64,000 nucleotides of DNA from Thermococcus sp. SY098 (GTDB lineage: Archaea; Methanobacteriota_B; Thermococci; Thermococcales; Thermococcaceae): positions 1,640,760 to 1,704,759 of the forward strand of contig NZ_CP141821.1 of the NCBI RefSeq assembly GCF_035621495.1, in the 5' to 3' direction. Under the pieces are notes generated by a model. It was not told the origin of the DNA and searched no databases. It worked only from the letters and a program-made list of their open reading frames with translations. Made by a program: the position numbers and the translations under genes. Of this stretch, positions 1 through 64,000 are shown one piece after another; the first letter of the stretch is position 1; each line of letters opens with the position of its first letter.

Positions 1-173
1 TCCTGTAGTACTTGCTGAACTTCCTTTTTAGTCATTTTCTTGGTCTTGAGTTTTTTTAGATTAGCCTTCCACTCGTAATACTCTACAAGCTCTTTAGGTG
101 AAACACCAACGGCCTTTGCAACTTCATTAATGAGGAGCCTAACACCTTCAGAGTTTTTCACTTTTGTAGCCAT
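1..173 (-). CDS. Hypothetical protein, N-terminal part only
   Basis: The gene starts at ATG 173-171 (MATKVKNSEG...) and runs off the left edge after 57 codons. A GGTGAG ribosome binding site lies just upstream. The visible part is short and charged, ending in a lysine-rich stretch (KKLKTKKMTKKE). The segment INEVAKAVGVSPKELVEYY could be a small helix-turn-helix-like fold, but this is only an impression. It is the leftmost visible gene of the minus-strand viral cluster. No function assigned. Confidence 0.6.
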   Translation of the reverse strand, partial: MATKVKNSEGVRLLINEVAKAVGVSPKELVEYYEWKANLKKLKTKKMTKKEVQQVLQ

Positions 174-236
174 CCAACTCACCACTCTAACCTTTGCATT
201 AATCGTTTAAAAATTTGGTGAAAAAGAGAAAAGCAT

Positions 237-1196
237 TCAAGGCAACTTATTGAAAACATAGACTCCATCGTATTGAGCAACTATGCTTATTGTAGTATCG
301 TAATCCGCATAGGCATACTGAAATATTGCTGGATTCAGATTTTGGAACGGTAGAAATATAACTTTCCTAATTGTTACTGCTTGTAGTCGCATAAAGTATC
401 TTGATACATCAGTATCATCTAAGGATGTTGAATATAATGCTTCAACATATAATCTCCCCCTTGAAGCATCATAAATATTGTATGCAGTTACATTTACGAT
501 TGCTGAAAAGAATTTGTCGTTTATAATGTCTGTTGTTCCTGCATTCATTGGATATATCCATAGTCTTCTATATCCATAGCTCTTATTTCCTTGAATTGTA
601 ATCTTTAGTGAAGCATCAGTAACTAAACCAACATCGCTAACGTAAGTTGCGACTCCTCCACCTGAAGCGATTAATTTAAAGTATAAGTCTGCTAATCCAT
701 TTACTCCTGTCAATCTCGTTCCATCAGTTATATTGGTTAGTGCCAATCCTGAAAAATTCCATTTTTCAAAGATAATATCACTTTCGTTTGGATATTGTGT
801 TGAAGTCCATGATCCATCAGCTTGCTGAATGTAGCAATGAATATTCACTGTAATGTTATCCTCTCCAAACAGTTGTGTCAATGCTGAATCTTTGTAATAC
901 TGAACTTTTATCAGCACTTGGTCTTTTTGTGTTTCGGTCGGCACAGTTGAAGCAACAAGCTTCTCATTAAGCTCTAAAACTGAATATGCGTTTATTGTGT
1001 AAGTTTTCTCAGTTACTAAGTTTCCAGCACCATCATCAAAATACCAAAGCAAGTTTCCTTGACTACTTATGCTAAGTTTTACATAAATCGCCTTATCGCT
1101 TGTGTTATTCACTTTTGCTGGAAGATATGTTGCGTATTCGCTCAAACTCTCCTTGTAGTATTTCACAAGTGCCAAATCTCTCACATAACTCGCCAT
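237..1196 (-). CDS. Beta-rich hypothetical protein, possible minor virion protein
   Basis: A 319-residue protein starting at ATG 1196 (MASYVRDL), placed there because GAGGTGA lies directly upstream; the reading frame opens a few codons earlier without a site. The sequence is rich in alternating hydrophobic, Thr and Ser residues typical of beta-sandwich virion proteins, with no signal peptide and no transmembrane helix. It lies downstream of the capsid gene in the same direction, next to a repeat protein. A role as a vertex, spike or minor capsid protein is a guess from position and composition; no family was recognised. Confidence 0.72.
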   Translation of the reverse strand: MASYVRDLALVKYYKESLSEYATYLPAKVNNTSDKAIYVKLSISSQGNLLWYFDDGAGNLVTEKTYTINAYSVLELNEKLVASTVPTETQKDQVLIKVQYYKDSALTQLFGEDNITVNIHCYIQQADGSWTSTQYPNESDIIFEKWNFSGLALTNITDGTRLTGVNGLADLYFKLIASGGGVATYVSDVGLVTDASLKITIQGNKSYGYRRLWIYPMNAGTTDIINDKFFSAIVNVTAYNIYDASRGRLYVEALYSTSLDDTDVSRYFMRLQAVTIRKVIFLPFQNLNPAIFQYAYADYDTTISIVAQYDGVYVFNKLP

Positions 1197-1206
1197 CTCA
1201 CTCACC

Positions 1207-1458
1207 TCACACAAGCGTTATATCAGTCGCATAGCCTAAACCATCGCTCAAGGAAACACCAAAAGCTAAAGCGCCTAAACTTTTACTTAGTGAAGTTCCA
1301 AAATGCAAAACACCAATATTTTTGCTTAAACTCGATCCATAGTGGACAGTACCTATGCCTTTTGAGGAGCTTATTCCAAAGCCTAAGCTTCCAATGTCTA
1401 TTTCAATAAATCCACCTTCGAGGACAAAACTACCACCAACGCCTTTCAGCATCAGCAT
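1207..1458 (-). CDS. Glycine-rich 13-residue-repeat protein
   Basis: An 83-residue protein starting at ATG 1458 (MLMLKGVGG), chosen because AAGGTGAT precedes it; an upstream in-frame start has no such site. From residue 24 it consists of four successive 13-residue units with consensus xLxFGxSLSKxLG, then a short tail. Regularly spaced Gly and Ser with alternating hydrophobics suggest a beta-solenoid or a small fibre. It sits between two other presumed virion genes with gaps of only a few dozen bases. Function unknown; a fibre or spike role is inference. Confidence 0.7.
   Translation of the reverse strand: MLMLKGVGGSFVLEGGFIEIDIGSLGFGISSSKGIGTVHYGSSLSKNIGVLHFGTSLSKSLGALAFGVSLSDGLGYATDITLV
1234..1389 (-). 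repeat. Four in-frame 39-bp coding repeats
   Basis: Four direct units of 39 bp (13 codons) encode SLGFGISSSKGIG, TVHYGSSLSKNIG, VLHFGTSLSKSLG and ALAFGVSLSDGLG. The protein pattern is better kept than the DNA, so the units have diverged under selection on the protein. Confidence 0.85.
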
Positions 1459-1487
1459 TTTTATCACCTTGATAGAAAAATTAAAGA

Positions 1488-1832
1488 TCAAATGTAGCTG
1501 ATGTTCACTAACACGGAATCAGTTATTGTTGTTCCAGGCTTTGGCTCGATCTCAATCACGATTTTACTAACTCCACCTTTTGGAATTGGCAAAAAGAACA
1601 CTTGTCCATTCAAGCCTTTGTAGAACTTATGCTTCCAGAATGGTCTTGTATCTTCCTCTTTCCTTAGCTTAACAATAACATAATCGTCATTTCCATGACT
1701 AACGCTGATGGCGCAAATGTGAGCTTTTCTTCCGAAATTTACCTCGTCTTTAGTCTTTGAAGCGTCAAGCTCGACTGGTATATTATCAGCATCTTCAAAC
1801 TCAGCATAAAACTTTTTTTCACCAAAAGTCAT
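1488..1832 (-). CDS. Hypothetical protein, beta-rich
   Basis: A 114-residue protein starting at ATG 1832 (MTFGEKKFYAEF) after GGTGAG; its stop lies about 30 bases before the repeat-protein start. The composition is mixed alpha/beta with many valine and isoleucine strands in the second half (KGGVSKIVIEIEPKPGTT). There is no membrane segment or known motif. Orientation and tight spacing put it in the minus-strand virion gene series. Confidence 0.7.
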   Translation of the reverse strand: MTFGEKKFYAEFEDADNIPVELDASKTKDEVNFGRKAHICAISVSHGNDDYVIVKLRKEEDTRPFWKHKFYKGLNGQVFFLPIPKGGVSKIVIEIEPKPGTTITDSVLVNISYI

Positions 1833-1837
1833 CTTTC

Positions 1838-2065
1838 TCACCGTCCTTTATGACTATCAACGTATTTTTTAACTAACAAAAGCGTTAGTGCAAGCAATAA
1901 TAACATTACTCCACTTCCAAAAAGCCTTTTCCAAAGCTCCAACTTCCTCTCACCTTTATCCGCTGATTTTACCATCTCAACCTTAGGCTTCTCAAAAGCG
2001 ATTTTCCTTATTGCCTTCTCACTAAAATCATAACCTCTGAATTTTATCAGCTTAACATAAGCCAT
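1838..2065 (-). CDS. Small membrane protein, C-terminal transmembrane helix
   Basis: A 75-residue protein starting at ATG 2065 (MAYVKLIKFRGYDF) after GGTGAG. It has a basic N-terminal half and one hydrophobic helix near the C-terminus (GVMLLLLALTLLLVKKYV), then a short charged tail. Single-helix proteins of this kind are common in internal-membrane viruses of the double-jelly-roll lineage; membership in the virion is inference. No homolog recognised. Confidence 0.7.
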   Translation of the reverse strand: MAYVKLIKFRGYDFSEKAIRKIAFEKPKVEMVKSADKGERKLELWKRLFGSGVMLLLLALTLLLVKKYVDSHKGR

Positions 2066-2070
2066 TCTAC

Positions 2071-2424
2071 TCACCTTTTCTTTTTGCTCTTCTTGCCTTT
2101 CTTTCCTTTCTTCTTACTCTTTGAATTTGCCTTCTTTTTCTTTCTAACTCTACCTTCAACCTTTTCTCTAAGATTTCTCAGCTTTTTCTTGAAATTCTCA
2201 ACAATTGCATAAGCCTTTCTCTTCTTTCCTTCAAGCTTAGAATCTCGCTTAATAACTGTTGTTTTTAAGAAGTTTAAGCGTCTCATTGCTTTGGCATAAG
2301 AAATCTTTCCACTCACGAAATCATGAATTATCTCCTTACAAATGTCTCTAACCTCTCTCAGATTGTCTAAACCTTTCTCTCCAGTATCTTTAACTCGCTT
2401 TCCTAAGTAAATTGTGTTAGCCAT
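2071..2424 (-). CDS. Highly basic hypothetical protein
   Basis: A 117-residue protein starting at ATG 2424 (MANTIYLGKR), chosen because the GGTGATGATC leader precedes this ATG and not the earlier in-frame one. It is predicted largely helical and ends in an extremely lysine-rich tail (about 30 residues, mostly Lys, Ser, Gly). The charge suggests nucleic-acid binding, for example genome condensation in a virion; no family assigned. Confidence 0.7.
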   Translation of the reverse strand: MANTIYLGKRVKDTGEKGLDNLREVRDICKEIIHDFVSGKISYAKAMRRLNFLKTTVIKRDSKLEGKKRKAYAIVENFKKKLRNLREKVEGRVRKKKKANSKSKKKGKKGKKSKKKR

Positions 2425-2429
2425 GATCA

Positions 2430-2576
2430 TCACCTTGAAGCTCTTTTAACCTCGCTCCTTGTTGCTTTTCCAACGATCCTAAGCTGTCCATTCTTCAACC
2501 TCTTAGCCTTCATCCAAATGCCAGTTTTTGGATTATAGAAATAGGTATATTTTCTACCAACAATCTTTTTCGCCAT
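2430..2576 (-). CDS. Small basic protein of 48 residues
   Basis: A short gene starting at ATG 2576 (MAKKIVGRKYTYFYNPKTG) with GAGGTGA just upstream and stopping at 2430, so that its end carries the ribosome binding site of the next gene. It is basic (many Lys/Arg) with a Tyr/Trp-rich centre. It exactly fills an otherwise empty 150-base gap in the gene series, which supports it being real. Confidence 0.7.
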   Translation of the reverse strand: MAKKIVGRKYTYFYNPKTGIWMKAKRLKNGQLRIVGKATRSEVKRASR

Positions 2577-2577
2577 T

Positions 2578-2763
2578 TCACCTCACCACACCATTTAATT
2601 TACCTTCAAGTTTTGACAAACGCTTTTCATGATCGAAAACTCTATTTTCAAGCTCATCAAGCTGGTTAGTTATCCTCTGAAGCAAAGCCTTATTAGCGCC
2701 AACTGTCGTTATTGCCGTAACAATTGCGGTAGCCAAAGCCGTGATTAAAGCCTCTTCATACAT
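2578..2763 (-). CDS. Small membrane protein with coiled coil
   Basis: A 61-residue protein starting at ATG 2763 (MYEEALITALATAIVTAI) after AAGGTGAT. Residues 4 to 25 form one hydrophobic helix; residues 27 to 56 show heptads (LLQRITNQLDELENRVFDHE) typical of a coiled coil. The layout resembles small phage XhlA/holin-accessory proteins, but the similarity is only architectural. A related layout is seen in the protein at 14548-14826 at the other end of the element. Confidence 0.7.
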   Translation of the reverse strand: MYEEALITALATAIVTAITTVGANKALLQRITNQLDELENRVFDHEKRLSKLEGKLNGVVR

Positions 2764-2768
2764 GATAA

Positions 2769-2870
2769 TCACCTTATCCGCTTGATGAACTTAGTAAACT
2801 GCACTTGAAACGCAAACCAAAGCAAAAATAGAATGAAAGCCTCAAAGATTGTTTTTCTGTCAAGCTTCAT
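2769..2870 (-). CDS. Single-helix membrane peptide of 33 residues
   Basis: The start ATG 2870-2868 overlaps the TGA of the upstream gene (ATGA), a sign of translational coupling, and GGTGA lies 7 to 8 bases upstream. The product MKLDRKTIFEAFILFLLWFA continues to a basic end (KFIKRIR). One transmembrane helix spans most of it. It fills the gap between neighbours exactly. Confidence 0.62.
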   Translation of the reverse strand: MKLDRKTIFEAFILFLLWFAFQVQFTKFIKRIR

Positions 2871-3586
2871 AGTGCAATCACCGCCTTTTCTATTGGAACT
2901 GGTAGAATTCTTCTCTTTTTATAATCCAGAATAGGCTTGATCCTCATCTGTTTTGGTAATGGTGAAGCTGGTCTTCTTCTCTTGTAGTATCTTGCTATCG
3001 CTTGCCATCTCTTACCATAGATTTTGGCAAGCTCCTTATTTGTCTTATAAGTTGGCTTAGCTTTAATCCTCGCTTCATACCTCGCCTGCCAGCGCTTACC
3101 TTCAATCGCCATTATCTCTTTATTAGTCTTATAAGTCGGTTTAACTCTCTCAGCCTTCTTTTTCTCTTCTTTCGGCATCCACAAACCTAACTTAGTTCCA
3201 ATTATGCTTTGTTTCCTCTCAACTTTGCTATAATCTGGTTTGTAAGGCTTAGCGTTCTTTGGCAAGGAATAACCTTGCTCTTTCAAAGCGTTATAAATCG
3301 TCTCATCAACCAAATAAGGCTTATTTGGTTCTTTTGAAGCTCTCTTTGTGATTATCTCAACCGTATCCTTTGGTGTTAAAGGTTTAGTAAATCCATATTG
3401 CTTGATCTCTTCAATACCTTCTTTAACACCTTCTTTAATTGCCTCTAAACTTGCTCCGAACTTCTTGATTTGCTTATAAACTTTGTATCCAAAATAGACT
3501 ATTGCAATTCCAGCAATACCGTAAACTGCAAGCTTTGCGATGTTTCCTTTCTCTTTATAAGCCATGACAACAGCTGGTAAAGCCAT
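2867..3586 (-). CDS. Membrane-anchored basic protein with internal duplication
   Basis: A 239-residue protein starting at ATG 3586 (MALPAVVMAYKEKGN) after AAGGTGAT. One transmembrane helix lies near residues 15 to 36 (IAKLAVYGIAGIAIVYFGYK). The rest is soluble and very basic. Residues about 149 to 204 hold two adjacent 28-residue copies beginning KPTYKTNKE and containing GKRWQA. No family recognised; a virion-membrane protein with a nucleic-acid-facing tail is a reasonable guess. Confidence 0.72.
   Translation of the reverse strand: MALPAVVMAYKEKGNIAKLAVYGIAGIAIVYFGYKVYKQIKKFGASLEAIKEGVKEGIEEIKQYGFTKPLTPKDTVEIITKRASKEPNKPYLVDETIYNALKEQGYSLPKNAKPYKPDYSKVERKQSIIGTKLGLWMPKEEKKKAERVKPTYKTNKEIMAIEGKRWQARYEARIKAKPTYKTNKELAKIYGKRWQAIARYYKRRRPASPLPKQMRIKPILDYKKRRILPVPIEKAVIAL
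2975..3142 (-). repeat. Two 84-bp coding repeats
   Basis: Two adjacent in-frame 28-codon units share KPTYKTNKE at the start and GKRWQA in the middle. They are diverged at several codons, so the duplication is not recent. Confidence 0.75.
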
Positions 3587-3591
3587 TTTAA

Positions 3592-4149
3592 TCACCTTCT
3601 CAAAATCTTGAGCACTATGAATGCGCCAAGTGCAAGAAAAACAACTTTTTTAATATCAAATCTCGCCTTTTGCTTAGGCTTTGATTGAACAGTAACCTTG
3701 AACTCTCTTTTTGGTATTGGCTTTGGTTGTGGTAGTGGTGAACTTAGATTCTGCTTAGCTCTGATTATGGCTTGTTTAGATTTAGGCTTTGGTTGTGATG
3801 TTGATTTTTTTCTAATAAGACCTATAGGTCTTATTATTTGTGGTCTTTTAATTCTCCTTATTGGCTTTTTAATAACTCTCTTCATTAGTCTTTTTTTTAA
3901 AGCATTCTTCCATTGTCTCTCATAAAGTCTTTTATTCCTCTCATAAATTGATCTATAAGCCTCACCAAAGCGCTTAAGGTCTTTTTCATTTCTTTTCATC
4001 GCTTCTTTGTATCTCTGTTCGTTTGCTAACTTTTCAAGCTCTATAAGCTCCTTCCAAGCTTTAACCTGTTCTCGTGTTCCAATTGGTCTTGCAATTTTTT
4101 TTAATTGTTTTTTCCTCTCGTAATACCATTTCCAGCCTTTCCACTCCAT
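3592..4149 (-). CDS. Basic protein with C-terminal transmembrane helix
   Basis: A 185-residue protein starting at ATG 4149 (MEWKGWKWYYERKKQ) after AGGTGATTT. It is strongly basic, with a long charged helix (residues 20 to 90), a Pro/Lys-rich linker (repeated PKP/KPK) and a C-terminal hydrophobic helix (VVFLALGAFIVLKILRR). It is the first gene downstream of the capsid gene. Tail-anchored topology with a large soluble domain facing DNA or capsid is inference. Confidence 0.72.
   Translation of the reverse strand: MEWKGWKWYYERKKQLKKIARPIGTREQVKAWKELIELEKLANEQRYKEAMKRNEKDLKRFGEAYRSIYERNKRLYERQWKNALKKRLMKRVIKKPIRRIKRPQIIRPIGLIRKKSTSQPKPKSKQAIIRAKQNLSSPLPQPKPIPKREFKVTVQSKPKQKARFDIKKVVFLALGAFIVLKILRR
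3813..3836. repeat. 24-bp perfect palindrome inside a coding region
   Basis: Twelve bases TAATAAGACCTA are followed directly by their exact reverse complement. The palindrome lies inside the gene at 3592-4149, encoding part of IIRPIGLIR. Perfect palindromes of this length are rare by chance and may be a protein-binding or recombination site. Confidence 0.8.
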
Positions 4150-4165
4150 TTAAATCACCTAAAAA

Positions 4166-4212
4166 CTGATTTTAGCAAATCTGATTTAAGCAAAAGCTGA
4201 TTTAATGAAAAG
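4166..4212. repeat. Short tandem repeat downstream of the capsid gene
   Basis: Three near-identical 15-16 bp units, each starting CTGATTT and followed by an A-rich part (AGCAAA or ATGAAAAG), fill the space between the capsid gene stop and the next gene. A related copy (CTGATTTGAGCAAAAG) occurs near 12800, ahead of the gene ending at 12340. Confidence 0.75.
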
Positions 4213-4220
4213 AAAAGGAA

Positions 4221-5138
4221 TCAAAGGACTACCAGCTCGTGGCTGATGTATCTAACCTTTCCGCTTGCGCTTGCCTTAAGTGCAAGTTTGAATACTCCAA
4301 TTTCAGCTTCTGTTAAGTCTAATCCACCATCAACAAGCTCCTGGTCATAGTCAATGACATTAACACCGCTAAGGACTGTATCAAGTCCATATTCGACCTT
4401 ATCAAGCTCTTGTCCAGTCTTCCAGTCCACCTTAAGCAATTCGATGTTCAAAGGTCTTGTTTGCTTAATAGCATACTTATCAACTATATCGGCTCTTGCG
4501 CCTGTGCTGTCAAACACTGTAATGAATCCTCTCCATGCAATAGCGCCAGTTGGAATATTAAGAACCTCTTCAAGCTCAGTTGAAGCGCTGAAATCAGCTG
4601 TCTTTGTCCATACCTTAGGCTCAATGAACTCACCTTCATAATACTCAAACCATTCCTCTTCATCGGCAAATACAAGCTTATCAAGTGTTATGATAACTGA
4701 AGCGTCGCTTATGCTAACATCAGTTGCAACACTTGTATTGAATCTAATAAGCAGATCAAGGCTTTCTTTAGCAAGTGCATGTATCTCTCCAGCGTCTAAG
4801 AATAACAAGAATTGTGCTGTAGCAGTTCCACCAGCTGGAACGCTGATTGTATCAGAAAGCTTAACGCTCTTTGAAGCAGAATCGTAATAGTTCATAATTG
4901 CAACATCAAGACCTGAAAGTGCATACTTAATGTCGTTAGCGTCTGCGGCAACTCTAATTTCCTCAATTGCCTTAAGTATTTGCTCCATAGTTACATCAAC
5001 CGCTGAAGCTCCAGCGTTGCTAAGTGTTAAATTAAACAAAAGTGCTATTCTCTCAATAACACCATTTCTTGGAAGACTAACGGTGTTGTTTGTAAGTGTT
5101 ATCTTATTATCCAAAGTTTCTTTAGCTTTTCTAACCAC
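4221..5138 (-). CDS. Probable double-jelly-roll major capsid protein
   Basis: A 305-residue protein. The start is taken as GTG 5138 (MVRKAKETLDNK) because GAGGTGAT lies at the usual distance; no ATG is available. After a short helix, the first strands (LPRNGVIERIALLFNLTLS) look like those opening capsid proteins of the STIV/PRD1 lineage. Two beta-rich halves follow, joined near residue 165, which suits two jelly rolls. The length is close to known archaeal members (about 300-350). It is the largest gene of the structural block, directly downstream of a promoter box, with a packaging ATPase nearby. The capsid call rests on these points, not on a search. Confidence 0.78.
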   Translation of the reverse strand: MVRKAKETLDNKITLTNNTVSLPRNGVIERIALLFNLTLSNAGASAVDVTMEQILKAIEEIRVAADANDIKYALSGLDVAIMNYYDSASKSVKLSDTISVPAGGTATAQFLLFLDAGEIHALAKESLDLLIRFNTSVATDVSISDASVIITLDKLVFADEEEWFEYYEGEFIEPKVWTKTADFSASTELEEVLNIPTGAIAWRGFITVFDSTGARADIVDKYAIKQTRPLNIELLKVDWKTGQELDKVEYGLDTVLSGVNVIDYDQELVDGGLDLTEAEIGVFKLALKASASGKVRYISHELVVL

Positions 5139-5166
5139 TTTTATCACCTCTCACCTAATTTTAACC

Positions 5167-5301
5167 TCACTTCTTCAAGAATTTCTTAATCACATAAGGC
5201 TTTACAACGTATTCATAGCCTGCTAGGCCAACTATAACGCCGAACACTCCAAACAGAAAGTCGTCAATATTGCTTGCTATTTTCTTCAACACTCTCAACA
5301 T
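5167..5301 (-). CDS. Small membrane protein of 44 residues
   Basis: A short gene starting at ATG 5301 (MLRVLKKIASNIDDFLFGVF) after GAGGTGCGGAG. One hydrophobic segment (FLFGVFGVIVGLAGY) is flanked by basic ends. It is the first gene after the promoter box at 5349-5382 and lies directly upstream of the capsid gene, so it is probably co-transcribed with it. No homolog recognised. Confidence 0.68.
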   Translation of the reverse strand: MLRVLKKIASNIDDFLFGVFGVIVGLAGYEYVVKPYVIKKFLKK

Positions 5302-5348
5302 CTCTCCGCACCTCGCAAGGTTTTTTCAAGAAAAGTTCATACCAATAT

Positions 5349-5382
5349 GTTAAATAATATCATTAACAAAAAATGACAAAAG
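5349..5382 (-). promoter_or_regulatory. 34-bp promoter box, capsid operon copy
   Basis: Read on the minus strand the box contains CTTTTGTCAT, then GTTAATGATATTATTTAAC. Its ends GTTAA and TTAAC form an inverted repeat, and ATTATTTAA can serve as the TATA element about 50 bases before the 44-residue gene and the capsid gene. Near-copies lie at 8937-8970 and 15561-15594. A second GTCATTTT copy lies about 20 bases further upstream. Confidence 0.72.
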
Positions 5383-5401
5383 TAAATATAAAATGACAAA
5401 A

Positions 5402-5554
5402 TCAATCATTTCTTCTTTCCTTATAGACATTATACAAATGCTTTATGACAGCGCTAAAACTTATATCCTTCTCTGAAAACTTATTTTTCTCAGCTAATTT
5501 CGCTTTTAGCTCTTTTAATATCCTATATGCCTCAGCATCAACATAAATTTGCAT
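5402..5554 (-). CDS. Ribbon-helix-helix-like protein of 50 residues
   Basis: A short gene starting at ATG 5554 (MQIYVDAEAYRILKELKAKL) with GAGGTGG upstream. A first strand (MQIYVD) followed by two helices, the second beginning at SFSAVIKHLYNVY, fits the CopG/Arc ribbon-helix-helix fold, which binds DNA as a dimer. It ends just upstream of the capsid promoter box, so it is a candidate regulator of that promoter. The fold assignment is from pattern only. Confidence 0.7.
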   Translation of the reverse strand: MQIYVDAEAYRILKELKAKLAEKNKFSEKDISFSAVIKHLYNVYKERRND

Positions 5555-5563
5555 TTTACCACC

Positions 5564-5806
5564 TCACAAAACGCCTTTTAATCTCGCATACATCCACCAA
5601 ACTACAACCGCAAGACCGTAAATATAGCCGATCAGAAACTCTACAATATCGCCTAAAGTTGCCGTTGGCTTTTCCTTCTCTCTGATTTGATAAACCGTGT
5701 AAATAAGCAGAATAAGCAAACTGTAAATTAAAGCAAATGCTGAGACAAAGCCTAAGAAAGCATGCCATAAGCTTCTTTTGTCATCAAAAATATATTCTCT
5801 CGCCAT
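5564..5806 (-). CDS. Small membrane protein, two transmembrane helices
   Basis: An 80-residue protein starting at ATG 5806 (MAREYIFDDKRSLWHAF) after AAGGTGAAG. Two hydrophobic helices, about residues 14 to 40 and 52 to 72, are separated by a charged loop (REKEKPT). Its start overlaps the end of the gene at 5784-6050 by 23 bases, suggesting coupled translation. Function unknown. Confidence 0.72.
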   Translation of the reverse strand: MAREYIFDDKRSLWHAFLGFVSAFALIYSLLILLIYTVYQIREKEKPTATLGDIVEFLIGYIYGLAVVVWWMYARLKGVL

Positions 5807-6050
5807 AGAGCTTCACCTTAATCCTCACCTTATGTGCTTTACTTATCCTACATCTCCTTTCTCTAAATGTTCCGTGATCTATCACCAATCTAAGCTTTTT
5901 TTCATAAAGTATTGCTTCTAAAAGCTCAATTTCTAAAAAATCAATAAAGCAAAAATTAGATATGAGTCTCGGAAGTCCTAAGGCATGCTCACATGGCACT
6001 CTATTATAAGTCTCATAAAATCTTTTACATATCTCGCTAACTTCAACCAT
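5784..6050 (-). CDS. Hypothetical protein
   Basis: An 88-residue protein starting at ATG 6050 (MVEVSEICKRFYETYN) after AGGAGGAC. It has three Cys and an arginine/lysine-rich C-terminal half; no clear zinc motif or membrane segment. It overlaps the end of the packaging ATPase gene by 8 bases and the next gene by 23, so it belongs to the ATPase operon. No family recognised. Confidence 0.68.
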   Translation of the reverse strand: MVEVSEICKRFYETYNRVPCEHALGLPRLISNFCFIDFLEIELLEAILYEKKLRLVIDHGTFRERRCRISKAHKVRIKVKLYGERIYF

Positions 6051-6746
6051 AATGCTTAGTCCTCCTTATGATGTATTCACGCCTAATAATCCGATAATCC
6101 ATCCTCTTAGGATCAAACTCTAAAACGTCATGTTGCCTTAGCTGGTTGTTTAATTCCTCAAAATCTGGAATCATTTTGCTCAAATAGAACAAGTCATTAG
6201 GAATGTAATGTTTAAAGATAAAATGCCTCTGAGCCTGCCTGAAAAGCAACTTTGGAAAATCAGCGATTGACTGAGTTATCGCAATTGTGTAAAGCTTTGC
6301 GTCTCTACCTTCTCTAAACAACTGTTCAAGCTCCTTTCCAGCTGTTCTACTTGAAGGATTATAACGGTGCGCTTCCTCAACAACAATGATCTTATCTCTA
6401 TCTTTTTTGAAAAGCTCATTCAGAATTGGCTTATAATAATACTCAATAAGTCCATCAACGCCGATCTTTGAAATCAAGCCTTTAGTTGGAATAACTAAAA
6501 GCTGATCATAGTTCACCAGCTTTGAAAAATCATAACGGACATTAGGCTTAATTTTCAACAATTTAACGCCTTTCAGTGCAACTAAGCCAATGTGATTTTT
6601 AACCTTTGTATCGAGGATTATAAAGCGCCTTCCTTGTTCATGCGCTTGTTCAATAAGCCAACCAGTAAAAAAGCTCTTTCCGCTTCCAGTATTGCCGTAA
6701 ATTAAATCAATTGACCATCTTGGAATTTCAATATCAATCAACGCCA
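6043..6746 (-). CDS. Genome-packaging-type P-loop ATPase (FtsK/HerA superfamily)
   Basis: A 234-residue protein starting at ATG 6746 (MALIDIEIPRW) after GGTGGTGAG. It has Walker A GNTGSGKS at residues 18-25, Walker B IIVVEEAH at about 120-126, a sensor-like ITQS at 157-160 and an arginine-rich REGRD at about 145. Short single-domain ATPases of this kind (A32-like, STIV B204-like) power DNA translocation into capsids of the PRD1-adenovirus lineage. Together with the capsid gene about 1 kb downstream it identifies the element as virus-derived. HerA-like repair ATPases are usually longer and carry an extra N-terminal HAS barrel, absent here. Confidence 0.88.
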
Positions 6747-6771
6747 TCCTCACCACCTTGAAAAATTAAAA

Positions 6772-7434
6772 TTAAGAGGAATTCAGATTCTTTCTAACTC
6801 TCGCTAACAGATCAGAATTAGCTTTTAATTCTTCTATCTTCTCTCTATTTTCAATTTGCTTTTCCTTTAGCTCTTTATTCTCCTTCTTTCCTTCAATTCC
6901 AGCCTTAGCCTTCTCCTTCAATTCTTCTTTCGACTTTTGCTTATTCTTAGCACTCTTAATTTGCGCCAAAGCTCCAAGACCAATAAACGCCGTCGCCAAA
7001 ACTCCAATAGCCAAACTGAATTTTGGATAACTCACCATGATATTTTGTCCTTCCACAAGCTGATAATACCAGAATCCAACGTTCAATGAAGGTTTAGCAA
7101 CCTCATTCCAAAGCTCCAGATCCAATTCAACATCATACTTTTTGCCGTATTTCGCCAACAGCTTAAAGAATCTGTCCAGCATAAGCGTTAAGCCATGATT
7201 CTTCTCCTCAAACTCTTCAATTCTTTCTAAAAACTCATCCTCGCTCATTAAACGCCTTGCTGGTCTCTCTTCAAACTCTTCCTCTTCAACTTCCTCAGCT
7301 TCCGCTAAAGCTTCCTCTTCCAATTCCTCATCATCAATAAGTTTCTCAATCTCTTTATCAGTTATGACTACTTCATCAGTAACGTCTTTTTTCTCGATTT
7401 GAATTTCTCTCGCTTCAACTTCATTCTCGCTCAT
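6772..7434 (-). CDS. Acidic protein with one membrane helix and coiled coils
   Basis: A 220-residue protein; the second of two adjacent ATGs (7434) is taken as the start for its spacing to GAGGCGAT. Residues 1 to 70 are very acidic (long Glu runs), one hydrophobic helix lies near residues 138-158 (LAIGVLATAFIGLGALAQ), and the C-terminal third is a Lys/Glu coiled coil. The start overlaps the stop of the upstream gene. It is immediately upstream of the ATPase. Function unknown. Confidence 0.7.
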   Translation of the reverse strand: MSENEVEAREIQIEKKDVTDEVVITDKEIEKLIDDEELEEEALAEAEEVEEEEFEERPARRLMSEDEFLERIEEFEEKNHGLTLMLDRFFKLLAKYGKKYDVELDLELWNEVAKPSLNVGFWYYQLVEGQNIMVSYPKFSLAIGVLATAFIGLGALAQIKSAKNKQKSKEELKEKAKAGIEGKKENKELKEKQIENREKIEELKANSDLLARVRKNLNSS

Positions 7435-7691
7435 CATAATCGCCTCACAAATTCTTTAAGTTTTTCAAACTTTTTCGCTCTCTCTTCAATCTCTCTTTTC
7501 CTCTTCTCAAGAACGAACTCTAAAAACTGCTTGATTAAGTCATCATTGGCATTCATAAACTCAATCAAATCATCAACACAAACCACTGGAAAGCTGTTCC
7601 AAACGCTTAGCTCCTTAACTATTTCCTGTTTCTTTCCTTTCACTTTCCTTATTGCTAATACCTCATGCTCTCTTATCAATCTCAAAGCCAT
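7434..7691 (-). CDS. Hypothetical helical protein
   Basis: An 85-residue protein starting at ATG 7691 (MALRLIREHEVLAIRKV) after AAGGTGAGAT. The C-terminal half is a charged helix (FLEFVLEKRKREIEERAKKF). Its stop overlaps the start of the acidic membrane protein gene downstream. No motif recognised. Confidence 0.68.
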   Translation of the reverse strand: MALRLIREHEVLAIRKVKGKKQEIVKELSVWNSFPVVCVDDLIEFMNANDDLIKQFLEFVLEKRKREIEERAKKFEKLKEFVRRL

Positions 7692-7701
7692 TCATCTCAC
7701 C

Positions 7702-7884
7702 TTAGCACCAAATTTTTTTTACAATCTCAAAAGTTAGATCCTTGGCAATCTCGCTAAGCTCCTTAGCGTTAGAATCTGAATCCTCGACAACAACATTGAT
7801 CATCCTCGTTGAATCAAACTGAATCATAACTGCAACACTCTTATACTTCTCAACTTGCTTCTCGCAATTTTCACAAGTCATCAT
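7702..7884 (-). CDS. Small protein with CxxC motif
   Basis: A 60-residue protein (MMTCENCEKQVEKYKSVAV). Two adjacent ATGs at 7884 and 7881 are both possible; GGTGG precedes. A CENC pair near the N-terminus and a terminal Cys could bind a metal or form disulfides. The start overlaps the stop of the upstream gene by four bases. Function unknown. Confidence 0.62.
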   Translation of the reverse strand: MMTCENCEKQVEKYKSVAVMIQFDSTRMINVVVEDSDSNAKELSEIAKDLTFEIVKKIWC

Positions 7885-8258
7885 TCAACCACCTTTGCCG
7901 TAATAACTAAAACAAGCTTTTTCTTCTCCTTATCTTGTAAAACAACCTTCAAAATGTTCTTTTCCTCATCGTATTTTGATGCCTTAATGTATTTGCCTGC
8001 TTTCTTCATGACTTTAAGAACAATATCACCTAATGCTTTTTGTAGCTCTTCATCGCTAATCTCATCGCCTTTTTGCTCAAGCTCTTCGAACTTCTTTGAA
8101 ATATAATCTTTAATCTCCTCAAAATCAGCCTTATCAACCTTAAACACTTCCTGAAGCCATAAGCCAAAGTTTATGACATCCTCAATAAAGCTGATCAATT
8201 GAGGATATCTTATACCAGTAAAAGCCATCTTAACACCATTTACCAGCTCACCGAACAT
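7881..8258 (-). CDS. Hypothetical protein
   Basis: A 125-residue protein starting at ATG 8258 (MFGELVNGVKMAFTG) after GAGGTGGT. The middle is acidic and helical; the end is a beta-like segment (KILKVVLQDKEKKKLVLVIT pattern). It follows the zinc-ribbon protein gene by 9 bases. No family recognised. Confidence 0.68.
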   Translation of the reverse strand: MFGELVNGVKMAFTGIRYPQLISFIEDVINFGLWLQEVFKVDKADFEEIKDYISKKFEELEQKGDEISDEELQKALGDIVLKVMKKAGKYIKASKYDEEKNILKVVLQDKEKKKLVLVITAKVVE

Positions 8259-8267
8259 TTTACCACC

Positions 8268-8879
8268 TCAACCGCTCAAATTCTTCTTAACTCTCTCCAG
8301 CAAAGGATCATGCTCAACCTCTACCTCTTCTTTCGGCTTAGACTTAGCAAAAGCGCCTAAAGTCTTTAAATGATTAATCAAGCTCTCAAAGAATCCAAGT
8401 TTATACAGAATATAAGCCAAACCAATGGCGACCATCAAGGCTTTAACTCCAAATCCAAACCTTGGCTTAGGTATTGGAATACCTCTTTTCACCTTTTCAA
8501 CCTTAGGCTCTTCAACCTTTTTCACCTTAGGTGATTCACTCTTTTTCTCCAACTTTGGCTTTTCTTCTCTCTTCTCTTCAACCTCTTTAGGCTCTTCATC
8601 ACTCAAAATCTCCTTAACCTCACTCTCACTTTCAACCTTTTTCTCTTCAACTTCAACCTTTGGAACTTCTAAATTCACCTTCATTGCGCTTTCTTTCGCC
8701 TCGCTTCTCTTTCCTAAAATCTTCTTTCGCTCTTCCTCTGGAAGTTTTAGAAAATCCTCATACGGCATTGCCTTCTTACTCTTACAAACAGTGCACTGTG
8801 GCTTTTTGGCTCTGCTCCAATACTGATTTCCACATCTCAAACAAACATATAACTTCCTACCTCTCGCATCTTCAACCAT
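8268..8879 (-). CDS. Zinc-ribbon protein with membrane anchor
   Basis: A 203-residue protein starting at ATG 8879 (MVEDARGRKLYVCLRCG) after GGTGGTGAG. Residues 13 to 34 hold two CxxC pairs (CLRCG and CTVCK) forming a likely zinc ribbon. Residues 60-125 are a Pro/Glu/Lys-rich linker. One hydrophobic helix follows (VKALMVAIGLAYILYKLGF), with a helical tail ending LLERVKKNLSG, a motif close to the LLARVRKNLNS end of the protein at 6772-7434. It is the first gene behind the promoter box at 8937-8970. Role unknown. Confidence 0.72.
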   Translation of the reverse strand: MVEDARGRKLYVCLRCGNQYWSRAKKPQCTVCKSKKAMPYEDFLKLPEEERKKILGKRSEAKESAMKVNLEVPKVEVEEKKVESESEVKEILSDEEPKEVEEKREEKPKLEKKSESPKVKKVEEPKVEKVKRGIPIPKPRFGFGVKALMVAIGLAYILYKLGFFESLINHLKTLGAFAKSKPKEEVEVEHDPLLERVKKNLSG

Positions 8880-8936
8880 TCTCACCACCAAGAACCGCTG
8901 ATTTCACCAATTTTCACCTTTGTTTTTGCGGTGAAA

Positions 8937-8970
8937 GTTAAATAATATCATCAACATTTGATGATAAATG
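8937..8970 (-). promoter_or_regulatory. 34-bp promoter box, zinc-ribbon operon copy
   Basis: On the minus strand it carries GTTGATGATATTATTTAAC, preceded by a diverged TTTATCAT half. It lies about 60 bases upstream of the zinc-ribbon gene and shares the layout of the boxes at 5349-5382 and 15561-15594. Confidence 0.68.
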
Positions 8971-8981
8971 TAAATAGGAAA

Positions 8982-9164
8982 TCAAAGAATCTCATTAAGC
9001 GCCAATTCTGTAATTCTGAGAAATTGTTTTTCAAAAGGTTTTGTTGCTTCTTTCTTCATTTTCTCCAAAAGCGCTTTGAGTTCAACCGCTTCAAGCTCGC
9101 TGATTTCACCTTTCATCAACTTTTTTCTCAGTTCAAAAAATCTCGCTTTCTCCTCGATTTTCAT
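8982..9164 (-). CDS. Small helical protein
   Basis: A 60-residue protein starting at ATG 9164 (MKIEEKARFFELRKKLMKGE) with AAAGGTGAAC upstream. It is almost wholly helical and charged, like small coiled-coil adaptor or DNA-binding peptides. It has its own promoter region with an inverted repeat (9178-9206), so it may be separately controlled. Function unknown. Confidence 0.65.
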   Translation of the reverse strand: MKIEEKARFFELRKKLMKGEISELEAVELKALLEKMKKEATKPFEKQFLRITELALNEIL

Positions 9165-9177
9165 TTTCGTTCACCTT

Positions 9178-9206
9178 TTTGGATATAATCATTTGTTATA
9201 TCCAAA
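9178..9206 (-). promoter_or_regulatory. Inverted repeat before the 60-residue protein gene
   Basis: Two perfect 11-bp arms, TTTGGATATAA and TTATATCCAAA, flank a 7-base spacer and lie 14 to 42 bases upstream of ATG 9164. Both arms contain TATA-like sequence, so binding would block or shape the promoter. The outer TTTGG/CCAAA matches the operator pattern seen near 13865-14057. Confidence 0.65.
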
Positions 9207-9215
9207 TTTGAAAAA

Positions 9216-9428
9216 TCAAACAATCTCCTTCTCATCTTCCTGTTTTCTTCTCCACTTCTCCAGAACATACTTACCTTCTGTTAATGCTGAACCATAGCGC
9301 ATTCCAACAGTAAAACCTTGAAGATAAGCTTCATTTGTTCCTCTCTGGTAACCAATAGCATAACTAAGCGCTGAGACAAAAATTAAAGTAAAAAGATAAA
9401 CGCCAATAACGGCGAACTCCAAAAGCAT
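9216..9428 (-). CDS. Small membrane protein
   Basis: A 70-residue protein starting at ATG 9428 (MLLEFAVIGVYLFTLIF) after TGGTGATAG. One N-terminal transmembrane helix (about residues 4 to 26) is followed by a Gly/Tyr-rich segment and a charged helical tail. A signal-anchor topology is likely. No family recognised. Confidence 0.68.
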   Translation of the reverse strand: MLLEFAVIGVYLFTLIFVSALSYAIGYQRGTNEAYLQGFTVGMRYGSALTEGKYVLEKWRRKQEDEKEIV

Positions 9429-9434
9429 GTTCTA

Positions 9435-9782
9435 TCACCAGAACTTAAGCCTTTGCCAAAATGGTTTTCTTAACTCATCTTTCAGTCTCTCAATCTCCAT
9501 CTTGTAAAGCTCTACCTTATTCCTCAATTCTTCATTCTCCTCTTTCAACTTCTCATAAAGCTCTCTCCATGTATCCGCTTCCTTCCTAAGCTCTTCAATA
9601 CGCTTCTTAAGCCTCTCATTCTCAACCTTCAAACCATAATACCTAATCAAATGATGTCTAATTATAGCACTCCTCGTAACTCCTTGTTCTTTCGCCTCAC
9701 TCTCAATTTTCTTATAAATCAACTCTGGAACTCTCGAACCAACACCAACCAACTTCTCCATCTTTCTAACAAATCTCACCAT
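9435..9782 (-). CDS. Ribbon-helix-helix-like protein with coiled coil
   Basis: A 115-residue protein starting at ATG 9782 (MVRFVRKMEKLVGVG) after GGTGAGTGAG. Residues about 17 to 48 (VPELIYKKIESEAKEQG then TRSAIIRHHLIRYYGL) fit a strand-helix-helix DNA-binding unit of the CopG/Arc kind. A long leucine-heptad coiled coil fills the rest. A DNA-binding oligomer is likely; target and role are unknown. The AT-hook coiled-coil protein at 10033-10635 has a similar layout. Confidence 0.7.
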   Translation of the reverse strand: MVRFVRKMEKLVGVGSRVPELIYKKIESEAKEQGVTRSAIIRHHLIRYYGLKVENERLKKRIEELRKEADTWRELYEKLKEENEELRNKVELYKMEIERLKDELRKPFWQRLKFW

Positions 9783-9787
9783 CTCAC

Positions 9788-10030
9788 TCACCTTAGATCA
9801 AATTTTACAAAATTGTGAATTCTGGTGGTCTCATACCTATTGAACACAATCAAAACCTCATCGCCAATGCACTCTTCATCTTCATACCAAAGCCTTAAAA
9901 CCAAATGTCCAAAGTCATTATAGCTCACCTGCACTTTGTTAAAACGCTCACTCAACAGCTTCCAAACCTTCCAAACTTCCGCACCATCCTTATCTTCCTT
10001 AACTAACCTTCTCTTAATAACCTCAACCAT
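9788..10030 (-). CDS. Hypothetical protein
   Basis: An 80-residue protein starting at ATG 10030 (MVEVIKRRLVKEDKDG) after GGTGAGTGAAG. Mixed alpha/beta (VQVSYNDFGHLVLRLWYE) with no membrane segment or recognised motif. It sits with short gaps between two coiled-coil DNA-binding-type genes. Confidence 0.66.
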   Translation of the reverse strand: MVEVIKRRLVKEDKDGAEVWKVWKLLSERFNKVQVSYNDFGHLVLRLWYEDEECIGDEVLIVFNRYETTRIHNFVKFDLR

Positions 10031-10032
10031 CT

Positions 10033-10635
10033 TCACTCACCAAACAACTTTTTCGCCTCATCCAAACCTTTCTGATTAACAGTCTTCCAAAACGAAAGCT
10101 TATCCACACCTAAATCTTCCAAAATAACGTTAATTTCTTCAGTAATCCGCCTCTGCTCTCTCTCAATCTCCATAAGCTCTCTTTCACTCCAAACCTTTAG
10201 CTTTCTCTCCTTCAATTCCAAATACTTTCTTGCAAGAGTCCACAAATCCACTTTTTCAACTTGTAAATCCTCAAGCTTCTTTTCAAGCTCAAGAGCCTTA
10301 GCCTTCCACTGCTTAAGCTCTTCATTCTCACTTTCCAAAACCTTAATCCTCGCTCTCAAAGCTTCGTTTTCCTTTTCCTTAAGTTCAAGCTGAGTCTCAA
10401 GCCTCTTAATCCTCTCAAACAATTCATCCAACTTATCAGCATACATAACATAATGATAAATCGCTTCAACCTCACTCTCAAACTTGCCTTCTTGGACTAA
10501 TCGTTTAAGCTTAGCTTCCAAGTCTATTGGCATTTTGTAGTATTTTCCTTTGATTCCTTGTTTCCACTTTGGTGGTCTTCCTGGTCTCTTTCGTGGCTTT
10601 GGTAGAGGATCAAAATCGTAAGCCTTAGCAACCAT
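10033..10635 (-). CDS. AT-hook coiled-coil protein
   Basis: A 200-residue protein; the second of two adjacent ATGs (10635) is taken as the start, though 10638 is possible. Residues 14 to 23 contain KRPGRPPKW, a match to the AT-hook minor-groove DNA-binding motif (core RPGRPP). Residues about 35-60 look like a small helical unit, and residues 65-150 a long coiled coil. A DNA-binding architectural or regulatory protein is likely. AT-hooks are unusual in archaea, so this merits a check. Confidence 0.7.
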   Translation of the reverse strand: MVAKAYDFDPLPKPRKRPGRPPKWKQGIKGKYYKMPIDLEAKLKRLVQEGKFESEVEAIYHYVMYADKLDELFERIKRLETQLELKEKENEALRARIKVLESENEELKQWKAKALELEKKLEDLQVEKVDLWTLARKYLELKERKLKVWSERELMEIEREQRRITEEINVILEDLGVDKLSFWKTVNQKGLDEAKKLFGE

Positions 10636-10650
10636 CATAACTCACCACCA

Positions 10651-11184
10651 TCATAGAACATGCTTGATAATCCACTCTTTGAGCTGTTCATCAGTCAAAG
10701 TGAGCATCTTATCTTTCTCCAGAAGAACGACTTCATGATTCCTAACCTTCATGATTTTAGGCTCTGGAATCTTTGTAATATCCGTGAGATACCACCAGCG
10801 CTTACCGTTGCCAGCTCTAATGATCCACAAATAAGGCTTATTTGTAATCTCAGAGATTTTCTTAGCAAAATCATATTGAGTCTTTGAGTAAATCATTGAG
10901 TCATGCAAATAATTGACTTCCTCTTTAGTCTTGAACTCAATGAATGCCTTGATGTCATTCTCTGCATAGTCAAAAACCACCGTATCAATGTCGAATAAAC
11001 CAATGTGGAAATAATCAACCTCTCGCTGAGCATCCAGGAACACATGCGAGAATTCAATGCGAGTCCTTGAGTCCACTAAAACGTTACCAAAGTAATCAAA
11101 TGTTTTCATTACGATGTCTCTATACTTTGTAAAAACTAACTCTCGCCTTCCACCACCAGTTTTATTTAAATCCTTCAACTGCAT
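10651..11184 (-). CDS. PD-(D/E)XK nuclease-like protein
   Basis: A 177-residue protein starting at ATG 11184 (MQLKDLNKTGGGRREL) after GAGGTGG. The segment DIDTVVFDYAEN, then KAFIEFKTKEE, gives an acidic residue followed by E-x-K, the usual metal-binding core of the PD-(D/E)XK superfamily. This includes restriction enzymes, Holliday junction resolvases and viral nucleases. A C-terminal beta-rich half follows. The element lacks a visible replication enzyme, so a role in DNA processing or resolution is plausible; the fold is inferred from the motif alone. Confidence 0.6.
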   Translation of the reverse strand: MQLKDLNKTGGGRRELVFTKYRDIVMKTFDYFGNVLVDSRTRIEFSHVFLDAQREVDYFHIGLFDIDTVVFDYAENDIKAFIEFKTKEEVNYLHDSMIYSKTQYDFAKKISEITNKPYLWIIRAGNGKRWWYLTDITKIPEPKIMKVRNHEVVLLEKDKMLTLTDEQLKEWIIKHVL

Positions 11185-11424
11185 TCAAAACCACCTCGCA
11201 AGAGTTCTAAAACTCTCGCTCTCCAAATCAACAACCTTCAAACCAACTGGTTCTGGAGTCCAAACGAAAATAAGGCAATATTTGAAGCCGTAGTGCCTCA
11301 TTCTTTCAACCGCTAACTGCTCAGCTTCTTTAATATCTCTCGCTGGAACGCTGAACTCAATTAACTCACCGCTAAAGCGCTCTAAACTCTCAAAATTGTT
11401 AGAGTAAAGGAAAGAATAAATCAT
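11185..11424 (-). CDS. Hypothetical protein
   Basis: A 79-residue protein starting at ATG 11424 (MIYSFLYSNNFESLER) after GAGGTGAGCGAG. A small alpha/beta protein with one Cys and the segment IFVWTPEPVGLKVVDL. Its stop directly abuts the nuclease-like gene's upstream region (no gap), which suggests translation coupling. No family recognised. Confidence 0.66.
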   Translation of the reverse strand: MIYSFLYSNNFESLERFSGELIEFSVPARDIKEAEQLAVERMRHYGFKYCLIFVWTPEPVGLKVVDLESESFRTLARWF

Positions 11425-11435
11425 TCTCGCTCACC

Positions 11436-11846
11436 TCACCAACGATAAAAGATGTCTTTACCTTCTGGATCAGTCCAAGGTTCAGCTGGAATAGGTCCAT
11501 CTCTCGAAACTTCCTTTGATAGAGCTCTATCGAAATTTTCTTCGTCATGGTCCAGAGCTAAAGTTTCTTCGACTCCAGGTCCTACACTCGAAGATTCTTT
11601 CGCTATGGTCCTTTCGAAAGTTCCTTCACTTCCTGGAATCGAAAGTTTCTTAGATTCCTTGCTTAACCACTTGAGAAACTCAATTATTGCCTCGCCTTTC
11701 TTTTCCGAAATCTCAAACTCCTCATCCTCAGACCAACCATTTAAATGAACCTTCCACTTGTGCTTCTTACTATCATAATCAAAGCTAATGCTCTCAATTT
11801 TGTCAATGTCAATCTCAAACTCACGCCAATTTACATAAACCTTCAT
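11436..11846 (-). CDS. Hypothetical acidic protein with a short internal repeat
   Basis: A 136-residue protein starting at ATG 11846 (MKVYVNWREFEIDID) after AGGTGGTG. The first 65 residues form an alpha/beta domain. The tail contains two related stretches, FERTIAKESSSVGPG and FDRALSKEVSRDGP, about 30 residues apart, pointing to an old tandem duplication. The region is rich in Ser, Glu and Pro and probably disordered. Function unknown. Confidence 0.66.
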   Translation of the reverse strand: MKVYVNWREFEIDIDKIESISFDYDSKKHKWKVHLNGWSEDEEFEISEKKGEAIIEFLKWLSKESKKLSIPGSEGTFERTIAKESSSVGPGVEETLALDHDEENFDRALSKEVSRDGPIPAEPWTDPEGKDIFYRW

Positions 11847-12061
11847 TCTACACCACCTAAACCAAAGGCTTTCGGAAAAGCTGAGAAAACTAAATCTCTG
11901 TCCTCTTCCTTAAAGCTCAGAACAAGCTTGATTTTGTTGTCTTCAAGCTCAACATTTGCAACCTTAACCTCAATCACTTGCCTAAGCTCTTCAACTTTCT
12001 TCAACGCCTCGCTGAAAGCCTTAAGATTTGAAATATCAAAATATTCAATGAGAAGAGGCAT
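11843..12061 (-). CDS. Hypothetical protein
   Basis: A 72-residue protein starting at ATG 12061 (MPLLIEYFDISNLKAF) after GGTGAGGAAA. One helix (KAFSEALKKVEELRQVI) is followed by beta strands (VKVANVELEDNKIKLVLSF). Its stop overlaps the next start by four bases. No family recognised. Confidence 0.66.
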   Translation of the reverse strand: MPLLIEYFDISNLKAFSEALKKVEELRQVIEVKVANVELEDNKIKLVLSFKEEDRDLVFSAFPKAFGLGGVE

Positions 12062-12338
12062 TTTCCTCACCTTCCTTTTTTGACTCCTTAAAAACGCCTT
12101 TCCAAAGCATTATTTTGCCGTCCTTGATATAGAACCAACCAGCTTCGGCCTCCAAAACGTTAATCAAAGTCTCCAACTGCTTTTTGTCCTTCAGGACATG
12201 CTTTATTTCACCATCAGGTTGGTAAATTATTGCAATAATCTCGCCGTCTTCAGTAATTTTCGCTTGAATTGCTGTAATCTGCTCAACATTCACAACATCA
12301 ATCCATTTGTCGTCTCTCTCAAAAATAAGCCAAGTCAT
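12045..12338 (-). CDS. Hypothetical protein
   Basis: A 97-residue protein starting at ATG 12338 (MTWLIFERDDKWIDV), preferred over an earlier in-frame start because GAGGTGAG precedes it. It begins with a beta-meander-like pattern (VNVEQITAIQAKITEDGEII) reminiscent of small PH-like or KTSC-type domains, which is only an impression. Its end overlaps the next gene by 17 bases. Confidence 0.66.
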   Translation of the reverse strand: MTWLIFERDDKWIDVVNVEQITAIQAKITEDGEIIAIIYQPDGEIKHVLKDKKQLETLINVLEAEAGWFYIKDGKIMLWKGVFKESKKEGEENASSH

Positions 12339-12339
12339 T

Positions 12340-12771
12340 TCACTCACCTCTAATTCCAGTATAATCAATTCCAGAAACCTGAAACTCCAACTCAGGATAC
12401 TCCTCATAAATTGACTCCTCTTCTTCCTCGCTAAGCTCCTTGACCAATTTTTTCTCCAGCTCTTCTAACAATGCCTCAACAAGCTTTAGATCACTCTTGT
12501 ATTCTGCTAACTCATCTCTAAAACTCTGAATATCATAGCCAAACTTAATTAACTCCTTGACTCTCTTAATCTCAGCTTCAAGCCATTCTTTTTGGTATTT
12601 CAAAAGCTCATAACTTGCTTTCTCATGTCCGTATTTCTCAAAGAATTTTTCAACTGCATCCGCTGAAATTACGATGTTCCTATAGCCTTTGTAGTAAATT
12701 CTCGTAATTCCTGAAACCTTTGTTTTGCCGTCATTTCCGCTCAAATACAACTTTTCACCACCAACCTTCAT
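12340..12771 (-). CDS. Coiled-coil hypothetical protein
   Basis: A 143-residue protein starting at ATG 12771 (MKVGGEKLYLSGNDG) with AGGTGTTG upstream. An N-terminal beta part (VSGITRIYYKGYRNIVISAD) is followed by two long helices predicted as a coiled coil and an acidic tail. It follows the larger gene at 12823-13407 after about 50 bases that contain a copy of the CTGATTT repeat seen at 4166-4212. Function unknown. Confidence 0.68.
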   Translation of the reverse strand: MKVGGEKLYLSGNDGKTKVSGITRIYYKGYRNIVISADAVEKFFEKYGHEKASYELLKYQKEWLEAEIKRVKELIKFGYDIQSFRDELAEYKSDLKLVEALLEELEKKLVKELSEEEEESIYEEYPELEFQVSGIDYTGIRGE

Positions 12772-12822
12772 GGCTCAACACCTTTGGCTTTCCTTGGCAA
12801 GCTGATTTGAGCAAAAGGTGAG

Positions 12823-13407
12823 TTAATCCGCATGAAACCTGATGGACTTAATAATAACCTCAACCTCAACAGTAACTCTCAAACGCTCACCAGAACCAAG
12901 AACCAACCTAATAGAACTCTCAGAATCCTCTTCCTTATCGTCCTCTTTATTGGTGATAGAATACATTTCCTCACGCTTTTTCCTAAGTTCCTCAATAATT
13001 TCCTTTTCTAATTGTTCAGCTTCCTCAATAATCTGATTAGCGAATTCCTCATCTTCAAGAATTCTAATTGCTTGTTCATACACATGATCTTTTAATCTAA
13101 GCCATTCCTCACCGTCGCATATGAATGAAAGCAAGTGTTGATGGTATCCATTAATAGTTGACTCAGCATAGCCATATTTTTCCTGAAGATAACTCTCAAT
13201 GGCACTCCATTTAGCTGGCGCATTTTTCCTTAAAATAAAAAACAATACTGTTCTCGCTGTTATTAATGTGTTATTCCAAACGTAATCTACAGTCCATACG
13301 TCATTAAAATCTCTGCTTTTCAATATTTCTTTAAAAACAAGGCTTCTTAAGGCGCTAATTCTCAAATCATCAATTTCTGGAAACTTTTTCCAATCTTTCC
13401 AACGCAT
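12823..13407 (-). CDS. Hypothetical protein, first gene of the leftward operon
   Basis: A 194-residue protein starting at ATG 13407 (MRWKDWKKFPEIDDL), with GAGGTG upstream. The middle (residues 50-100: APAKWSAIESYLQEKYG, YAESTINGYHQHL) looks like a winged-helix-type unit. It is followed by an acidic coiled coil and a beta-like tail. The start codon overlaps an ATACCAAA half-site of the operator set, so it is probably repressed by one of the neighbouring AbrB-like proteins. It may be a regulator or replication accessory protein; not assigned. Confidence 0.7.
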   Translation of the reverse strand: MRWKDWKKFPEIDDLRISALRSLVFKEILKSRDFNDVWTVDYVWNNTLITARTVLFFILRKNAPAKWSAIESYLQEKYGYAESTINGYHQHLLSFICDGEEWLRLKDHVYEQAIRILEDEEFANQIIEEAEQLEKEIIEELRKKREEMYSITNKEDDKEEDSESSIRLVLGSGERLRVTVEVEVIIKSIRFHAD

Positions 13408-13583
13408 ACCAAACACCTCTTTGTGTTACAAATTCGGTATAAAAATACGAATTTAGTATATTTAAACCTTATTTCAAGATTTTGGTATTCAAATAGACAA
13501 AATAGTAGGTTAATGACTAAATCTTTTGTCAAAAATCCATAAAATATATATTTGGTATTATCATACAGTATTTGGTGATAATC
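13408..13583. promoter_or_regulatory. Divergent promoter region with TTTGGTAT half-sites
   Basis: This 176-bp AT-rich stretch lies between the leftward gene (start 13407) and the rightward AbrB-like gene (start 13584). It holds half-sites TTTGGTAT at 13481, 13551 and (as TTTGGTGA) 13571, plus an inverted pair AATTCGGTAT/ATACGAATT at 13431-13455. A TATA-like AAAATATATA lies at about 13541-13550 for the rightward gene. No gene is seen here. Confidence 0.6.
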
Positions 13584-13787
13584 ATGGAAAATGAACAAAA
13601 AGTGATCAAACGTATTGAGTTAGAGAAGCCTATTCCGGTTATTGCTAAAGTTATTAGTAGTGGAAGAATCAGTATTCCAAAGGATATTCGAGATTTACTG
13701 GAGCTTAAAGAAGGTGATTATGTAGTTATTGAGATTAAAGGTATTGTCAAAGCTGTTAATCATGAGGTTAAAGTCATTGAGCCATAG
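13584..13787 (+). CDS. AbrB/SpoVT-like DNA-binding regulator
   Basis: A 67-residue protein starting at ATG 13584 (MENEQKVIKRIELEK) after TTGGTGATAATC. Residues about 18 to 55 contain PVIAKVISSGRISIPKDIRD followed by LELKEGDYVVIEI, the swapped-hairpin AbrB pattern (x-S-x-R-I-x-I-P-K-x-I-R). Such proteins bind DNA as dimers and often control virus or toxin genes. It is divergent from the main leftward operon and flanked by palindromic operators, so it probably regulates itself and the operon. Confidence 0.85.
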   Translation: MENEQKVIKRIELEKPIPVIAKVISSGRISIPKDIRDLLELKEGDYVVIEIKGIVKAVNHEVKVIEP

Positions 13788-13864
13788 ATAATACAGTAAG
13801 GCAAGGTTATTGAAAAATGACTGCTCTTCTTTAGTTTTTTGTATTACAAAATTGAGTTTTGGTT

Positions 13865-14057
13865 TTTGGTATATACTAAACTTTTTAGATCATGCTGAGA
13901 ATAGCCAGCATAATAGAATAAAGAAAATAAATTAGGTCTATATTAGAATTAATTATATACGCCTATAATTAATTCATTTGGTATATACCAAATTTAAAGC
14001 AGATTTTAAGAGACTTTGAGCCATGATTTGAGTCAATAATTTAGTATATACCAAATT
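13865..14057. promoter_or_regulatory. Three TTTGGTATATACCAAA palindromes between the AbrB-like genes
   Basis: The 319-bp gap between the two regulators holds no gene. It carries three palindromes: TTTGGTATATACTAAA at 13865-13880 (one mismatch), a perfect 18-bp ATTTGGTATATACCAAAT at 13976-13993, and AATTTAGTATATACCAAATT at 14038-14057 (one mismatch). Each embeds TATATA, so binding could mask a TATA box. The last lies about 50 bases before the second AbrB-like gene. Confidence 0.78.
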
Positions 14058-14106
14058 ATTTTAAGCTGGTATTTTTAGGTGAAAAGCTCAAATAAGGTGG
14101 TTGAAG

Positions 14107-14298
14107 ATGTCATTACCAAAGGTTAAGATCGAGGTTGAGCCTGATAAGATTATAAAAGCTGAGGTTATAGCAAGTTACAGAATTACGATTCCTAAAGAGA
14201 TTAGGCGAGATTTAAATATTGAAGTTGGAGATACGGTTATTGTTGCTATTATTGGTGTAGAGAAAGGTAAGAATAAGAAGAAGTCTCGAAGGCGTTAG
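14107..14298 (+). CDS. Second AbrB/SpoVT-like DNA-binding regulator
   Basis: A 63-residue protein starting at ATG 14107 (MSLPKVKIEVEPDKI) after GGTGGTTGAAG. The core IASYRITIPKEIRRDLNIEV and GDTVIVAIIG again give the AbrB hairpin, followed by a very basic tail (KGKNKKKSRRR). It is a diverged paralog of the protein at 13584-13787. It lies just downstream of three palindromes, so autoregulation is likely. The last four bases overlap the convergent gene at 14295. Confidence 0.82.
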   Translation: MSLPKVKIEVEPDKIIKAEVIASYRITIPKEIRRDLNIEVGDTVIVAIIGVEKGKNKKKSRRR

Positions 14299-14486
14299 CC
14301 TTCTTCTTTTGCAACTATTTTTAGGTGGATTGTTCTAATTACAGCTAAACTTATGTTCTTTAATGATTCTGTGAGTATTTGATATCTTTTAAAGATAGGC
14401 AAATATAATCTAAGAAGTAGTTCAATTATTAATGCTGTTATAGCAAATCCAAAGATTGTTGAGTAAATTGGTTTTATTAATGTCAT
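14295..14486 (-). CDS. Small membrane protein
   Basis: A 63-residue protein starting at ATG 14486 (MTLIKPIYSTIFGFAIT), with TTGATGA upstream. One long hydrophobic helix (residues 8 to 30) is followed by a basic amphipathic part. It is convergent with the second AbrB-like gene and divergent from 14548-14826. Function unknown. Confidence 0.55.
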   Translation of the reverse strand: MTLIKPIYSTIFGFAITALIIELLLRLYLPIFKRYQILTESLKNISLAVIRTIHLKIVAKEEG

Positions 14487-14516
14487 TTTCATCAATTATT
14501 ATATTTTAGGAAAAAG

Positions 14517-14525
14517 TTTATTTAT
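14517..14525 (+). promoter_or_regulatory. TATA element of a leaderless gene
   Basis: The sequence AAAAAG followed by TTTATTTAT lies about 27 bases upstream of ATG 14548, the distance expected between an archaeal TATA box and the transcription start. No ribosome binding site precedes that ATG, so the mRNA is probably leaderless, unlike nearly all other genes here. Confidence 0.5.
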
Positions 14526-14547
14526 TTTTGTTTTGTTTTATTTTTTG

Positions 14548-14826
14548 ATGTCGTTGATTAATGCTATTGATTGGAATTATGCGGTTGCTGGTGCTGTAGC
14601 AAGTTTGATATTCTATATGCTTAAGATTATTTTTGAGGATCATGCTAAAATTCAGGCAAATGAGAAGAGACTTGAACTAATTTTGGAGAGTATTAGAGAA
14701 GTTAGAACTGTTATATCGGAGTTAAATAAAAAATTTGATCATATTCAAGAAACAGTTCAAAATACAGTTGGTAGAGTTGAAAGACTTGAAGAATGGAGAA
14801 ATACTTATAATAATCGTGAACAATAA
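14548..14826 (+). CDS. Membrane-anchored coiled-coil protein
   Basis: A 92-residue protein starting at ATG 14548 (MSLINAIDWNYAVAG). One hydrophobic helix (AVAGAVASLIFYMLKIIF) is followed by a long heptad coiled coil (about residues 35-85). The plan matches the 61-residue protein at 2578-2763 and phage XhlA-type proteins, which associate with membranes. Transcription is probably leaderless. Function not assigned. Confidence 0.68.
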   Translation: MSLINAIDWNYAVAGAVASLIFYMLKIIFEDHAKIQANEKRLELILESIREVRTVISELNKKFDHIQETVQNTVGRVERLEEWRNTYNNREQ

Positions 14827-14847
14827 TAAGAATAGGAGACGATAATT

Positions 14848-15102
14848 ATGTTCTGGAAAAAGCATAAAAAATCTTTAGATGAACAATTTGAGGAAGAATT
14901 TAGAGCAATATTAAATGAGATAAGGTCGTTAAATCGGAAAGCGGATAGTTTAATTAGGTATCTTGACAGACATTCTGGTTATCCTCGAAGAGTTTCGAGT
15001 GGTAGAAGAAAGCCAACATCTCCAAGATTTCATAGAACAACACAAATACCGAGAAAAAGAACTGCTGGAAGGAAGGCAACTCGTAAGAAGAAAAAGCGCT
15101 AA
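14848..15102 (+). CDS. Basic hypothetical protein
   Basis: An 84-residue protein starting at ATG 14848 (MFWKKHKKSLDEQFEEE) with AGGAGACG upstream. A short helical part (residues 10-40) is followed by a very basic tail rich in Arg, Lys, Ser and Pro, ending KKKKR. It is 21 bases downstream of the coiled-coil membrane protein and co-directional, so probably one operon. DNA binding is plausible from charge only. Confidence 0.66.
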   Translation: MFWKKHKKSLDEQFEEEFRAILNEIRSLNRKADSLIRYLDRHSGYPRRVSSGRRKPTSPRFHRTTQIPRKRTAGRKATRKKKKR

Positions 15103-15268
15103 CGCTTAGATTTTTGCCTTTGATGTCGTATTTGTTTGGATTTCTCAACCATTTGTCTAATGCTTTCAATGGTGATCTCTCTAAATCAAAAACTTTCTTA
15201 GCTTTTTTGCTTTTATCAATTTTATAACTTTTAGCGCCGTATTCTTGCCAATAATCTCTAAATTCCAT
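14954..15268 (-). CDS. Doubtful hypothetical protein
   Basis: A 104-residue reading frame starting at ATG 15268 (MEFRDYWQEYGAKSYK), whose start overlaps the end of the gene at 15258-15491. The first 55 residues look protein-like (KAKKVFDLERSPLKALDKWL). The last third, however, lies opposite the basic gene at 14848-15102 and has an unlikely hydrophobic composition. Either the true gene ends earlier through a mutation, or the overlap is real. Low confidence. Confidence 0.35.
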   Translation of the reverse strand: MEFRDYWQEYGAKSYKIDKSKKAKKVFDLERSPLKALDKWLRNPNKYDIKGKNLSVSAFSSYELPSFQQFFFSVFVLFYEILEMLAFFYHSKLFEDNQNVCQDT

Positions 15269-15491
15269 GATTTGTTTTATTAGCTCGTCTCTTGCTTTTC
15301 TTACTTTTTTCGGCTTTGTTGAGGATTCGTTTAATGTTTTTAATGTTCTCTTCAAAGGTTAGGTTGGTATCTACTAAGGCGTAATAGTCAATTAGGTCTT
15401 CTTCTATGCCGTATTTTTGTTTAAAGTATCTTGCTATTCTTTGCGCTAATTTTTTTCGTTTTTCGGATTCTCGTTTTATTCGGCTTGCCAT
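15258..15491 (-). CDS. Basic hypothetical protein
   Basis: A 77-residue protein starting at ATG 15491 (MASRIKRESEKRKKLA) after TGGTGAGAC. It is helical and basic (KLAQRIARYFKQKYGIEED), with a Lys/Arg-rich end. It is divergent from the integrase gene, sharing a 137-bp intergenic region. Position next to the integrase would suit a small recombination accessory protein, but this is speculation. Confidence 0.6.
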   Translation of the reverse strand: MASRIKRESEKRKKLAQRIARYFKQKYGIEEDLIDYYALVDTNLTFEENIKNIKRILNKAEKSKKSKRRANKTNHGI

Positions 15492-15560
15492 AAGTCTCAC
15501 CAGAAAAGGTTGGTTTTTCTTTTGGATAAGGTGTGATGTTGTTTTGTAATTTTGTGTTTG

Positions 15561-15594
15561 CTTTTGTCATGTTTTGTTAATGATGTTATTTAAC
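15561..15594 (+). promoter_or_regulatory. 34-bp promoter box, integrase copy
   Basis: CTTTTGTCAT is followed by GTTAATGATGTTATTTAAC; the 34-bp box differs from the capsid-operon box at only two positions. A separate TATA-like GCTTATAAG lies at about 15600-15608, closer to the integrase start. In this copy the box therefore lies upstream of the likely TATA, which points to an operator rather than a plain core promoter. Confidence 0.7.
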
Positions 15595-15628
15595 GTAATG
15601 CTTATAAGTTCATTTTGGTGATGGCTAT

Positions 15629-15916
15629 ATGAGGACACATAAGGACACAGGTGGAAAGGCTGGAGAGGTGAGTAATTCAGCGTTGCGAGCGCCTGAGAGG
15701 CGTAGGAAGCAACACCATATTACGATTAGTGAACAGGTTTGGACATTGGCGAAGCAGAGGTTCGGTAATGTGAGCCAAATCGTGGAACGGCTACTTGAGG
15801 TGGCTTTAGGTCTTAAATCGAGTGTTGAGATTGTTCGTTTTGGTGATAGTGCGCCTGTCGGAGCGGGGGTTGCCGAGCCTGGTCAAAGGCGGTGGACTCA
15901 AGATCCACTCCCGTAG
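15629..15916 (+). CDS. SSV-type integrase, N-terminal half int(N)
   Basis: A 95-residue fragment starting at ATG 15629 (MRTHKDTGGKAG) with TTGGTGATG upstream. Residues about 29-55 (HHITISEQVWTLAKQRFG, NVSQIVERLLEVAL) resemble a ribbon-helix-helix N-terminal part. From residue 79 on it is encoded by the tRNA-Leu sequence and then stops. In SSV-type integration the attachment site lies inside the integrase gene, which is split into int(N) and int(C); int(N) overlaps the tRNA. The catalytic tyrosine half is therefore expected at the left end, outside the window. pTN3 uses the same target. Confidence 0.82.
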   Translation: MRTHKDTGGKAGEVSNSALRAPERRRKQHHITISEQVWTLAKQRFGNVSQIVERLLEVALGLKSSVEIVRFGDSAPVGAGVAEPGQRRWTQDPLP

Positions 15917-15950
15917 GGGTTCCGGGGTTCAAATCCCCGCCCCCGCACCA
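15863..15950 (+). tRNA. tRNA-Leu (anticodon CAA)
   Basis: An 88-nt gene with acceptor stem GCGGGGG/CCCCCGC, D stem GCC/GGC, anticodon stem GTGGA/TCCAC around loop CTCAAGA (anticodon CAA at 15899-15901) and a long variable arm typical of tRNA-Leu. The T arm is CGGGG/CCCCG, and the CCA end is encoded. The 5' part is the end of int(N), so this gene marks the right attachment site. The sequence upstream belongs to the element. Confidence 0.95.
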
Positions 15951-15959
15951 GAAACTTTT

Positions 15960-17360
15960 CTAAGTTGTTGATCCAGACTTTCTAACTTCTTCCTCAATAA
16001 TTCTCTTCATCCAAGAGCCTTTGAGGAACCACAGTAATCCTACCCCAGAGGCTATGAAGTTGCTCAAGCCCATGCCCAAGAAAACACCTTTTGATGACAT
16101 GAAGATGTGGTATCCCAAAATATAGCTCAAAGGAATTCTAAGCCCCCAGAGTCTCAAAATCCCCAACACCATGCTCTTCTTTGTATGTCCCGAACTCCTG
16201 AAGACATTGTCAACGACCATGAAAATGCCGTTGAAAAACGGTACAGAAATGAGGAAGTACTTCAGCACTATTGCACTTTCTGCTATTACTGCGGGATCAT
16301 TTAGGAATATTCTGAAAATCTGAACCCTGAAAATCCCAATTAAAAGGATCGCAATGCTTGCAATAGTGAAGTTTACCATCATGGTTCTTTCAGCGATTTT
16401 CTTTGCTCTCTCATACTTTTCCGCTCCGATATTTTGGGCAATCATCGTTCCCATTGCCATTGAAATTCCTCTTGAAATGCTTGTCAGAAAGTTCACCAAA
16501 CGGGTTGTTATGGTGTAAGCGGCGTAAGTAACATCTCCAAATCCGAAAATAATCCTTGTTAGGATTACAAACCCAAAGCTGTTAGCTGATGAGCCTATAC
16601 TTGAGGGCAATCCTACTTTAAATATTCTTGCATAAAATCTTAGATCCGGTTTTAAGTCCTCCCTTGTTAGGTGAATACCGACTTTTCCAGCTAACAGAAG
16701 GTACATTCCAATTATTGAACCGGTGGTGTTTGATATTATTGTAGCCAATGCAGCTCCGGCTACACCAAGCTTTGGAAATCCGAATAGGCCAAAAATTAGG
16801 ATGGGATCAAGAACTATATTTAAGCCCACTGTAAGAAAGCTTATCTTAACAGGGGTTTTTGTGTCCCCTGTTGCCCTCATAAGGAAGCTGAATGCCATGA
16901 AGCTGAAAGCAAAGGGTATCCCGATAAAGATTATCCTCGTGTAGCTTAATGAATGGGGATATACATTTTCAGTAACCCTCATGAATCTAAGAGCGTAGGG
17001 GACTATTAGATAACCAACGACAGCTACAATAGAGGCAAAGATGAACATCAGTGAATAAACCGCCCCGGCAGCTCTTTCGGCTTTCTTATATTCCTCCGCC
17101 CCAATATATTGCCCCACAAATGCAAATCCCGCTGTTGCAAAGCCCATTCCAAGACTCATAAGTGTTCCAATTAGAGGCCATGCAACACCAGGTGCAGATA
17201 AAGCCTCCCTTCCAAGTCTGCCAAGCCAAAAAGTGTCTGTTATATTGTAGAGCACTTGAATTATGTTGTTCACTATTAAAGGCCAAGCTAATCTAAAAAG
17301 GGTCTTTTCTATATTGCCCTCAACGATTTCTTGTCTCATCTCGTGTATTTTCGGTGTCAT
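15960..17360 (-). CDS. MATE family efflux transporter
   Basis: A 466-residue membrane protein (MTPKIHEMRQEIVEGNIEKT) with about 12 transmembrane helices in two homologous halves, the usual length of the MATE/NorM/DinF family. The N-terminal motif LFRLAWPLIVNNIIQVLYN and TDTFWLGRLG is typical. MATE proteins expel cationic drugs or metabolites from the cytoplasm using a Na+ or H+ gradient. The substrate cannot be told from sequence. The gene stands alone, ending 9 bases from the tRNA-Leu 3' end, facing it. Confidence 0.92.
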   Translation of the reverse strand: MTPKIHEMRQEIVEGNIEKTLFRLAWPLIVNNIIQVLYNITDTFWLGRLGREALSAPGVAWPLIGTLMSLGMGFATAGFAFVGQYIGAEEYKKAERAAGAVYSLMFIFASIVAVVGYLIVPYALRFMRVTENVYPHSLSYTRIIFIGIPFAFSFMAFSFLMRATGDTKTPVKISFLTVGLNIVLDPILIFGLFGFPKLGVAGAALATIISNTTGSIIGMYLLLAGKVGIHLTREDLKPDLRFYARIFKVGLPSSIGSSANSFGFVILTRIIFGFGDVTYAAYTITTRLVNFLTSISRGISMAMGTMIAQNIGAEKYERAKKIAERTMMVNFTIASIAILLIGIFRVQIFRIFLNDPAVIAESAIVLKYFLISVPFFNGIFMVVDNVFRSSGHTKKSMVLGILRLWGLRIPLSYILGYHIFMSSKGVFLGMGLSNFIASGVGLLWFLKGSWMKRIIEEEVRKSGSTT

Positions 17361-17465
17361 TATAGATCAAATGAATATCGAAATGTTAAGATAAAAACTT
17401 TGTGCAGTGTTATTCAGAATTAGAGAATAAACTGCAGAAGAAATTGAAATTAAGAAGAAAGGAAA

Positions 17466-19832
17466 TCAGAAGAGATCTTCTTCGTCCTTAAAGATTTGCT
17501 TTCTTGCAGCTTCGAGCATTATCTTGCGCTCTTCTTGTGCAACGACCTTTCTGATTAGTTCGACGGCATCTGGGTTGGCTGAGATGCTGTCAATTCCCAG
17601 TCTGACAAGGATTCTTGCCATCTTTGGATCACTTCCTGCCTGTCCACAGATGCTTGTCTCGACGCCGTACTTCTTACAGACCTTGATAACGTGCTTGATG
17701 AGCTTAAGCACAGCTGGGTGTGTCTCGTCGTAGAGCTTTGCGACTCTCTCGTTGTCTCTGTCGAGGGCGAGTGTGTACTGGGTGAGGTCGTTTGTACCGA
17801 AGCTGACGAAGTCAATTCCTTCTTTGATGAGGTCTTCGATTATCAGAGCTGCTGCTGGAACCTCAATCATGACACCAAAGGCAACGTCCTTGTGTGGCTC
17901 AAGGCCGACTTCCCTTGCAATCCTCTTTGCTTCCCTGATTTGGTACGGGTGGCTGACGAGTGGGAGCATTACACCGACGTTGTTGTAGCCTTCCTCAACG
18001 ACCTTCTTGATTGCAGTGAACTCTGCCTTAAGGAGCTCTGGCTGGTCGAGGCTTCTCCTAATTCCTCTCCATCCGAGCATTGGGTTTCTCTCGTCTGGCT
18101 CGTCCTCTCCACCTGGCATCTCCTTGAACTCGTTTGTTGGGGCGTCTAATGTTCTGTACCAGACTGGTCTTGGATAGAATGCGGCTGCAACTGTTCTGAT
18201 ACCATCAGCGAGCCTCTCGACAAGCTCGTCAAACTTTCCTTCCTTGATGAACTTGATTGGGTGCTGTCCGATTGTAAGGATCATGTGCTCTGCTCTAAGC
18301 AGTCCAACACCGTCTGCACCTGTTGCAGCGGCTCTCTCAGCGACCTCTGGCATTGAAACGTTGACCTTAACCATTGTTCCTGTGACAAGTGGAGCGCCTG
18401 CAACGACGACTTTTCCTTCTGCTTTCTCCTCTTTCTCCTTCTTGACGAGGCTCTTGACGATTCCCTTGTAGACGACACCTCTGGTTCCATCGACAGTAAC
18501 GTAGTCGCCGGTCTTAAGCTTCTTAGTTGCCTCCTTTGTACCGACAACACATGGGATTCCAAGCTCTCTTGAAACGATTGCAGCGTGGCTTGTTCTTCCA
18601 CCCTCATCTGTGACAATTGCAGCAGCTCTCTTCATTGCTGGAACCATGTCTGGGTTTGTCATTGTTGTGACGAGGATGTCTCCTTCCTTAACTTTGTCGA
18701 TCTCGCTGGCATCGAAGATGACAACTACTCTACCTGCACCAATTCCTGGTGAGGCTCCAAGACCCTTAAGGATGACCTCTGCCTCTTCTGCTTCCTCAAC
18801 TTCCTCTCCTGTCACTTCTTCTTTGAGAGTTGTGATTGGTCTGGACTGGACAATGTAGAGCTTCCCATCATCCTTGTCGTATGCCCACTCAATGTCCTGT
18901 GGCCAGCCGTAGTGCTCCTCAATCTTTGCACCAATCTTAGCGACCTCAATAATTTGCTCATCTGTGAGAACCTGCTTCTCAACCCACTCTGGGCCGAGAT
19001 AATCGGCGACCTTAACATAAACGGTTCCTTTACCAGTCTCGGGGTTCCTGACGACCATAACTTCCTTCTTTGCGATGAACTTCTCCTTTATCTTCCAGGT
19101 TCCCTTCTCGACGATGTACTCGTCTGGTGTAACTGAACCGCTGACGACTGCCTCACCAAGTCCCCATGAAGCGTTAATCATGATCTCGTTTCTGTTGTTT
19201 GTAACTGGGTTAGCTGTGAACATAACACCGCTCTTCTCGCTGTTAACCATTTTCTGAACAACTGCGCTCAAGTAAACCTTCATGTGATCGAATCCCTGCT
19301 TCTCTCTGTAGAAGGTAGCTCTTGCAGTCCAGAGTGAAGCCCAGCACTTTTGCACGTGCTTTATCACATCTTCGGCACCAATAATGTCCAAGTATGTCTC
19401 CTGTTGACCTGCAAAGCTTGCATCTGGCAGATCTTCGGCAGTGGCTGATGATCTAACGGCGACATAAACCTCGTCTTTACCAAATCTCTGACTGAGCTCT
19501 TTGTATGCCTGTCTTATCTCCTCTGCAATTTCCTCTGGCATTGGAAGTGAGATGATCTTCTCCCTGATCTTGGCAGTGTTCTCTTGGAGCTGCTTGCTGT
19601 CGTCAACGTTGGTCTTGCTTATAACATCCATAATCCACTCTTGGAGTGTTCTTCCGTCCTCAACCTTAACGTTCTCAACGAAGTACTTGTATGCCTCAGC
19701 TGTAACACAGAATCCCGGTGGAACTGGAATGCCAGCCCTTGTCATTTCTCCGAGGTTTGCACCCTTTCCACCAACAAGTGCCACATCTTCTTTGCTCAGT
19801 TCTTCAAACCACTTTATGAATTTGTACGCCAT
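17466..19832 (-). CDS. ppsA: Phosphoenolpyruvate synthase (pyruvate, water dikinase)
   Basis: A 788-residue cytoplasmic enzyme converting pyruvate, ATP and water to phosphoenolpyruvate, AMP and phosphate, or the reverse. An N-terminal ATP-grasp domain (VGGKGANLGEMTRAGIPVPP) is followed by the swivelling domain with the phosphohistidine motif GGRTSHAAIVSRELGIPCVV. A C-terminal PEP-binding TIM barrel carries GTNDLTQYTLALDRDN and the TSICGQAG signature. The length fits the family. In Thermococcus, Pps works in glycolysis, and the TGM-like site overlapping the transcription start agrees with sugar-responsive control. The ribosome binding site GGAGGGATTG precedes ATG 19832. Confidence 0.97.
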   Translation of the reverse strand: MAYKFIKWFEELSKEDVALVGGKGANLGEMTRAGIPVPPGFCVTAEAYKYFVENVKVEDGRTLQEWIMDVISKTNVDDSKQLQENTAKIREKIISLPMPEEIAEEIRQAYKELSQRFGKDEVYVAVRSSATAEDLPDASFAGQQETYLDIIGAEDVIKHVQKCWASLWTARATFYREKQGFDHMKVYLSAVVQKMVNSEKSGVMFTANPVTNNRNEIMINASWGLGEAVVSGSVTPDEYIVEKGTWKIKEKFIAKKEVMVVRNPETGKGTVYVKVADYLGPEWVEKQVLTDEQIIEVAKIGAKIEEHYGWPQDIEWAYDKDDGKLYIVQSRPITTLKEEVTGEEVEEAEEAEVILKGLGASPGIGAGRVVVIFDASEIDKVKEGDILVTTMTNPDMVPAMKRAAAIVTDEGGRTSHAAIVSRELGIPCVVGTKEATKKLKTGDYVTVDGTRGVVYKGIVKSLVKKEKEEKAEGKVVVAGAPLVTGTMVKVNVSMPEVAERAAATGADGVGLLRAEHMILTIGQHPIKFIKEGKFDELVERLADGIRTVAAAFYPRPVWYRTLDAPTNEFKEMPGGEDEPDERNPMLGWRGIRRSLDQPELLKAEFTAIKKVVEEGYNNVGVMLPLVSHPYQIREAKRIAREVGLEPHKDVAFGVMIEVPAAALIIEDLIKEGIDFVSFGTNDLTQYTLALDRDNERVAKLYDETHPAVLKLIKHVIKVCKKYGVETSICGQAGSDPKMARILVRLGIDSISANPDAVELIRKVVAQEERKIMLEAARKQIFKDEEDLF

Positions 19833-19852
19833 TTCAATCCCTCCTTTTTTAG

Positions 19853-19890
19853 AATAACCGATGGTGATATAGGGGGGAGGCTATTTAAAA
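19853..19890 (-). promoter_or_regulatory. ppsA promoter with a glycolytic-motif-like site
   Basis: On the minus strand a TATA element TTTTAAATA (19882-19890) places transcription start near 19857. At 19853-19869 lies TATCAC-N5-GTTATT, one perfect and one 4/6 half of the Thermococcales glycolytic motif TATCAC-N5-GTGATA bound by TrmBL1/Tgr. Its position downstream of the TATA box is the repressing arrangement seen at glycolytic genes. Confidence 0.5.
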
Positions 19891-19980
19891 TTAACTGTTC
19901 AGATGTGGCTTTTAAGTTTATAAAACAGCCGAGTAAGTTTCCTTTTGCAAAAACAAAATCAAAAAATTTTGGTTAAAGGG

Positions 19981-22422
19981 TTAAAAAGGATGAAGCTCTA
20001 AAATGTTCTCAAGTATATCTAATGCACGTTCGAGCTCATAAGTGTACTCCAATGCTCTTAATATGTCAAGGGTTGCTTGTAAAGGCCTTGGCTCTTTTTG
20101 CAGATCATAAGTTTCCTCAATTATTCTGAGCATCTGCTCCTCTTTGTCTTTCATGTCAGCAACGTGATATATGAAGAGAACATTTGCATAGGTGGCTCTT
20201 GAGTATCCATATCCAACCTCGCCTTTGAATCTTCCGTTTTCTTCTTGCTGTTCTGAAATCCACTCAGCAGCTTTTTTAATTGCTGGTAAAACTCTTTCGT
20301 CCCCGCTTAGCTGATAGTATCTCGCTAATCCAAAGGCTGTAACAATAGTTCCACCTAAGCTCTTCTTCCAGCTTCCATCTTTTCTCTGCTCTTTGAGGAT
20401 CTTTTCGACTAAGTTATCTGTTGTGGTCTCATTTAGGACTCCAAGCTCGTAGAGGATTGGCAACATCTGTGCTTCAGCGAATAAGTCTCCTTTCTTGTCT
20501 TTTGGTGTTGTCATTATGTAGTCGCCCTTTACTCTGCTTTTTAGATAGATAAGGGCTTTGTTTTTTCCTTCAAAGGGCAAGTCTTTGAGTGGCTCCATTG
20601 TGAATGCGGTGTATAATGTGAAGTCATTTGGAGGGATTCCTTCGGGGAAGCCTCCGTTATCCAACTGCCTGTATGCCAACCATTTAAGTAGCCATTGGTA
20701 TCTCTCTTTAAACTTCTCATTGCCAGTTTTTTGATAGAGGTATGCGTATAGCTGGGCAATCCTTGCATTAAGGAAAAAGTCAGCCTTGTAACCGTCATCA
20801 AAATCTGCGTAATTATACCCGGTCCAGAACTTTTCCAAGAAGTTAACAATTGCTGAGTATTTTCCAGTATAGCTGAGTGGGTTTAAGTCGTAGGGCTTTA
20901 GTGGTGGGTTTGGGATGAACTTGTAGATTTCGGAGTTTCCATTTACAAATAGCGTTTTGAAGTGAGTATCGTAAGCTATATATTCCATTAATCCATATTT
21001 AATCAGACCCAGGCTCCTCATTCTCCTATCCGAATAGACATAGGTTACATTATACTTTTCCATGAGTTTGTACGCTCTTTCTCTTTGCGTTGTTCCAAAC
21101 ATTGTTACAACGTCATTATACGCTTGTATTGCTTCTCTGGGATTGGGGGCTTTTTCAAAAAATCCCTGATATACTTTTTTCCACATGACTATGTCTTTCC
21201 TGTGGGTGTTCCCAATTAGGAGGTAACCAACATCCCACCATGTAAGGAAGACTGCATCTGGGGGAGTGTTCTCTCTAATCCACTCAAAAGCCTCTCTGTC
21301 TTTTACTGTTGGGGGGATTATGTATTTATATGAGGAATAAGCTCCTTGGACAATTGGGACTATAATTAAAACAGCTATAATTACTGCTCTTGTTTTCTTG
21401 CTCAGAACAATCCTCTTAAACAGCTCAGAACCTTTTCCGCTTGTATCTTTGATCACAGTATTCAGCCAAGTGTTTAGGCTTGGGAGGAAATCGTCGTAGA
21501 AAAATTCAGCAGCCATAATTGAAAGTGGCAGCGAAGCATATGGATCTCTGAATCTGAATGCTATTGCACCGGCGATCATGAAAGTCCATGCCCATAGTAC
21601 AATTCCCTGCCTTATGGGGTCACTTTTAAGGTATTTTTTAGTTGCAAGGATTCCAAAGATTAATTGAACAACACCAATCCATTTAAGGTATCCCAAGGCT
21701 GTGACTTCTTCTTTTGGCATTCTCAAAAGAAGGCTGGCAATAAAGCGATGTATTGGGGGGATAAAGTATAATATAAGAGCTACCAGCACAGCCAAAGCAA
21801 AATAGTGTAAGTTTTTCTTTATCCAGGGAATTAGATGGACAAAGAGCATTATTACAGCAACAGCAACGAAGAAAACCCAACCTCTGTGGGTTAGCATGTA
21901 AATTGGCAATAAAACCAATAGTCCTATTATATATCTATAGTTCCAGCTTTTAAGAAACTTCACAAGAAGTATCATTCCAGTTATGAAAAGAACAAGTCCA
22001 AGGTTTTCTGGAATATATAGACTTGTCCTATATACAAAATTTGGAGCAAAGGCAAGAAAAGTCGTGGCTAATATTGCTTTTTTGTTATCCCCAAAAATTT
22101 CCTTTGAGAGTAGATAGAAAAGACCCACGCTTATCGTGCCGTAAACCGCTGGGAGAATAAAGAAGGTATACTCGGTTGGAAAGAGCCTATACACAAGAGC
22201 TCCAATTATGTGGAAGAGGGGAGGATAGCTATATGCTTTAAGCCCGAGGAGTGAGCCAATGTCCTTTGAAATCACGCCTATCCCTTCATTGACGATTCTC
22301 AGGGTTATGTCCCTGTGCAGGTATTCATCATACACCGCCAGCAATAGGGTTCTGTGAGGTATGAGCCTTATTATGAATGAGACTATGAGCAACAAAATGA
22401 GGTATATTTTTTCCTTCTTCAC
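19981..22422 (-). CDS. STT3-like glycosyltransferase fused to an alpha/alpha-toroid-like domain
   Basis: An 813-residue protein. Residues 1 to about 365 hold roughly a dozen transmembrane helices, with an acidic YDEYLHRD motif (D32, D38) in the first extracytoplasmic loop. A WWDVG motif follows at residues 395-399. These are the GT-C metal-binding and acceptor motifs of STT3/AglB oligosaccharyltransferases (usually WWDYG). Residues about 560-813 contain repeats such as DNGGFPEG and KDGSWKKSLGGT, typical of (alpha/alpha) barrels of the terpene cyclase type. N-glycosylation or another lipid-linked glycosyl transfer at the membrane is inferred. It is shorter than the main AglB (about 950) and may be a paralog with a different acceptor. 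Confidence 0.72.
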   Translation of the reverse strand: MKKEKIYLILLLIVSFIIRLIPHRTLLLAVYDEYLHRDITLRIVNEGIGVISKDIGSLLGLKAYSYPPLFHIIGALVYRLFPTEYTFFILPAVYGTISVGLFYLLSKEIFGDNKKAILATTFLAFAPNFVYRTSLYIPENLGLVLFITGMILLVKFLKSWNYRYIIGLLVLLPIYMLTHRGWVFFVAVAVIMLFVHLIPWIKKNLHYFALAVLVALILYFIPPIHRFIASLLLRMPKEEVTALGYLKWIGVVQLIFGILATKKYLKSDPIRQGIVLWAWTFMIAGAIAFRFRDPYASLPLSIMAAEFFYDDFLPSLNTWLNTVIKDTSGKGSELFKRIVLSKKTRAVIIAVLIIVPIVQGAYSSYKYIIPPTVKDREAFEWIRENTPPDAVFLTWWDVGYLLIGNTHRKDIVMWKKVYQGFFEKAPNPREAIQAYNDVVTMFGTTQRERAYKLMEKYNVTYVYSDRRMRSLGLIKYGLMEYIAYDTHFKTLFVNGNSEIYKFIPNPPLKPYDLNPLSYTGKYSAIVNFLEKFWTGYNYADFDDGYKADFFLNARIAQLYAYLYQKTGNEKFKERYQWLLKWLAYRQLDNGGFPEGIPPNDFTLYTAFTMEPLKDLPFEGKNKALIYLKSRVKGDYIMTTPKDKKGDLFAEAQMLPILYELGVLNETTTDNLVEKILKEQRKDGSWKKSLGGTIVTAFGLARYYQLSGDERVLPAIKKAAEWISEQQEENGRFKGEVGYGYSRATYANVLFIYHVADMKDKEEQMLRIIEETYDLQKEPRPLQATLDILRALEYTYELERALDILENILELHPF

Positions 22423-22478
22423 TTCTTACACCCCTAACTCTTTTAACATGAGCATTGCCTTATTAAATTGGTGGTGAA

Positions 22479-23513
22479 ATGAAATCTTTAAAACTCTTTA
22501 GCTTAGCGTTCTTTTCCTATCTCTTTCTCATGCTCTGTTCTCATTTAGTCCTTAAAGAATACTCTGCTTCTCGAAACATGCTCCCGCTGTCTCTTGCAGT
22601 AATACTCATCTTTTACGCCTGTTTTGTGATTGGATACTTTAAACCCCTGTATCTACCAAGTGAAGCTGTGTGGATTGCACTATTCATGCTGGCAGTCTAT
22701 TTTGTCCAATATGTTGTGTTAGCACCAGTTGGTGTGGTGTTCTTGTATCTCCTTCTTAAATATGAACCTGAGTTTTTCAGGAAATTCTCTTGGTTCGTCT
22801 TTTTGTTGGGTGTTGGTGTGATTGCTTCCATTTATCTTTATGCTGGAATTCCCTTCTTTGAGTATCAGATTCGGTTCAGATTAACAGAAGTACTCACACT
22901 ATCTGCATATCTGCTTTTAACGGCAATAGCGTTTGAACAAAAGGAGAGAATTAGATTCTTATACTTCTTTGCCTCTTCTATCTTGCTGTTTATGTCAACT
23001 TTTCGTTCTCTTCTTGTCCTTATGTTTTTAGCTTATGTAATCCCGTATTATCTCTCTGGAAAAATTAAGATGCGGGAGATATTTTTGGGGATTCTTATTG
23101 GAATGGCTGTTTTAATCTTAAGCGGGAATCTTGAGAAGTTTTTGGTAAGAGTTGGCTTTACTTTTCTTATTTTTGAGAACCTTGTCAAAATTTCACTACC
23201 TTTTGGATTTTACCATGGTTCTCTGCTTCTCAGCTACTCTCCTGGTAGGAAAATAGCATTTATGTTCACCCTTAATAGGAACATATATTCGTCTTTCATT
23301 TTTGGACAAGCTGTTGCAGATTTTGGAATATTTGGAGTGATCGAGGCATATCTTTTAGGAGCTATACTCAAGTACTCTGAGAGAGATATAAGCTCTCTAA
23401 CAGTTGTTCTATCTCTTTTAATTTACCTCATCGAGGTGGGAATTGACGCTTTTGTGCTGGCTATTTTGCTGTTCTTTGGCATAATCTATGTCCAGAAAAC
23501 TAAAACAAGATAA
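22479..23513 (+). CDS. Polytopic membrane protein, tandem copy 1
   Basis: A 344-residue protein starting at ATG 22479 after GGTGGTGAA, with 9 to 11 transmembrane helices. It pairs with the next gene: both begin MKSLKLF and share GQAVADFGIFGVIEAY near the C-terminus. The layout resembles oligosaccharide repeat-unit polymerases (Wzy-like), which join sugar units on lipid carriers, and it lies divergent to an STT3-like gene. That assignment is tentative; no catalytic residue was verified. Confidence 0.7.
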   Translation: MKSLKLFSLAFFSYLFLMLCSHLVLKEYSASRNMLPLSLAVILIFYACFVIGYFKPLYLPSEAVWIALFMLAVYFVQYVVLAPVGVVFLYLLLKYEPEFFRKFSWFVFLLGVGVIASIYLYAGIPFFEYQIRFRLTEVLTLSAYLLLTAIAFEQKERIRFLYFFASSILLFMSTFRSLLVLMFLAYVIPYYLSGKIKMREIFLGILIGMAVLILSGNLEKFLVRVGFTFLIFENLVKISLPFGFYHGSLLLSYSPGRKIAFMFTLNRNIYSSFIFGQAVADFGIFGVIEAYLLGAILKYSERDISSLTVVLSLLIYLIEVGIDAFVLAILLFFGIIYVQKTKTR

Positions 23514-23567
23514 AATGAACACCAATCCTTTTTAAATTGTGGGTTTAATTTAGTAACTGGTGATACC

Positions 23568-24608
23568 GTGAAATCTTTAAAGCTCTTTGGCCTGGCATTT
23601 TTTACTTATCTCGTACTCACCCTCTATACCAATGTATTTCTTAAGGATAAGTTATATGGTGCTGAGCTTGACATGTCCAGAATATGGGTTGCATTATTGG
23701 TTGCGATCCTATTCTTTGTTCTCCTCGTAGCTGGATATTTAAAGCCCGTTGAGCTTCCTGCTTGGACATACTGGTTGATGCTTTTTGTGCTCTCTTTTGC
23801 TCTCCCCTTTTATGGTGTCATTGCAGTGGCATTTATTTTCTTATTTTCAATGAAATACAATCCATTTGAAAAGCATGCTCATATCTGGTTGATTCTCTCG
23901 ATAATCCTATTGACCTTCGTTTATCTTTTAAGAGGAATTCCACTTTTCAATTGGGGCTTGAGGTTTGGATTGAGCAAGATCCTTGTGTTTTTAGCTTTTC
24001 TAAGTGGAATTTCACTGGTTTACGTGAATTGGAATATCAAATTTAAAACTCTGGTTTTTTTGATTCTTGAAATGCTGTTTTTCCTTGGAACCTTTAGATC
24101 GCTTATGCTCCTTATATTCCTGATGTACATCCTGCCTCTTTACTTTGAGGAAAGACTTACCTTGGATAAAATCTGCCTCGCCATTCCGGTGTTTTTACTG
24201 ATTCTTTATCTCAGTGGAAGCTTGGAGGGGTTATTAGTTAGGATTGGATTTACTTTCTTAATTTTTCATAATTTGGTGCATATATCAATGCCCTTTGGAA
24301 TCTTTCATGGGAAACTTTTGCTCCACAGCGATCCAAGATGGAGAATTGCATTCATGTTTACCCTTAAAAATAGGTACACTTACTTTATTTTTGGACAAGC
24401 TGTTGCAGATTTCGGAATATTTGGAGTGATCGAGGCTTATTTCATTGGAACTCTGCTTAAGTTATCTGAAAGGAATTCCAAGACAGCAACAATTGTTCTC
24501 TCAACCCTAATCTACGCCATTGAAAGTGGAATCGAGGCATTTCTGCTTTCAGTTTTAATTCTCTTTGGTGCACTCTACTCTAAGACAAATATCAAAACAC
24601 TAAAATAA
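23568..24608 (+). CDS. Polytopic membrane protein, tandem copy 2
   Basis: A 346-residue paralog of the preceding gene, starting at GTG 23568 after GGTGATACC. The copies agree best in LLVRIGFTFLIFHNLVHISM/PFGIFHG and FIFGQAVADFGIFGVIEAY; in the latter the DNA is almost identical, suggesting gene conversion. A TATA-like TTTTTAAATT lies in the 54-bp gap, so it may have its own promoter. Function as for copy 1: possibly surface-polysaccharide assembly, unproven. Confidence 0.7.
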   Translation: MKSLKLFGLAFFTYLVLTLYTNVFLKDKLYGAELDMSRIWVALLVAILFFVLLVAGYLKPVELPAWTYWLMLFVLSFALPFYGVIAVAFIFLFSMKYNPFEKHAHIWLILSIILLTFVYLLRGIPLFNWGLRFGLSKILVFLAFLSGISLVYVNWNIKFKTLVFLILEMLFFLGTFRSLMLLIFLMYILPLYFEERLTLDKICLAIPVFLLILYLSGSLEGLLVRIGFTFLIFHNLVHISMPFGIFHGKLLLHSDPRWRIAFMFTLKNRYTYFIFGQAVADFGIFGVIEAYFIGTLLKLSERNSKTATIVLSTLIYAIESGIEAFLLSVLILFGALYSKTNIKTLK

Positions 24609-24640
24609 CTATCTTGTCAAATTATTCTCGGTGGTTTAAG

Positions 24641-25798
24641 ATGAATCCCGTTGAAGAAGCTTTGAAAATAAAAGACCAGATTATAGCGTGGCGTAGGGAT
24701 TTCCACATGTATCCAGAACTCAAATATGAAGAGGAAAGAACCTCCAAGATTGTGGAAGAACACTTGAGGGAGTGGGGATATAAAATTAAGCGCATTGGAA
24801 CAGGAATAATAGCTGATATTGGAGAGGGTGATAAAAGAATAGCTCTTAGAGCAGATATGGACGCTCTACCAGTCCAAGAGGAAAATGAAGTCCCTTACAA
24901 GTCCAAAATCCCTGGAAAGATGCATGCTTGTGGTCATGATGCTCACACTGCCATGCTCTTAGGAGCAGCAAAAATTATAGCCCAATATGAGGATAAGCTC
25001 CAGAATGGCGTTAGACTGATATTCCAGCCGGCTGAAGAAGGGGGCAATGGAGCGTTAAAGATGATTGAAGCCGGTGCTCTGGAAGGGGTTGATGCAATCT
25101 TTGGAATACATGTATGGATGGACTTGCCAAGCGGAGTTTTTGGAATTAGGGAGGGACCGCTTTTAGCGGGGGCTGGGACATTCAGCATTAAAATAAGGGG
25201 CAAAGGAGGCCATGGGGCTGCACCGCACGAAACTGTTGATCCAATACCACTTGCCGCTCACGCAATTTTGGCATTCCAGACGATTGTGAGCAGAAATCTC
25301 AATCCAATTGAGACAGGCGTTGTGAGTGTTTGCGCAGTCCAAGGAGGAACGGCGTTTAATATTATTCCAGAGGAAGTTGAAATGAAAGGCACTCATCGCT
25401 TTTTCAGTGAGGAGGTTAGGAAGTTGATAGAGAAAAGAATGGATGAAATTTTGAGAGGTCTCACTTCGGCTCATGGGGCAACATATGAGCTTGATATCAA
25501 GGAGCTTGTTCCACCGACGATAAATCATCCAAGAATGGCAGAGTTTGTGAGGAGGATTGCTTTAAAATATGGCATGAGTGTTGGAGAGGTTGCCAAATCT
25601 ATGGGTGCAGAAGATTTTGCTTATTACCTACAAAAAGTTCCAGGGATGTTTATACCTCTGGGAATTAGAAACGAAAAGAAGGGCATAGTCTATCCTCACC
25701 ACCACCCAAGATTTGATGTTGATGAGGATGTTCTTTATTTGGGTACTGCTTTGGAGGTGGCGTTAGCATTTGAGTTTTTAAATTTGTTGGAGGAGTAG
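24641..25798 (+). CDS. M20 family amidohydrolase / carboxypeptidase
   Basis: A 385-residue enzyme starting at ATG 24641 (MNPVEEALKIKDQII) after GGTGGTTTAAG. It has the M20D metal-site motifs HACGHDAHTAML and QPAEEGGNGA, and later GKGGHGAAPHE in the dimerisation lid and GAEDFAYY near the end. The family hydrolyses N-acyl amino acids, hippurate or short peptides with a zinc or cobalt pair in the cytoplasm. Thermococcales homologs are described as thermostable carboxypeptidases/aminoacylases. Exact substrate cannot be told. Confidence 0.93.
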   Translation: MNPVEEALKIKDQIIAWRRDFHMYPELKYEEERTSKIVEEHLREWGYKIKRIGTGIIADIGEGDKRIALRADMDALPVQEENEVPYKSKIPGKMHACGHDAHTAMLLGAAKIIAQYEDKLQNGVRLIFQPAEEGGNGALKMIEAGALEGVDAIFGIHVWMDLPSGVFGIREGPLLAGAGTFSIKIRGKGGHGAAPHETVDPIPLAAHAILAFQTIVSRNLNPIETGVVSVCAVQGGTAFNIIPEEVEMKGTHRFFSEEVRKLIEKRMDEILRGLTSAHGATYELDIKELVPPTINHPRMAEFVRRIALKYGMSVGEVAKSMGAEDFAYYLQKVPGMFIPLGIRNEKKGIVYPHHHPRFDVDEDVLYLGTALEVALAFEFLNLLEE

Positions 25799-25980
25799 GA
25801 ATGCATTTGGACATTTTCCGTTTATTCTGATTACTTTTTTGTTTAGTTTTTAATGATATCAGCTGTCTAATTTGATGCTTTTACAACTGAATATTGATTA
25901 CTTTACAAAGTTTGATAAATATATATGAATGGCTTACATTGATATTTAAAGATCAAAATGAAGCTTTACTCATAGAAATG

Positions 25981-26032
25981 TTTATATTTTTGACTGGGTT
26001 AGTATATCATTGAACAATTGTAGTCGGAGGTG
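25981..26032 (+). promoter_or_regulatory. Promoter and ribosome binding site of the subtilase gene
   Basis: TATA-like TTTATATTT at 25981-25989 places transcription start near 26010, giving a short leader with ribosome binding site GGAGGTG at 26026-26032, six bases before ATG 26038. The rest of the 239-bp gap (25799-26037) is AT-rich with nothing further recognised. Confidence 0.6.
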
Positions 26033-26037
26033 TACGA

Positions 26038-29000
26038 ATGAATAAAAGGACAGTGAGTCTTCTAATTGTATTGTTGATGATCCTTTCAGCAATTCCAGTA
26101 GCTTTGCCAGTAACGTTGGTGAGTGCTGAGAATACTCCACAGGTCACTCACACGATAACAAAGGTGAACGCTGTTGCAAAAGAACCGGAGAAAACAGTAC
26201 CACCGATAACTAAAATAGAACCAGAGTTGCTTAAAATTCTTGAAGGGAAAGTCACTGTTGATGTTCCAGAGGTCAATGGAGAAAAACTGTTGCCTATTCA
26301 TATAGTGGCATTATCAAATATAGACTCTAAATTAAAGGGAATCCAAATTGTTGGCAAAAGAGAAATAGCAGGGATGGTAGTGTATCTGGCTTTAGTTCCA
26401 ATAAAAGAGGAATACAAAAAAGTTCTCCTCAAAATAGCATCATTACCAGAGGTTGAAGCAGTTACCAGAACAAACCCATTTGAGCCGGTGGGTACATTTG
26501 AAGAACCAGACGCTAAGAATAGTATAACAACCAAAACGATACAGATCAGAATTCCGGAAATTAGGAGAAAGATAGATCTATCAAAATTAGAGAAGTTCTC
26601 GGTTAAAAAGCTCAAACTTCCAGAAATTATGAAGCTGAGAGAGAAAAGCCCCTTGAGAAGAGGAGAATTAAGGATCACAGAAAGAGAAAGCCTAAATATT
26701 GAAAACCCAATAAAACCAGCAGACTACTTTGCAATCTATCACCATGGTTCCTGGAATACATGGCTTAACTTAGGGATTACTGGAGCTGGAGTTAACGTTG
26801 CTGTTATAGACAGCGGTGTTGACTTTGGAAATCCGGATCTACAAGACGCTTATGCAGTGGAGACTAACCCATCTTCCCCATATTATGGCTGGCCAATAGC
26901 GTTTAGTGGACACTCAATGATATGGTACTTGCTCTTCAACTACACGTTCCCAACATATATCTATTCGTGGTATGCTGATACTTCTATAGAGCTCCCATAC
27001 TTCTTGGTACATGGAAATGTCAGCATCGGCTACAAGGGCAACTTTACCACAGTATTCACGTCAATGAGCTTGGCCAATATTGAAAATGATGCAGAAAGAG
27101 CGGCATTCATTAATGAGACTTTGGCATGGATGGGAGTTACGAACTCAAGCAGGATTCTACTTGTTGATGATGATGGTGGGTGGACCCTTGATGAGTTTTA
27201 TACAGCAGCCCTTGACCTCTTGGGATTAAACTACACAATATATGAAGTCCCCTATGGTAGCAGCGGTCCAAATGCAACCGTTTTAAGTCAATATGACGCC
27301 GTTATATGGTTCACTGGGGATACATATCAATATACACTGACCCAAAACGATACAGCAAACCTAATGCTCTACTTGAACAACGGTGGAAAGCTTTGGCTTA
27401 TAAGCCAAGACTTGCTTGAGGAGCTTCCGTTGAATGACACCTTTGTAACAGATTATCTCCACGTTGCTGGTGTTGACCCGGATTATCCGGTTCCAACAAT
27501 AATAAAGACGGCAAATAATACCTACAAAGCAAAGTCAATATACTATGGGTTCTACGGAAGCCTTACAGATGCATTCGCTGATTTTGTATTTCCAGATAAC
27601 GAATCACAAGTTCTTGCAGTGGGATATGAAGCAATCGTCGGTATTCAGTGGATTGATCCAGACACAGGAAATGTGACCCAAATAACTTACATGAAGTTCC
27701 CAATGAATGAAACCCTTGGAGTCCCGACAAAGAGTGGAATATTCCACTTCGGATTCCACCCGGACATTGCTCTCTGGGTTGACTGGAATGGAGGCTATAT
27801 CATTGTAGCGGATCCAGAGAACGCTACAAAATATGATACAGTTTATGCTGACATAACACCTATGCTCGTAGATGCAGGAAGCATAACCCTGGAGTATCTT
27901 GACTTCAATGAGGATTCTGGTCATACTAAGGATAATCCTGTTATACAGGTTGACTTCTGGGACACATTTAATGACAGGTTTGGCCAGGATGGATATGCTG
28001 ATCTTTCAGGTGGACTAATATACTTCATAGCTGATGGAGTTAATCCAATCCCATATGAAGATGTTGTTTCATCAAGCTGGGGACTTCCAATGCCAATTCC
28101 AGAGAACGGTAACTTGGTAGCATTCATGATAGGCAATGTCTATGTTGCCGGTGGGGATCATGGAACATTATGTGCTGCTGCTGTGGGTGCGAGAGGCAGG
28201 ACATTCTTTGGTCTAACGTTTGGTAATGCTATCGGTGCAAAGATAATTGCAGAAGGTTCACTCTACCAAGGAGGAAGCTGGATTGACTATGTGTTCTTTG
28301 CTGTTGAGGGCTATGATGGAATTCCAGGAACAGGAGATGAGGCATTAGTAGTTAGCAACAGCTATGGTGCTTCATCAGTTATTGCCAAGGGATACACGTG
28401 GGATGATAGATTCCTCTACTGGATAACACACTTCTATGCTCCGCAGGTAAGCTTCTTCTTCGCTGCAGGAAACGGCGGTCCGGGTTACGGAACAGTTACA
28501 AGTGAGGGAGCTTCGCCAGGAGTTATAACAGTAGGAGCAGCAGTTGAATTTGGTTATAGAGCGCTCTTTGGATATGACGATGGACCTTGGGGATACGAGC
28601 TTGCTAACTATGGAGACGTCGTATGGTTCTCAAACAGAGGTCCAAATGCTCTTGGACAGGTAGATCCAGATGTCTTAGCTGTCGGTGCCTATGCTCTCGG
28701 AAGCCTTCCACTAAATGAAGTTGGAGATGGATTCTGGGCCAGCGATCTCTGGGCAGGAACGAGCTTAGCAACGCCTATGGCTGCAGGTATTGCTGCTTTG
28801 GTGTATGAAGCATATTATTCAGCTCATGGAACATGGCCAACAGCAGAGGAGGTTAAAGAGATACTCATGAGCACTACCAAGAACGTCAATCATGATGTCT
28901 TCAGTCAGGGTGCAGGATTCCTGGATGCCTACAGAGCCGTGCAGGCGGCATTAAACTTAGATGGAATAATTGTGTCACCATCAATGTGGCAAGCAGGAGA

Positions 29001-31725
29001 AACAGAGTATCCAGCATTTGCAAATGTCATTTATCCAGGCGACAGTGCTTCACAGGTCTTTGAAGTTAGAAACATGAACGTCTCAGCATCAAAGGACGTT
29101 GAGGTTTCTGCAGAGGTGTTCCAGAAGATTGGAGAAGTTGAGTTAAATGTAACCGGAAATTCCTGGTACATGTACAGGATTGATCCGTTTATACCAAACG
29201 GAACAGACCTCATGAAGATTACCCTTTACTTTGACTATGACTACTTCGATACTGAGAGGGACTATTCAGCAGATGCATTCCCATGGTTCAGAGTTTGGGA
29301 TGTCACATATGTCTATGACCCAGAGTCAAATACAACAGTTCCTACATTTAACCTGCTTACACAGTCACTTAATGAAGGAACATCAATCTCTGCAACATTA
29401 GGAAATCCATTACAGAAGTTCCACGACGGTTTATATGTCCAGATCAGGGATATTTTCAGATACTATGGTAAGACAGACACTTATCCCGCCAAGCTCAAAC
29501 TGGAGTTCTACAAGAGGGTGCCATGGAATTGGGTTACCCTTAATACAACAACTCTCACGGTACCTGCTAATGGAACTGCAACATTTATGGCTACAGTGAC
29601 TGTTCCTCTCAATGCTTCATATGGAGTCTATGAGGGTGCAATCTACCTCAAGTACGATGGATATGAAACGACAATTCCAGTGAGCGTTGTTGTTGCATCA
29701 CCGACACCGAACTTTGAGTTCGGAGGAAATACAAATGCGAGTGGTCTCTACGATAACAGCAATGTCTACGGACAGTTTGACTGGAGCTGGAGATACGAAA
29801 GCGGTGATTGGAGGTTGTTCTACTTTAACGTCTCAAATGTTCACAACATGACAAATGCCTACTTAATAGCAGATGTTTCATGGGATGGTATCCCAACCGA
29901 TATAAACCTTCACCTCCTTGGCCCCGCAGAGGATGGCTCCTTGCTACCGTTCAGTGCCATATGGCCAGGAATATTTGGACCATACACACTGGCTGAAGTT
30001 GGGAGAAGCATAGATGGCTATGTGGGTGCTGGAATGTTCAAGCTCTTCACGACAAGCGGTACAAGTAGGGAAGTTATCGCAGCACCAGCATCACCTGGGC
30101 TCCATGCATTGTGGCTTCACAATGTGCTCTTCGATGGCAAACAAAGCTACAGGACATTCAGCGGAAAGATTGGCATGGCATCAGTCACTCCCGGCACATG
30201 GATGGAGAGCATTAACTCAACTGAGGGGAAGAAATCATTTATAGTCCATCTACCTTCGTCATTTGGAATGCTGAAGGCTACTGCGGCTGGATTAACAGCA
30301 CCGATAATCTATAAAGACAAACTCGCACCCCCAACTGGATCTGCTGACTACTACACAGTTACAGTTAAGAATGCCACAAAGCTTAGTATAACGCTTACAA
30401 GTCTGTGGGACGACTTGGCTGGTGTTGACCTCGACCTTTACGTCTACTACAATGGACAGCTTGTGGGTGCATCATATACATCAACGGCTGATGAAGGAGT
30501 CATTATTCAGCTCCCAGCATCGGGTACATACACAATTGAGGTGTACTCATGGAACAATCCGACAACAAATGCAACCTATGACCTCAAGATTCTTGCAATT
30601 GAACAGGGAGATCTACAGGTCGAGAGCATCAAGGAAATAACAGAGGGTGTTTACAACGTTACAGTCAGCTACACCCTGAGTAGCGACAAGTTTGAAAACG
30701 CAAATACATTCTACGGAACGATATACTTCGGCTATGATGCAGCTCCAATGCTTATAGAGGTTCCAGTTACCCTCTACAAGACAACCCCAGAGATTATTGA
30801 AGAATTTGGAACTGTTGTGATAATGCAACCATATGACCTGTCACTGAACTTGGTACCAAATGAGGGAATCGCTGAGATAGGTACAACATATACACTTACA
30901 ACATTCGTATCTAACTATGGTCCATACGACGCAACAGAGGCTGTGGTGAATCTTTACAAAGATGGAGAGCTTATTGATCAAGTAAAGCTCCCAGAATTTG
31001 CTAAAGGAGAAGTGTATAAAGTTGAGTTCAATATTCCAATCGATGACGCAGAACTTCATGAGTATATGGTAGTTCTTGAATCTCCATATGATGAGGAGAG
31101 CAACGTTGTCTATGTAAAGGGAGTTGATAAAGTTGAGTTCTCCACATACAGTACTGGAAATGCCACAGTGACGTCTTCATTCGGTGGGTATGCGGAAATA
31201 ACAAGCACTGATGTCACAAACAGAAAGATAACAATTACCGTTGATGGTGACCATGGAGCAGTTGCAACGTTACTCATAAATCTGCCAAAGGATCTTCACT
31301 ACTACAGTGTGCATGTAACTGATGCAGACCTTCTAAGTAAAGAACTACTTACCACACCAAACTCACACATATTGAAAGTTAGGATAAAGCTTCACTCACC
31401 AGCAACTGTGAACGTGGATTACATGACTACTGGAGAAGCATTACAAGAAATGAACTTCGTTTGGTATATGCTCTACCAGAGATACAGCATGAAATTCAAT
31501 GAACTCTACAACAAGAGTATTGAACTTGGAATTGATAATGAAACCCTCCAGGAGGCACTTCACTATAAGGAGCTTGCGGAGGAGAGTTACAAGGAAGCAT
31601 GGAAGTTTGGAAACCCACTCCAGGGATACATAAGATCGCTGCCGTACATGAGAAAAGCATACCTCAACATCAAGAAGGCAGTAGAAATCCTTAGTAAGGC
31701 CATAGAGAAAGCTGAAAGCTCTTGA
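26038..31725 (+). CDS. Large secreted pyrolysin-like subtilase (S8)
   Basis: A 1895-residue extracellular serine protease. A signal peptide (residues 1 to about 29, ending LVSAE) and a long propeptide precede the catalytic domain. The catalytic triad is Asp258 (AVIDSGVDFG), His708 (GGDHGTLCAA) and Ser909 (AGTSLATPMAAG), with the oxyanion Asn812 (AAGNGGPG). About 450 residues separate Asp and His, far more than in pyrolysin. This insert includes a Rossmann-like part (about 370-475: ILLVDDDGG, YDAVIWFTGD, KLWLISQD). C-terminal of Ser909 come beta-sandwich regions, a PPC-like domain (about 1430-1530), a CARDB-like domain (about 1600-1690) and a helical tail (1820-1895). Close relatives are pyrolysin and stetterlysin. 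Confidence 0.93.
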   Translation: MNKRTVSLLIVLLMILSAIPVALPVTLVSAENTPQVTHTITKVNAVAKEPEKTVPPITKIEPELLKILEGKVTVDVPEVNGEKLLPIHIVALSNIDSKLKGIQIVGKREIAGMVVYLALVPIKEEYKKVLLKIASLPEVEAVTRTNPFEPVGTFEEPDAKNSITTKTIQIRIPEIRRKIDLSKLEKFSVKKLKLPEIMKLREKSPLRRGELRITERESLNIENPIKPADYFAIYHHGSWNTWLNLGITGAGVNVAVIDSGVDFGNPDLQDAYAVETNPSSPYYGWPIAFSGHSMIWYLLFNYTFPTYIYSWYADTSIELPYFLVHGNVSIGYKGNFTTVFTSMSLANIENDAERAAFINETLAWMGVTNSSRILLVDDDGGWTLDEFYTAALDLLGLNYTIYEVPYGSSGPNATVLSQYDAVIWFTGDTYQYTLTQNDTANLMLYLNNGGKLWLISQDLLEELPLNDTFVTDYLHVAGVDPDYPVPTIIKTANNTYKAKSIYYGFYGSLTDAFADFVFPDNESQVLAVGYEAIVGIQWIDPDTGNVTQITYMKFPMNETLGVPTKSGIFHFGFHPDIALWVDWNGGYIIVADPENATKYDTVYADITPMLVDAGSITLEYLDFNEDSGHTKDNPVIQVDFWDTFNDRFGQDGYADLSGGLIYFIADGVNPIPYEDVVSSSWGLPMPIPENGNLVAFMIGNVYVAGGDHGTLCAAAVGARGRTFFGLTFGNAIGAKIIAEGSLYQGGSWIDYVFFAVEGYDGIPGTGDEALVVSNSYGASSVIAKGYTWDDRFLYWITHFYAPQVSFFFAAGNGGPGYGTVTSEGASPGVITVGAAVEFGYRALFGYDDGPWGYELANYGDVVWFSNRGPNALGQVDPDVLAVGAYALGSLPLNEVGDGFWASDLWAGTSLATPMAAGIAALVYEAYYSAHGTWPTAEEVKEILMSTTKNVNHDVFSQGAGFLDAYRAVQAALNLDGIIVSPSMWQAGETEYPAFANVIYPGDSASQVFEVRNMNVSASKDVEVSAEVFQKIGEVELNVTGNSWYMYRIDPFIPNGTDLMKITLYFDYDYFDTERDYSADAFPWFRVWDVTYVYDPESNTTVPTFNLLTQSLNEGTSISATLGNPLQKFHDGLYVQIRDIFRYYGKTDTYPAKLKLEFYKRVPWNWVTLNTTTLTVPANGTATFMATVTVPLNASYGVYEGAIYLKYDGYETTIPVSVVVASPTPNFEFGGNTNASGLYDNSNVYGQFDWSWRYESGDWRLFYFNVSNVHNMTNAYLIADVSWDGIPTDINLHLLGPAEDGSLLPFSAIWPGIFGPYTLAEVGRSIDGYVGAGMFKLFTTSGTSREVIAAPASPGLHALWLHNVLFDGKQSYRTFSGKIGMASVTPGTWMESINSTEGKKSFIVHLPSSFGMLKATAAGLTAPIIYKDKLAPPTGSADYYTVTVKNATKLSITLTSLWDDLAGVDLDLYVYYNGQLVGASYTSTADEGVIIQLPASGTYTIEVYSWNNPTTNATYDLKILAIEQGDLQVESIKEITEGVYNVTVSYTLSSDKFENANTFYGTIYFGYDAAPMLIEVPVTLYKTTPEIIEEFGTVVIMQPYDLSLNLVPNEGIAEIGTTYTLTTFVSNYGPYDATEAVVNLYKDGELIDQVKLPEFAKGEVYKVEFNIPIDDAELHEYMVVLESPYDEESNVVYVKGVDKVEFSTYSTGNATVTSSFGGYAEITSTDVTNRKITITVDGDHGAVATLLINLPKDLHYYSVHVTDADLLSKELLTTPNSHILKVRIKLHSPATVNVDYMTTGEALQEMNFVWYMLYQRYSMKFNELYNKSIELGIDNETLQEALHYKELAEESYKEAWKFGNPLQGYIRSLPYMRKAYLNIKKAVEILSKAIEKAESS

Positions 31726-31859
31726 ATCCTCTCTTTCTCTTTTGGCTTTGCTTTTCTACTTTTCTATTGTTATCATTTGATGGCATGTTTTTTGACTAAC
31801 GAAAACTTTATATTAAGTTTTACTGATAAAAGTTCAAAATACTACATGGGGGTGTGGTA

Positions 31860-32819
31860 ATGCCAGCCACTTTTGCCCTTGTAATATTGGGTGTATTCCT
31901 CTTGCTGATGCTTGTTTTGAGTGTTAAAGTTATCAGACCATATCAGAAGGGTCTGGTTGAAAGGCTTGGAAAGTTCAACAGAATCTTAGAGCCTGGAATT
32001 CACTTCATCATACCTTTTATGGAAAGGGTAAGAATAATAGACATGAGAGAACATGTCATTGATGTTCCACCGCAGGAGGTTATCTGTAAGGACAATGTTG
32101 TTGTTACAGTTGATGCCGTTGTGTACTATCAGGTTATAGACCCAGTAAAAGCTGCATATAACGTTAGTGACTTTCTCTTAGCTATAATAAAGCTTGCACA
32201 AACAAACTTAAGGGCAATAATTGGTGAGATGGAGCTTGATGAAACGCTAAGCGGAAGAGATATCATAAATGCTCGCTTGAGGGAAGAGTTAGATAAAATC
32301 ACTGACCGCTGGGGTGTAAAGATTACAAGGGTTGAAATTCAAAGAATTGATCCACCGCGGGACATACAGGAGGCAATGGCTAAGCAAATGACTGCTGAGA
32401 GAGAAAAGAGGGCAATGATTCTGATAGCTGAAGGTAAGAAGGAGAGCGCAATCAAGCAAGCTGAGGGTGAAAAACAAGCAAGAATCTTAAGGGCAGAGGG
32501 TATCAAGCAGGAGCAGATTCTTATTGCTGAAGGTCAAGCGGAGGCAATAAAGAAAGTTCTTGAAGCTTTGAAATTAGCTGATGAGAAGTACTTAACTTTG
32601 CAATACATTGAAAAGCTTCCAGAACTGGCTAAGTACGGTAACCTAATAGTTCCATACGACACAGAAGCGTTAATCGGCCTGTTAAGAGTCCTTCAAAAAG
32701 TCAGCAAAACAAAGCTGCCAGAGCCAAAAGAGAATTCACCTGAAGGTTTATCAAAGAATTCTCCAGCAGAAACAGAAAACGATAAAAATGCGGAGAGACT
32801 AAAGAAAATCTGGGAGTGA
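31860..32819 (+). CDS. SPFH/stomatin-like membrane protein
   Basis: A 319-residue protein starting at ATG 31860 (MPATFALVILGVFLL) after GGGGGTGTG. One N-terminal membrane helix is followed by the SPFH/band-7 domain (VIRPYQKGLVERLGKFNRIL) and a helical region with repeated AEGKKESAIKQAEGEKQA units. Stomatins form oligomers at the membrane. The following gene encodes the NfeD partner, the usual archaeal operon; in Pyrococcus the NfeD-type protease 1510-N cleaves stomatin, though the partner here is the short form without a protease domain. Confidence 0.94.
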   Translation: MPATFALVILGVFLLLMLVLSVKVIRPYQKGLVERLGKFNRILEPGIHFIIPFMERVRIIDMREHVIDVPPQEVICKDNVVVTVDAVVYYQVIDPVKAAYNVSDFLLAIIKLAQTNLRAIIGEMELDETLSGRDIINARLREELDKITDRWGVKITRVEIQRIDPPRDIQEAMAKQMTAEREKRAMILIAEGKKESAIKQAEGEKQARILRAEGIKQEQILIAEGQAEAIKKVLEALKLADEKYLTLQYIEKLPELAKYGNLIVPYDTEALIGLLRVLQKVSKTKLPEPKENSPEGLSKNSPAETENDKNAERLKKIWE

Positions 32820-32825
32820 TGTGTG

Positions 32826-33239
32826 ATGGATTATTTCCCCATTTTACTTTTAATTTTAGGCTTGCTGATCATAGTCCTTGATATGATGGTTGCGGCATTT
32901 ATAACTCCAATTGGAATAGCCTTTGCTGTTCTTGGGCTGTTGCTTGGATTGGGTGTGAATTTTAACGTTGCATTTGTGATATCTTTGATATCTGCAGTTA
33001 TCAGCTATCAGCTTTTTGCACGGCTAATCAAGAAAGAAACCGTTGATATTGGAAAGCCCAAATACACCTTTGAGCTTAAAGGCAAAAAGGGGAAAGTAAA
33101 AAGGATCAAAGGGGATGAAGTCTGGGTCGAGCTTGAGGGCGAAGAATGGATTGCCAATCCCCTCGATGATGTTAAAGAGGGAGACGAAGTTGTTGTGGTT
33201 GATGTTGATGGTGTAAAACTGATTGTTCGCAAGACTTGA
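32826..33239 (+). CDS. NfeD-like short membrane protein, stomatin partner
   Basis: A 137-residue protein starting at ATG 32826 (MDYFPILLLILGLLI), with 2 to 3 transmembrane helices and a C-terminal OB-fold (KGKKGKVKRIKGDEVWVELE). This is the short NfeD1b/STOPP type without the ClpP-like protease domain. The gap to the stomatin gene is 6 bases, so both are co-transcribed. It is thought to act with stomatin in membrane organisation. Confidence 0.9.
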   Translation: MDYFPILLLILGLLIIVLDMMVAAFITPIGIAFAVLGLLLGLGVNFNVAFVISLISAVISYQLFARLIKKETVDIGKPKYTFELKGKKGKVKRIKGDEVWVELEGEEWIANPLDDVKEGDEVVVVDVDGVKLIVRKT

Positions 33240-33285
33240 TTAGGTTTTTAAGTCTAATATCTCTTTTCTATTAAAGGTGGCTCGA

Positions 33286-33588
33286 ATGAAAATATATGTG
33301 AAAGTGTATCGCGTTCAAGGGGAGGTTTTACTGGCGGCATGTGATGAGGAATTAATGGGGAAAACATTCAGAGAAGGTGAGCTTAAATTGGAGGTTAAAG
33401 AGAGATTTTACAAAGGCGAGCTTAGAGATGTTGAAGATTTAGAAAAATTGCTGGAAGAGGCGACAATAGCGAACTTAGTTGGAGAGAGATGTGTTGGTAA
33501 GGCAATTGAGCTTGGTTACATTGATAAAGATAGAGTGCTCTACATTCAGGGGGTTCCTCATGCACAGATGGCAAAAATGCTATGGTGA
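33286..33588 (+). CDS. DUF424 family protein
   Basis: A 100-residue protein starting at ATG 33286 (MKIYVKVYRVQGEVLL) after GGTGGCTCG. It matches the archaeal DUF424 pattern, with the segments ACDEELMGKTFREGELKLEV and NLVGERCVGKAIELG typical of the family. Cytoplasmic; often next to NMD3 or translation genes in archaea, as here. A TATA-like element lies in the 46-bp gap upstream. Function not known. Confidence 0.85.
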   Translation: MKIYVKVYRVQGEVLLAACDEELMGKTFREGELKLEVKERFYKGELRDVEDLEKLLEEATIANLVGERCVGKAIELGYIDKDRVLYIQGVPHAQMAKMLW

Positions 33589-33609
33589 GACCTCAAAGGG
33601 GTGAGAATT

Positions 33610-34770
33610 ATGAGTGAACGCTTCTGCTATAGGTGCGGAATAAGCGAGAGTGAAGGGGGGCCTTTAATAGATGGACTTTGTCAGGTTTGTTTTAGAAAAG
33701 AGAATCCGGTATTGGTAATGGAGGATGAAATCAACACTGAACTATGCCAGAACTGTGGAAGCTACAAGAAGAAAGGGGTGTGGGTGGATCCACAAAATTA
33801 CGAACTCGACCAGCTGATATTTGAAGTTGCTGAAAATGCCCTCATTGAAAATATAACTTTAGATGAGCGTGTTAAAGAAATCAGGATTGTGTCAAGGGAG
33901 GAGCTTAATGAAATTGAAGAACTTCCAGTTGGGGTTGCATACTTAAGTTATGAACCAGTTAACTGGCACATTGATTATTTTCCAGCTATTGTGATTTATG
34001 AAATTGAAATTAAAGCTCGCATACATGAACTCCAAAAAGAGTTGCATCATGAAACGAAAACTATCACAGTTTATGTGAGGCAAACAGTCTGTCCAAGATG
34101 TCAAAAGTTTCTTGGAGGATACTTTGAGGCTATTTTGCAAGTTAGGGCAGAGGATAGGCAGCTGACTGAGGAGGAAAAAGATGAAATTGTGAAGCTTGTT
34201 CAAGAAAAAGTGGACGAAATAATGAGGAGAGACAGAATGGGATTCATTCAGGACACGGTTGAGCTTGAAGAGGGTATTGATTTTTACATGGGCTCTACAA
34301 GGTCGGCAAGAAAGCTTGCTCAAGCGATAAGAGACAGATATGGCGGGACAATAAGCGAAGCTTACGAACTTGTCGGTCTCGATAGACAGACAAGCAAAGA
34401 AGTTTATAGGACGAGTGTAAGCGTCAGGCTTCCTAAGTTTAGGAAAGGAGACATCGTCAGTGACAAGAATGGGAACATTTATCGTGTTGAAGAAGTCAAT
34501 GGAAAGGGAATGAACCTTACAAACCTATCAACACATGAGAGTGAACACAAAGACTGGAAGACTATAAAGAGAGAAAGGGTAGAGTTAGTTGAACACGAGA
34601 AAAAGGAAGCCATGCTCACGAGTTTAACCCCTAAAGAAGCTCAGTTTATGGACATGGAGAGCTATGAGACGTTTGAAATCGAAAGACCAGAGATTGACTT
34701 AAAAGAAGGGGAGATTTATAGGCTTGTAAAAATTAAAGGCAAATATTACATTGAGGGTAAAAAGGAATGA
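33610..34770 (+). CDS. NMD3 family protein
   Basis: A 386-residue protein starting at ATG 33610 (MSERFCYRCGISESEGG) after GGGGTGAG. The N-terminal part has Cys pairs CYRCG/CQVCF, CQNC and CPRC, forming zinc knuckles, then the NMD3 core with VRQTVCPRCQKF. In eukaryotes NMD3 is the 60S export adaptor; archaeal homologs are thought to act in large-subunit ribosome maturation. It follows the DUF424 gene by 21 bases, probably in one transcript. Confidence 0.92.
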   Translation: MSERFCYRCGISESEGGPLIDGLCQVCFRKENPVLVMEDEINTELCQNCGSYKKKGVWVDPQNYELDQLIFEVAENALIENITLDERVKEIRIVSREELNEIEELPVGVAYLSYEPVNWHIDYFPAIVIYEIEIKARIHELQKELHHETKTITVYVRQTVCPRCQKFLGGYFEAILQVRAEDRQLTEEEKDEIVKLVQEKVDEIMRRDRMGFIQDTVELEEGIDFYMGSTRSARKLAQAIRDRYGGTISEAYELVGLDRQTSKEVYRTSVSVRLPKFRKGDIVSDKNGNIYRVEEVNGKGMNLTNLSTHESEHKDWKTIKRERVELVEHEKKEAMLTSLTPKEAQFMDMESYETFEIERPEIDLKEGEIYRLVKIKGKYYIEGKKE

Positions 34771-34820
34771 TTTCACAACGTTTATAATCTCTGCACTTTC
34801 TCTTTTTCTTGGGTGATAAA

Positions 34821-35888
34821 ATGAGGGTTATAGGCGTTGATCCTGGAACAAGGAGCTTTGATATTATTGGTCTCAAGGATGGAAAGATAAAGCTTGACTT
34901 AAGCTTTCCAAGCGAAGTCGTTGCCGAAGAACCGAGTAAAATTGTAAAAGCCATTGAAGGATTCAATGCCGATCTTATAATTGGCCCTTCCGGCTATGGA
35001 ATTCCGCTGAAGCACATCAGAGAGCTAACTGAGAGAGATAGATTTGAGATGACGCTCGTTAGAGAAGAAGAGATGAAGCAAATCCCTGTTTTAATTGGCC
35101 TTCAGAAGATGGTCAACGAGATGAAAGAAAAAGATATGAATGTTTGGTTTATTCCCGGGATAATACACCTCCCAACGGTGCCCGAATTTAGGAAATACAA
35201 TAAGATTGACATGGGAACTGCGGATAAAATGGCGATAACTGTTTTGGCGATCTACGATCAGGCTAAGCGCCTGGGCATTTCCTATGAAGAGGTTTCATTC
35301 GCCCTGCTTGAGGTTGGCTTTGGCTACAACTTCGCTGGGGCGGTTGACAGAGGAAAGATAGTCGATGGAATTGGCGGGACTATCTTCCCTGGGCCAGCAT
35401 TTGTCAACAGCGGTGCTCTGGACGGGGAAGTTGCCTATCTGGTTGGTGAGATAAAGAAGTGGCATCTCTTCTACGGAGGAGCTTCAATAATAGCAGCTGG
35501 TGAGGTTTTGTCTCCAGAGGAGTTCGCCAAGCGCTTGGATGAAGAAAGCTTTGCAAAAGCATGGGAGGCGATGAAAGACGGCTTTGTAAAAGCCATAGCG
35601 AGTGAATTAGCGGTTATTGAAAAGCCGAAGGAGATAATTCTCTCTGGAAGACTCATGCGCATCAGAGAGCTCAGAGAAGACGTTAAAGATCTCTTCGAGG
35701 AAAAGTTTGGTTTGCCTGTGGTTAAGCAGAGAGGTTTGGAAGGAAAAGCCAAGGAAGCTGCCCAGGGAAGTGCAATAATCGGCGATGGTCTCTTGGGAGG
35801 TCAGTTTAAGGATTTAATCGAACATGTTGAGATTAGAAAAGCCAGAGGAAGCGTTTTAGATTATGTTAAGTTTCCTCTGGACCTTTAA
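34821..35888 (+). CDS. DUF1464 family protein (acetate/butyrate kinase-like fold)
   Basis: A 355-residue protein starting at ATG 34821 (MRVIGVDPGTRSFDI) after GGGTGATAA. The N-terminal GVDPGTRSFD is the phosphate-1 motif of the actin/acetate-kinase ATPase fold; GGASIIAAGEVLS and EIILSGRLMR fit later parts. DUF1464 is an archaeal family of predicted kinases or ATPases without a known substrate. TATA-like GTTTATAATC about 40 bases upstream gives it its own promoter. Confidence 0.88.
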   Translation: MRVIGVDPGTRSFDIIGLKDGKIKLDLSFPSEVVAEEPSKIVKAIEGFNADLIIGPSGYGIPLKHIRELTERDRFEMTLVREEEMKQIPVLIGLQKMVNEMKEKDMNVWFIPGIIHLPTVPEFRKYNKIDMGTADKMAITVLAIYDQAKRLGISYEEVSFALLEVGFGYNFAGAVDRGKIVDGIGGTIFPGPAFVNSGALDGEVAYLVGEIKKWHLFYGGASIIAAGEVLSPEEFAKRLDEESFAKAWEAMKDGFVKAIASELAVIEKPKEIILSGRLMRIRELREDVKDLFEEKFGLPVVKQRGLEGKAKEAAQGSAIIGDGLLGGQFKDLIEHVEIRKARGSVLDYVKFPLDL

Positions 35889-35941
35889 CTTTTCTTAACC
35901 TTTTTAAACCTTTGGTTTTGAACCTTTGGCGGTGAAGAAAA

Positions 35942-37267
35942 ATGAGTAGGAGAGTTGTTATCATCGGCGGTGGAGCTGCTGGAATGAGTGCCGCTTCAAG
36001 GGTCAAGCGTTTAAATCCTGAGTGGGATGTTAAAGTCTTTGAGGCAACTGAGTGGGTAAGTCATGCCCCTTGTGGAGTTCCTTACGTTGTTGAAGGAATT
36101 TCCCCAAAAGAGAAGCTGATGCACTACCCCCCAGAATTCTTCAGAAAGAAGAGAGGAATTGATCTGCACTTAAATGCTAAAGTTGTGGAAGTTGAGCAAG
36201 GACAAGTCAGGGTTCAGGAAAAAGATGGTGAGCATAAATATGAATGGGACTACTTGGTTTTTGCTAACGGAGCTTCACCAAAACTTCCACCAATTGAAGG
36301 GGTTGACTTAAAAGGAGTTTTTACGGCAGATTTGCCCCCCGATGCAGTTGCGATAAGGGAGTATATGCAGGAATACGATGTTAAAGATGTTGTTGTGATT
36401 GGAACTGGATACATAGCACTTGAAATGGCTGAGGCGTTTGTAGCTCAAGGAAAGAATGTAACGCTTATTGGGAGGAGTGAGAGGGTTCTAAGAAAAAGTT
36501 ACGATAAGGAGATCACAGACATAGTCGAGGCAAAGCTTAGGGAGCACCTTAACTTACGTTTGCAAGAGCTGACAATTAGAATCGATGGGAAAGAAAGGGT
36601 TGAAAAAGTCGTTACTGATGCAAATGAGTACAAAGCTGATTTAGTTGTGATAGCAACGGGAATAAAGCCAAACATTGAGCTGGCAAGGCAGCTTGGCGTT
36701 AGAATTGGAGAAACTGGCGCAATATGGACCAATGAAAAGATGCAGACAAGCGTTGAGAATGTTTATGCAGCTGGAGATGTTGCCGAGACAAAGCACATAA
36801 TCACTGGGAGGAGGGTCTGGGTTCCTTTAGCTCCTCCAGGAAATAAGATGGGGTATGTTGCCGGTAGCAACATAGCAGGAAAAGAAATTCGTTTTCCTGG
36901 TGTATTGGGAACTTCAATAACGAAGTTCATGGACTTGGAAATCGGGAAGACGGGTTTAACTGAAAGCGAGGCATTGAAAGAGGGCTATGAGGTTAAAACA
37001 GCATTCATTGAAGCAAGAACAAAGCCACACTACTACCCTGGTGGGAAGAAAATCTGGCTCAAGGCAGTAGCGGATAAAGAAACCAATAGGCTCTTAGGAC
37101 TACAGGCAGTTGGTTCAGATGTATTGCCAAGAATTGATGCATTTTCAGTAGCTCTACAAGCCGGCTTCACTGTGAAAGATATGTTCTTTGCCGATTTGGC
37201 ATACGCTCCCCCATTTGCACCAGTGTGGGATCCACTGATCGTGCTGGCAAGGGTTTTGAAGTTCTGA
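35942..37267 (+). CDS. CoA-disulfide reductase / NAD(P)H sulfur oxidoreductase (NSR) type flavoprotein
   Basis: A 441-residue FAD- and NAD(P)H-binding oxidoreductase. It has the FAD Rossmann motif [16 protein letters not shown] at the N-terminus, a redox-active Cys44 in SHAPCGVPY, the NAD(P) motif [14 protein letters not shown] near residue 155, and the second FAD motif [10 protein letters not shown]. This single-cysteine family reduces CoA disulfide; the Pyrococcus enzyme NSR reduces elemental sulfur in a CoA-dependent way. A role in sulfur respiration or thiol balance in the cytoplasm is inferred. It has its own promoter and GCGGTGAAG ribosome binding site. Confidence 0.92.
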
Positions 37268-37386
37268 CTTACCATTTTCACTTTTTATGGATTTTCTGAT
37301 TTCTATCCAATAAATTTTATTGTGAAAATTTTTCTCATCGAAAGATTTTTCAGATAGAAGCTTATACGTTCGATGGGGTGGATATC

Positions 37387-38136
37387 TTGAAATCCAAGGT
37401 TGCAGAGAGAGAATTCCCCTTCCACTGGCAGTTCCTTAATGAAGTTCTGAAAAACCCTCAGCTTGTTGTTAGATATTTTCCGTACTTTGATAACACAGAA
37501 GTGCGGGATGGGAAACTCTATGTAAAATTTAAAGTTCCTAAATTCCTTTTTAATTTTGGATTTGAATTTAAGCTTGAGGCTGGATTTGAAGAGAATAAGT
37601 GCATTTATACATTTAAGGGTGATAAGGGCATTTTAACGATTACGTTTGAGTGTTTGGACAACAAGCTTAGAGTGGAAGCAAGCTGGTCGGGATTTGGGGA
37701 ATTCATGATGGGTAAGAACCTTGAAATATTTGCAAACGGCATAGCTGACTCTATTAAAAGCTTTTGCCAGAGCCAAGCAAGAGTTTATGAAAAATGCGAG
37801 ATATGTAAAATTGGAGAAAAAATCAAAGCTCATGTCAGAGATTTAATACCCTCAACTTTACCCTCCCTCCTGATGAGGCTGTATCTATCAAGTGGTAGTA
37901 CCCGTATTGAAATTGAAGGAAAAGCGTTAGATAAGAGAGATACATTTAGGGCATATATAAAAGATGGAAAGCTGGTTCACTTTACATTCTCTTCAGAAGA
38001 GGGTGCAATTGCCCTTGATATGAACATTGATTTAAAAGAGCTTGAAAAGGAAATAGAGGTCTTTGAGGATATTCCCCTTTCAGGCGAGTTTGAAATTACA
38101 GCGTTTCCCTCAGATTTCAAGCTTCCTAAGGCTTAA
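37387..38136 (+). CDS. Hypothetical protein
   Basis: A 249-residue protein. The start is taken as TTG 37387 (MKSKVAEREFPFHWQF) because GGGGTGGAT precedes it; GTG 37378 is an alternative. It is beta-rich with many aromatic residues, one Cys pair (CEIC) near the middle and no membrane segment, reminiscent of SRPBCC/START-type lipid-binding folds, but this is only an impression. Convergent with the MFS gene; the ends overlap by 27 bases. Confidence 0.75.
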   Translation: MKSKVAEREFPFHWQFLNEVLKNPQLVVRYFPYFDNTEVRDGKLYVKFKVPKFLFNFGFEFKLEAGFEENKCIYTFKGDKGILTITFECLDNKLRVEASWSGFGEFMMGKNLEIFANGIADSIKSFCQSQARVYEKCEICKIGEKIKAHVRDLIPSTLPSLLMRLYLSSGSTRIEIEGKALDKRDTFRAYIKDGKLVHFTFSSEEGAIALDMNIDLKELEKEIEVFEDIPLSGEFEITAFPSDFKLPKA

Positions 38137-39363
38137 TAGACTCAAGAGAGCGAAGAGTGAAGATGCTCCAAAGTTTGCTGTAAATCCGCCAGCGTAAACT
38201 AAAAATCCGCTTAAAAAGCTTCCTATTATATATCCGAGTGAGTTGATTAAGTTAAATGTCCCCATCGCCGTTCCTTTTTCTCTTTCGCCAGCAAGTTTTC
38301 CAACAATTGAGGTTGAGGAGATGCTTATGAATGACCATGAATAACCAGCAAGGAAGTATGAAAGAAATGCTAATGGAAGGAGATACGGGAGCATAAATGT
38401 TCCCATGAGGATGGTCGCAATCCCAATCAGCCTCAAGGTTATACCCTCTTTTAAAACCTTCAGCTTGTCTCTGTTTTCAAGCATCAATCCAACCTTTAAG
38501 TACATAAAGGCTGAAACTGAAGAGTTGAGTATTGCAGCCAAATAAATATATCTTCTTTCAAGACCATTTTCTGCCAACAATACTGGAAACTGGGAAAAAT
38601 ACATTCCGACAGATATCCAGAATAAGAATGATGCAAAGTAAAACTTCCCAAATTTTGGCTTCCTGAGATTTATGTGCAGCATGAATGTTGGCACATAGCG
38701 TATTTTTTCAACTACATAGTTGCCGAAAATTCTGATGCTCTTTCTATTCACATAAATTGGAATCTCCCTAATTGTTTTGGCTCCCCAGATTAATGATGGA
38801 ATATTGAGGAGGGCAAAGAGTAGCAAGAGCTGCCTTATTGTGAGGTATTGAGATAAGACGAATCCCAGACCAAGCCCAAAAACCCATGCCCAGCCGCTTA
38901 TTTCATTGAACTTTCCTATTCCATAATCCCAGCTGTGCTTCCTAACACTTCTGAGAACGAGGACGATTGGAACGGAAAGTGTTGAGGCCAAGAAAAAGGA
39001 GTAAACGGCATTGAGTATGATGAATTCAGCTGGGCTGTTTGCAAATGAGAGGGCTGTTAGGAATATGCTCACACTGAAGAATCCGAACAGAATGAATATC
39101 TTCCTCCTCAAAGTTCTATCACTCAGCTTCCCCCAGAACAAGCTGCCAATCATTGAAGATAGGCTTGCAAGAGAGTTCATTATTCCGACCATCTGAGCAT
39201 TTCCACCAAGCTGAAGGAGGTATAAAGGCATTAGGATTGAGCTTCCACCGGTTGAAATCTTAAAAGGTATAAACGAATAAAACCACTTAGGAACCTTTGA
39301 TATTCCATAATACCTATGAGAGACCTTCTTTGCATGCATTGTGGCGTTTATTCTTTGACTCAT
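38110..39363 (-). CDS. MFS transporter
   Basis: A 417-residue protein (MSQRINATMHAKKVSHRYYG) with 12 predicted transmembrane helices and the MFS loop signature GSLFWGKLSDRTLRRKIFI after helix 2. The start follows GTGGTCTGAA. The MFS moves small solutes by uniport, symport or antiport. Substrate unknown. A TATA-like TTTATAAAC lies about 40 bases upstream of the start. The 244 bases upstream hold no gene. Confidence 0.92.
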   Translation of the reverse strand: MSQRINATMHAKKVSHRYYGISKVPKWFYSFIPFKISTGGSSILMPLYLLQLGGNAQMVGIMNSLASLSSMIGSLFWGKLSDRTLRRKIFILFGFFSVSIFLTALSFANSPAEFIILNAVYSFFLASTLSVPIVLVLRSVRKHSWDYGIGKFNEISGWAWVFGLGLGFVLSQYLTIRQLLLLFALLNIPSLIWGAKTIREIPIYVNRKSIRIFGNYVVEKIRYVPTFMLHINLRKPKFGKFYFASFLFWISVGMYFSQFPVLLAENGLERRYIYLAAILNSSVSAFMYLKVGLMLENRDKLKVLKEGITLRLIGIATILMGTFMLPYLLPLAFLSYFLAGYSWSFISISSTSIVGKLAGEREKGTAMGTFNLINSLGYIIGSFLSGFLVYAGGFTANFGASSLFALLSLLSLRKLEI

Positions 39364-39607
39364 TTCAGACCACCACGAGGCTGGTGAAGAGCAGGTTTTG
39401 GTTTATAAAGGTTGCTGAAGAGAAGAGGGCTTTGATGAACACCAATATTCATTTCCTTGCTGGGAAATAAAGAAGAAGGAGCTTTAAAAGAGGAACTGGC
39501 TATTTTCTTGCTGTAATCTCATCATTGGATTCGACTAAAGTATCAAAACTTCAATCAGAAGTAGTTATAAAAAGTTGTTGGATTAAAGATTGAAAGGGGT
39601 GGAACTA

Positions 39608-40102
39608 TTGAAAAGTAACGTGATATGCTATAAACCCATTGGCATTATTCACACTCCATTTAAAGAGCCAAGAGGAATTCCAATACAGCCTTCTGCAGCA
39701 AGAGGAATTGAAGGGAAGGTAGAAGTCTTCCCAGAATATGTCCAAGGTTTGAAAGACCTTGAGGGATTTTCGCATGTAATTTTAATTTACCACTTTCATC
39801 TGGCAAAACCCGGCAGTTTGTTGGTCAAGCCTTATATGGACGATGAGTATCATGGAGTCTTTGCCACTAGAGCCCCAAGTAGACCCAACCCAATAGGTCT
39901 CTCTATAGTGAGGCTTGTCAAAGTTAAAGGGAATATACTTCACGTTAAAGATGTCGATATAGTGGATAGAACGCCTCTCTTAGATATCAAACCTTATGTC
40001 CCGGATTTCGACGTTAGAGAGGTTGAAAGAATAGGCTGGCTTGAAAACAATATTCATAAACTTTCAAAGGCGAAGGATGATGGGAGATTTATACTAGAGT
40101 AA
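39608..40102 (+). CDS. trmO: TrmO-like tRNA N6-methyltransferase family protein
   Basis: A 164-residue protein; TTG 39608 (MKSNVICYKPIGIIHTPF) is taken as start because GGGGTGG lies just upstream. Signature segments are PIGIIHTPFKEPRGIP, LKDLEGFSHVILIYHFH and ATRAPSRPNPIGLSIVRL, typical of the TsaA/TrmO family. The E. coli enzyme methylates N6 of t6A37 in tRNA-Thr using S-adenosylmethionine. Role in tRNA modification is inferred from the family. TATA-like TTATAAAAAG precedes. Confidence 0.92.
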   Translation: MKSNVICYKPIGIIHTPFKEPRGIPIQPSAARGIEGKVEVFPEYVQGLKDLEGFSHVILIYHFHLAKPGSLLVKPYMDDEYHGVFATRAPSRPNPIGLSIVRLVKVKGNILHVKDVDIVDRTPLLDIKPYVPDFDVREVERIGWLENNIHKLSKAKDDGRFILE

Positions 40103-40124
40103 ATAAATTGAAAATCTTCAAAAA

Positions 40125-40308
40125 CAAAAAAGAAGGCTCAATAATATCAACTTGGTGTCCTATATGGCCAGCATGCTCTTATGCTCTTCTACCATAAATC
40201 TATCCAGGCATTTGCCGAGGTGGAAGCCAACTGAATGGGACCGTTTCCAGGCCAAGGCTTCCACCAATACCCCCTAACCTCACGGCATCATCATTACATC
40301 CAAGGAGC
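40125..40308 (-). ncRNA. Probable structured non-coding RNA (minus strand)
   Basis: A G+C-rich island in AT-rich DNA between two genes. On the minus strand it has a TATA-like GCTTATCAA at 40328-40336, about 25 bases before 40308, and ends in a T-run near 40120-40131. Long-range stems close it: 40136-40139 with 40305-40308, 40151-40158 with 40296-40304 (one bulge), and 40213-40217 with 40283-40287. A 10-bp hairpin pairs GGTGGAAGCC (40219-40228) with its complement at 40256-40265. An open frame through it is broken by TAG and TAA. It resembles the high-G+C ncRNAs (hgc class) found this way in hyperthermophiles, but the family is unknown. Confidence 0.62.
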
Positions 40309-40403
40309 ATTCCTTAGAATGAAAAATTGATAAGCGGGATCAAAACATTCGTTAAGGGATGATAAAATAAGCTTCAAGCTTAGAATGTGAGTGTCGCCTC
40401 TTT

Positions 40404-40547
40404 GCAAAGTTAGGGATTTCTCTGCCGATATCTTTGATGGATACTATTCACACATATATTGGCTTTACCTTCTTTGGGCTCTCGGTTGTGCATATTGCCC
40501 TCAACTGGTCTGCAATGAAAAGCTACTTCCGCAGGCTTATGCAATAA
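40404..40547 (+). pseudogene. 3' remnant of a DUF4405/cytochrome-b-like membrane gene
   Basis: A 47-codon fragment without start reads MDTIHTYIGFTFFGLSVVHI followed by ALNWSAMKSYFRR and a stop at 40545-40547. The paired His (IHTY and VVHIALNW) and LNW are characteristic of the last helix of DUF4405 or related heme-binding membrane proteins. No upstream part of the gene is left and no start or ribosome site is seen, so it is a relic. The next gene's promoter begins right behind it. The remaining 40309-40403 holds nothing recognised beyond the ncRNA promoter. Confidence 0.6.
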
Positions 40548-40558
40548 GTTTATATTTC

Positions 40559-40574
40559 ATTAGGTTTACCTAAT
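40559..40574 (+). promoter_or_regulatory. Operator ATTAGGTTTACCTAAT, copy 1
   Basis: A 16-bp palindrome (arms ATTAGGT and ACCTAAT, two-base centre) directly downstream of a TATA-like GTTTATATTT and 12 bases before the NifX-like gene start. An identical copy precedes the radical SAM gene. TTAGG...CCTAA is the arm type of DtxR/IdeR-class metal regulators. Binding here would block transcription. Confidence 0.75.
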
Positions 40575-40586
40575 TTCGGTGAGGAG

Positions 40587-40982
40587 ATGAGGAAGCTTAG
40601 GATAGCGTTTGGGATGGAAAATGAGGGAAAGCTGACAGATGGTCACTATGGGGACTCAGAGTTCTTCTTAATATACGAAATCTTAGAAAATGGGACTGCA
40701 AAGCTCTTGGAAAAGAGATCAAACAGAGCTAAGAAGATGGAGGAGCATGAGAGTGAGCACGGTGATCTGAGGAAGTTTAGGGCTATCATTGAACAACTAA
40801 AGGATGTTGATGTGCTGGCGGCGTTCAGAATGGGCCCTAACTTCTTGAGAATCAGAGACCAGAGCAATAAAGTTGCATTCTTTACGAATACGAGGGATCT
40901 AAATTTAGCACTTCAAAGAGTTATTGAAAGCTTTGAAGAGCTTTGGAAGCAAGTTGAAGAGAAGAAGTCAAAGCATGCTTGA
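40587..40982 (+). CDS. NifX/NafY-like iron-molybdenum cofactor family protein
   Basis: A 131-residue protein starting at ATG 40587 (MRKLRIAFGMENEGKLTD) after GGTGAGGAG. The fold pattern (AFGMENEGKLTDGHYGDSEF, IIEQLKDVDVLAAFRMGPN) fits the ribonuclease-H-like NifX/dinitrogenase cofactor family. In non-diazotrophs such proteins may carry Fe-S or metal clusters. An acidic/His-rich insert (EEHESEHGD) is present. It shares its operator with the radical SAM gene, pointing to metal-responsive control. Cytoplasmic. Confidence 0.82.
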   Translation: MRKLRIAFGMENEGKLTDGHYGDSEFFLIYEILENGTAKLLEKRSNRAKKMEEHESEHGDLRKFRAIIEQLKDVDVLAAFRMGPNFLRIRDQSNKVAFFTNTRDLNLALQRVIESFEELWKQVEEKKSKHA

Positions 40983-41045
40983 ATTTTCAGTTTTACTTTT
41001 TTGTTTTGTTCAACTTCATAAATCTATTCGAAATCTTTATACACC

Positions 41046-41061
41046 ATTAGGTTTACCTAAT
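41046..41061 (+). promoter_or_regulatory. Operator ATTAGGTTTACCTAAT, copy 2
   Basis: Identical to the site at 40559-40574 and placed the same way: directly downstream of a TATA-like CTTTATACA and 14 bases before the radical SAM gene start. Two identical 16-bp sites 487 bases apart in the same promoter position indicate a shared repressor. Confidence 0.75.
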
Positions 41062-41075
41062 TTTGGTGAAAGTCA

Positions 41076-42026
41076 ATGATAGCATTTGGTCCCGTTCCAT
41101 CTCGCAGATTGGGAAAAAGCTTAGGCATAAACAACATTCCAGATAAAGTATGCTCATATGCTTGTGTTTACTGCCAAATTGGGAGAACAATTAAGATGGA
41201 AGTTGAAAGGAGGGCATTTTATAACCCAGAGCTGATCTTCAAGGAAGCTAAAGAAAAAGTTGAGAAAGCCAGAGCAAAAGGAGAGCGCGTTGATTATATC
41301 ACATTTGTTCCAGATGGTGAACCGACTTTGGATATTAACCTTGGAAAGGAAGCTGAGCTATTGAAAGAACTTGGAATCCCTTTGGCAATTTTAACGAACT
41401 CTTCCCTAATCTGGAGGAAAGATGTTAGGGAGGATTTATTGAAGTTTGATTTTGTCTCTCTAAAGCTTGATGCTGTAAGTGAGCAACTGTGGAGAAAAAT
41501 TGACAGATCTCATAAAAGCTTAAAGCTCGATGAAGTCCTTGATGGAATGCTCAAATTTAGAAAAGAGTTCAAAGGAAAACTCGTAACAGAGACTATGCTC
41601 ATCGATGGAGTTAATTATGGAGACGAATTTGAGAAGATTGCTGAGTTTCTGAAGAAGCTTGAACCAGATATAGCTTACATAGCTATTCCAACGAGACCCC
41701 CAGCGGAAAGGTGGGTTAAGCCAGCTAATGAGGAGACGATAAACAGAGCGTTTCAGATTTTTGCTAAGGCTTTAGGAAGTGATAGAATAGAGTATCTCAT
41801 TGGCTATGAGGGAAATGCATTTGCTTTTACGGGAAATGTTGAGGAGGATTTACTGAGCATAACGGCTGTCCACCCGATGAGAGAAGATGCCGTTGAAGAC
41901 TTTCTTAAAAAGGCCAATGCAGAGTGGAGCATTGTTGAGAAGCTTTTGATAGAAGGAAAGCTTATTGAGCTTGAATATGAAGGCAGAAAGTTTTACATGA
42001 GGAAGCTCAAGAGCAGAAATCTTTAA
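41076..42026 (+). CDS. Radical SAM protein (COG0731-like)
   Basis: A 316-residue protein starting at ATG 41076 (MIAFGPVPSRRLGKSLG) after GGTGAAAGTC. The cluster-binding motif CxxxCxxC is at Cys26, Cys30 and Cys33 (CSYACVYC), and FVPDGEPTLD supplies the usual GEP SAM-binding segment. N-terminal FGPVPSRRLGKSLGINN is typical of COG0731, related to wyosine-synthesis TYW1 but without its other domains. The C-terminal part has a winged-helix-like tail. It would use SAM to start a radical reaction; substrate unknown. Co-regulated with the NifX-like gene. Confidence 0.88.
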   Translation: MIAFGPVPSRRLGKSLGINNIPDKVCSYACVYCQIGRTIKMEVERRAFYNPELIFKEAKEKVEKARAKGERVDYITFVPDGEPTLDINLGKEAELLKELGIPLAILTNSSLIWRKDVREDLLKFDFVSLKLDAVSEQLWRKIDRSHKSLKLDEVLDGMLKFRKEFKGKLVTETMLIDGVNYGDEFEKIAEFLKKLEPDIAYIAIPTRPPAERWVKPANEETINRAFQIFAKALGSDRIEYLIGYEGNAFAFTGNVEEDLLSITAVHPMREDAVEDFLKKANAEWSIVEKLLIEGKLIELEYEGRKFYMRKLKSRNL

Positions 42027-42068
42027 TTATGTTCTATCTGAGATACATAATCTGGAAGGTGATGTCCC

Positions 42069-42845
42069 CTGATAGCCCTCATATCATTCCTATTAGTTAT
42101 CCTCATTTCAATCATAATTGTTAGAATTGGAACGGTTGCATTAGAGATGACTGGGCTCTCAAGAGATGTTGCGGCTTTTCAGGCTCAGTCTGCTTTTTCT
42201 GGAACAGGTTTTACAACGTCTGAGTCGGAATATGTGGTTTCGCATCCAATACGAAGAAAGATAATCAGAATTCTAATTTTTCTGGGCAGTGCAGGAATAA
42301 CTTCAGCTATAGCTACTCTTGTGTTGACATTCATTGGCAAAAGTGCTGAAGAGGTTAAGCAGAATTTTGTCGTACTTTTGAGCGGTTTACTGATTCTGTA
42401 CTTTTTTGTGAGATCTAAATGGATAGATAAAATGATGAGAAAGGTGATTCGGAGACTTCTTAATAGATTCTTTCCTTCACTTAAAATCTATGACTACAAT
42501 CAGCTTCTGGGTATAAGTCGAGGGTACTCAATTGGTCAGATAAAAGTTAGAAAAAGTAGCTGGCTTGCAAATAAAACTTTAAGGGAACTTCAATTGGATA
42601 AAGAAGGTGTTCTCGTTCTTGGAATTTACAGAAAAGTAGGAGAAAAAGAGGTTTATCTTGGTGCTCCAAGCGGTGATACAAAGATTCTCCCTGGAGATTT
42701 GGTTGTCCTTTATGGACCAGAGGATGTCATATTGAACCTCTCAAAGAGGGTCAAAGGAATCAGGGGTAAGATTGAGCATGAAGAGGCAGTCGAAAAAGCT
42801 AAGATTAGGGCAATGCAAGAAGAAATGGAGCTTAAGGGTGAGTAA
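42069..42845 (+). CDS. TrkA-C-domain membrane protein, non-standard start
   Basis: The recognisable protein reads LIALISFLLVILISIIIVRI, then TVALEMTGLSRDVAAFQAQSA, continuing in one frame to 42845. It has N-terminal membrane helices and a C-terminal RCK_C/TrkA-C ligand-binding domain (residues about 160-235). No ATG, GTG or TTG lies at the needed place. CTG 42069 follows GGTGAT at normal spacing, while an ATG at 42062 would fit only if one C of the CCCC run at 42066-42069 were missing. The first ordinary start, ATG 42147, would delete the first helix. It overlaps the channel gene at the stop, so both likely act together in K+ transport. Confidence 0.72.
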   Translation: MIALISFLLVILISIIIVRIGTVALEMTGLSRDVAAFQAQSAFSGTGFTTSESEYVVSHPIRRKIIRILIFLGSAGITSAIATLVLTFIGKSAEEVKQNFVVLLSGLLILYFFVRSKWIDKMMRKVIRRLLNRFFPSLKIYDYNQLLGISRGYSIGQIKVRKSSWLANKTLRELQLDKEGVLVLGIYRKVGEKEVYLGAPSGDTKILPGDLVVLYGPEDVILNLSKRVKGIRGKIEHEEAVEKAKIRAMQEEMELKGE

Positions 42846-44296
42846 TGATGTGTGAATATGTATATGAGAATGGTCAGAAGTGCAGGACAAAGCCTCTTAA
42901 AGGTTCCAATTTCTGCTCACTACATATTCCTTATGAGGAGGGCGAGCTCTTATACGGGGAGAAAATCAAAGAGATAAAGAAAAAAGCTTTTCTCAAGAAG
43001 ATAAGAAGGGGGATTACATATTTTGAGGGAGTTTATCTCTATGATGTTCGGATTTCAGACCTTAAAATTGAGCAGACGATAGTCTTTAAGAATTCAAAAA
43101 TAAAAACCCTCATAGTAGATAGCTCAGAAATTGGAGGGCTCACAATTTATGGATCATCAATCGAGAGAATAATCATAGTTAAAACAGCTTTAAAAACTCT
43201 TATGATAACCAGATCAAACATATTCGGGTTTAATGCCCTTGAAGTGAACTTTTCAGGTTCTATTTATCTTAAAAACAGCGAAATCAGGTACATCATGATG
43301 AACTCATTTCACTATACCAAAGGTGAGGAGAAGCCAAGTGAAGAAGAATATGGGGAAAGGAGCAAGGCTTACGGCAGGATTGAGCTGACAAATTTAAGTG
43401 GTGTGAGAAGGATTGGAATTAATTCGAGATATCCCCTTTTAAGGCAAATTCTTGAGGAGCATGGTATTAAGGTTAGCGATATCTCAAGAAAGCACGCCAA
43501 GGCTGAGATACTTGCTATAAGCGGGGTTCAGTTCGATGAAAATCCAAGATTTAAGCGACAGGTCAGGATTTTACTCAGAGCATTCAACGGACAGCTTTTA
43601 ATGGAAAATCTTGAAATCCCTGGCCATGTTCAGGTAACCCAGAGCAGAATTAAGCTACCGGAGTTTGTGCACGTTAAAATTTTGAATAACATAATTTTTA
43701 GGAAGGTTCGCTTCTACAGTGATACCACTTGGAATCTGACTGTTCTGCCAAATCTTGTGGCAGAGCTGGATGTGGAAGGCTTTATGCTTTTGGAAGACTG
43801 CCAGTTTAATAATCCTTACATTGAAGAAATCTTTTACAGATTGGCGAGAACCTCATGGGAAAGGGGAGGGGATAAGGACAAAGCAGACGAATACTATTAC
43901 AAGGAAATGGTTGCGAAAAGGAAACAGCGAATGACTGCGTATAAGAGAGGAAAGAGGAAAATTTTTCTGATCGAACCCTATGTAGAGTGGCTTTTAGCAG
44001 ACCTTACATGCAAATATGGGACCACTTGGAAGAGGCCAATTGTAATCTGGGTTATCACTGTGAATATAATATTCCCGATACTCTTCTACATTACAAAAAG
44101 TGTTGAGGGAAGTGGAGTTCCTTTGAAGTCTTTTTTGGATTATGTGTACTTCAGCATAGTCACTGCAACGACACTTGGTTATGGAGATTTGCATCCGGTT
44201 GGAATTGGAAGAGTTCTGGCTTCTGGTGAGGCTATATTTGGAATGTTCATGTGGGCAGTGCTGTTAACAGTTTTCGCCAGGAAGTACATGAGGTGA
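42845..44296 (+). CDS. K+-channel-like protein with zinc-knuckle and pentapeptide-like region
   Basis: A 483-residue protein (MMCEYVYENGQKCRTKPLKG; ATG 42848 also possible). Residues 3-27 hold Cys3, Cys13, Cys24 and His27, a small zinc-knuckle. Residues about 50-330 are a repetitive beta region with regularly spaced hydrophobics (DSSEIGGLTIYGSSIERIII), as in pentapeptide or beta-helix proteins. A C-terminal two-helix pore carries the selectivity filter TTLGYGDLHP (filter at 442-447), diagnostic of K+ channels. Thus a two-transmembrane channel with a large cytoplasmic N-terminal sensor is inferred. The start overlaps the TrkA-C gene. Confidence 0.85.
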   Translation: MMCEYVYENGQKCRTKPLKGSNFCSLHIPYEEGELLYGEKIKEIKKKAFLKKIRRGITYFEGVYLYDVRISDLKIEQTIVFKNSKIKTLIVDSSEIGGLTIYGSSIERIIIVKTALKTLMITRSNIFGFNALEVNFSGSIYLKNSEIRYIMMNSFHYTKGEEKPSEEEYGERSKAYGRIELTNLSGVRRIGINSRYPLLRQILEEHGIKVSDISRKHAKAEILAISGVQFDENPRFKRQVRILLRAFNGQLLMENLEIPGHVQVTQSRIKLPEFVHVKILNNIIFRKVRFYSDTTWNLTVLPNLVAELDVEGFMLLEDCQFNNPYIEEIFYRLARTSWERGGDKDKADEYYYKEMVAKRKQRMTAYKRGKRKIFLIEPYVEWLLADLTCKYGTTWKRPIVIWVITVNIIFPILFYITKSVEGSGVPLKSFLDYVYFSIVTATTLGYGDLHPVGIGRVLASGEAIFGMFMWAVLLTVFARKYMR

Positions 44297-44300
44297 AAAA

Positions 44301-45428
44301 ATGAGGGTAGGCTTAATAATCAACCCAATAGCTGGAATGGGAGGAAAAGTTGCCCTAAAAGGCACGGATGGAGTTGTTGAGGAAGCGATAAGAAGAGGGG
44401 CTGAGCCGATAGCACTAGATTTGGTTAAGCTCTTTTTAAGTGAGCTTTCACATTATGATGAATCTAAGGACATAGAATTCTTCACAGGCCCTAAAGAGCT
44501 TGGTGAATACGCCCTCAGAGGATTTAATTTTTCTTATCAAGTCCTTAAGCACAGAGAAATTGATTATAAGGAGATTTTTGGAGTTAGGATTCCTGATACC
44601 ACGAGTGAAGACACAAAAACCTTAGCAAAGTTGATGGCAGATAAGGTTGATATTTTGGTTTTTGCAGGAGGAGATGGAACTGCGAGGGATGTATATTCGG
44701 CAGTTAATAGGAAAGTTCCAATCCTTGGAATTCCAACAGGAGTAAAAATGTTCTCCGGAGTTTTTGCTTCATCTCCAGAAGATGCTGCTAAGCTGTTAAT
44801 TGAATTCCTTAAAGGAAATGCTCAAATTGTTGAGCGTGAAATTTTAGATTTGGATGAAGATTCATATAGAAAAGATGAAGTAAGAGTAAGGCTTTACGGC
44901 ACTGCATTAACCCCCTATCTTGAAACCTTAGTTCAAGGCTCCAAAGAGCCAACAACCGTTGATGAAAGTGAAGAGCTCGAAGCTTTGGCTGAAGCTATCG
45001 TTGAAGAGCTGGAAGATGGAATTTACTTTCTGGGAGCAGGTTCGACAGTAAAAACGATAAAAGACAAGCTTGGCATTGATGGAACTCTCTTGGGAGTTGA
45101 CATCGTTGAAATTAAAGACGGGAGGGTTAGGCTTTTAGTCAAAGATGCCCAAGAAAAGGATTTGCTGAAGTTCATTAACAGAAATCCGAAAATAATTGTT
45201 ACAGTTGTGGGAGGAGTTAATTTCCTCTTTGGAAGGGGCAATCAGCAGTTTTCTTCGGATGTTCTTAGACATATTCCAAAAGAGAACATCATTGTTGTTG
45301 CAGCTCCATCAAAAGTTGAAAAGCCGATAAGAGTGTATACGGGTGACAAAGAAGTCGACAAAATGCTTAAGGGTTACATCAGGGTAAAGATAGGCCCGTG
45401 GAGAGATAGAATCGTGAAGGTCATTTAG
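44301..45428 (+). CDS. ATP-NAD kinase-like protein (COG3199)
   Basis: A 375-residue cytoplasmic protein starting 4 bases after the channel gene stop (MRVGLIINPIAGMGGKVAL). The N-terminal NPIAGMGGKV and the GGDGTARDV motif near residue 125 belong to the NAD kinase/diacylglycerol kinase-like superfamily. The COG3199 subgroup has an extra C-terminal alpha/beta part. NAD phosphorylation is possible, but the substrate of this subgroup is not firmly known. Co-transcribed with the channel and TrkA-C genes by spacing. Confidence 0.88.
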   Translation: MRVGLIINPIAGMGGKVALKGTDGVVEEAIRRGAEPIALDLVKLFLSELSHYDESKDIEFFTGPKELGEYALRGFNFSYQVLKHREIDYKEIFGVRIPDTTSEDTKTLAKLMADKVDILVFAGGDGTARDVYSAVNRKVPILGIPTGVKMFSGVFASSPEDAAKLLIEFLKGNAQIVEREILDLDEDSYRKDEVRVRLYGTALTPYLETLVQGSKEPTTVDESEELEALAEAIVEELEDGIYFLGAGSTVKTIKDKLGIDGTLLGVDIVEIKDGRVRLLVKDAQEKDLLKFINRNPKIIVTVVGGVNFLFGRGNQQFSSDVLRHIPKENIIVVAAPSKVEKPIRVYTGDKEVDKMLKGYIRVKIGPWRDRIVKVI

Positions 45429-45499
45429 CCTTCTATTTAAAGACGAGTGTACCAATATCCGTTTATACATGGAGCGCTTAGTTAAAAATGGTGGTCTGT

Positions 45500-46402
45500 G
45501 TGAAATACAGCAAACTTGCTATTGAAGTCCTTAAGGGGGCGGAGCAGGTAATCTATTATGATCCGGTTTATCACGGCAGAACACTGAAGATATTTGGCAT
45601 TGATAATGATCCAACAAAAATAGTGAAGTACTTGGCAGATAAATACCTTGAAAAGGATTATGGAATAGTAATCTTTGATACTACAGGTGATTACCCAAAG
45701 GAAGGCTTTGAGAGCATAATAAAAATTAAAGATGGAAAACCCACTGGTCTTGACCCAATAAAAATGGCTAAGGAAGGAATAATAGACGATCCATATACGG
45801 CGGTAACAATAGTTCAAACAATCTATGAGCTGGACAGGAGTCTAACGGAAAAGCTTTATGCTGATGTTCTGTTTGGCAAAATTGAAAGCGTCCCTCAGGC
45901 AGCTTCATCTGAAGAGAAATATGCAGAGGTTATTAAAGAAAGTTATACCTCTCTTGATGAGGCTTTCTTTCAGGGAAGCACTCCCAATTTTGGAAATTCC
46001 ATTCTTGTGGATCTCAGTGATGCACACAGCATCACAATTGTTGGCATGGCGTTTCTCATTGTTGCGGCAGTTGTGCGGAAAAGGAGGCACATTTTCATAG
46101 GTCTGGATGACGCGGCGGTGCTAAGCTATACTCCAGCCGGAAGCGCTGCTATCCCCCTTCTAACTCAGCCAATGAGAGGAAGGGTAACGGCACTGGCAAC
46201 AAGATATACGGTTGAGTCAATCCTCAACATCTCAGGGCCAACACTTGTGCTGTATACTGATCCTGACATACAAAGCTTGATTTATGAGTCAAATGGCGTT
46301 CCTCCAGGGGCTATGAGAAAGAGGGTACTTAAAGGAGAAGGGGCTTTTATCTGGAGAACTCCAGAGACCATAAATGTCGAAGAAGGTGAGCTTCTGATTT
46401 AA
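45500..46402 (+). CDS. Degenerate HerA/VirB4-like protein without P-loop
   Basis: A 300-residue protein; GTG 45500 (MKYSKLAIEVLKGAEQ) is chosen because GGTGGT lies upstream. Where a HerA-type ATPase would have Walker A it reads FGIDNDPTKIVKYL, with no Gly-Lys-Ser/Thr. Strand-like segments follow at the expected places (GIVIFDTTGDY and RHIFIGLDDAAVLS, the latter like a Walker B). The similarity is a personal pattern match, not a search result. TATA-like CCGTTTATACA gives it its own promoter. Function unknown; seems cytoplasmic. Confidence 0.72.
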   Translation: MKYSKLAIEVLKGAEQVIYYDPVYHGRTLKIFGIDNDPTKIVKYLADKYLEKDYGIVIFDTTGDYPKEGFESIIKIKDGKPTGLDPIKMAKEGIIDDPYTAVTIVQTIYELDRSLTEKLYADVLFGKIESVPQAASSEEKYAEVIKESYTSLDEAFFQGSTPNFGNSILVDLSDAHSITIVGMAFLIVAAVVRKRRHIFIGLDDAAVLSYTPAGSAAIPLLTQPMRGRVTALATRYTVESILNISGPTLVLYTDPDIQSLIYESNGVPPGAMRKRVLKGEGAFIWRTPETINVEEGELLI

Positions 46403-46466
46403 TTTTTCTTTTTTTCTTTTCTTGCCGAATTTCAAAGAGGAAAATACTAAAATAAAGTACAAGAGG

Positions 46467-47579
46467 TCAGAACAAGGCGCCATATTTATAGAAGATGTGA
46501 CATGTTCCCTCATATGAAACCATACATGGCCCAACTGGATTCCTTGGAGTACAAGTCTTTCCGAAATGAGGACAGTCGGGAGGTAGTGCCAATCCCCTGA
46601 GTATAACTCCGCAAAGGCATCCCTTCTCCAAGTCAGGCAGCTTAGGAACTTCGGCGTCATAATAGCTTCTTATCTCCAGGTTTCTGTATTCGTCTTTAAG
46701 CTCAAGCCCGCTCTTTGGAATCACTCCTAAAGCTCTCCATTTTGCATCAACGACTTTAAAGAACTTGTTTATCAGCTTCTGAGCCTCAACATTTCCCTCA
46801 TATTTTACGACTCTTGTATATTCGTTCTCTATTTTTACCTCTCCTCTCCTTATCATTCTCAGGAGCATTAAGATTCCTATCAGCACATCAACGGGTTCAA
46901 AGCCAGCAATAACTTGGGGGATTCCATACTCTGTTGTGATGTACTCCCAGCCTTTGACACCTATTATTGTAGATACATGTCCTGGATCAATTAATCCGTC
47001 AAAGGCTGTACCTTGTCTAACTAACACTTCAACAGCGGGAGGTGTTAATCGGTGGACGGAATAAATCTTAAAGTTCTCCACATCTTCTTCGACGACTGCA
47101 TTAAGCATTCCAGCAGCTGGAGCAGTTGTGGTCTCAAAACCCGGAGAGAAATGAACAACCAACCTGTCTGGATTGTTTTTGGCAATCTTATACGCATCAT
47201 AAATTGAATAGACTATTCTGACGTCATATCCCTCACTTCTTAAGTCGGCAAAACTTCCTCTTGGCGTGGGGATTTTATACATGTCACCAAATGTCGTTAG
47301 AATTATTCTCTCCCCTTCTTCATATGCTTTCCTCATTATCTCCTGCATTTTCACAATATCCTCAACGGGGGTTATGCAGACAGGACAGCCAGGCCCGCTG
47401 ACGATTTTAACGTTTTCTGGCAAAAGTGAGCGGATTCCGCTCCTTGTTACCGTATCTTCATGGGTTCCGCAGACGTGCATGATTTTAACTACCCTTCCTA
47501 TTTTTTCAGCCTCCCTATGAATGAGCCTTGTTATCTTTTGAGCGAATTCTTTGTCTCTAAAAACGCTAAAGGCTTCCAT
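46467..47579 (-). CDS. hypD: Hydrogenase maturation protein HypD
   Basis: A 370-residue protein; ATG 47579 (MEAFSVFRDKEFAQ) fits the GGAGG site best. Conserved family segments are IMHVCGTHEDTV, SGPGCPVCITPVED and FSPGFETTTAP. The C-terminal CLCGVILRGLALPPDCPHFG and GPCMVSYEGTC carry the cysteines for the [4Fe-4S] cluster. HypD, with HypC, assembles the Fe(CN)2CO part of NiFe hydrogenase active sites in the cytoplasm. It follows hypC by 2 bases in one operon, divergent from the chelatase cluster. Confidence 0.97.
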   Translation of the reverse strand: MEAFSVFRDKEFAQKITRLIHREAEKIGRVVKIMHVCGTHEDTVTRSGIRSLLPENVKIVSGPGCPVCITPVEDIVKMQEIMRKAYEEGERIILTTFGDMYKIPTPRGSFADLRSEGYDVRIVYSIYDAYKIAKNNPDRLVVHFSPGFETTTAPAAGMLNAVVEEDVENFKIYSVHRLTPPAVEVLVRQGTAFDGLIDPGHVSTIIGVKGWEYITTEYGIPQVIAGFEPVDVLIGILMLLRMIRRGEVKIENEYTRVVKYEGNVEAQKLINKFFKVVDAKWRALGVIPKSGLELKDEYRNLEIRSYYDAEVPKLPDLEKGCLCGVILRGLALPPDCPHFGKTCTPRNPVGPCMVSYEGTCHIFYKYGALF

Positions 47580-47581
47580 CT

Positions 47582-47806
47582 TCATTCCTCCATGGCTTTT
47601 AGAACTTCTTCCCATGCTTGCAGAATTTCTTTTGCGGTTTTATCATCCAGTTTTTCTATTGCAAAGCCCGTGTGCACAATCACATAATCGCCAACTTCAA
47701 CGTTTGGGAGCAAATCTAAACGAGCCTCTCTCTTTACACCACCGAAATCAACGATTGCAACTTTCCCTTTGATTTCAAGAACCTTAGCCGGAACTGCCAG
47801 ACACAT
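47582..47806 (-). CDS. hypC: Hydrogenase maturation chaperone HypC
   Basis: A 74-residue protein starting at ATG 47806 (MCLAVPAKVLEIKGK). The start is fixed by the family: HypC needs the N-terminal Met-Cys (Cys2), which binds the iron centre and the hydrogenase large subunit; an upstream in-frame Met would bury it. An OB-fold (VGDYVIVHTGFAIEKLD) and a C-terminal helix follow. GTGAAAGTT precedes. It transfers the iron centre with HypD. Confidence 0.97.
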   Translation of the reverse strand: MCLAVPAKVLEIKGKVAIVDFGGVKREARLDLLPNVEVGDYVIVHTGFAIEKLDDKTAKEILQAWEEVLKAMEE

Positions 47807-48039
47807 AACTTTCACCCATTTTCTGTTTGGTAAAGGAGTTTATAGATGTTTTTGAAACTTTGTGTTTAAAACCAATAACACCATGTCTGCGAATATTGTT
47901 GGATTCGGTGACAATTCTCCTCTTTCTTTGAACCTTTGGTTAAACACCGTCTGTTTTAAAAAGCGTTAAAAATTGCCATTTTAATTCTCATTTGATAATA
48001 CGAAATCTAAAATCAGTAGCACAAATGGTGGTGAAATTT

Positions 48040-50175
48040 ATGAAGAGTAGCAAAAAAGTTTTGGCTTTGCTTGTGCTGTCAGTTTTAGTTTTTAGCATTT
48101 TCAGTGCTGGCTGTATAAATCAGGGTCATCAGACAGAGACAACAAGCAAGGTTACAGCTAAATCTTCTCCCACCCAAAGCATCCAGGAGCAGAAGCCTGA
48201 AACAACTACAAGCAAAGCCAAATATCCAATAACGCTTACAGACTTTGCTGGGAGAACCGTAACAATAGAAAAGCCACCTGAGAGAGTTATTGTTCTAACA
48301 AGCTACTGGGCTGAAATTTTGTGTATCCTTGGGGTTCAAGATAGGATTGTGGGTATTGGAAAGTACATCCCTTACGATCCATACATTCCAGAAGATGTTA
48401 AAAAGAAGCCTGTTGTTGGAAGCAGCTTCAAAGGGTTGAACTGGGAAACTGTTGCAAGCTTGAATCCGGATTTGATAATCGTGGACTGGTATGGGGGCAA
48501 ATACAAAGACGCTGAGACGATTAAGAAAGCTGAAGAGCTCGGGATACCTGTTATAGCCCTGAGTGCAAAAAGTGTTGAAGATAATATTAAGGTTGTTGAG
48601 ATTTTAGGAAAAGTTTTCGGAAAAGAAGAGAAGGCTGAAGAACTTGCAAGCTGGATGAAGGAAAAGCTGGATGAAGTTAACAAAATAACCAGTCAGATTC
48701 CAGCAGACAAGAAAAAGAACGTTCTTCTTATAAGTGCTCCGAAAGATATAGGTGGTCCAATCACCGTCTATGCAAAGGGAAGCGCATGGGCAAGCATCGT
48801 TGAGCTCGTCGGCGCTCACAACTTGGCTTTTGACAAGAATTTTGACACCCAGTGGCCAAAGCTTGACTTGGAGAAGATAATAGCTTACTGGGGAGACAAA
48901 GCCGATGTTATAATCGTAACCTCCTTCAGCCAGGATAAGCTTGAGAAAGCAGTTAACGACATTAAAAATGATCCCAGATGGAGGGAGATTAAAGCTGTAA
49001 AAGAAGGCCATGTTTATGGCATCTTGGCTGGCTCTAAAGCCTTCTTAGACTGGGGGCCGAGAATAATAGTGGGTGTATATCAGCTGGGCGGATTAATTTA
49101 CCCCGAGTATTATCCAGAGTGGAAGCCAATAGCAAAAGAGCTGCTTGAGACCTTTTATGGGGTTAAATACGAGGCCTCAATAAGTGTCATGGACTCAATG
49201 GGGAGAAAGGTAACCTTCGAGAAAGTTCCAGAGAGGGTAGTTGTCCTGAGCAGTTACTGGGCGGAGGTTATGTACTGCTTGGGAGTTGCAGACAAGATAG
49301 TGGGGATTGATAAGTACACACCATATGATCAGTTTTTGCCCGAAAGCATTAGAGAAAAGCCTAAAGTAGGCTCAACGTACAGCGGTATAAACTGGGAGAC
49401 CGTTGCAAGCCTAAATCCAGAATTGATAATCATGGGGCGATGGAAGGGAAGCTTCACTTCGGGGGAGCAGGATGTTATTGAGAAATCAAAAGAGCTCGGC
49501 TTCAAAGTTCTGGCATTTGGGATTCCTGACTCCAATGTGACAGGAACAAAGATGCCCTACGAAAACATCAGGATAATAAGAGTCCTTGGAAAAGTTTTTG
49601 ACAGAGAGAGAAAAGCCGAAGAGCTTGCAAGCTTCTTGGAGAAGTACTACAACAAAGCTTTGGACATAGCAAGCAAGATACCACCAGATAAGAAGAAAAA
49701 CGTTTTGATAGTCTATGGCTCATCGATAGCTGGGAAGTATGCTACTGGAGCGATAAGCATATCTTATAAGGGCTCAGCATATGCTGAAACCGCTGAGCTC
49801 ATTGGAGCGCACAATGTTGCATTCGACTACAACTTCTCAACTCAGTATCCAAAGCTCGACCTGGAGAAGCTCATAGCGTACTTTGGAGATAAGACAGATG
49901 TTCTGATAGTGGTTGACTGGGATGCAGAAAGGCTCAATGAAGCTGTGGAAAAGATAAAGAGCGATCCAGCATGGCAGGAAATCAAAGCTGTCAAAGAAGG
50001 GAACGTCGTTGGAATATTGGTGAGCTCATGGAGAAAAGACGCTGTAGCGTTATATGGGCCGAGATTCATCACCGGAATCTATGCCTTTGGACACGCAATT
50101 TACCCAGAATATTACCCAGACTGGAAGCCGATATACAAAGAGCTCCTCAAGAGGTTCTACGGCATGGAGGGCTGA
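48040..50175 (+). CDS. Lipoprotein with two tandem TroA/BtuF-like substrate-binding domains
   Basis: A 711-residue secreted lipoprotein starting at ATG 48040 (MKSSKKVLALLVLSVLVF) after GGTGGTGAAA. A signal sequence ends in the lipobox SAGC with Cys25, then a Thr/Ser-rich linker. Two homologous binding domains follow, residues about 62-376 and 377-711. Each has ERVIVLTSYWAE/ERVVVLSSYWAE, GIGKY/GIDKY, NWETVASLNPDLII-type segments and a PEYYPEWKP tail. Class III binding proteins of this kind capture cobalamin, heme or Fe/Ni chelates. It heads the ABC genes and chelatase; two domains in one chain are unusual. Confidence 0.9.
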   Translation: MKSSKKVLALLVLSVLVFSIFSAGCINQGHQTETTSKVTAKSSPTQSIQEQKPETTTSKAKYPITLTDFAGRTVTIEKPPERVIVLTSYWAEILCILGVQDRIVGIGKYIPYDPYIPEDVKKKPVVGSSFKGLNWETVASLNPDLIIVDWYGGKYKDAETIKKAEELGIPVIALSAKSVEDNIKVVEILGKVFGKEEKAEELASWMKEKLDEVNKITSQIPADKKKNVLLISAPKDIGGPITVYAKGSAWASIVELVGAHNLAFDKNFDTQWPKLDLEKIIAYWGDKADVIIVTSFSQDKLEKAVNDIKNDPRWREIKAVKEGHVYGILAGSKAFLDWGPRIIVGVYQLGGLIYPEYYPEWKPIAKELLETFYGVKYEASISVMDSMGRKVTFEKVPERVVVLSSYWAEVMYCLGVADKIVGIDKYTPYDQFLPESIREKPKVGSTYSGINWETVASLNPELIIMGRWKGSFTSGEQDVIEKSKELGFKVLAFGIPDSNVTGTKMPYENIRIIRVLGKVFDRERKAEELASFLEKYYNKALDIASKIPPDKKKNVLIVYGSSIAGKYATGAISISYKGSAYAETAELIGAHNVAFDYNFSTQYPKLDLEKLIAYFGDKTDVLIVVDWDAERLNEAVEKIKSDPAWQEIKAVKEGNVVGILVSSWRKDAVALYGPRFITGIYAFGHAIYPEYYPDWKPIYKELLKRFYGMEG

Positions 50176-50177
50176 TT

Positions 50178-51224
50178 ATGAAAAGGCTCCTCTTCCTTTT
50201 TCTTTTAGTTTCCCCAATTTTTGCGTTCTTCATAAGCTTATGCATTGGGGCTTATCATATTCCTCTCTCTGCCATCGTGGATATGGTGGTATTAAAGACC
50301 CTTCAGCTCATCTCGGGAATTTTGGCTAAAATAACTTTTGGAAGGATTGATTTCGCTGTTCAAATTCCCTATCCAAGCGTTTATCAGACCATTCTTTTCA
50401 AAATAAGGCTCCCAAGGGTTATCTTGGCGATGATTGTTGGGTCTGCTTTAGCCCTCTCTGGAGCAGTCTTGCAGGCGATATTTAGAAACCCCTTAGTTAA
50501 CAGCTATATCTTAGGAATCTCAGCGGGAGCAGCTTTTGGTGCCGCTTTGGCTATAGGGCTTTCCCTAAGCTTAGGTGTAACTCCCTTGGCATTTGTCTTT
50601 GCTATACTCGCTGTGTTCTTGACAACTTCTCTGGCCAAAATTGGGGGAAGAATAACCCCTGTTTCGCTCGTTCTTGCTGGAGTAATTGTTAATGCATTCT
50701 TTTCAGCCTTGACTTCCCTGTTGAAGTTTTTGATGGAGCATGAAAAGCTGGCGAGCGTTGTTTACTGGCTCATGGGGAGCTTTGCAGATGCTGAGTGGCA
50801 TTCAGTCAAAGTTGCATTCCCTGTAATCTTTCTTGGATGTGCGTTGATTTATATGATGCGCTGGCAGCTGAACGTTCTATCCTTTGGAGAAGAGGCTAAA
50901 ATCGTTGGAGTTGAAACTGAAAAGCTGAAGTTTGCCTTTATCATAATAATCTCCCTCATAACCGCTGTTTCAGTTGCTTTCTGCGGGATAATTGGATGGG
51001 TAGGGTTGATGGTTCCGCACATCGTCAGAATGGCATTCGGGCCAGACCACAAAACACTGATACCCCTAACAATAACTGTGGGAGCTTCATTCATGGTTTT
51101 AGCAGACACACTGGCTCGCTCGGTAACGACCTATGAAATTCCAATTGGTATATTGACGACAATCCTTGGAATTCCATTCTTTGCCTATCTGCTAAGAAAG
51201 ACGGGCGGTGGTTGGAATGCTTGA
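50178..51224 (+). CDS. FecCD/BtuC-type ABC permease
   Basis: A 348-residue protein starting at ATG 50178 (MKRLLFLFLLVSPIFAFF), 2 bases after the binding protein. About ten transmembrane helices and the family segments RLPRVILAMIVGSALALSGA, NPLVNSYILGISAGAAFG and GWVGLMVPHIVRM are those of FecCD/BtuC importers of siderophores, heme and cobalamin. It forms the membrane channel of the importer as a dimer. The substrate is undetermined from sequence. Confidence 0.95.
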   Translation: MKRLLFLFLLVSPIFAFFISLCIGAYHIPLSAIVDMVVLKTLQLISGILAKITFGRIDFAVQIPYPSVYQTILFKIRLPRVILAMIVGSALALSGAVLQAIFRNPLVNSYILGISAGAAFGAALAIGLSLSLGVTPLAFVFAILAVFLTTSLAKIGGRITPVSLVLAGVIVNAFFSALTSLLKFLMEHEKLASVVYWLMGSFADAEWHSVKVAFPVIFLGCALIYMMRWQLNVLSFGEEAKIVGVETEKLKFAFIIIISLITAVSVAFCGIIGWVGLMVPHIVRMAFGPDHKTLIPLTITVGASFMVLADTLARSVTTYEIPIGILTTILGIPFFAYLLRKTGGGWNA

Positions 51225-51987
51225 AGTCAAGGGCTTATCATTCAGCTACGGTGATTTCAGCGTTGAGGATGTCTGCTTTGAGGTGAGAGAAGGCGAGATT
51301 TTAACGCTACTCGGTCCAAATGGTAGCGGGAAAACAACAATTTTAAAGAACATTTACGGGTTGCTGAAGCCAAAGAAAAAGTGCGTCTTTGTGGATGGTA
51401 AAGACTTTCACTCACTCTCTTTAAAGGAAAGGGCTAAGTTAGCTGGTTATGTCCCTCAGTCTCACCACCCTCCTTTCCCCTACACCGTTCTGGACGTCGT
51501 GGTTGTGGGCTTAGCCTCTCAGCTTGGAGTTTTCGAGAGCCCAAGGGAAGAGCACTATCAGAAGGCTTTAGAGAAGCTCAAGCTCATAGGAATGGAGCGC
51601 TTTAAGGATAAGCCCTACACACAGCTGAGCGGAGGTCAGCTGCAGCTTGTCCTCATAGCAAGGGCCCTCGTGCAGGAACCGAAAGTCCTCCTCCTGGATG
51701 AGCCAACCGCTCACTTGGATTTCAAGAACCAGGTAAAAGTGCTTGGAATAGTGAAGAGGTTGGCGAAGGAGGAAAGCATCTCTGCAGTTATGACGCTCCA
51801 TGACCCGAATTTAGCCTCACTTTATTCAGACAGGATTGCCCTTGTTAAAGAAGGCAGAATCAAAGCTCTTGGAAAGCCGAGCCAAATCCTAAGGGAGGAG
51901 GTTCTTGAAGAAGTGTACGGCGTTCCGATATGTATCCTCGAATTCAATGGGTTTAGGCTCATCCTCCCAAAAATGGAGGGGATCTAA
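51217..51987 (+). CDS. ABC transporter ATPase (FepC/BtuD type)
   Basis: A 256-residue protein starting at ATG 51217 (MLEVKGLSFSYGDF) after GGTGGTTGG, overlapping the permease end by 8 bases. Walker A GPNGSGKT is at residues 33-40, signature LSGGQ near 135, Walker B LLLDEPTAHLD near 157, and the switch His in MTLHDPN. It powers the preceding permease and binding protein on the cytoplasmic side. Confidence 0.96.
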   Translation: MLEVKGLSFSYGDFSVEDVCFEVREGEILTLLGPNGSGKTTILKNIYGLLKPKKKCVFVDGKDFHSLSLKERAKLAGYVPQSHHPPFPYTVLDVVVVGLASQLGVFESPREEHYQKALEKLKLIGMERFKDKPYTQLSGGQLQLVLIARALVQEPKVLLLDEPTAHLDFKNQVKVLGIVKRLAKEESISAVMTLHDPNLASLYSDRIALVKEGRIKALGKPSQILREEVLEEVYGVPICILEFNGFRLILPKMEGI

Positions 51988-51989
51988 AG

Positions 51990-52934
51990 GTGGAACTGCT
52001 GATAACTTCAGCTGCAATTGCGTTCAGTTTTCTAAAACGCTCTGTCCCCGGGCTGCTTATTGGAATATTTATAGCTGAGCTTCTAATTGAGAAGGGCATA
52101 GTGGAGAAAGTATCATTCATTAGCAAGCCATTTATCAAGCTCTCAAACCTACCGGCAGAGTGTGCATTAACCTTTGCAACAGCTTTTTTGAACACGAGAG
52201 CCGCTAATGCTATGCTTGTGGACTTTTATAGGGGAGGCAAAATTGGAAAGAGGGAGCTCTACATAGCCTCGCTCATGAACGCTTTCCCTGCAATGGTCAG
52301 GCACTGGAATTCTCTAATTCCCGTTCTCCTGGCCACACTCGGAAAGCTCGGCTTGCTCTACTTTGGAATTCTGGTTTTCATAGGACTAATCCAGACAACG
52401 GTTTTTGCAGTGGCTGGGAAGATTTTGATCAAAAATCCAAGAAAAATGAGCAATCCTCAAAAGCAGATGAGGAAGAAAAAGCCCTTTAAGGATGTTCTGA
52501 AGAACGCTTTGGCAAAAACAAAGAAAACTTCAATCCCAATTCTGAAGACTATGGTTATAGTGACCTACATAACGGCTCTGCTCATAGCGGTTGGATTTTT
52601 CAATCATCTAAGTGACCTTGTGAGGAACTTTGCAGAGTTCTTACCATTTTCGCCAGAGGAGCTGAGTGTGGCCCTAAGTGCAATGGCTGGTAGCGTAGCA
52701 GCGTATACCCTTGGTGCAAACCTGTTAAAAGCTGGTTTAATAAGCGAAAAAGCTCTAATAAGGGCTCTTCTTCTCGGTTCGATTTTCGCAAATATAACCT
52801 TCCTGAGGGTGTTGGTTCCCTATTATGTCGGCCTTTATGGTCCAAGAGATGGAACAAAGCTCATGCTCATCTCAATGACAACGAGGAGCGTGATTATATT
52901 GTGTATTATCGCCGCTATGGGGGTGGTGCTGTGA
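51990..52934 (+). CDS. Gate-domain (nucleoside-recognition-like) membrane protein 1
   Basis: A 314-residue protein starting at GTG 51990 (MELLITSAAIAFSFLK), 2 bases after the ATPase. About eight transmembrane helices arranged as two Gate-like halves; conserved parts include NTRAANAMLVDFYRGGKIG and SVAAYTLGANLLKAGLISE. It is a paralog of the protein at 58586-59500, which closes the cluster. Gate-domain proteins include Fe(II) transporter FeoB channels and nucleoside transporters, so metal or tetrapyrrole movement across the membrane is plausible. Confidence 0.85.
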   Translation: MELLITSAAIAFSFLKRSVPGLLIGIFIAELLIEKGIVEKVSFISKPFIKLSNLPAECALTFATAFLNTRAANAMLVDFYRGGKIGKRELYIASLMNAFPAMVRHWNSLIPVLLATLGKLGLLYFGILVFIGLIQTTVFAVAGKILIKNPRKMSNPQKQMRKKKPFKDVLKNALAKTKKTSIPILKTMVIVTYITALLIAVGFFNHLSDLVRNFAEFLPFSPEELSVALSAMAGSVAAYTLGANLLKAGLISEKALIRALLLGSIFANITFLRVLVPYYVGLYGPRDGTKLMLISMTTRSVIILCIIAAMGVVL

Positions 52935-55900
52935 TATGTTTGATCATAGGTTATGGGGCAAGGGCATTGCCTTTGCTTCAGGAAATCCTTAGAGAAGAAA
53001 GAATAGAGGGCATTGTGCTCACTGACCAGAACTGTGAGAGGGAGCTGGATAAGGTAGAGAGGGCTGAGGTAATCTTCATCTACGCCCATGAGCTTCCTGA
53101 AATAGTGGAGGAGAAAATTAGAGAGAGCAAAGCTAAAGTCATCGCATGTGCAGGACTGGAAAGCCTGACCAACGTTCCAGAGGAAATCCTAATCAAAGCG
53201 AAGACATATTATGTCCTTGGAGGCGAGAAGAATCTTAGAAATCTGATCAGATTTTTGGCAAGCTTAACTGGGGAGGCAATTGAATACGAAGAACCGGAAG
53301 AAGTTCCCATGCACGGCGTCTATCACCCCGAGCTCGGTCTCTTTGAAAGTCTTGATGAATACCTGGAGGTTTACAAAAGGAGGCCCCTAATTGGAGTTCT
53401 CTTCTGGAGGAGTGCCTGGCTTTATAAGGAATTTAAACCAATTGGAGAGCTCATCAAAGCCCTTGAAGAAGAGGGCTTCGGTGTAATTCCAGTGTTTACC
53501 TATGGGAAAGACTCGACGACAGGACTTGGGAGAGAGAAGAGCGAGGCCCTTGAGGAGTTCTTCATGAAGGGTGGGAAGCCAATTATAGATGCCCTCGTGA
53601 GCCTAATCTCCTTCGGCACGGTCGATTTAAAGAATCTGGAAAAGCTCAACGTTCCAGTTTTTGCTCCGATAAGATCTTACTACCAGTCCCTTGAAGAGTG
53701 GGAGAAGAGCGAACAAGGCGTTGACTATATGACTCAGGTTTATGGAGTGATAATTCCAGAAGTTGCGGGAACAATTGAGCCAATTTTCATAGCTGGGACC
53801 AGAAATATTGAAGGCTACAAGGTTGGAGAACCTTACGAAGAGCACATGAAATATTTAGCCAAAAGAGTAAAGAAGTGGATCGAGCTCAGGAAGAAGCCAA
53901 AAAGCGAAGTTAAAATTGCTATAGTCCTAATAAATCCTCCATGTAAAGGGCTTGAGGCGAACATCGGCGTTGGACTTGGTTTAGATGTTCCGGAGAGCAT
54001 CGTTAGACTTCTGCACAGGCTTAAAGAGGAAGGCTACTACGTTGGCGAAGATTTGCCAAAGAATGGAGAGGAGCTTATAAAGTTGATTCTGGAGAAAAAA
54101 GCGATAAGCGAGTTCAGATGGACAAGCGTTGAGGAAATAGTCAAAAGCGGCGGAGCGGTTGACTTTGTAGGCTTGGAGGAGTATCTGGAGTGGTTCAACG
54201 AGCTTCCGGAGGACTTGAGGGAGAGAATCATCAAGGACTGGGGAAAGCCAGAGGATGTCTTAGCCGGGAAAGTGGACAAAGCATTGGTTGGGATGGTCTA
54301 CGAAGGGAGATTTGTCGTTCCCGGGATATGCTTTGGAAACGTCTTCATAACCCCTCAGCCAAAGTTTGGCTGTGCTGGAGCGAGGTGCGACGGAAAGGTT
54401 TGTAGAATTCTGCACGATCCAACGATAGTCCCACCGCACCAGTGGTGGGCTGTTTACAGGTGGATAACGAGGAAATTCATGGCTGATGTAATGATACACT
54501 TCGGAACCCACGGCTACCTTGAGTTTAGGCCAGGAAAAGGCGTTGGGCTTTCTCCTTCATGTGTTCCTGAGGCAAGCTTAGATGACGTTCCGCACTTATA
54601 CGTTTATGCAGTCTCCAACCCAATGGAAGGTGTTATTGCTAAGAGAAGAGGTTACGCAACGTTGATAGACCACGTGTATCCCCCAATGGGGATGGCAGAG
54701 GTTTTGGATGATTTGGATTCCCTCCTAACCCAGTATGCGAAGGCAAAGAGCCTGGGGGATGAAGCGAGGAGGAAGAAAATTTATGAGCAGATTCTGGAGA
54801 AAGCTAAGGAAAACAAGCTGAGAATAGCAAATCCAGAAGATGAGGAGCAGACGATAGAGGAAGTACATCGCTATATTGAGCTGATGAGGAATTCTCAAAT
54901 AAACCTCGGCCTTCACGTCTTTGGACATCCACCAAAAGAGCCCGAGACATTGGCGGAATACGTTGCCACTGCGATGGCATACGATTCCTACGCTTCCCCT
55001 TCGATTAGAAGGGTTATAGCTGAAGCAATAGGCCTGGACTATAACGAGATAAGAAAGAACCCCTTGGGAACCACAAACGGCTTCACGAACAGAGAACTGC
55101 TGGAGATCTTCCACAAGATAGCGGTTAAAAGCTTAGAGCGTCTGCTTAGGGGAGAAAGCTTTGAAGTTGTCGAAGAAGAGATTGGAAAGTTCGGATTCAA
55201 AGTTAAGGAGAGAGAAAAGCTTGAAGAAACGTTTGGAAAAGCCCTTGAAGTTGCCAAAAAGATAGCTGAATGTGAAAAAGAATACGACGGCTTCTTGAAG
55301 GGACTGAAGGGAGAATACGTTGAACCCGGCCCCTCGGGCGCGATAACGAGAGGGAAGTTCGAGATTTTACCGACGGGGAGGAACTTCTATGCCGTCGACC
55401 CAAGGACTCTACCGACCAAAGCGGCATGGCAGATAGGGGTTGAAACTGCTGAAAAACTTTTGAAAGCTTACAAAGAAAAGCACGGGAGATATCCGGAGAG
55501 TGTTGGGCAAGTTCTCTGGAGCATAGACGGTTATAAAGCGGATGGGGAGCAGATAGCTCAAATCCTCTATTTGATTGGAGTTAGGCCGGTTTGGAAAGGA
55601 GATGTAGTTGCTGGACTCGAAGTAATTCCCTTAGAAGAGCTCGGAAGACCAAGGATTGATGTTCTGGTCAGAATAAGCGGAATCGTGAGGGATACCTTGC
55701 CAAACTACATCTACCTAATTGACGAGGCCATAGAGAAAGTTGTCATGCTGGACGAGCCCCCGGAGATGAACTACATCAAAAAGCACTACATTGAGCACAT
55801 TAAAAAGCTCATTGAGCTCGGAAAGAGCTTTGAGGAAGCGCAGAGGTTTGCGAGGTTTAGAGTCTTTTCAGCCCCACCTGGTGCCTACGGTGCCGGAGTG

Positions 55901-56689
55901 AATTTAGCGGTTGAATCATCGGGCTGGAGGAGTGACGAGGACTTGGCCAAGGTGTGGATTCAGTGGAGCGGCTACGCCTACGGAAAGGATACCTTTGGCG
56001 TTGAAGCATATGACTCGCTGGTCTTGAACTTGAAAGAGGTGGACGTGATTAACAGGAACCACATAAGCGATGAGCACGACCCGACGAACTGCTGCTGCTA
56101 TTTTGCCCATCACGGGGGCTTTAAGACGGCCGTTGATGCCTTAACAGGCAAGAACGTTGAAGTGGTTCAGACGGACACAAGGGACATAAGCGATGCCAAA
56201 ATAGTTGACATGAAAGTTGAGCTTGAAAGGGTCGTTAGGACAAAGCTCCTCAATGATAGGTGGATTGAGGAAATGAAGAAGCACGGCTACAGAGGGGCGA
56301 GCGAGTTCTCAAAGAAGATTCTTCACTTGTACGGCTGGGAGGCAACGACGAAGCTCGTTGAAGATTGGGTTTTTGACGAGATAGCACAAAAGTACGTTTT
56401 GAATGAAGAAATGAGGAGATGGTTCGAGGAGCACAACCCCTACGCCATCGAGGAAATTGCAAGACGTTTGATTGAAGCTTATGAGCGCGGCTTGTGGAAG
56501 ACAACTGATGGATTAATTGAAAAGCTCATGGAGGTTTATTCCGAGATTGAGGGAATTTTGGAGGAGAGCCTTGGTGAAGGGGAAGTTCAAGGTGGGACAA
56601 TTGAAATCTACACAGCTGAGGATGACGAACACTGGAATGAAAAGATTGAGGAGGTGGATAAAATATGGAGCCTCGTGAAAAACGCTTAG
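52931..56689 (+). CDS. cobN: CobN-like / magnesium-chelatase H-like large subunit
   Basis: A 1252-residue cytoplasmic protein; GTG 52931 ([16 protein letters not shown]) overlaps the previous stop. It spans the CobN/BchH family length, with HHGG-type segments: [33 protein letters not shown] and [18 protein letters not shown]. CobN inserts Co2+ into a corrin with CobS/CobT; ChlH inserts Mg2+ into protoporphyrin with ChlI/ChlD. The next gene supplies an I/D partner. No other cobalamin or heme synthesis gene is visible here, so metal and macrocycle are unknown; CobN type is favoured by sequence flavour. Confidence 0.88.
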
Positions 56690-58581
56690 TCTTCCCATTC
56701 TCTGCAATAGTCGGGCAGGAAAAGGCTAAATTAGCTTTACTTTGTGTAGCCGTTAATCCGCTCATTGGTGGTGTTCTGCTTAAAGGAGATAAGGGGACGG
56801 GAAAATCAACCTTAGTTAGGGCTTTGGCCAACGTTTTGCCAGAAATTGAGGTCGTTGATGGCTGTCCCTTCAACTGCAATCCGAGGAATCCCCTGGAGAT
56901 GTGCGACAGCTGTTATGAGAGGTATGAGCGGGGAGAAGAGTTGCCAGTAGCGAAGAGGAAGATGCGCATTGTGGACCTGCCCTTAAGCGTTACAATAGAC
57001 AGGCTTGTTGGAACCGTTGATGTAGAGCGCTTTTTGAAGGAGGGCAGAAAAGCTCTGCAGCCCGGAATACTCGCGGAGGCGAACAGGAACGTGCTCTACA
57101 TCGATGAAGTGAACCTCTTGGATGACTACATAGCTGATTCACTCTTGGATGCTGCGGCAATGGGATGGAACACGATAGAGAGAGAAGGAATTTCCTTTAG
57201 GCATCCTGCTCGCTTTATCCTGGTTGGAAGCATGAACCCTGAGGAAGGTGAGCTTAGACCTCAAATCCTTGACAGATTTGGTTTGTGCGTTGAAGTTTCA
57301 GCACCAATGAATCCCGAGGAGAGAATAGAGATAGTTAGGAGAGTTGAAGAGTTTCATGAAGACCCGATAAGCTTCTATAAGAAGTTTGAGAGCGAAGAGA
57401 ATAAGCTCACGGAGAGAATCGTTAAGGCAAGGGAGATTTTGCCGAAGGTCGAGATAAGCGACGATCTGCTGAAGCTTTTGGCTGAAACTGTCATTAATTT
57501 GGGAATTAAAACCAACAGGGCTGAGATAGCCACGATAAAAACAGCCAAAGCAATAGCCGCCCTGAACGGAAGGAGAAGGGTCTCACTGGAAGACTTAGAG
57601 AAGGCTATGGAATTGGCTCTACCTCACCGTCTGAGGGATAAGCCCTTCCAAAAGCCACCTCAGATGAAGCCTCCAAAGCCTAAAGATGATAAGGAGCACA
57701 ATCATGACCACAAACACAACCATAGGCATGAGCACAAGAAGGAAGAAAAAAGTGGTGGAGAGTCTCGAAGTCAAGGGACTGGAAATTTAGAGCAAAATTT
57801 TCGTCCAAGCGAAGCTGAAATCCCAAGGATAGAGAGCAAAAACTTTGATGGAAGCGAATTCACGGGATACCGCTCTTCAAGAGACGTCAGCGTTACAGTG
57901 ATAAACTTCCCCAAAGGCGTTCCAGTTTCTTATCTTCCGCCGACCAACGGCAAAATTAAAGACGTTGATTTTTACAACTCTCTGGTCTGGGCAGTCTTAA
58001 ATGGAAAAAAGCCGCCAATAAAGCTTGATTTAAAGGACGTTCGTGTTAGGGTTAGGAAGGCAAAGGCACCAACGCTCTGGGTTCTCCTTTTGGATTCGAG
58101 CGGAAGTATGGCTGTGCAGAAGAGAATCAGCATTGCGAAGGGAATAGCGGAGAAATTGGTTGAGAACGGGTACACAAAGCGGTCAAAGGTAGCTTTGATA
58201 GTCGCAAAAGACAATCAGGCGGAAATCTTCGTCCCGCCTACTAAGAACTACTGGGAAGTACTTGAGAAAATAGAGAGCGTTCCAACTGGAGGGAGAACGC
58301 CTTTGAGTTCGGCCCTCTATAATCTTCTTCTGCTTGCTGAACGTGAGAGGAGAAAAGACAAGTCTCTAAAAGTTAGGGCATTCTTGATAACTGACGGAAA
58401 GGCGAATGTGTCGCTCTTTGGAAAGCGAATTAAGGATGAGATCATTGAGCTGGCAAAAGCTCTGAGGAAAAAGGGAATAGAACTTAATATCTACGACACA
58501 CGGGGCAGGGGGATAAATCCAGGAATTTCGTATGTTCCAGTTTTGAAGGAAGTTGCAAACGCCAAAGTTTACAGGGCGTGA
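56665..58581 (+). CDS. ChlI/ChlD fusion chelatase ATPase with His-rich linker and VWA domain
   Basis: A 638-residue protein starting inside the end of the CobN-like gene (25-base overlap). Residues 1-330 form an AAA+ ChlI module: Walker A GDKGTGKS (41-48), a four-Cys insert (Cys67, 71, 80, 83) and Walker [13 protein letters not shown] linker (330-400) contains seven alternating histidines (345-357), likely binding Ni2+, Co2+ or Zn2+. A C-terminal VWA domain has the MIDAS motif DSSGS at 477-481. ChlI/D-type motors load metal into the large subunit with ATP; the fusion is one protein here. Confidence 0.92.
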
Positions 58582-58585
58582 GAGC

Positions 58586-59500
58586 TTGGACTTTTTAAAG
58601 CTCTACATAATTTCGATGGCCTCAATTACTTTTGGGTATATTTTAGCCGAGACTCTAAGTGAGACTAACCTGATAAAGCTCATTGGGGCTAAAACTTCCA
58701 AGATAGCAAAGCTTGGCATTCACCCGGCTCTGACGCCAGTTCCAGCGTTGTATTTGGTTAGTCCAAGAGTTGCCCATGCAAATGCCTCTGCCTTGTTGAA
58801 AGAAGGGTTAATTGAGCCAATTGACCTTTACATAGCTATCCTTGCTTCAAATCTCTCGTTGAGAGTTATGTATATTTATCGCTATTATTTACCTGTGCTT
58901 CTACCTCTCTTAGGGATCGTAATGCTTTATTTCATTGGTCTGAGGATTCTCTTTGATTTTCTTCTTGTTTTTGTAGTTTTGATGATTGGACATAAGAGAT
59001 ACAGGGGTGTAAAAGTCAACGGCGAGAATAACAAAATTAAGCTTAACTTTTCAAGGAAAGCTTTCAAAAAGGGGTTAATCAAGGGATTAACAGCCTCACT
59101 AAACTTTGCTTTAAGGTTTACGCCTCTTTTCCTCTTGGTTGTCTTTATGCTTAAGTTGGGTATCTCAGATAAGATAGCCCTTGCTCTGTCTCCCATACTT
59201 GAAAAGCTTGGTTTAGACTCTTTGGGTATTACTTACATTACAACCGCCATCTTCAGCCCGAGGGCTGCTTATGGAATAGCCAAAGTGATGCTGAGTTACA
59301 ATTACCCAATGCAAAAAGTCTTAGGGTGCATGTTCCTTGGGAATGGGCTGTTTGTTCTTCTCAATGAAAGCTGGGTTAGGATTTTGCCATTTTATTCTGG
59401 GCTCTATCCGAGGGAAGTGACTTTGAGGCTCCTATTTCTTCAAGCTGGATTATCTTCTCTTTACAACATCTTTTTGGCAATTGTTCTACTTAAACTCTAA
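58586..59500 (+). CDS. Gate-domain membrane protein 2
   Basis: A 304-residue protein; TTG 58586 ([16 protein letters not shown]) follows GCGTGAGAG, 4 bases after the chelatase stop; ATG further in is possible. It has about eight transmembrane helices and is homologous to the Gate-domain protein at 51990-52934, for example [18 protein letters not shown] and the [20 protein letters not shown] region. It ends the cluster, converging on nadE with a 4-base overlap. Paired Gate proteins flanking the chelatase suggest a two-component transporter, by inference. Confidence 0.85.
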
Positions 59501-60261
59501 AATTCTGGTCCTATTGGTAGTCTTCTCTTGTGTTCGGTTTTCTTTATTAAATTCTCAACGTATTCGATTTTTTCAATTGGAATATTCAACTCCTCGGCAA
59601 TTTTCTCCTTGGGCATCTTCAAATCAACTAATCTGTAAAGAATCTCATCCAAGAGCCTGTAGCTTATGCCGAGTTCATCCTCATCCGTCTGCCCAATCCA
59701 GAGCCCAGCAGTGGGCTTCTTCTTAATGATCTTCTCCGGAACACCCAACCTCTTGGCAATCTCCCAGACTTCCGTTTTGTAGAGGTTTATCAGTGGAGCA
59801 TAATCACTTGCACCATCACCCCACTTAGTATAATAACCCGTCAAAAGCTCACTCTTATTGCTTGTTCCCAAGACGAGGAGGTTGTACTGGTTTGCATGAG
59901 CGTAGAGCAAAATCATCCTTGCTCTCACCATTATGTTGCCTTTAGTAATTTTGTTCGGCTCGAAGTCAAGACTTTTTTCAAAAGCATCAACAATTGGCTT
60001 GATGTTGATGATCTTATAGTTAATTCCAAGAGTTTCACAGACTAATTTCGCATCTTCCACATCCTGATTCTCGTAGTATGGCATTATCAAGCCAAGAACT
60101 TTCTCCTTTCCCAAAGCCTTCACCGCAAGAAAAGCAGTAGTAGCACTATCAACACCACCACTAACACCAACCACTACACCCTCTACCTTGGCTTCATCAA
60201 CCTTCTCCCGAATAAAAGAAACTAGCTTTGTAATTACCTCATCATAGTCAAGTTGTCTCAT
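59497..60261 (-). CDS. nadE: NAD synthetase (ammonia type)
   Basis: A 254-residue enzyme starting at ATG 60261 ([16 protein letters not shown]) after GAGGTGATT. It forms NAD+ from deamido-NAD+, ATP and ammonia. The PP-loop SGGVDSA is at residues 34-40; [19 protein letters not shown] binds the nucleotide. No glutaminase domain is present, so free ammonia is used. It is convergent with the chelatase cluster; a TATA-like TTTATTTTATA lies about 25 bases upstream. Confidence 0.96.
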
Positions 60262-60307
60262 TGTAATCACCTCTATGGGGTATAAAATAAAAGAAAGCTT
60301 TAAACCT

Positions 60308-61372
60308 TTACATTTCAACGGCAAGTATCTTTACATGTTTATCTCTGTTTTTTATGAGCTCCTTGAAGCCTTTCTCTATTATTTCTTCCAGCTTAACCTT
60401 TGAGGTTATTAGAGGTTTAACATCAACCCTTTTTGATGCAACTAAAGAGATTCCTCTACAGAAATCATCGGCGCTGTGAGAGACCGATCCAATTATGCTT
60501 TTTTCTCCAACTACAAGTCCTTTAGCATCAAAAGATGTCAGACATTTAAAAACTCCCAAAGCAACTGCTTTTCCACCTTTTCTTATGCTTTCCACAGCAA
60601 TCTTGAATGTTTCATTTAGTCCAACACACTCAAAGCTGACATCAGCTCCAAGTTCTGTCTCTCCTCTTATCTCTTCGATAACCTCTTCAACACTTTTTCC
60701 ACTTGGATCAATTGTTATATCAGCACCGATCTCCTCTGCCTTCTTTCTCCTTGCTTTGGAAGGCTCTACAACAATTATTTTCCCTGCTCCAGAAGCTTTT
60801 GCAACTAAAAGGACGCATAAGCCAATGGGCCCAGCACCAATTATCACTACGCTGTCACCGGGCATCAGCTGAGCCTTTTTAACAGCTCTAACGCCAACTG
60901 AGAGCGGTTCAACTAATGCACCCTCTTCAAATGAAACGCTCTCTGGTATTTTGTATGCCTGATATGGCCTGACTAAGGCATATTCGGCAAAACCTCCGTC
61001 TTCACTTAGCCCTGTTACTCCAAAGTTTACACATAGGTTTTCCATACCTCTCTTACAGAAGTAGCACTCGCCGCAGTGAATTACTGGAAAGACGGCAACC
61101 CTATCACCTACTTCAAAGCCTTTAACTCCTGCTCCAACCTCAACAACTTCTCCAGCAAATTCGTGACCAATGGTGACTGGAGCAGTTTTTCCTGTGAGGG
61201 GATGGGGCTCTTTGGTTGGTATAAAAATTGGGCCATTTAGATACTCATTTAAGTCTGTTCCGCAGATGCCGCATGCTTTTATCTTGATTTTAATGAAGCC
61301 TGGCTTTATACTTGGCTCTCTAACTTCTTCGAGCCTTAGGTCCCTCTTTCCGTACCATCTAACTGCGAGCAT
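60308..61372 (-). CDS. Zinc-dependent MDR alcohol/polyol dehydrogenase
   Basis: A 354-residue cytoplasmic enzyme of the medium-chain dehydrogenase family ([16 protein letters not shown]). Catalytic zinc residues Cys37 (GICGTD) and His in [12 protein letters not shown] are present, with four structural-zinc cysteines in [15 protein letters not shown] and the NAD(P) motif GAGPIGL. The sequence is closest in feel to 2,3-butanediol or sorbitol dehydrogenases rather than threonine dehydrogenase; substrate unsure. Two TTCATGAA palindromes between TATA and start suggest repressor control. Confidence 0.88.
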
Positions 61373-61388
61373 TTTTCTTCACCTAGCG

Positions 61389-61410
61389 TTCATGAACAAA
61401 AATTCATGAA
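61389..61410 (-). promoter_or_regulatory. Double TTCATGAA operator of the dehydrogenase gene
   Basis: Two identical 8-bp palindromes, TTCATGAA, lie at 61389-61396 and 61403-61410, 14 bp apart centre to centre, 17 to 38 bases before ATG 61372. They sit just downstream of a TATA-like GAATTAAATT, where a bound repressor would block initiation. Confidence 0.6.
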
Positions 61411-61492
61411 TTTAATTCTTTCCCTTTGATTTTTGGAGAAGTGACAACTCAACTTTTTTATACCCCTTGCCATGTATGGGAATGCGAGGAAG

Positions 61493-62068
61493 ATGATAGC
61501 GGCAGTACTGGCTGGTGGGAAGTCCCGAAGATTTGGTGAGAATAAGCTACTCTACAAAGTTGATGGAAAGCCCATTGTTATGCACACCATAGAGCGGTTG
61601 CTGAAAGCTGAGAATATCGATGATGTAGTAATCGTTACATGTCAAGAAAAAAAGGAAGACTTTGAGGCATTGAGGTTTAGAGTTCTGATTGATGACCTCT
61701 TGGTTGGGCCAATTGGTGGCATTTTTGTGGCTCTAAAAGAGGTTGGTGACGCCTTCATTGCGGCTGGAGATTTACCCCTAATAAATCCAAAATTTGTGGA
61801 CTACATTGTTGAACGCTTTTATAAGAGTAAGTCCTTGGCATGCATCCCGATGTGGGCAAATGGCTATATAGAGCCACTGCATGCTGTCTACTCCAAGGAT
61901 CTTCTCCCAATTTTAAAAGAGCAGATAGAGAAAGGAGAGTACATGATTCGAAAAGCGATAGAGAAGGCAGATCCTTGTTATATTACGATTGATTACCTTC
62001 CTGAAGAATTTAAAGAGAGCTTCTTCAACATAAACACGAAGCATGATTTAAAACGTCTTTTGGGTTAA
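61493..62068 (+). CDS. mobA: MobA-like nucleotidyltransferase (molybdenum cofactor guanylyltransferase family)
   Basis: A 191-residue protein; ATG 61493 (MIAAVLAGGKSRRFGENK) follows GCGAGGAAG; an upstream ATG at 61472 is possible. The LAGGKSRRFGENK nucleotide-binding motif and AGDLPLI (like AGDMPF) identify the MobA/IspD-like family. It links GMP to molybdopterin to make the molybdenum or tungsten guanine dinucleotide; Thermococcales use tungsten pterin enzymes. Related members use other substrates, so the cofactor role is probable, not certain. Confidence 0.85.
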   Translation: MIAAVLAGGKSRRFGENKLLYKVDGKPIVMHTIERLLKAENIDDVVIVTCQEKKEDFEALRFRVLIDDLLVGPIGGIFVALKEVGDAFIAAGDLPLINPKFVDYIVERFYKSKSLACIPMWANGYIEPLHAVYSKDLLPILKEQIEKGEYMIRKAIEKADPCYITIDYLPEEFKESFFNINTKHDLKRLLG

Positions 62069-62085
62069 GCACAGCGGCATGCCAA

Positions 62086-63009
62086 TTATAGTGTCTTCGC
62101 AAGGATTACAAATCTGTCAAGGACTTTAGGCTTGAAAGCTTGAATTTTCTCAAGGTCTTTTTCTGAGATTGAAGTCCTAATCTCTCTAAATCCTAACTCT
62201 TTTGCTCTGCTTCCGATCTGCAGAACGAGTTCCTCAATGTTGTCTCCCCATGCATATAACGTTGCAATGTCTTTTCCGAAGAAGCTTTCCTCAAGGATAT
62301 AATAACTCTCCCCAATTTGCCCGCTTTCAAAGTAGAGAAGATCATCTATCCCGGCTATTCTGTCCTTGAATGGTGTGAACCAGTGATGATAAGAGCTCTG
62401 AAATTTTCCGAGAATTATTTCTTTGTTTTTGACTTCTTCCCAAGAGAACTCTCGAATGCTAAATTCAGCTTTAGCATCTTTATTTGGAAGCGTTGAAAGA
62501 TCAATGCTAATGAAGCAACCCCTGTGAAGGATGTCTTTAATTCCAACCTTTTCATAAAACCCCACTGCTTCTTTCTCTGGTGTCACTGTCAAAAGCTCAC
62601 ATTTCTCTTTTCTTGCAAGCTCTTCAGCCGCTTTTACAAGTTCTCGTCCTATTCCCTGTCCTCTAAATTCCCTGTGAACTTCAAGGACGTCTATGTGGGC
62701 TATCTTTTTGATTTTCCCATTTATGAGCTCTTCGCTTATGAACAGCTCCAATTCTCCAACAATTCTGCCTTCAATTTCTGCTATCAGCGGAATTTGTCCG
62801 TTAAGAAGGAGGTTATTCAAATGAACGGCACATGTTTCAATACTCATCCAAGGTCCGCCATGCAGATACCTTTCTTTGAGGGTTAAATTATCGTAGGAAT
62901 CTGGTTCTCTTCTCTGTCCATTTTCGTAGTGATGCCATTCCTCTACATCGGAACAGTGAACATCAACGATACCTCTGGTATCTTCAAGCTTGGCGATCCT
63001 AATCCTCAT
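62086..63009 (-). CDS. GNAT family N-acetyltransferase
   Basis: A 307-residue protein (MRIRIAKLEDTRGIVDVH). Residues 1 to 165 form a complete GNAT domain with motif A at EVHREFRGQGIGRELVKAAE, where Gln/Arg-x-x-Gly-x-Gly/Ala binds acetyl-CoA. A second, less conserved domain fills the rest, perhaps a degenerate GNAT. Acetyl-CoA dependent N-acetylation of an unknown substrate in the cytoplasm. Confidence 0.88.
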   Translation of the reverse strand: MRIRIAKLEDTRGIVDVHCSDVEEWHHYENGQRREPDSYDNLTLKERYLHGGPWMSIETCAVHLNNLLLNGQIPLIAEIEGRIVGELELFISEELINGKIKKIAHIDVLEVHREFRGQGIGRELVKAAEELARKEKCELLTVTPEKEAVGFYEKVGIKDILHRGCFISIDLSTLPNKDAKAEFSIREFSWEEVKNKEIILGKFQSSYHHWFTPFKDRIAGIDDLLYFESGQIGESYYILEESFFGKDIATLYAWGDNIEELVLQIGSRAKELGFREIRTSISEKDLEKIQAFKPKVLDRFVILAKTL

Positions 63010-63037
63010 CCCATCACCAGTGAAAGTTGAAAAAGAA

Positions 63038-63997
63038 TCAAAGCTCAGCTTCGCCTAAGAATTCGAGTAAATCAAGCAGTCTTCTGTCTTTAACTTTAAG
63101 TACTGCCTCACTTACTTCTTCCCTTCCAACCTTGCCATCTTTGAACAGTGCAATTGCTTTAATGCCCTCAAAGAAGTCCTTCAGCTCTGGAACGGCATTG
63201 GCGAACATGTCAATGTTGTTGTAAATTATCTCGAATTCATCTTCAATCATGAGCTGCCAGACTACGTCAATCAGTGCGTCAAATGCAATATCAAAGTACT
63301 CTCCTTTCTTAGCTTCTACCATAGCATAGAGGCACTCCTGCAGAGCGGCTTCGTAATTGTCTTGCTCTTCAAATATTTCTTCAAATGCCAAGTGAATTTG
63401 GGCTTTGAGCTGGGGTTTGTCAAGAACCTTCGGCAAGATTTTGGCTAATTCTGCTTTTGCTGTCGGAATGTCACCTTTCTCAAAGGTTACATATGCCCTG
63501 TAAATCTGAATGTGAAGAACATCTTCATATCTTCCGAGCTCTTTCAGGATTTCTTCTGCTTTTTTCATTAGTTCAAGTGCTTTGTCGTACTCCAGTAATT
63601 CCTCATGGATAAGTGCCATATTGTAATAAACCTTTGCGATGTTCTCCTTGTTTCCTCTCTCGGTTTCTTCCTCTAACAGTTGCCTGTAAAGATCAAGGGA
63701 CTTCTCAAGATTTCCAATGAGGAAGTACAAATCTGCAAGATGATATTTAGCCTCGAATGTGTCTTCCTTCTCGGCAAGTTTTTCGAATTCCGATATTTTA
63801 TCAATTTCAAGGAATTCGAGATAATAGTAAACAACCAACTTGTATAGCTCGGGATTTTTACACTCTAAGGCCAACTTCTCAGCTTTTTCGAGAACCTCTT
63901 TTAAGTCCTCTTCGCTGAGCTCATCAACTTTGTAGTACAAAAGGCTTGCAACCTTTTTGCAGTCTTTTTCTTGGATTGCTTTAAGGATCTCCTCCAT
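63038..63997 (-). CDS. TPR-repeat protein
   Basis: A 319-residue protein of helical repeats starting at ATG 63997 (MEEILKAIQEKDCKKVAS), at the right edge; the ribosome binding site lies outside. Repeats of about 34 residues carry tetratricopeptide features (AKYHLADLYFLIGNLEKSLD, AKVYYNMALIHEELLEYDKA). It provides protein-protein binding; partner unknown. Confidence 0.85.
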   Translation of the reverse strand: MEEILKAIQEKDCKKVASLLYYKVDELSEEDLKEVLEKAEKLALECKNPELYKLVVYYYLEFLEIDKISEFEKLAEKEDTFEAKYHLADLYFLIGNLEKSLDLYRQLLEEETERGNKENIAKVYYNMALIHEELLEYDKALELMKKAEEILKELGRYEDVLHIQIYRAYVTFEKGDIPTAKAELAKILPKVLDKPQLKAQIHLAFEEIFEEQDNYEAALQECLYAMVEAKKGEYFDIAFDALIDVVWQLMIEDEFEIIYNNIDMFANAVPELKDFFEGIKAIALFKDGKVGREEVSEAVLKVKDRRLLDLLEFLGEAEL

Positions 63998-64000
63998 ACA

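Follow-up and report, generated by a model that had tools for sequence, protein, structure and literature searches.

The window, a stretch of 64,000 nucleotides (64 kb) from Thermococcus sp. SY098, carries two neighbouring genes on the forward strand that are preceded by the same promoter layout. The first (40587-40982, +) encodes a NifX-like protein of 131 residues without cysteine, and the second (41076-42026, +) encodes a radical-SAM protein of 316 residues with a CX3CX2C motif, whose cysteines 26, 30 and 33 are its only three. In front of the NifX-like gene, a TATA-like box read from the sequence (TTTATATT, 40549-40556, +) is followed after 2 bp by the operator ATTAGGTTTACCTAAT (40559-40574, +) and a Shine-Dalgarno-like GGTGAGG (40578-40584, +). 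In front of the radical-SAM gene, the TATA box TTTATA (41036-41041, +), likewise read from the sequence and supported by column conservation, lies 4 bp upstream of an identical operator (41046-41061, +) and a Shine-Dalgarno-like GGTGA (41065-41069, +). Both promoters therefore have one layout: a TATA box, a gap of 2 or 4 bp, the operator, a ribosome site of the GGTGA type and, 12 or 14 bp after the operator, the ATG. As archaeal transcription usually starts about 25 bp downstream of the TATA centre, the operator would occupy the stretch that separates the TATA box from the transcription start, an arrangement that fits repression. A TrmO-like methyltransferase gene (39599-40102, +) lies upstream of the pair as a possible associate, and no operator was seen at it.

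The original prediction had placed the same unchanged 16-mer just behind the TATA box at both positions, as we found, and had called for a genome-wide search. In the 2,033,621-base genome there are exactly two copies, both in the window and none beyond this pair, and the backward-read pattern had no copy in the whole genome. When up to three mismatches were allowed, the window search returned just the two sites, each also read on the opposite strand, and these four matches were reached in none of 100 shuffles. The full identity of the two 16-mers is partly a coincidence: relatives have unlike 4-bp middles at their two promoters (for instance TTTA versus TTCA in locus L054, CTTA versus TTCA in L056), and TTAGG and CCTAA are fixed. 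What selection keeps is the pair of arms, TTAGG-N4-CCTAA.

We found this box before the radical-SAM gene in 73 of 77 distinct scorable upstream regions from Thermococcaceae, counting a region as boxed if at least 9 of the 10 arm bases matched; four regions (L171, L173, L193 and L214) had none. The count omits matches that do not start within the first six residues of the protein, are under half length or have E over 1e-60, genes with less than 60 bp upstream, and regions whose last 60 bp repeat an earlier one. The 73 boxes lie 12 to 23 bp upstream of the start codon, and the position of the TATA box relative to the operator is kept. Nine of the ten arm positions have the same base in 72 or 73 of these regions and the tenth in 69, a conservation that is partly by construction since the regions were selected on their arms; the 4-bp middle is variable except for its last position. 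For the NifX-like gene, a box was detected within 120 bp in 38 of 38 distinct upstream regions, omitting matches not starting in the first six residues or with E over 1e-25, genes with less than 70 bp upstream and repeated regions. It occurs in two layouts, either between TATA and ATG or further upstream, in a promoter common to a divergent gene that in many loci is a pair of MinD-type ATPase genes. Absence of the site from relatives, which had been named as grounds for giving up the prediction, was thus not what we observed within Thermococcaceae. In addition, the box precedes MinD1, a MinD-type ATPase gene, in 41 of 41 upstream regions and an IssA-like paralogue in 15 of 16, both counts applying to a sample of Thermococcaceae loci and not to the whole family. 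Among 304 other ORFs of the radical-SAM loci, scored as a control, 52 reached 9 or 10 of 10, and most of the control rows listed have the intergenic region of the radical-SAM gene in common with it or belong to NifX-like, IssA-like or MinD genes; in two rows (L180 and L182) the supposed control is the radical-SAM gene with a start assigned further upstream. This contaminated set gives no clean false-positive rate, so the reversed palindrome is the better control.

A looser scan of the SY098 genome (ATTAGGTNNACCTAAT, three mismatches) gave 92 forward matches versus 137 for the control and was of no use, and we therefore required both arms to be perfect and left the 4-bp middle free. This pattern occurs 11 times in SY098 versus 6 times for the reversed pattern. 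Across 94 Thermococcaceae genomes there are 985 boxes versus 258 reversed; all 94 genomes have boxes, and in 91 of them the boxes outnumber the control. All 11 SY098 boxes lie within -1 to 21 bp upstream of an ORF start, whereas a start was found within 21 bp for one of the six reversed palindromes and at 52 bp for another, and five of the six lie in long open frames. By Pfam assignment, the boxed genes encode the FTR1 permease (ftr1) and FeoA-FeoB (feoAB) for iron import; a ZnuA-like binding protein, an ABC ATPase and a ZIP transporter; a peroxiredoxin (AhpC/TSA), MinD1-MinD2 (MinD with Fer4) and an AP_endonuc_2 TIM barrel; and an IssA-like PF02579 protein together with the NifX-like and radical-SAM proteins of the window. 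In the work of Zhu et al. 2013, P. furiosus DtxR reportedly acts on ftr1 and feoAB. The small, probably metal-controlled regulon that had been proposed is supported by these 11 boxes, which stand before iron and metal transporter genes among others.

Further genes were seen at boxes. The IssA-like gene of SY098 (L225:11412-11888, -; box at L225:11909) encodes a Gly-rich basic tail (22 Gly of 50, pI 11.4). An iron box at this gene is odd, because IssA is described as iron-sulfur storage in the accessible part of PMC5524996. According to the accessible part of PMC8516115, IssA homologues of M. voltae rose together with FeoB, which makes an iron-starvation role for the IssA-like protein worth testing. 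A FolE2-type GTP cyclohydrolase gene (L024:676-1497, -) starts 3 bp behind its box. Nineteen bp behind another box begins a FeoA-domain protein (L051:1534-2100, +) with a helix-turn-helix-looking N-terminus, as judged by eye, which may be an additional regulator that senses iron. In L035-L037, L045, L046 and L049 the box is followed at 26-80 bp by a DHHA1-type phosphoesterase-like gene (Pfam assignment for one of them). In L023, L033 and L043 a histidine-phosphatase-family gene begins directly at the box (locus position 1501; Pfam assignment for L033 only); from its start we take the protein to be phosphoglycerate mutase, and a metal-free enzyme that takes over from a metal-dependent counterpart when metal is scarce would be consistent with this box. 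The near-complete genome G012 is without the radical-SAM and NifX-like genes, has three boxes (control three) and keeps its DtxR-type gene; most of its regulon has been lost naturally.

A search with PF02742 (Fe_dep_repr_C) detected one DtxR-type repressor in SY098, in which PF01325 and PF02742, the DNA-binding and metal-binding domains of DtxR, are joined in one protein. A PF02742 protein is present in 86 of the 94 Thermococcaceae genomes and in 73 of the 74 near-complete ones. As for autoregulation of dtxR, no perfect-arm box was found in L113. The operators share the TTAGG/CCTAA arms, the single DtxR-type repressor and the boxes at ftr1 and feoAB with the DtxR/IdeR/DmdR1 boxes and the P. 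furiosus DtxR regulon. A DtxR/IdeR operator is a 19-bp interrupted palindrome that takes two repressor dimers. Those boxes are overlapping doubles of 19 bp, whereas here we found a single palindrome of 14-16 bp with arms 4 bp apart. The 14-bp form TTAGGCTAACCTAA, which occurs at several radical-SAM promoters, is contained in the right-hand part of TTAGGTTAGGCTAACCTAA, an iron-repressor box given as a DmdR1 site in the accessible part of PMC7174319 (Table 1). Together with the single repressor and the boxed iron importers, this match speaks for the earlier assignment of the arms to the DtxR/IdeR type, and the DtxR-type repressor is very likely the protein that would bind both 16-mers.

We next considered the two proteins themselves. 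The NifX-like protein belongs to PF02579 (44.6 bits, gathering cut-off 26.3). As a member of the NifX equivalog (TIGR02663) it was rejected, at 21.7 bits versus a curated cut-off of 112. Its structure model (pLDDT 88) matches the NafY core (1p90), NifX bound to NifEN (9ian) and a Thermoplasma relative, with ORP (2wfb) lower, suggesting the fold that serves as a cofactor carrier in nitrogenase maturation. The radical-SAM model (pLDDT 83) resembles many radical-SAM folds, including SuiB, viperin, NifB (6y1x), PFL-activase and TYW1, so that the predicted fold does not give the reaction; by sequence, the single PDB match was a designed Rossmann fold (E 0.0098). NifB has, besides its radical-SAM domain, additional cysteines that hold two more clusters. 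This assignment (TIGR01290) was rejected because the protein has just Cys26, Cys30 and Cys33 and NifB is absent from its NCBIfam matches, and viperin (NF038283) was rejected at 43.8 bits versus a curated cut-off of 180. Among the 94 Thermococcaceae genomes, a match to the radical-SAM protein was found in 81 and to the NifX-like protein in 75, a few of them fragments, and several genomes carry one gene without the other. Both genes are absent in 4 of 75 genomes, a weak co-occurrence (Fisher p = 0.048, or 0.09 if fragments are counted as absent), and this weak co-loss, with the genomes that have one gene alone, speaks against a close partnership of just these two genes. Fragments or in-frame stops in G015, G026, G029 and G079 and in L234, L235 and L237 show a radical-SAM gene in decay, in some cases after duplication, indicating that it is dispensable in some lineages.

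A scan of a genome collection for radical-SAM relatives confirmed 583 stretches, of which the best 80 were analysed, and the fractions apply to that sample. Without six Thermococcaceae loci it comprises 74 loci from archaea and bacteria, with flanks up to 6 kb. A NifX-like gene was found in 21 of these 74 (from the best 80 of 583), a MinD pair in 20 and both in 16; in six, the start of the radical-SAM gene follows MinD within 150 bp. In the other 58 of the 74 (same best 80 of 583) the NifX-like gene and the MinD pair do not both lie within the flanks; 27 loci are shorter than 9 kb. The MinD pair near these distant genes consists of ferredoxin-bearing ATPases. From window size and genome size, the chance background for such clustering should be about one per cent. 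With L217, L220 and L221 added to the 74 from the best 80 of 583, the recurrent neighbours in 77 loci were MinD-type (21), NifX-like (15), metallo-beta-lactamase (15) and Mrp/NBP35 (14), less often methyltransferase (9), NifU-like (7) and DUF134 (7), and least often CGGC (6), TrmO (5) and Fur (5). TrmO-like genes thus occur both upstream of the window pair and beside radical-SAM relatives in 5 of 77 distant loci. In L217, from an archaeon of the same class and another family, two NifX-like genes, two MinD genes and the radical-SAM gene stand in close succession; in L220 a gene that is NifX-like by eye (unscored) follows the radical-SAM gene.

Outside Thermococcaceae no box was found in the 737,742 bp of the 74 loci (from the best 80 of 583), and before the radical-SAM gene no site scored at least 9 in the ten loci that represent further families within the class, which indicates that the module itself does not need box control. 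Within Thermococcaceae, the NifX-like, MinD and radical-SAM genes are shuffled and pairwise adjacent in differing arrangements, with the box at most junctions. The NifX-like gene adjoins the radical-SAM gene in the window's genus, the radical-SAM gene adjoins MinD in L184-L186, L197, L198 and L204, and the NifX-like gene is divergent from MinD in L064 and L066-L070; the NifX-like and MinD genes are often under one common operator. In SY098 the MinD pair lies far from the window pair. The guess that both window proteins build or insert a metal cluster together gains support from the shared operators and from the clustering in distant organisms with genes for MinD/ferredoxin and Mrp/NBP35 ATPases and for NifU-like scaffolds. 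From these genomic patterns, the NifX-like, MinD and radical-SAM proteins probably act in one pathway, and the chances that its product is a metal cluster are about even.

The module resembles two known systems. The Desulfovibrio ORP complex (Orp3, Orp4, Orp5, Orp8 and Orp9) contains two related 4Fe-4S-motif proteins and other metal-binding proteins and is encoded by divergent, sigma54-controlled operons (PMC6345978, accessible part). SY098 (L225) and L217 likewise have two paired MinD-type ATPases that bear Fe-S domains, together with a NifX/ORP-fold protein, and the modelled fold of the NifX-like protein matches ORP. However, the genes here have archaeal TATA promoters with a DtxR-type box, and none of the five named ORP proteins is called radical-SAM in the accessible part of that paper. 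With the Nif route (NifB/NifX/NafY) the module has in common a radical-SAM enzyme and a NifX/NafY-fold protein, with structural matches to NifB, NifX and NafY, and its MinD ATPases match the NifH-family Pfam model weakly. It differs in that the NifX-like protein is far below the NifX and NifB cut-offs and the radical-SAM protein has just three cysteines. The module is thus neither system, as it fails defining features of each. The NifX-like protein also shares the PF02579 domain with P. furiosus IssA (thioferrate storage) and has neither a Gly-rich basic tail nor a cysteine, whereas the boxed IssA-like paralogue at 591 kb has the tail. The targets most widely checked here, the radical-SAM, NifX-like and MinD genes, are not named as DtxR targets in the accessible parts of the literature consulted.

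We propose, with a probability of about 0.75, that the two sites are operators of a single DtxR-type iron repressor and that they control a radical-SAM/NifX-like/MinD cluster module which would be derepressed at low iron. The Fe(II)-charged repressor would sit between TATA box and transcription start and block initiation; when iron is short it would leave, and both window genes would be expressed alongside other metal genes such as ftr1 and feoAB. The NifX-like and radical-SAM proteins would work in one module with the pair of ferredoxin-domain MinD-type ATPases, a module that may most plausibly assemble, carry or repair an Fe-S or other metal cluster, with the NifX-like fold as cofactor chaperone and the MinD ATPases as carriers. 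A role as cluster carrier, repair or assembly system is the simplest reading of the carrier fold and the 4Fe-4S domains of the MinD pair. As a counterpoint, producing Fe-S proteins under iron shortage is not an obvious strategy.

How far the sites have regulatory meaning, and for which metal, can be weighed from the same data. The two sites are identical in SY098, middle included, which could reflect chance or a promoter fragment copied recently. Chance would not be expected to yield exact copies, however, and the arms are kept in other genera in which middles and flanks differ, making such an origin without regulatory meaning extremely improbable. The signal is harder to assign. The repressor's best PDB matches are to MntR, with IdeR and DtxR lower. 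In 31 aligned Thermococcaceae sequences, position 9 is Glu or Asp in all 31 and position 12 is Glu in 29, acids that we take to be MntR-like, whereas Cys101 and His105, which are presumably placed as in DtxR/IdeR, are invariant (31/31), as is His78. This mix of a DtxR/IdeR-type cysteine with MntR-type acids would make iron the likely metal and manganese a possible one. Manganese, or several divalent metals acting through the same operator in a general metal-stress response, would also account for the boxes before the znuA-like, ZIP and ABC genes and, in the relative L024, before the FolE2-type gene. We consider it unlikely, given the boxed ftr1 and feoAB and the invariant cysteine and histidine. 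Furthermore, DtxR is presented as an iron regulator in archaea in the accessible parts of PMC8516115 and PMC12827226, both of which refer to the P. furiosus work of Zhu et al. 2013. Iron is thus the likely signal for the boxes as far as the sequences go, and expression of the NifX-like and radical-SAM genes can be predicted with good confidence to rise when iron is low.

Shared control may also exist without cooperation, the NifX-like protein being a general iron-sulfur handler and the radical-SAM enzyme serving a separate low-iron task such as RNA or peptide modification. The regulon includes transporters and peroxiredoxins, which have no need of joint action, and each of the two genes is found alone in several genomes. 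TYW1, PFL-activase, SuiB and viperin are also among the matches of the radical-SAM fold, and TrmO, methyltransferase and metallo-beta-lactamase genes lie near relatives of the radical-SAM gene in distant loci. Against this, the grouping of NifX-like, MinD and radical-SAM genes is seen repeatedly across phyla, and in Thermococcaceae they adjoin each other in pairs of varied arrangement, so that we regard separate tasks as rather doubtful, if less so than a manganese signal, and favour a common module under iron control.

The operator type and DtxR control of iron import are already known. DtxR control of these genes and the radical-SAM/NifX/MinD set were not found in the literature searched, which was seen in part and mostly excluded subscription papers, Zhu et al. 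2013 among them. The extension of a DtxR-type box to this set, and the radical-SAM enzyme as a part of it, are therefore apparently new. As a more speculative and on balance improbable extension, the radical-SAM protein, the NifX-like protein and the MinD/ferredoxin pair could together make up an assembly line that is independent of nitrogenase, builds a metal cofactor not yet described and is switched on through DtxR in Thermococcales at low iron. If true, this assembly line would be widespread in anaerobic archaea and bacteria, a functional parallel of NifB/NifX/NifH.

With its exact operator, this analysis outlines a family-wide, testable iron regulon for Thermococcales. It also connects a radical-SAM enzyme that is so far uncharacterised with iron starvation and with a conserved set of genes for Fe-S-type ATPases and NifX-like chaperones. 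An unassigned gene set of anaerobes thereby becomes accessible to direct genetics in T. kodakarensis and P. furiosus. Collectively, the use of the same switch as the iron-uptake genes and the clustering elsewhere point to an unstudied metal-handling pathway that would be turned on when iron is scarce.
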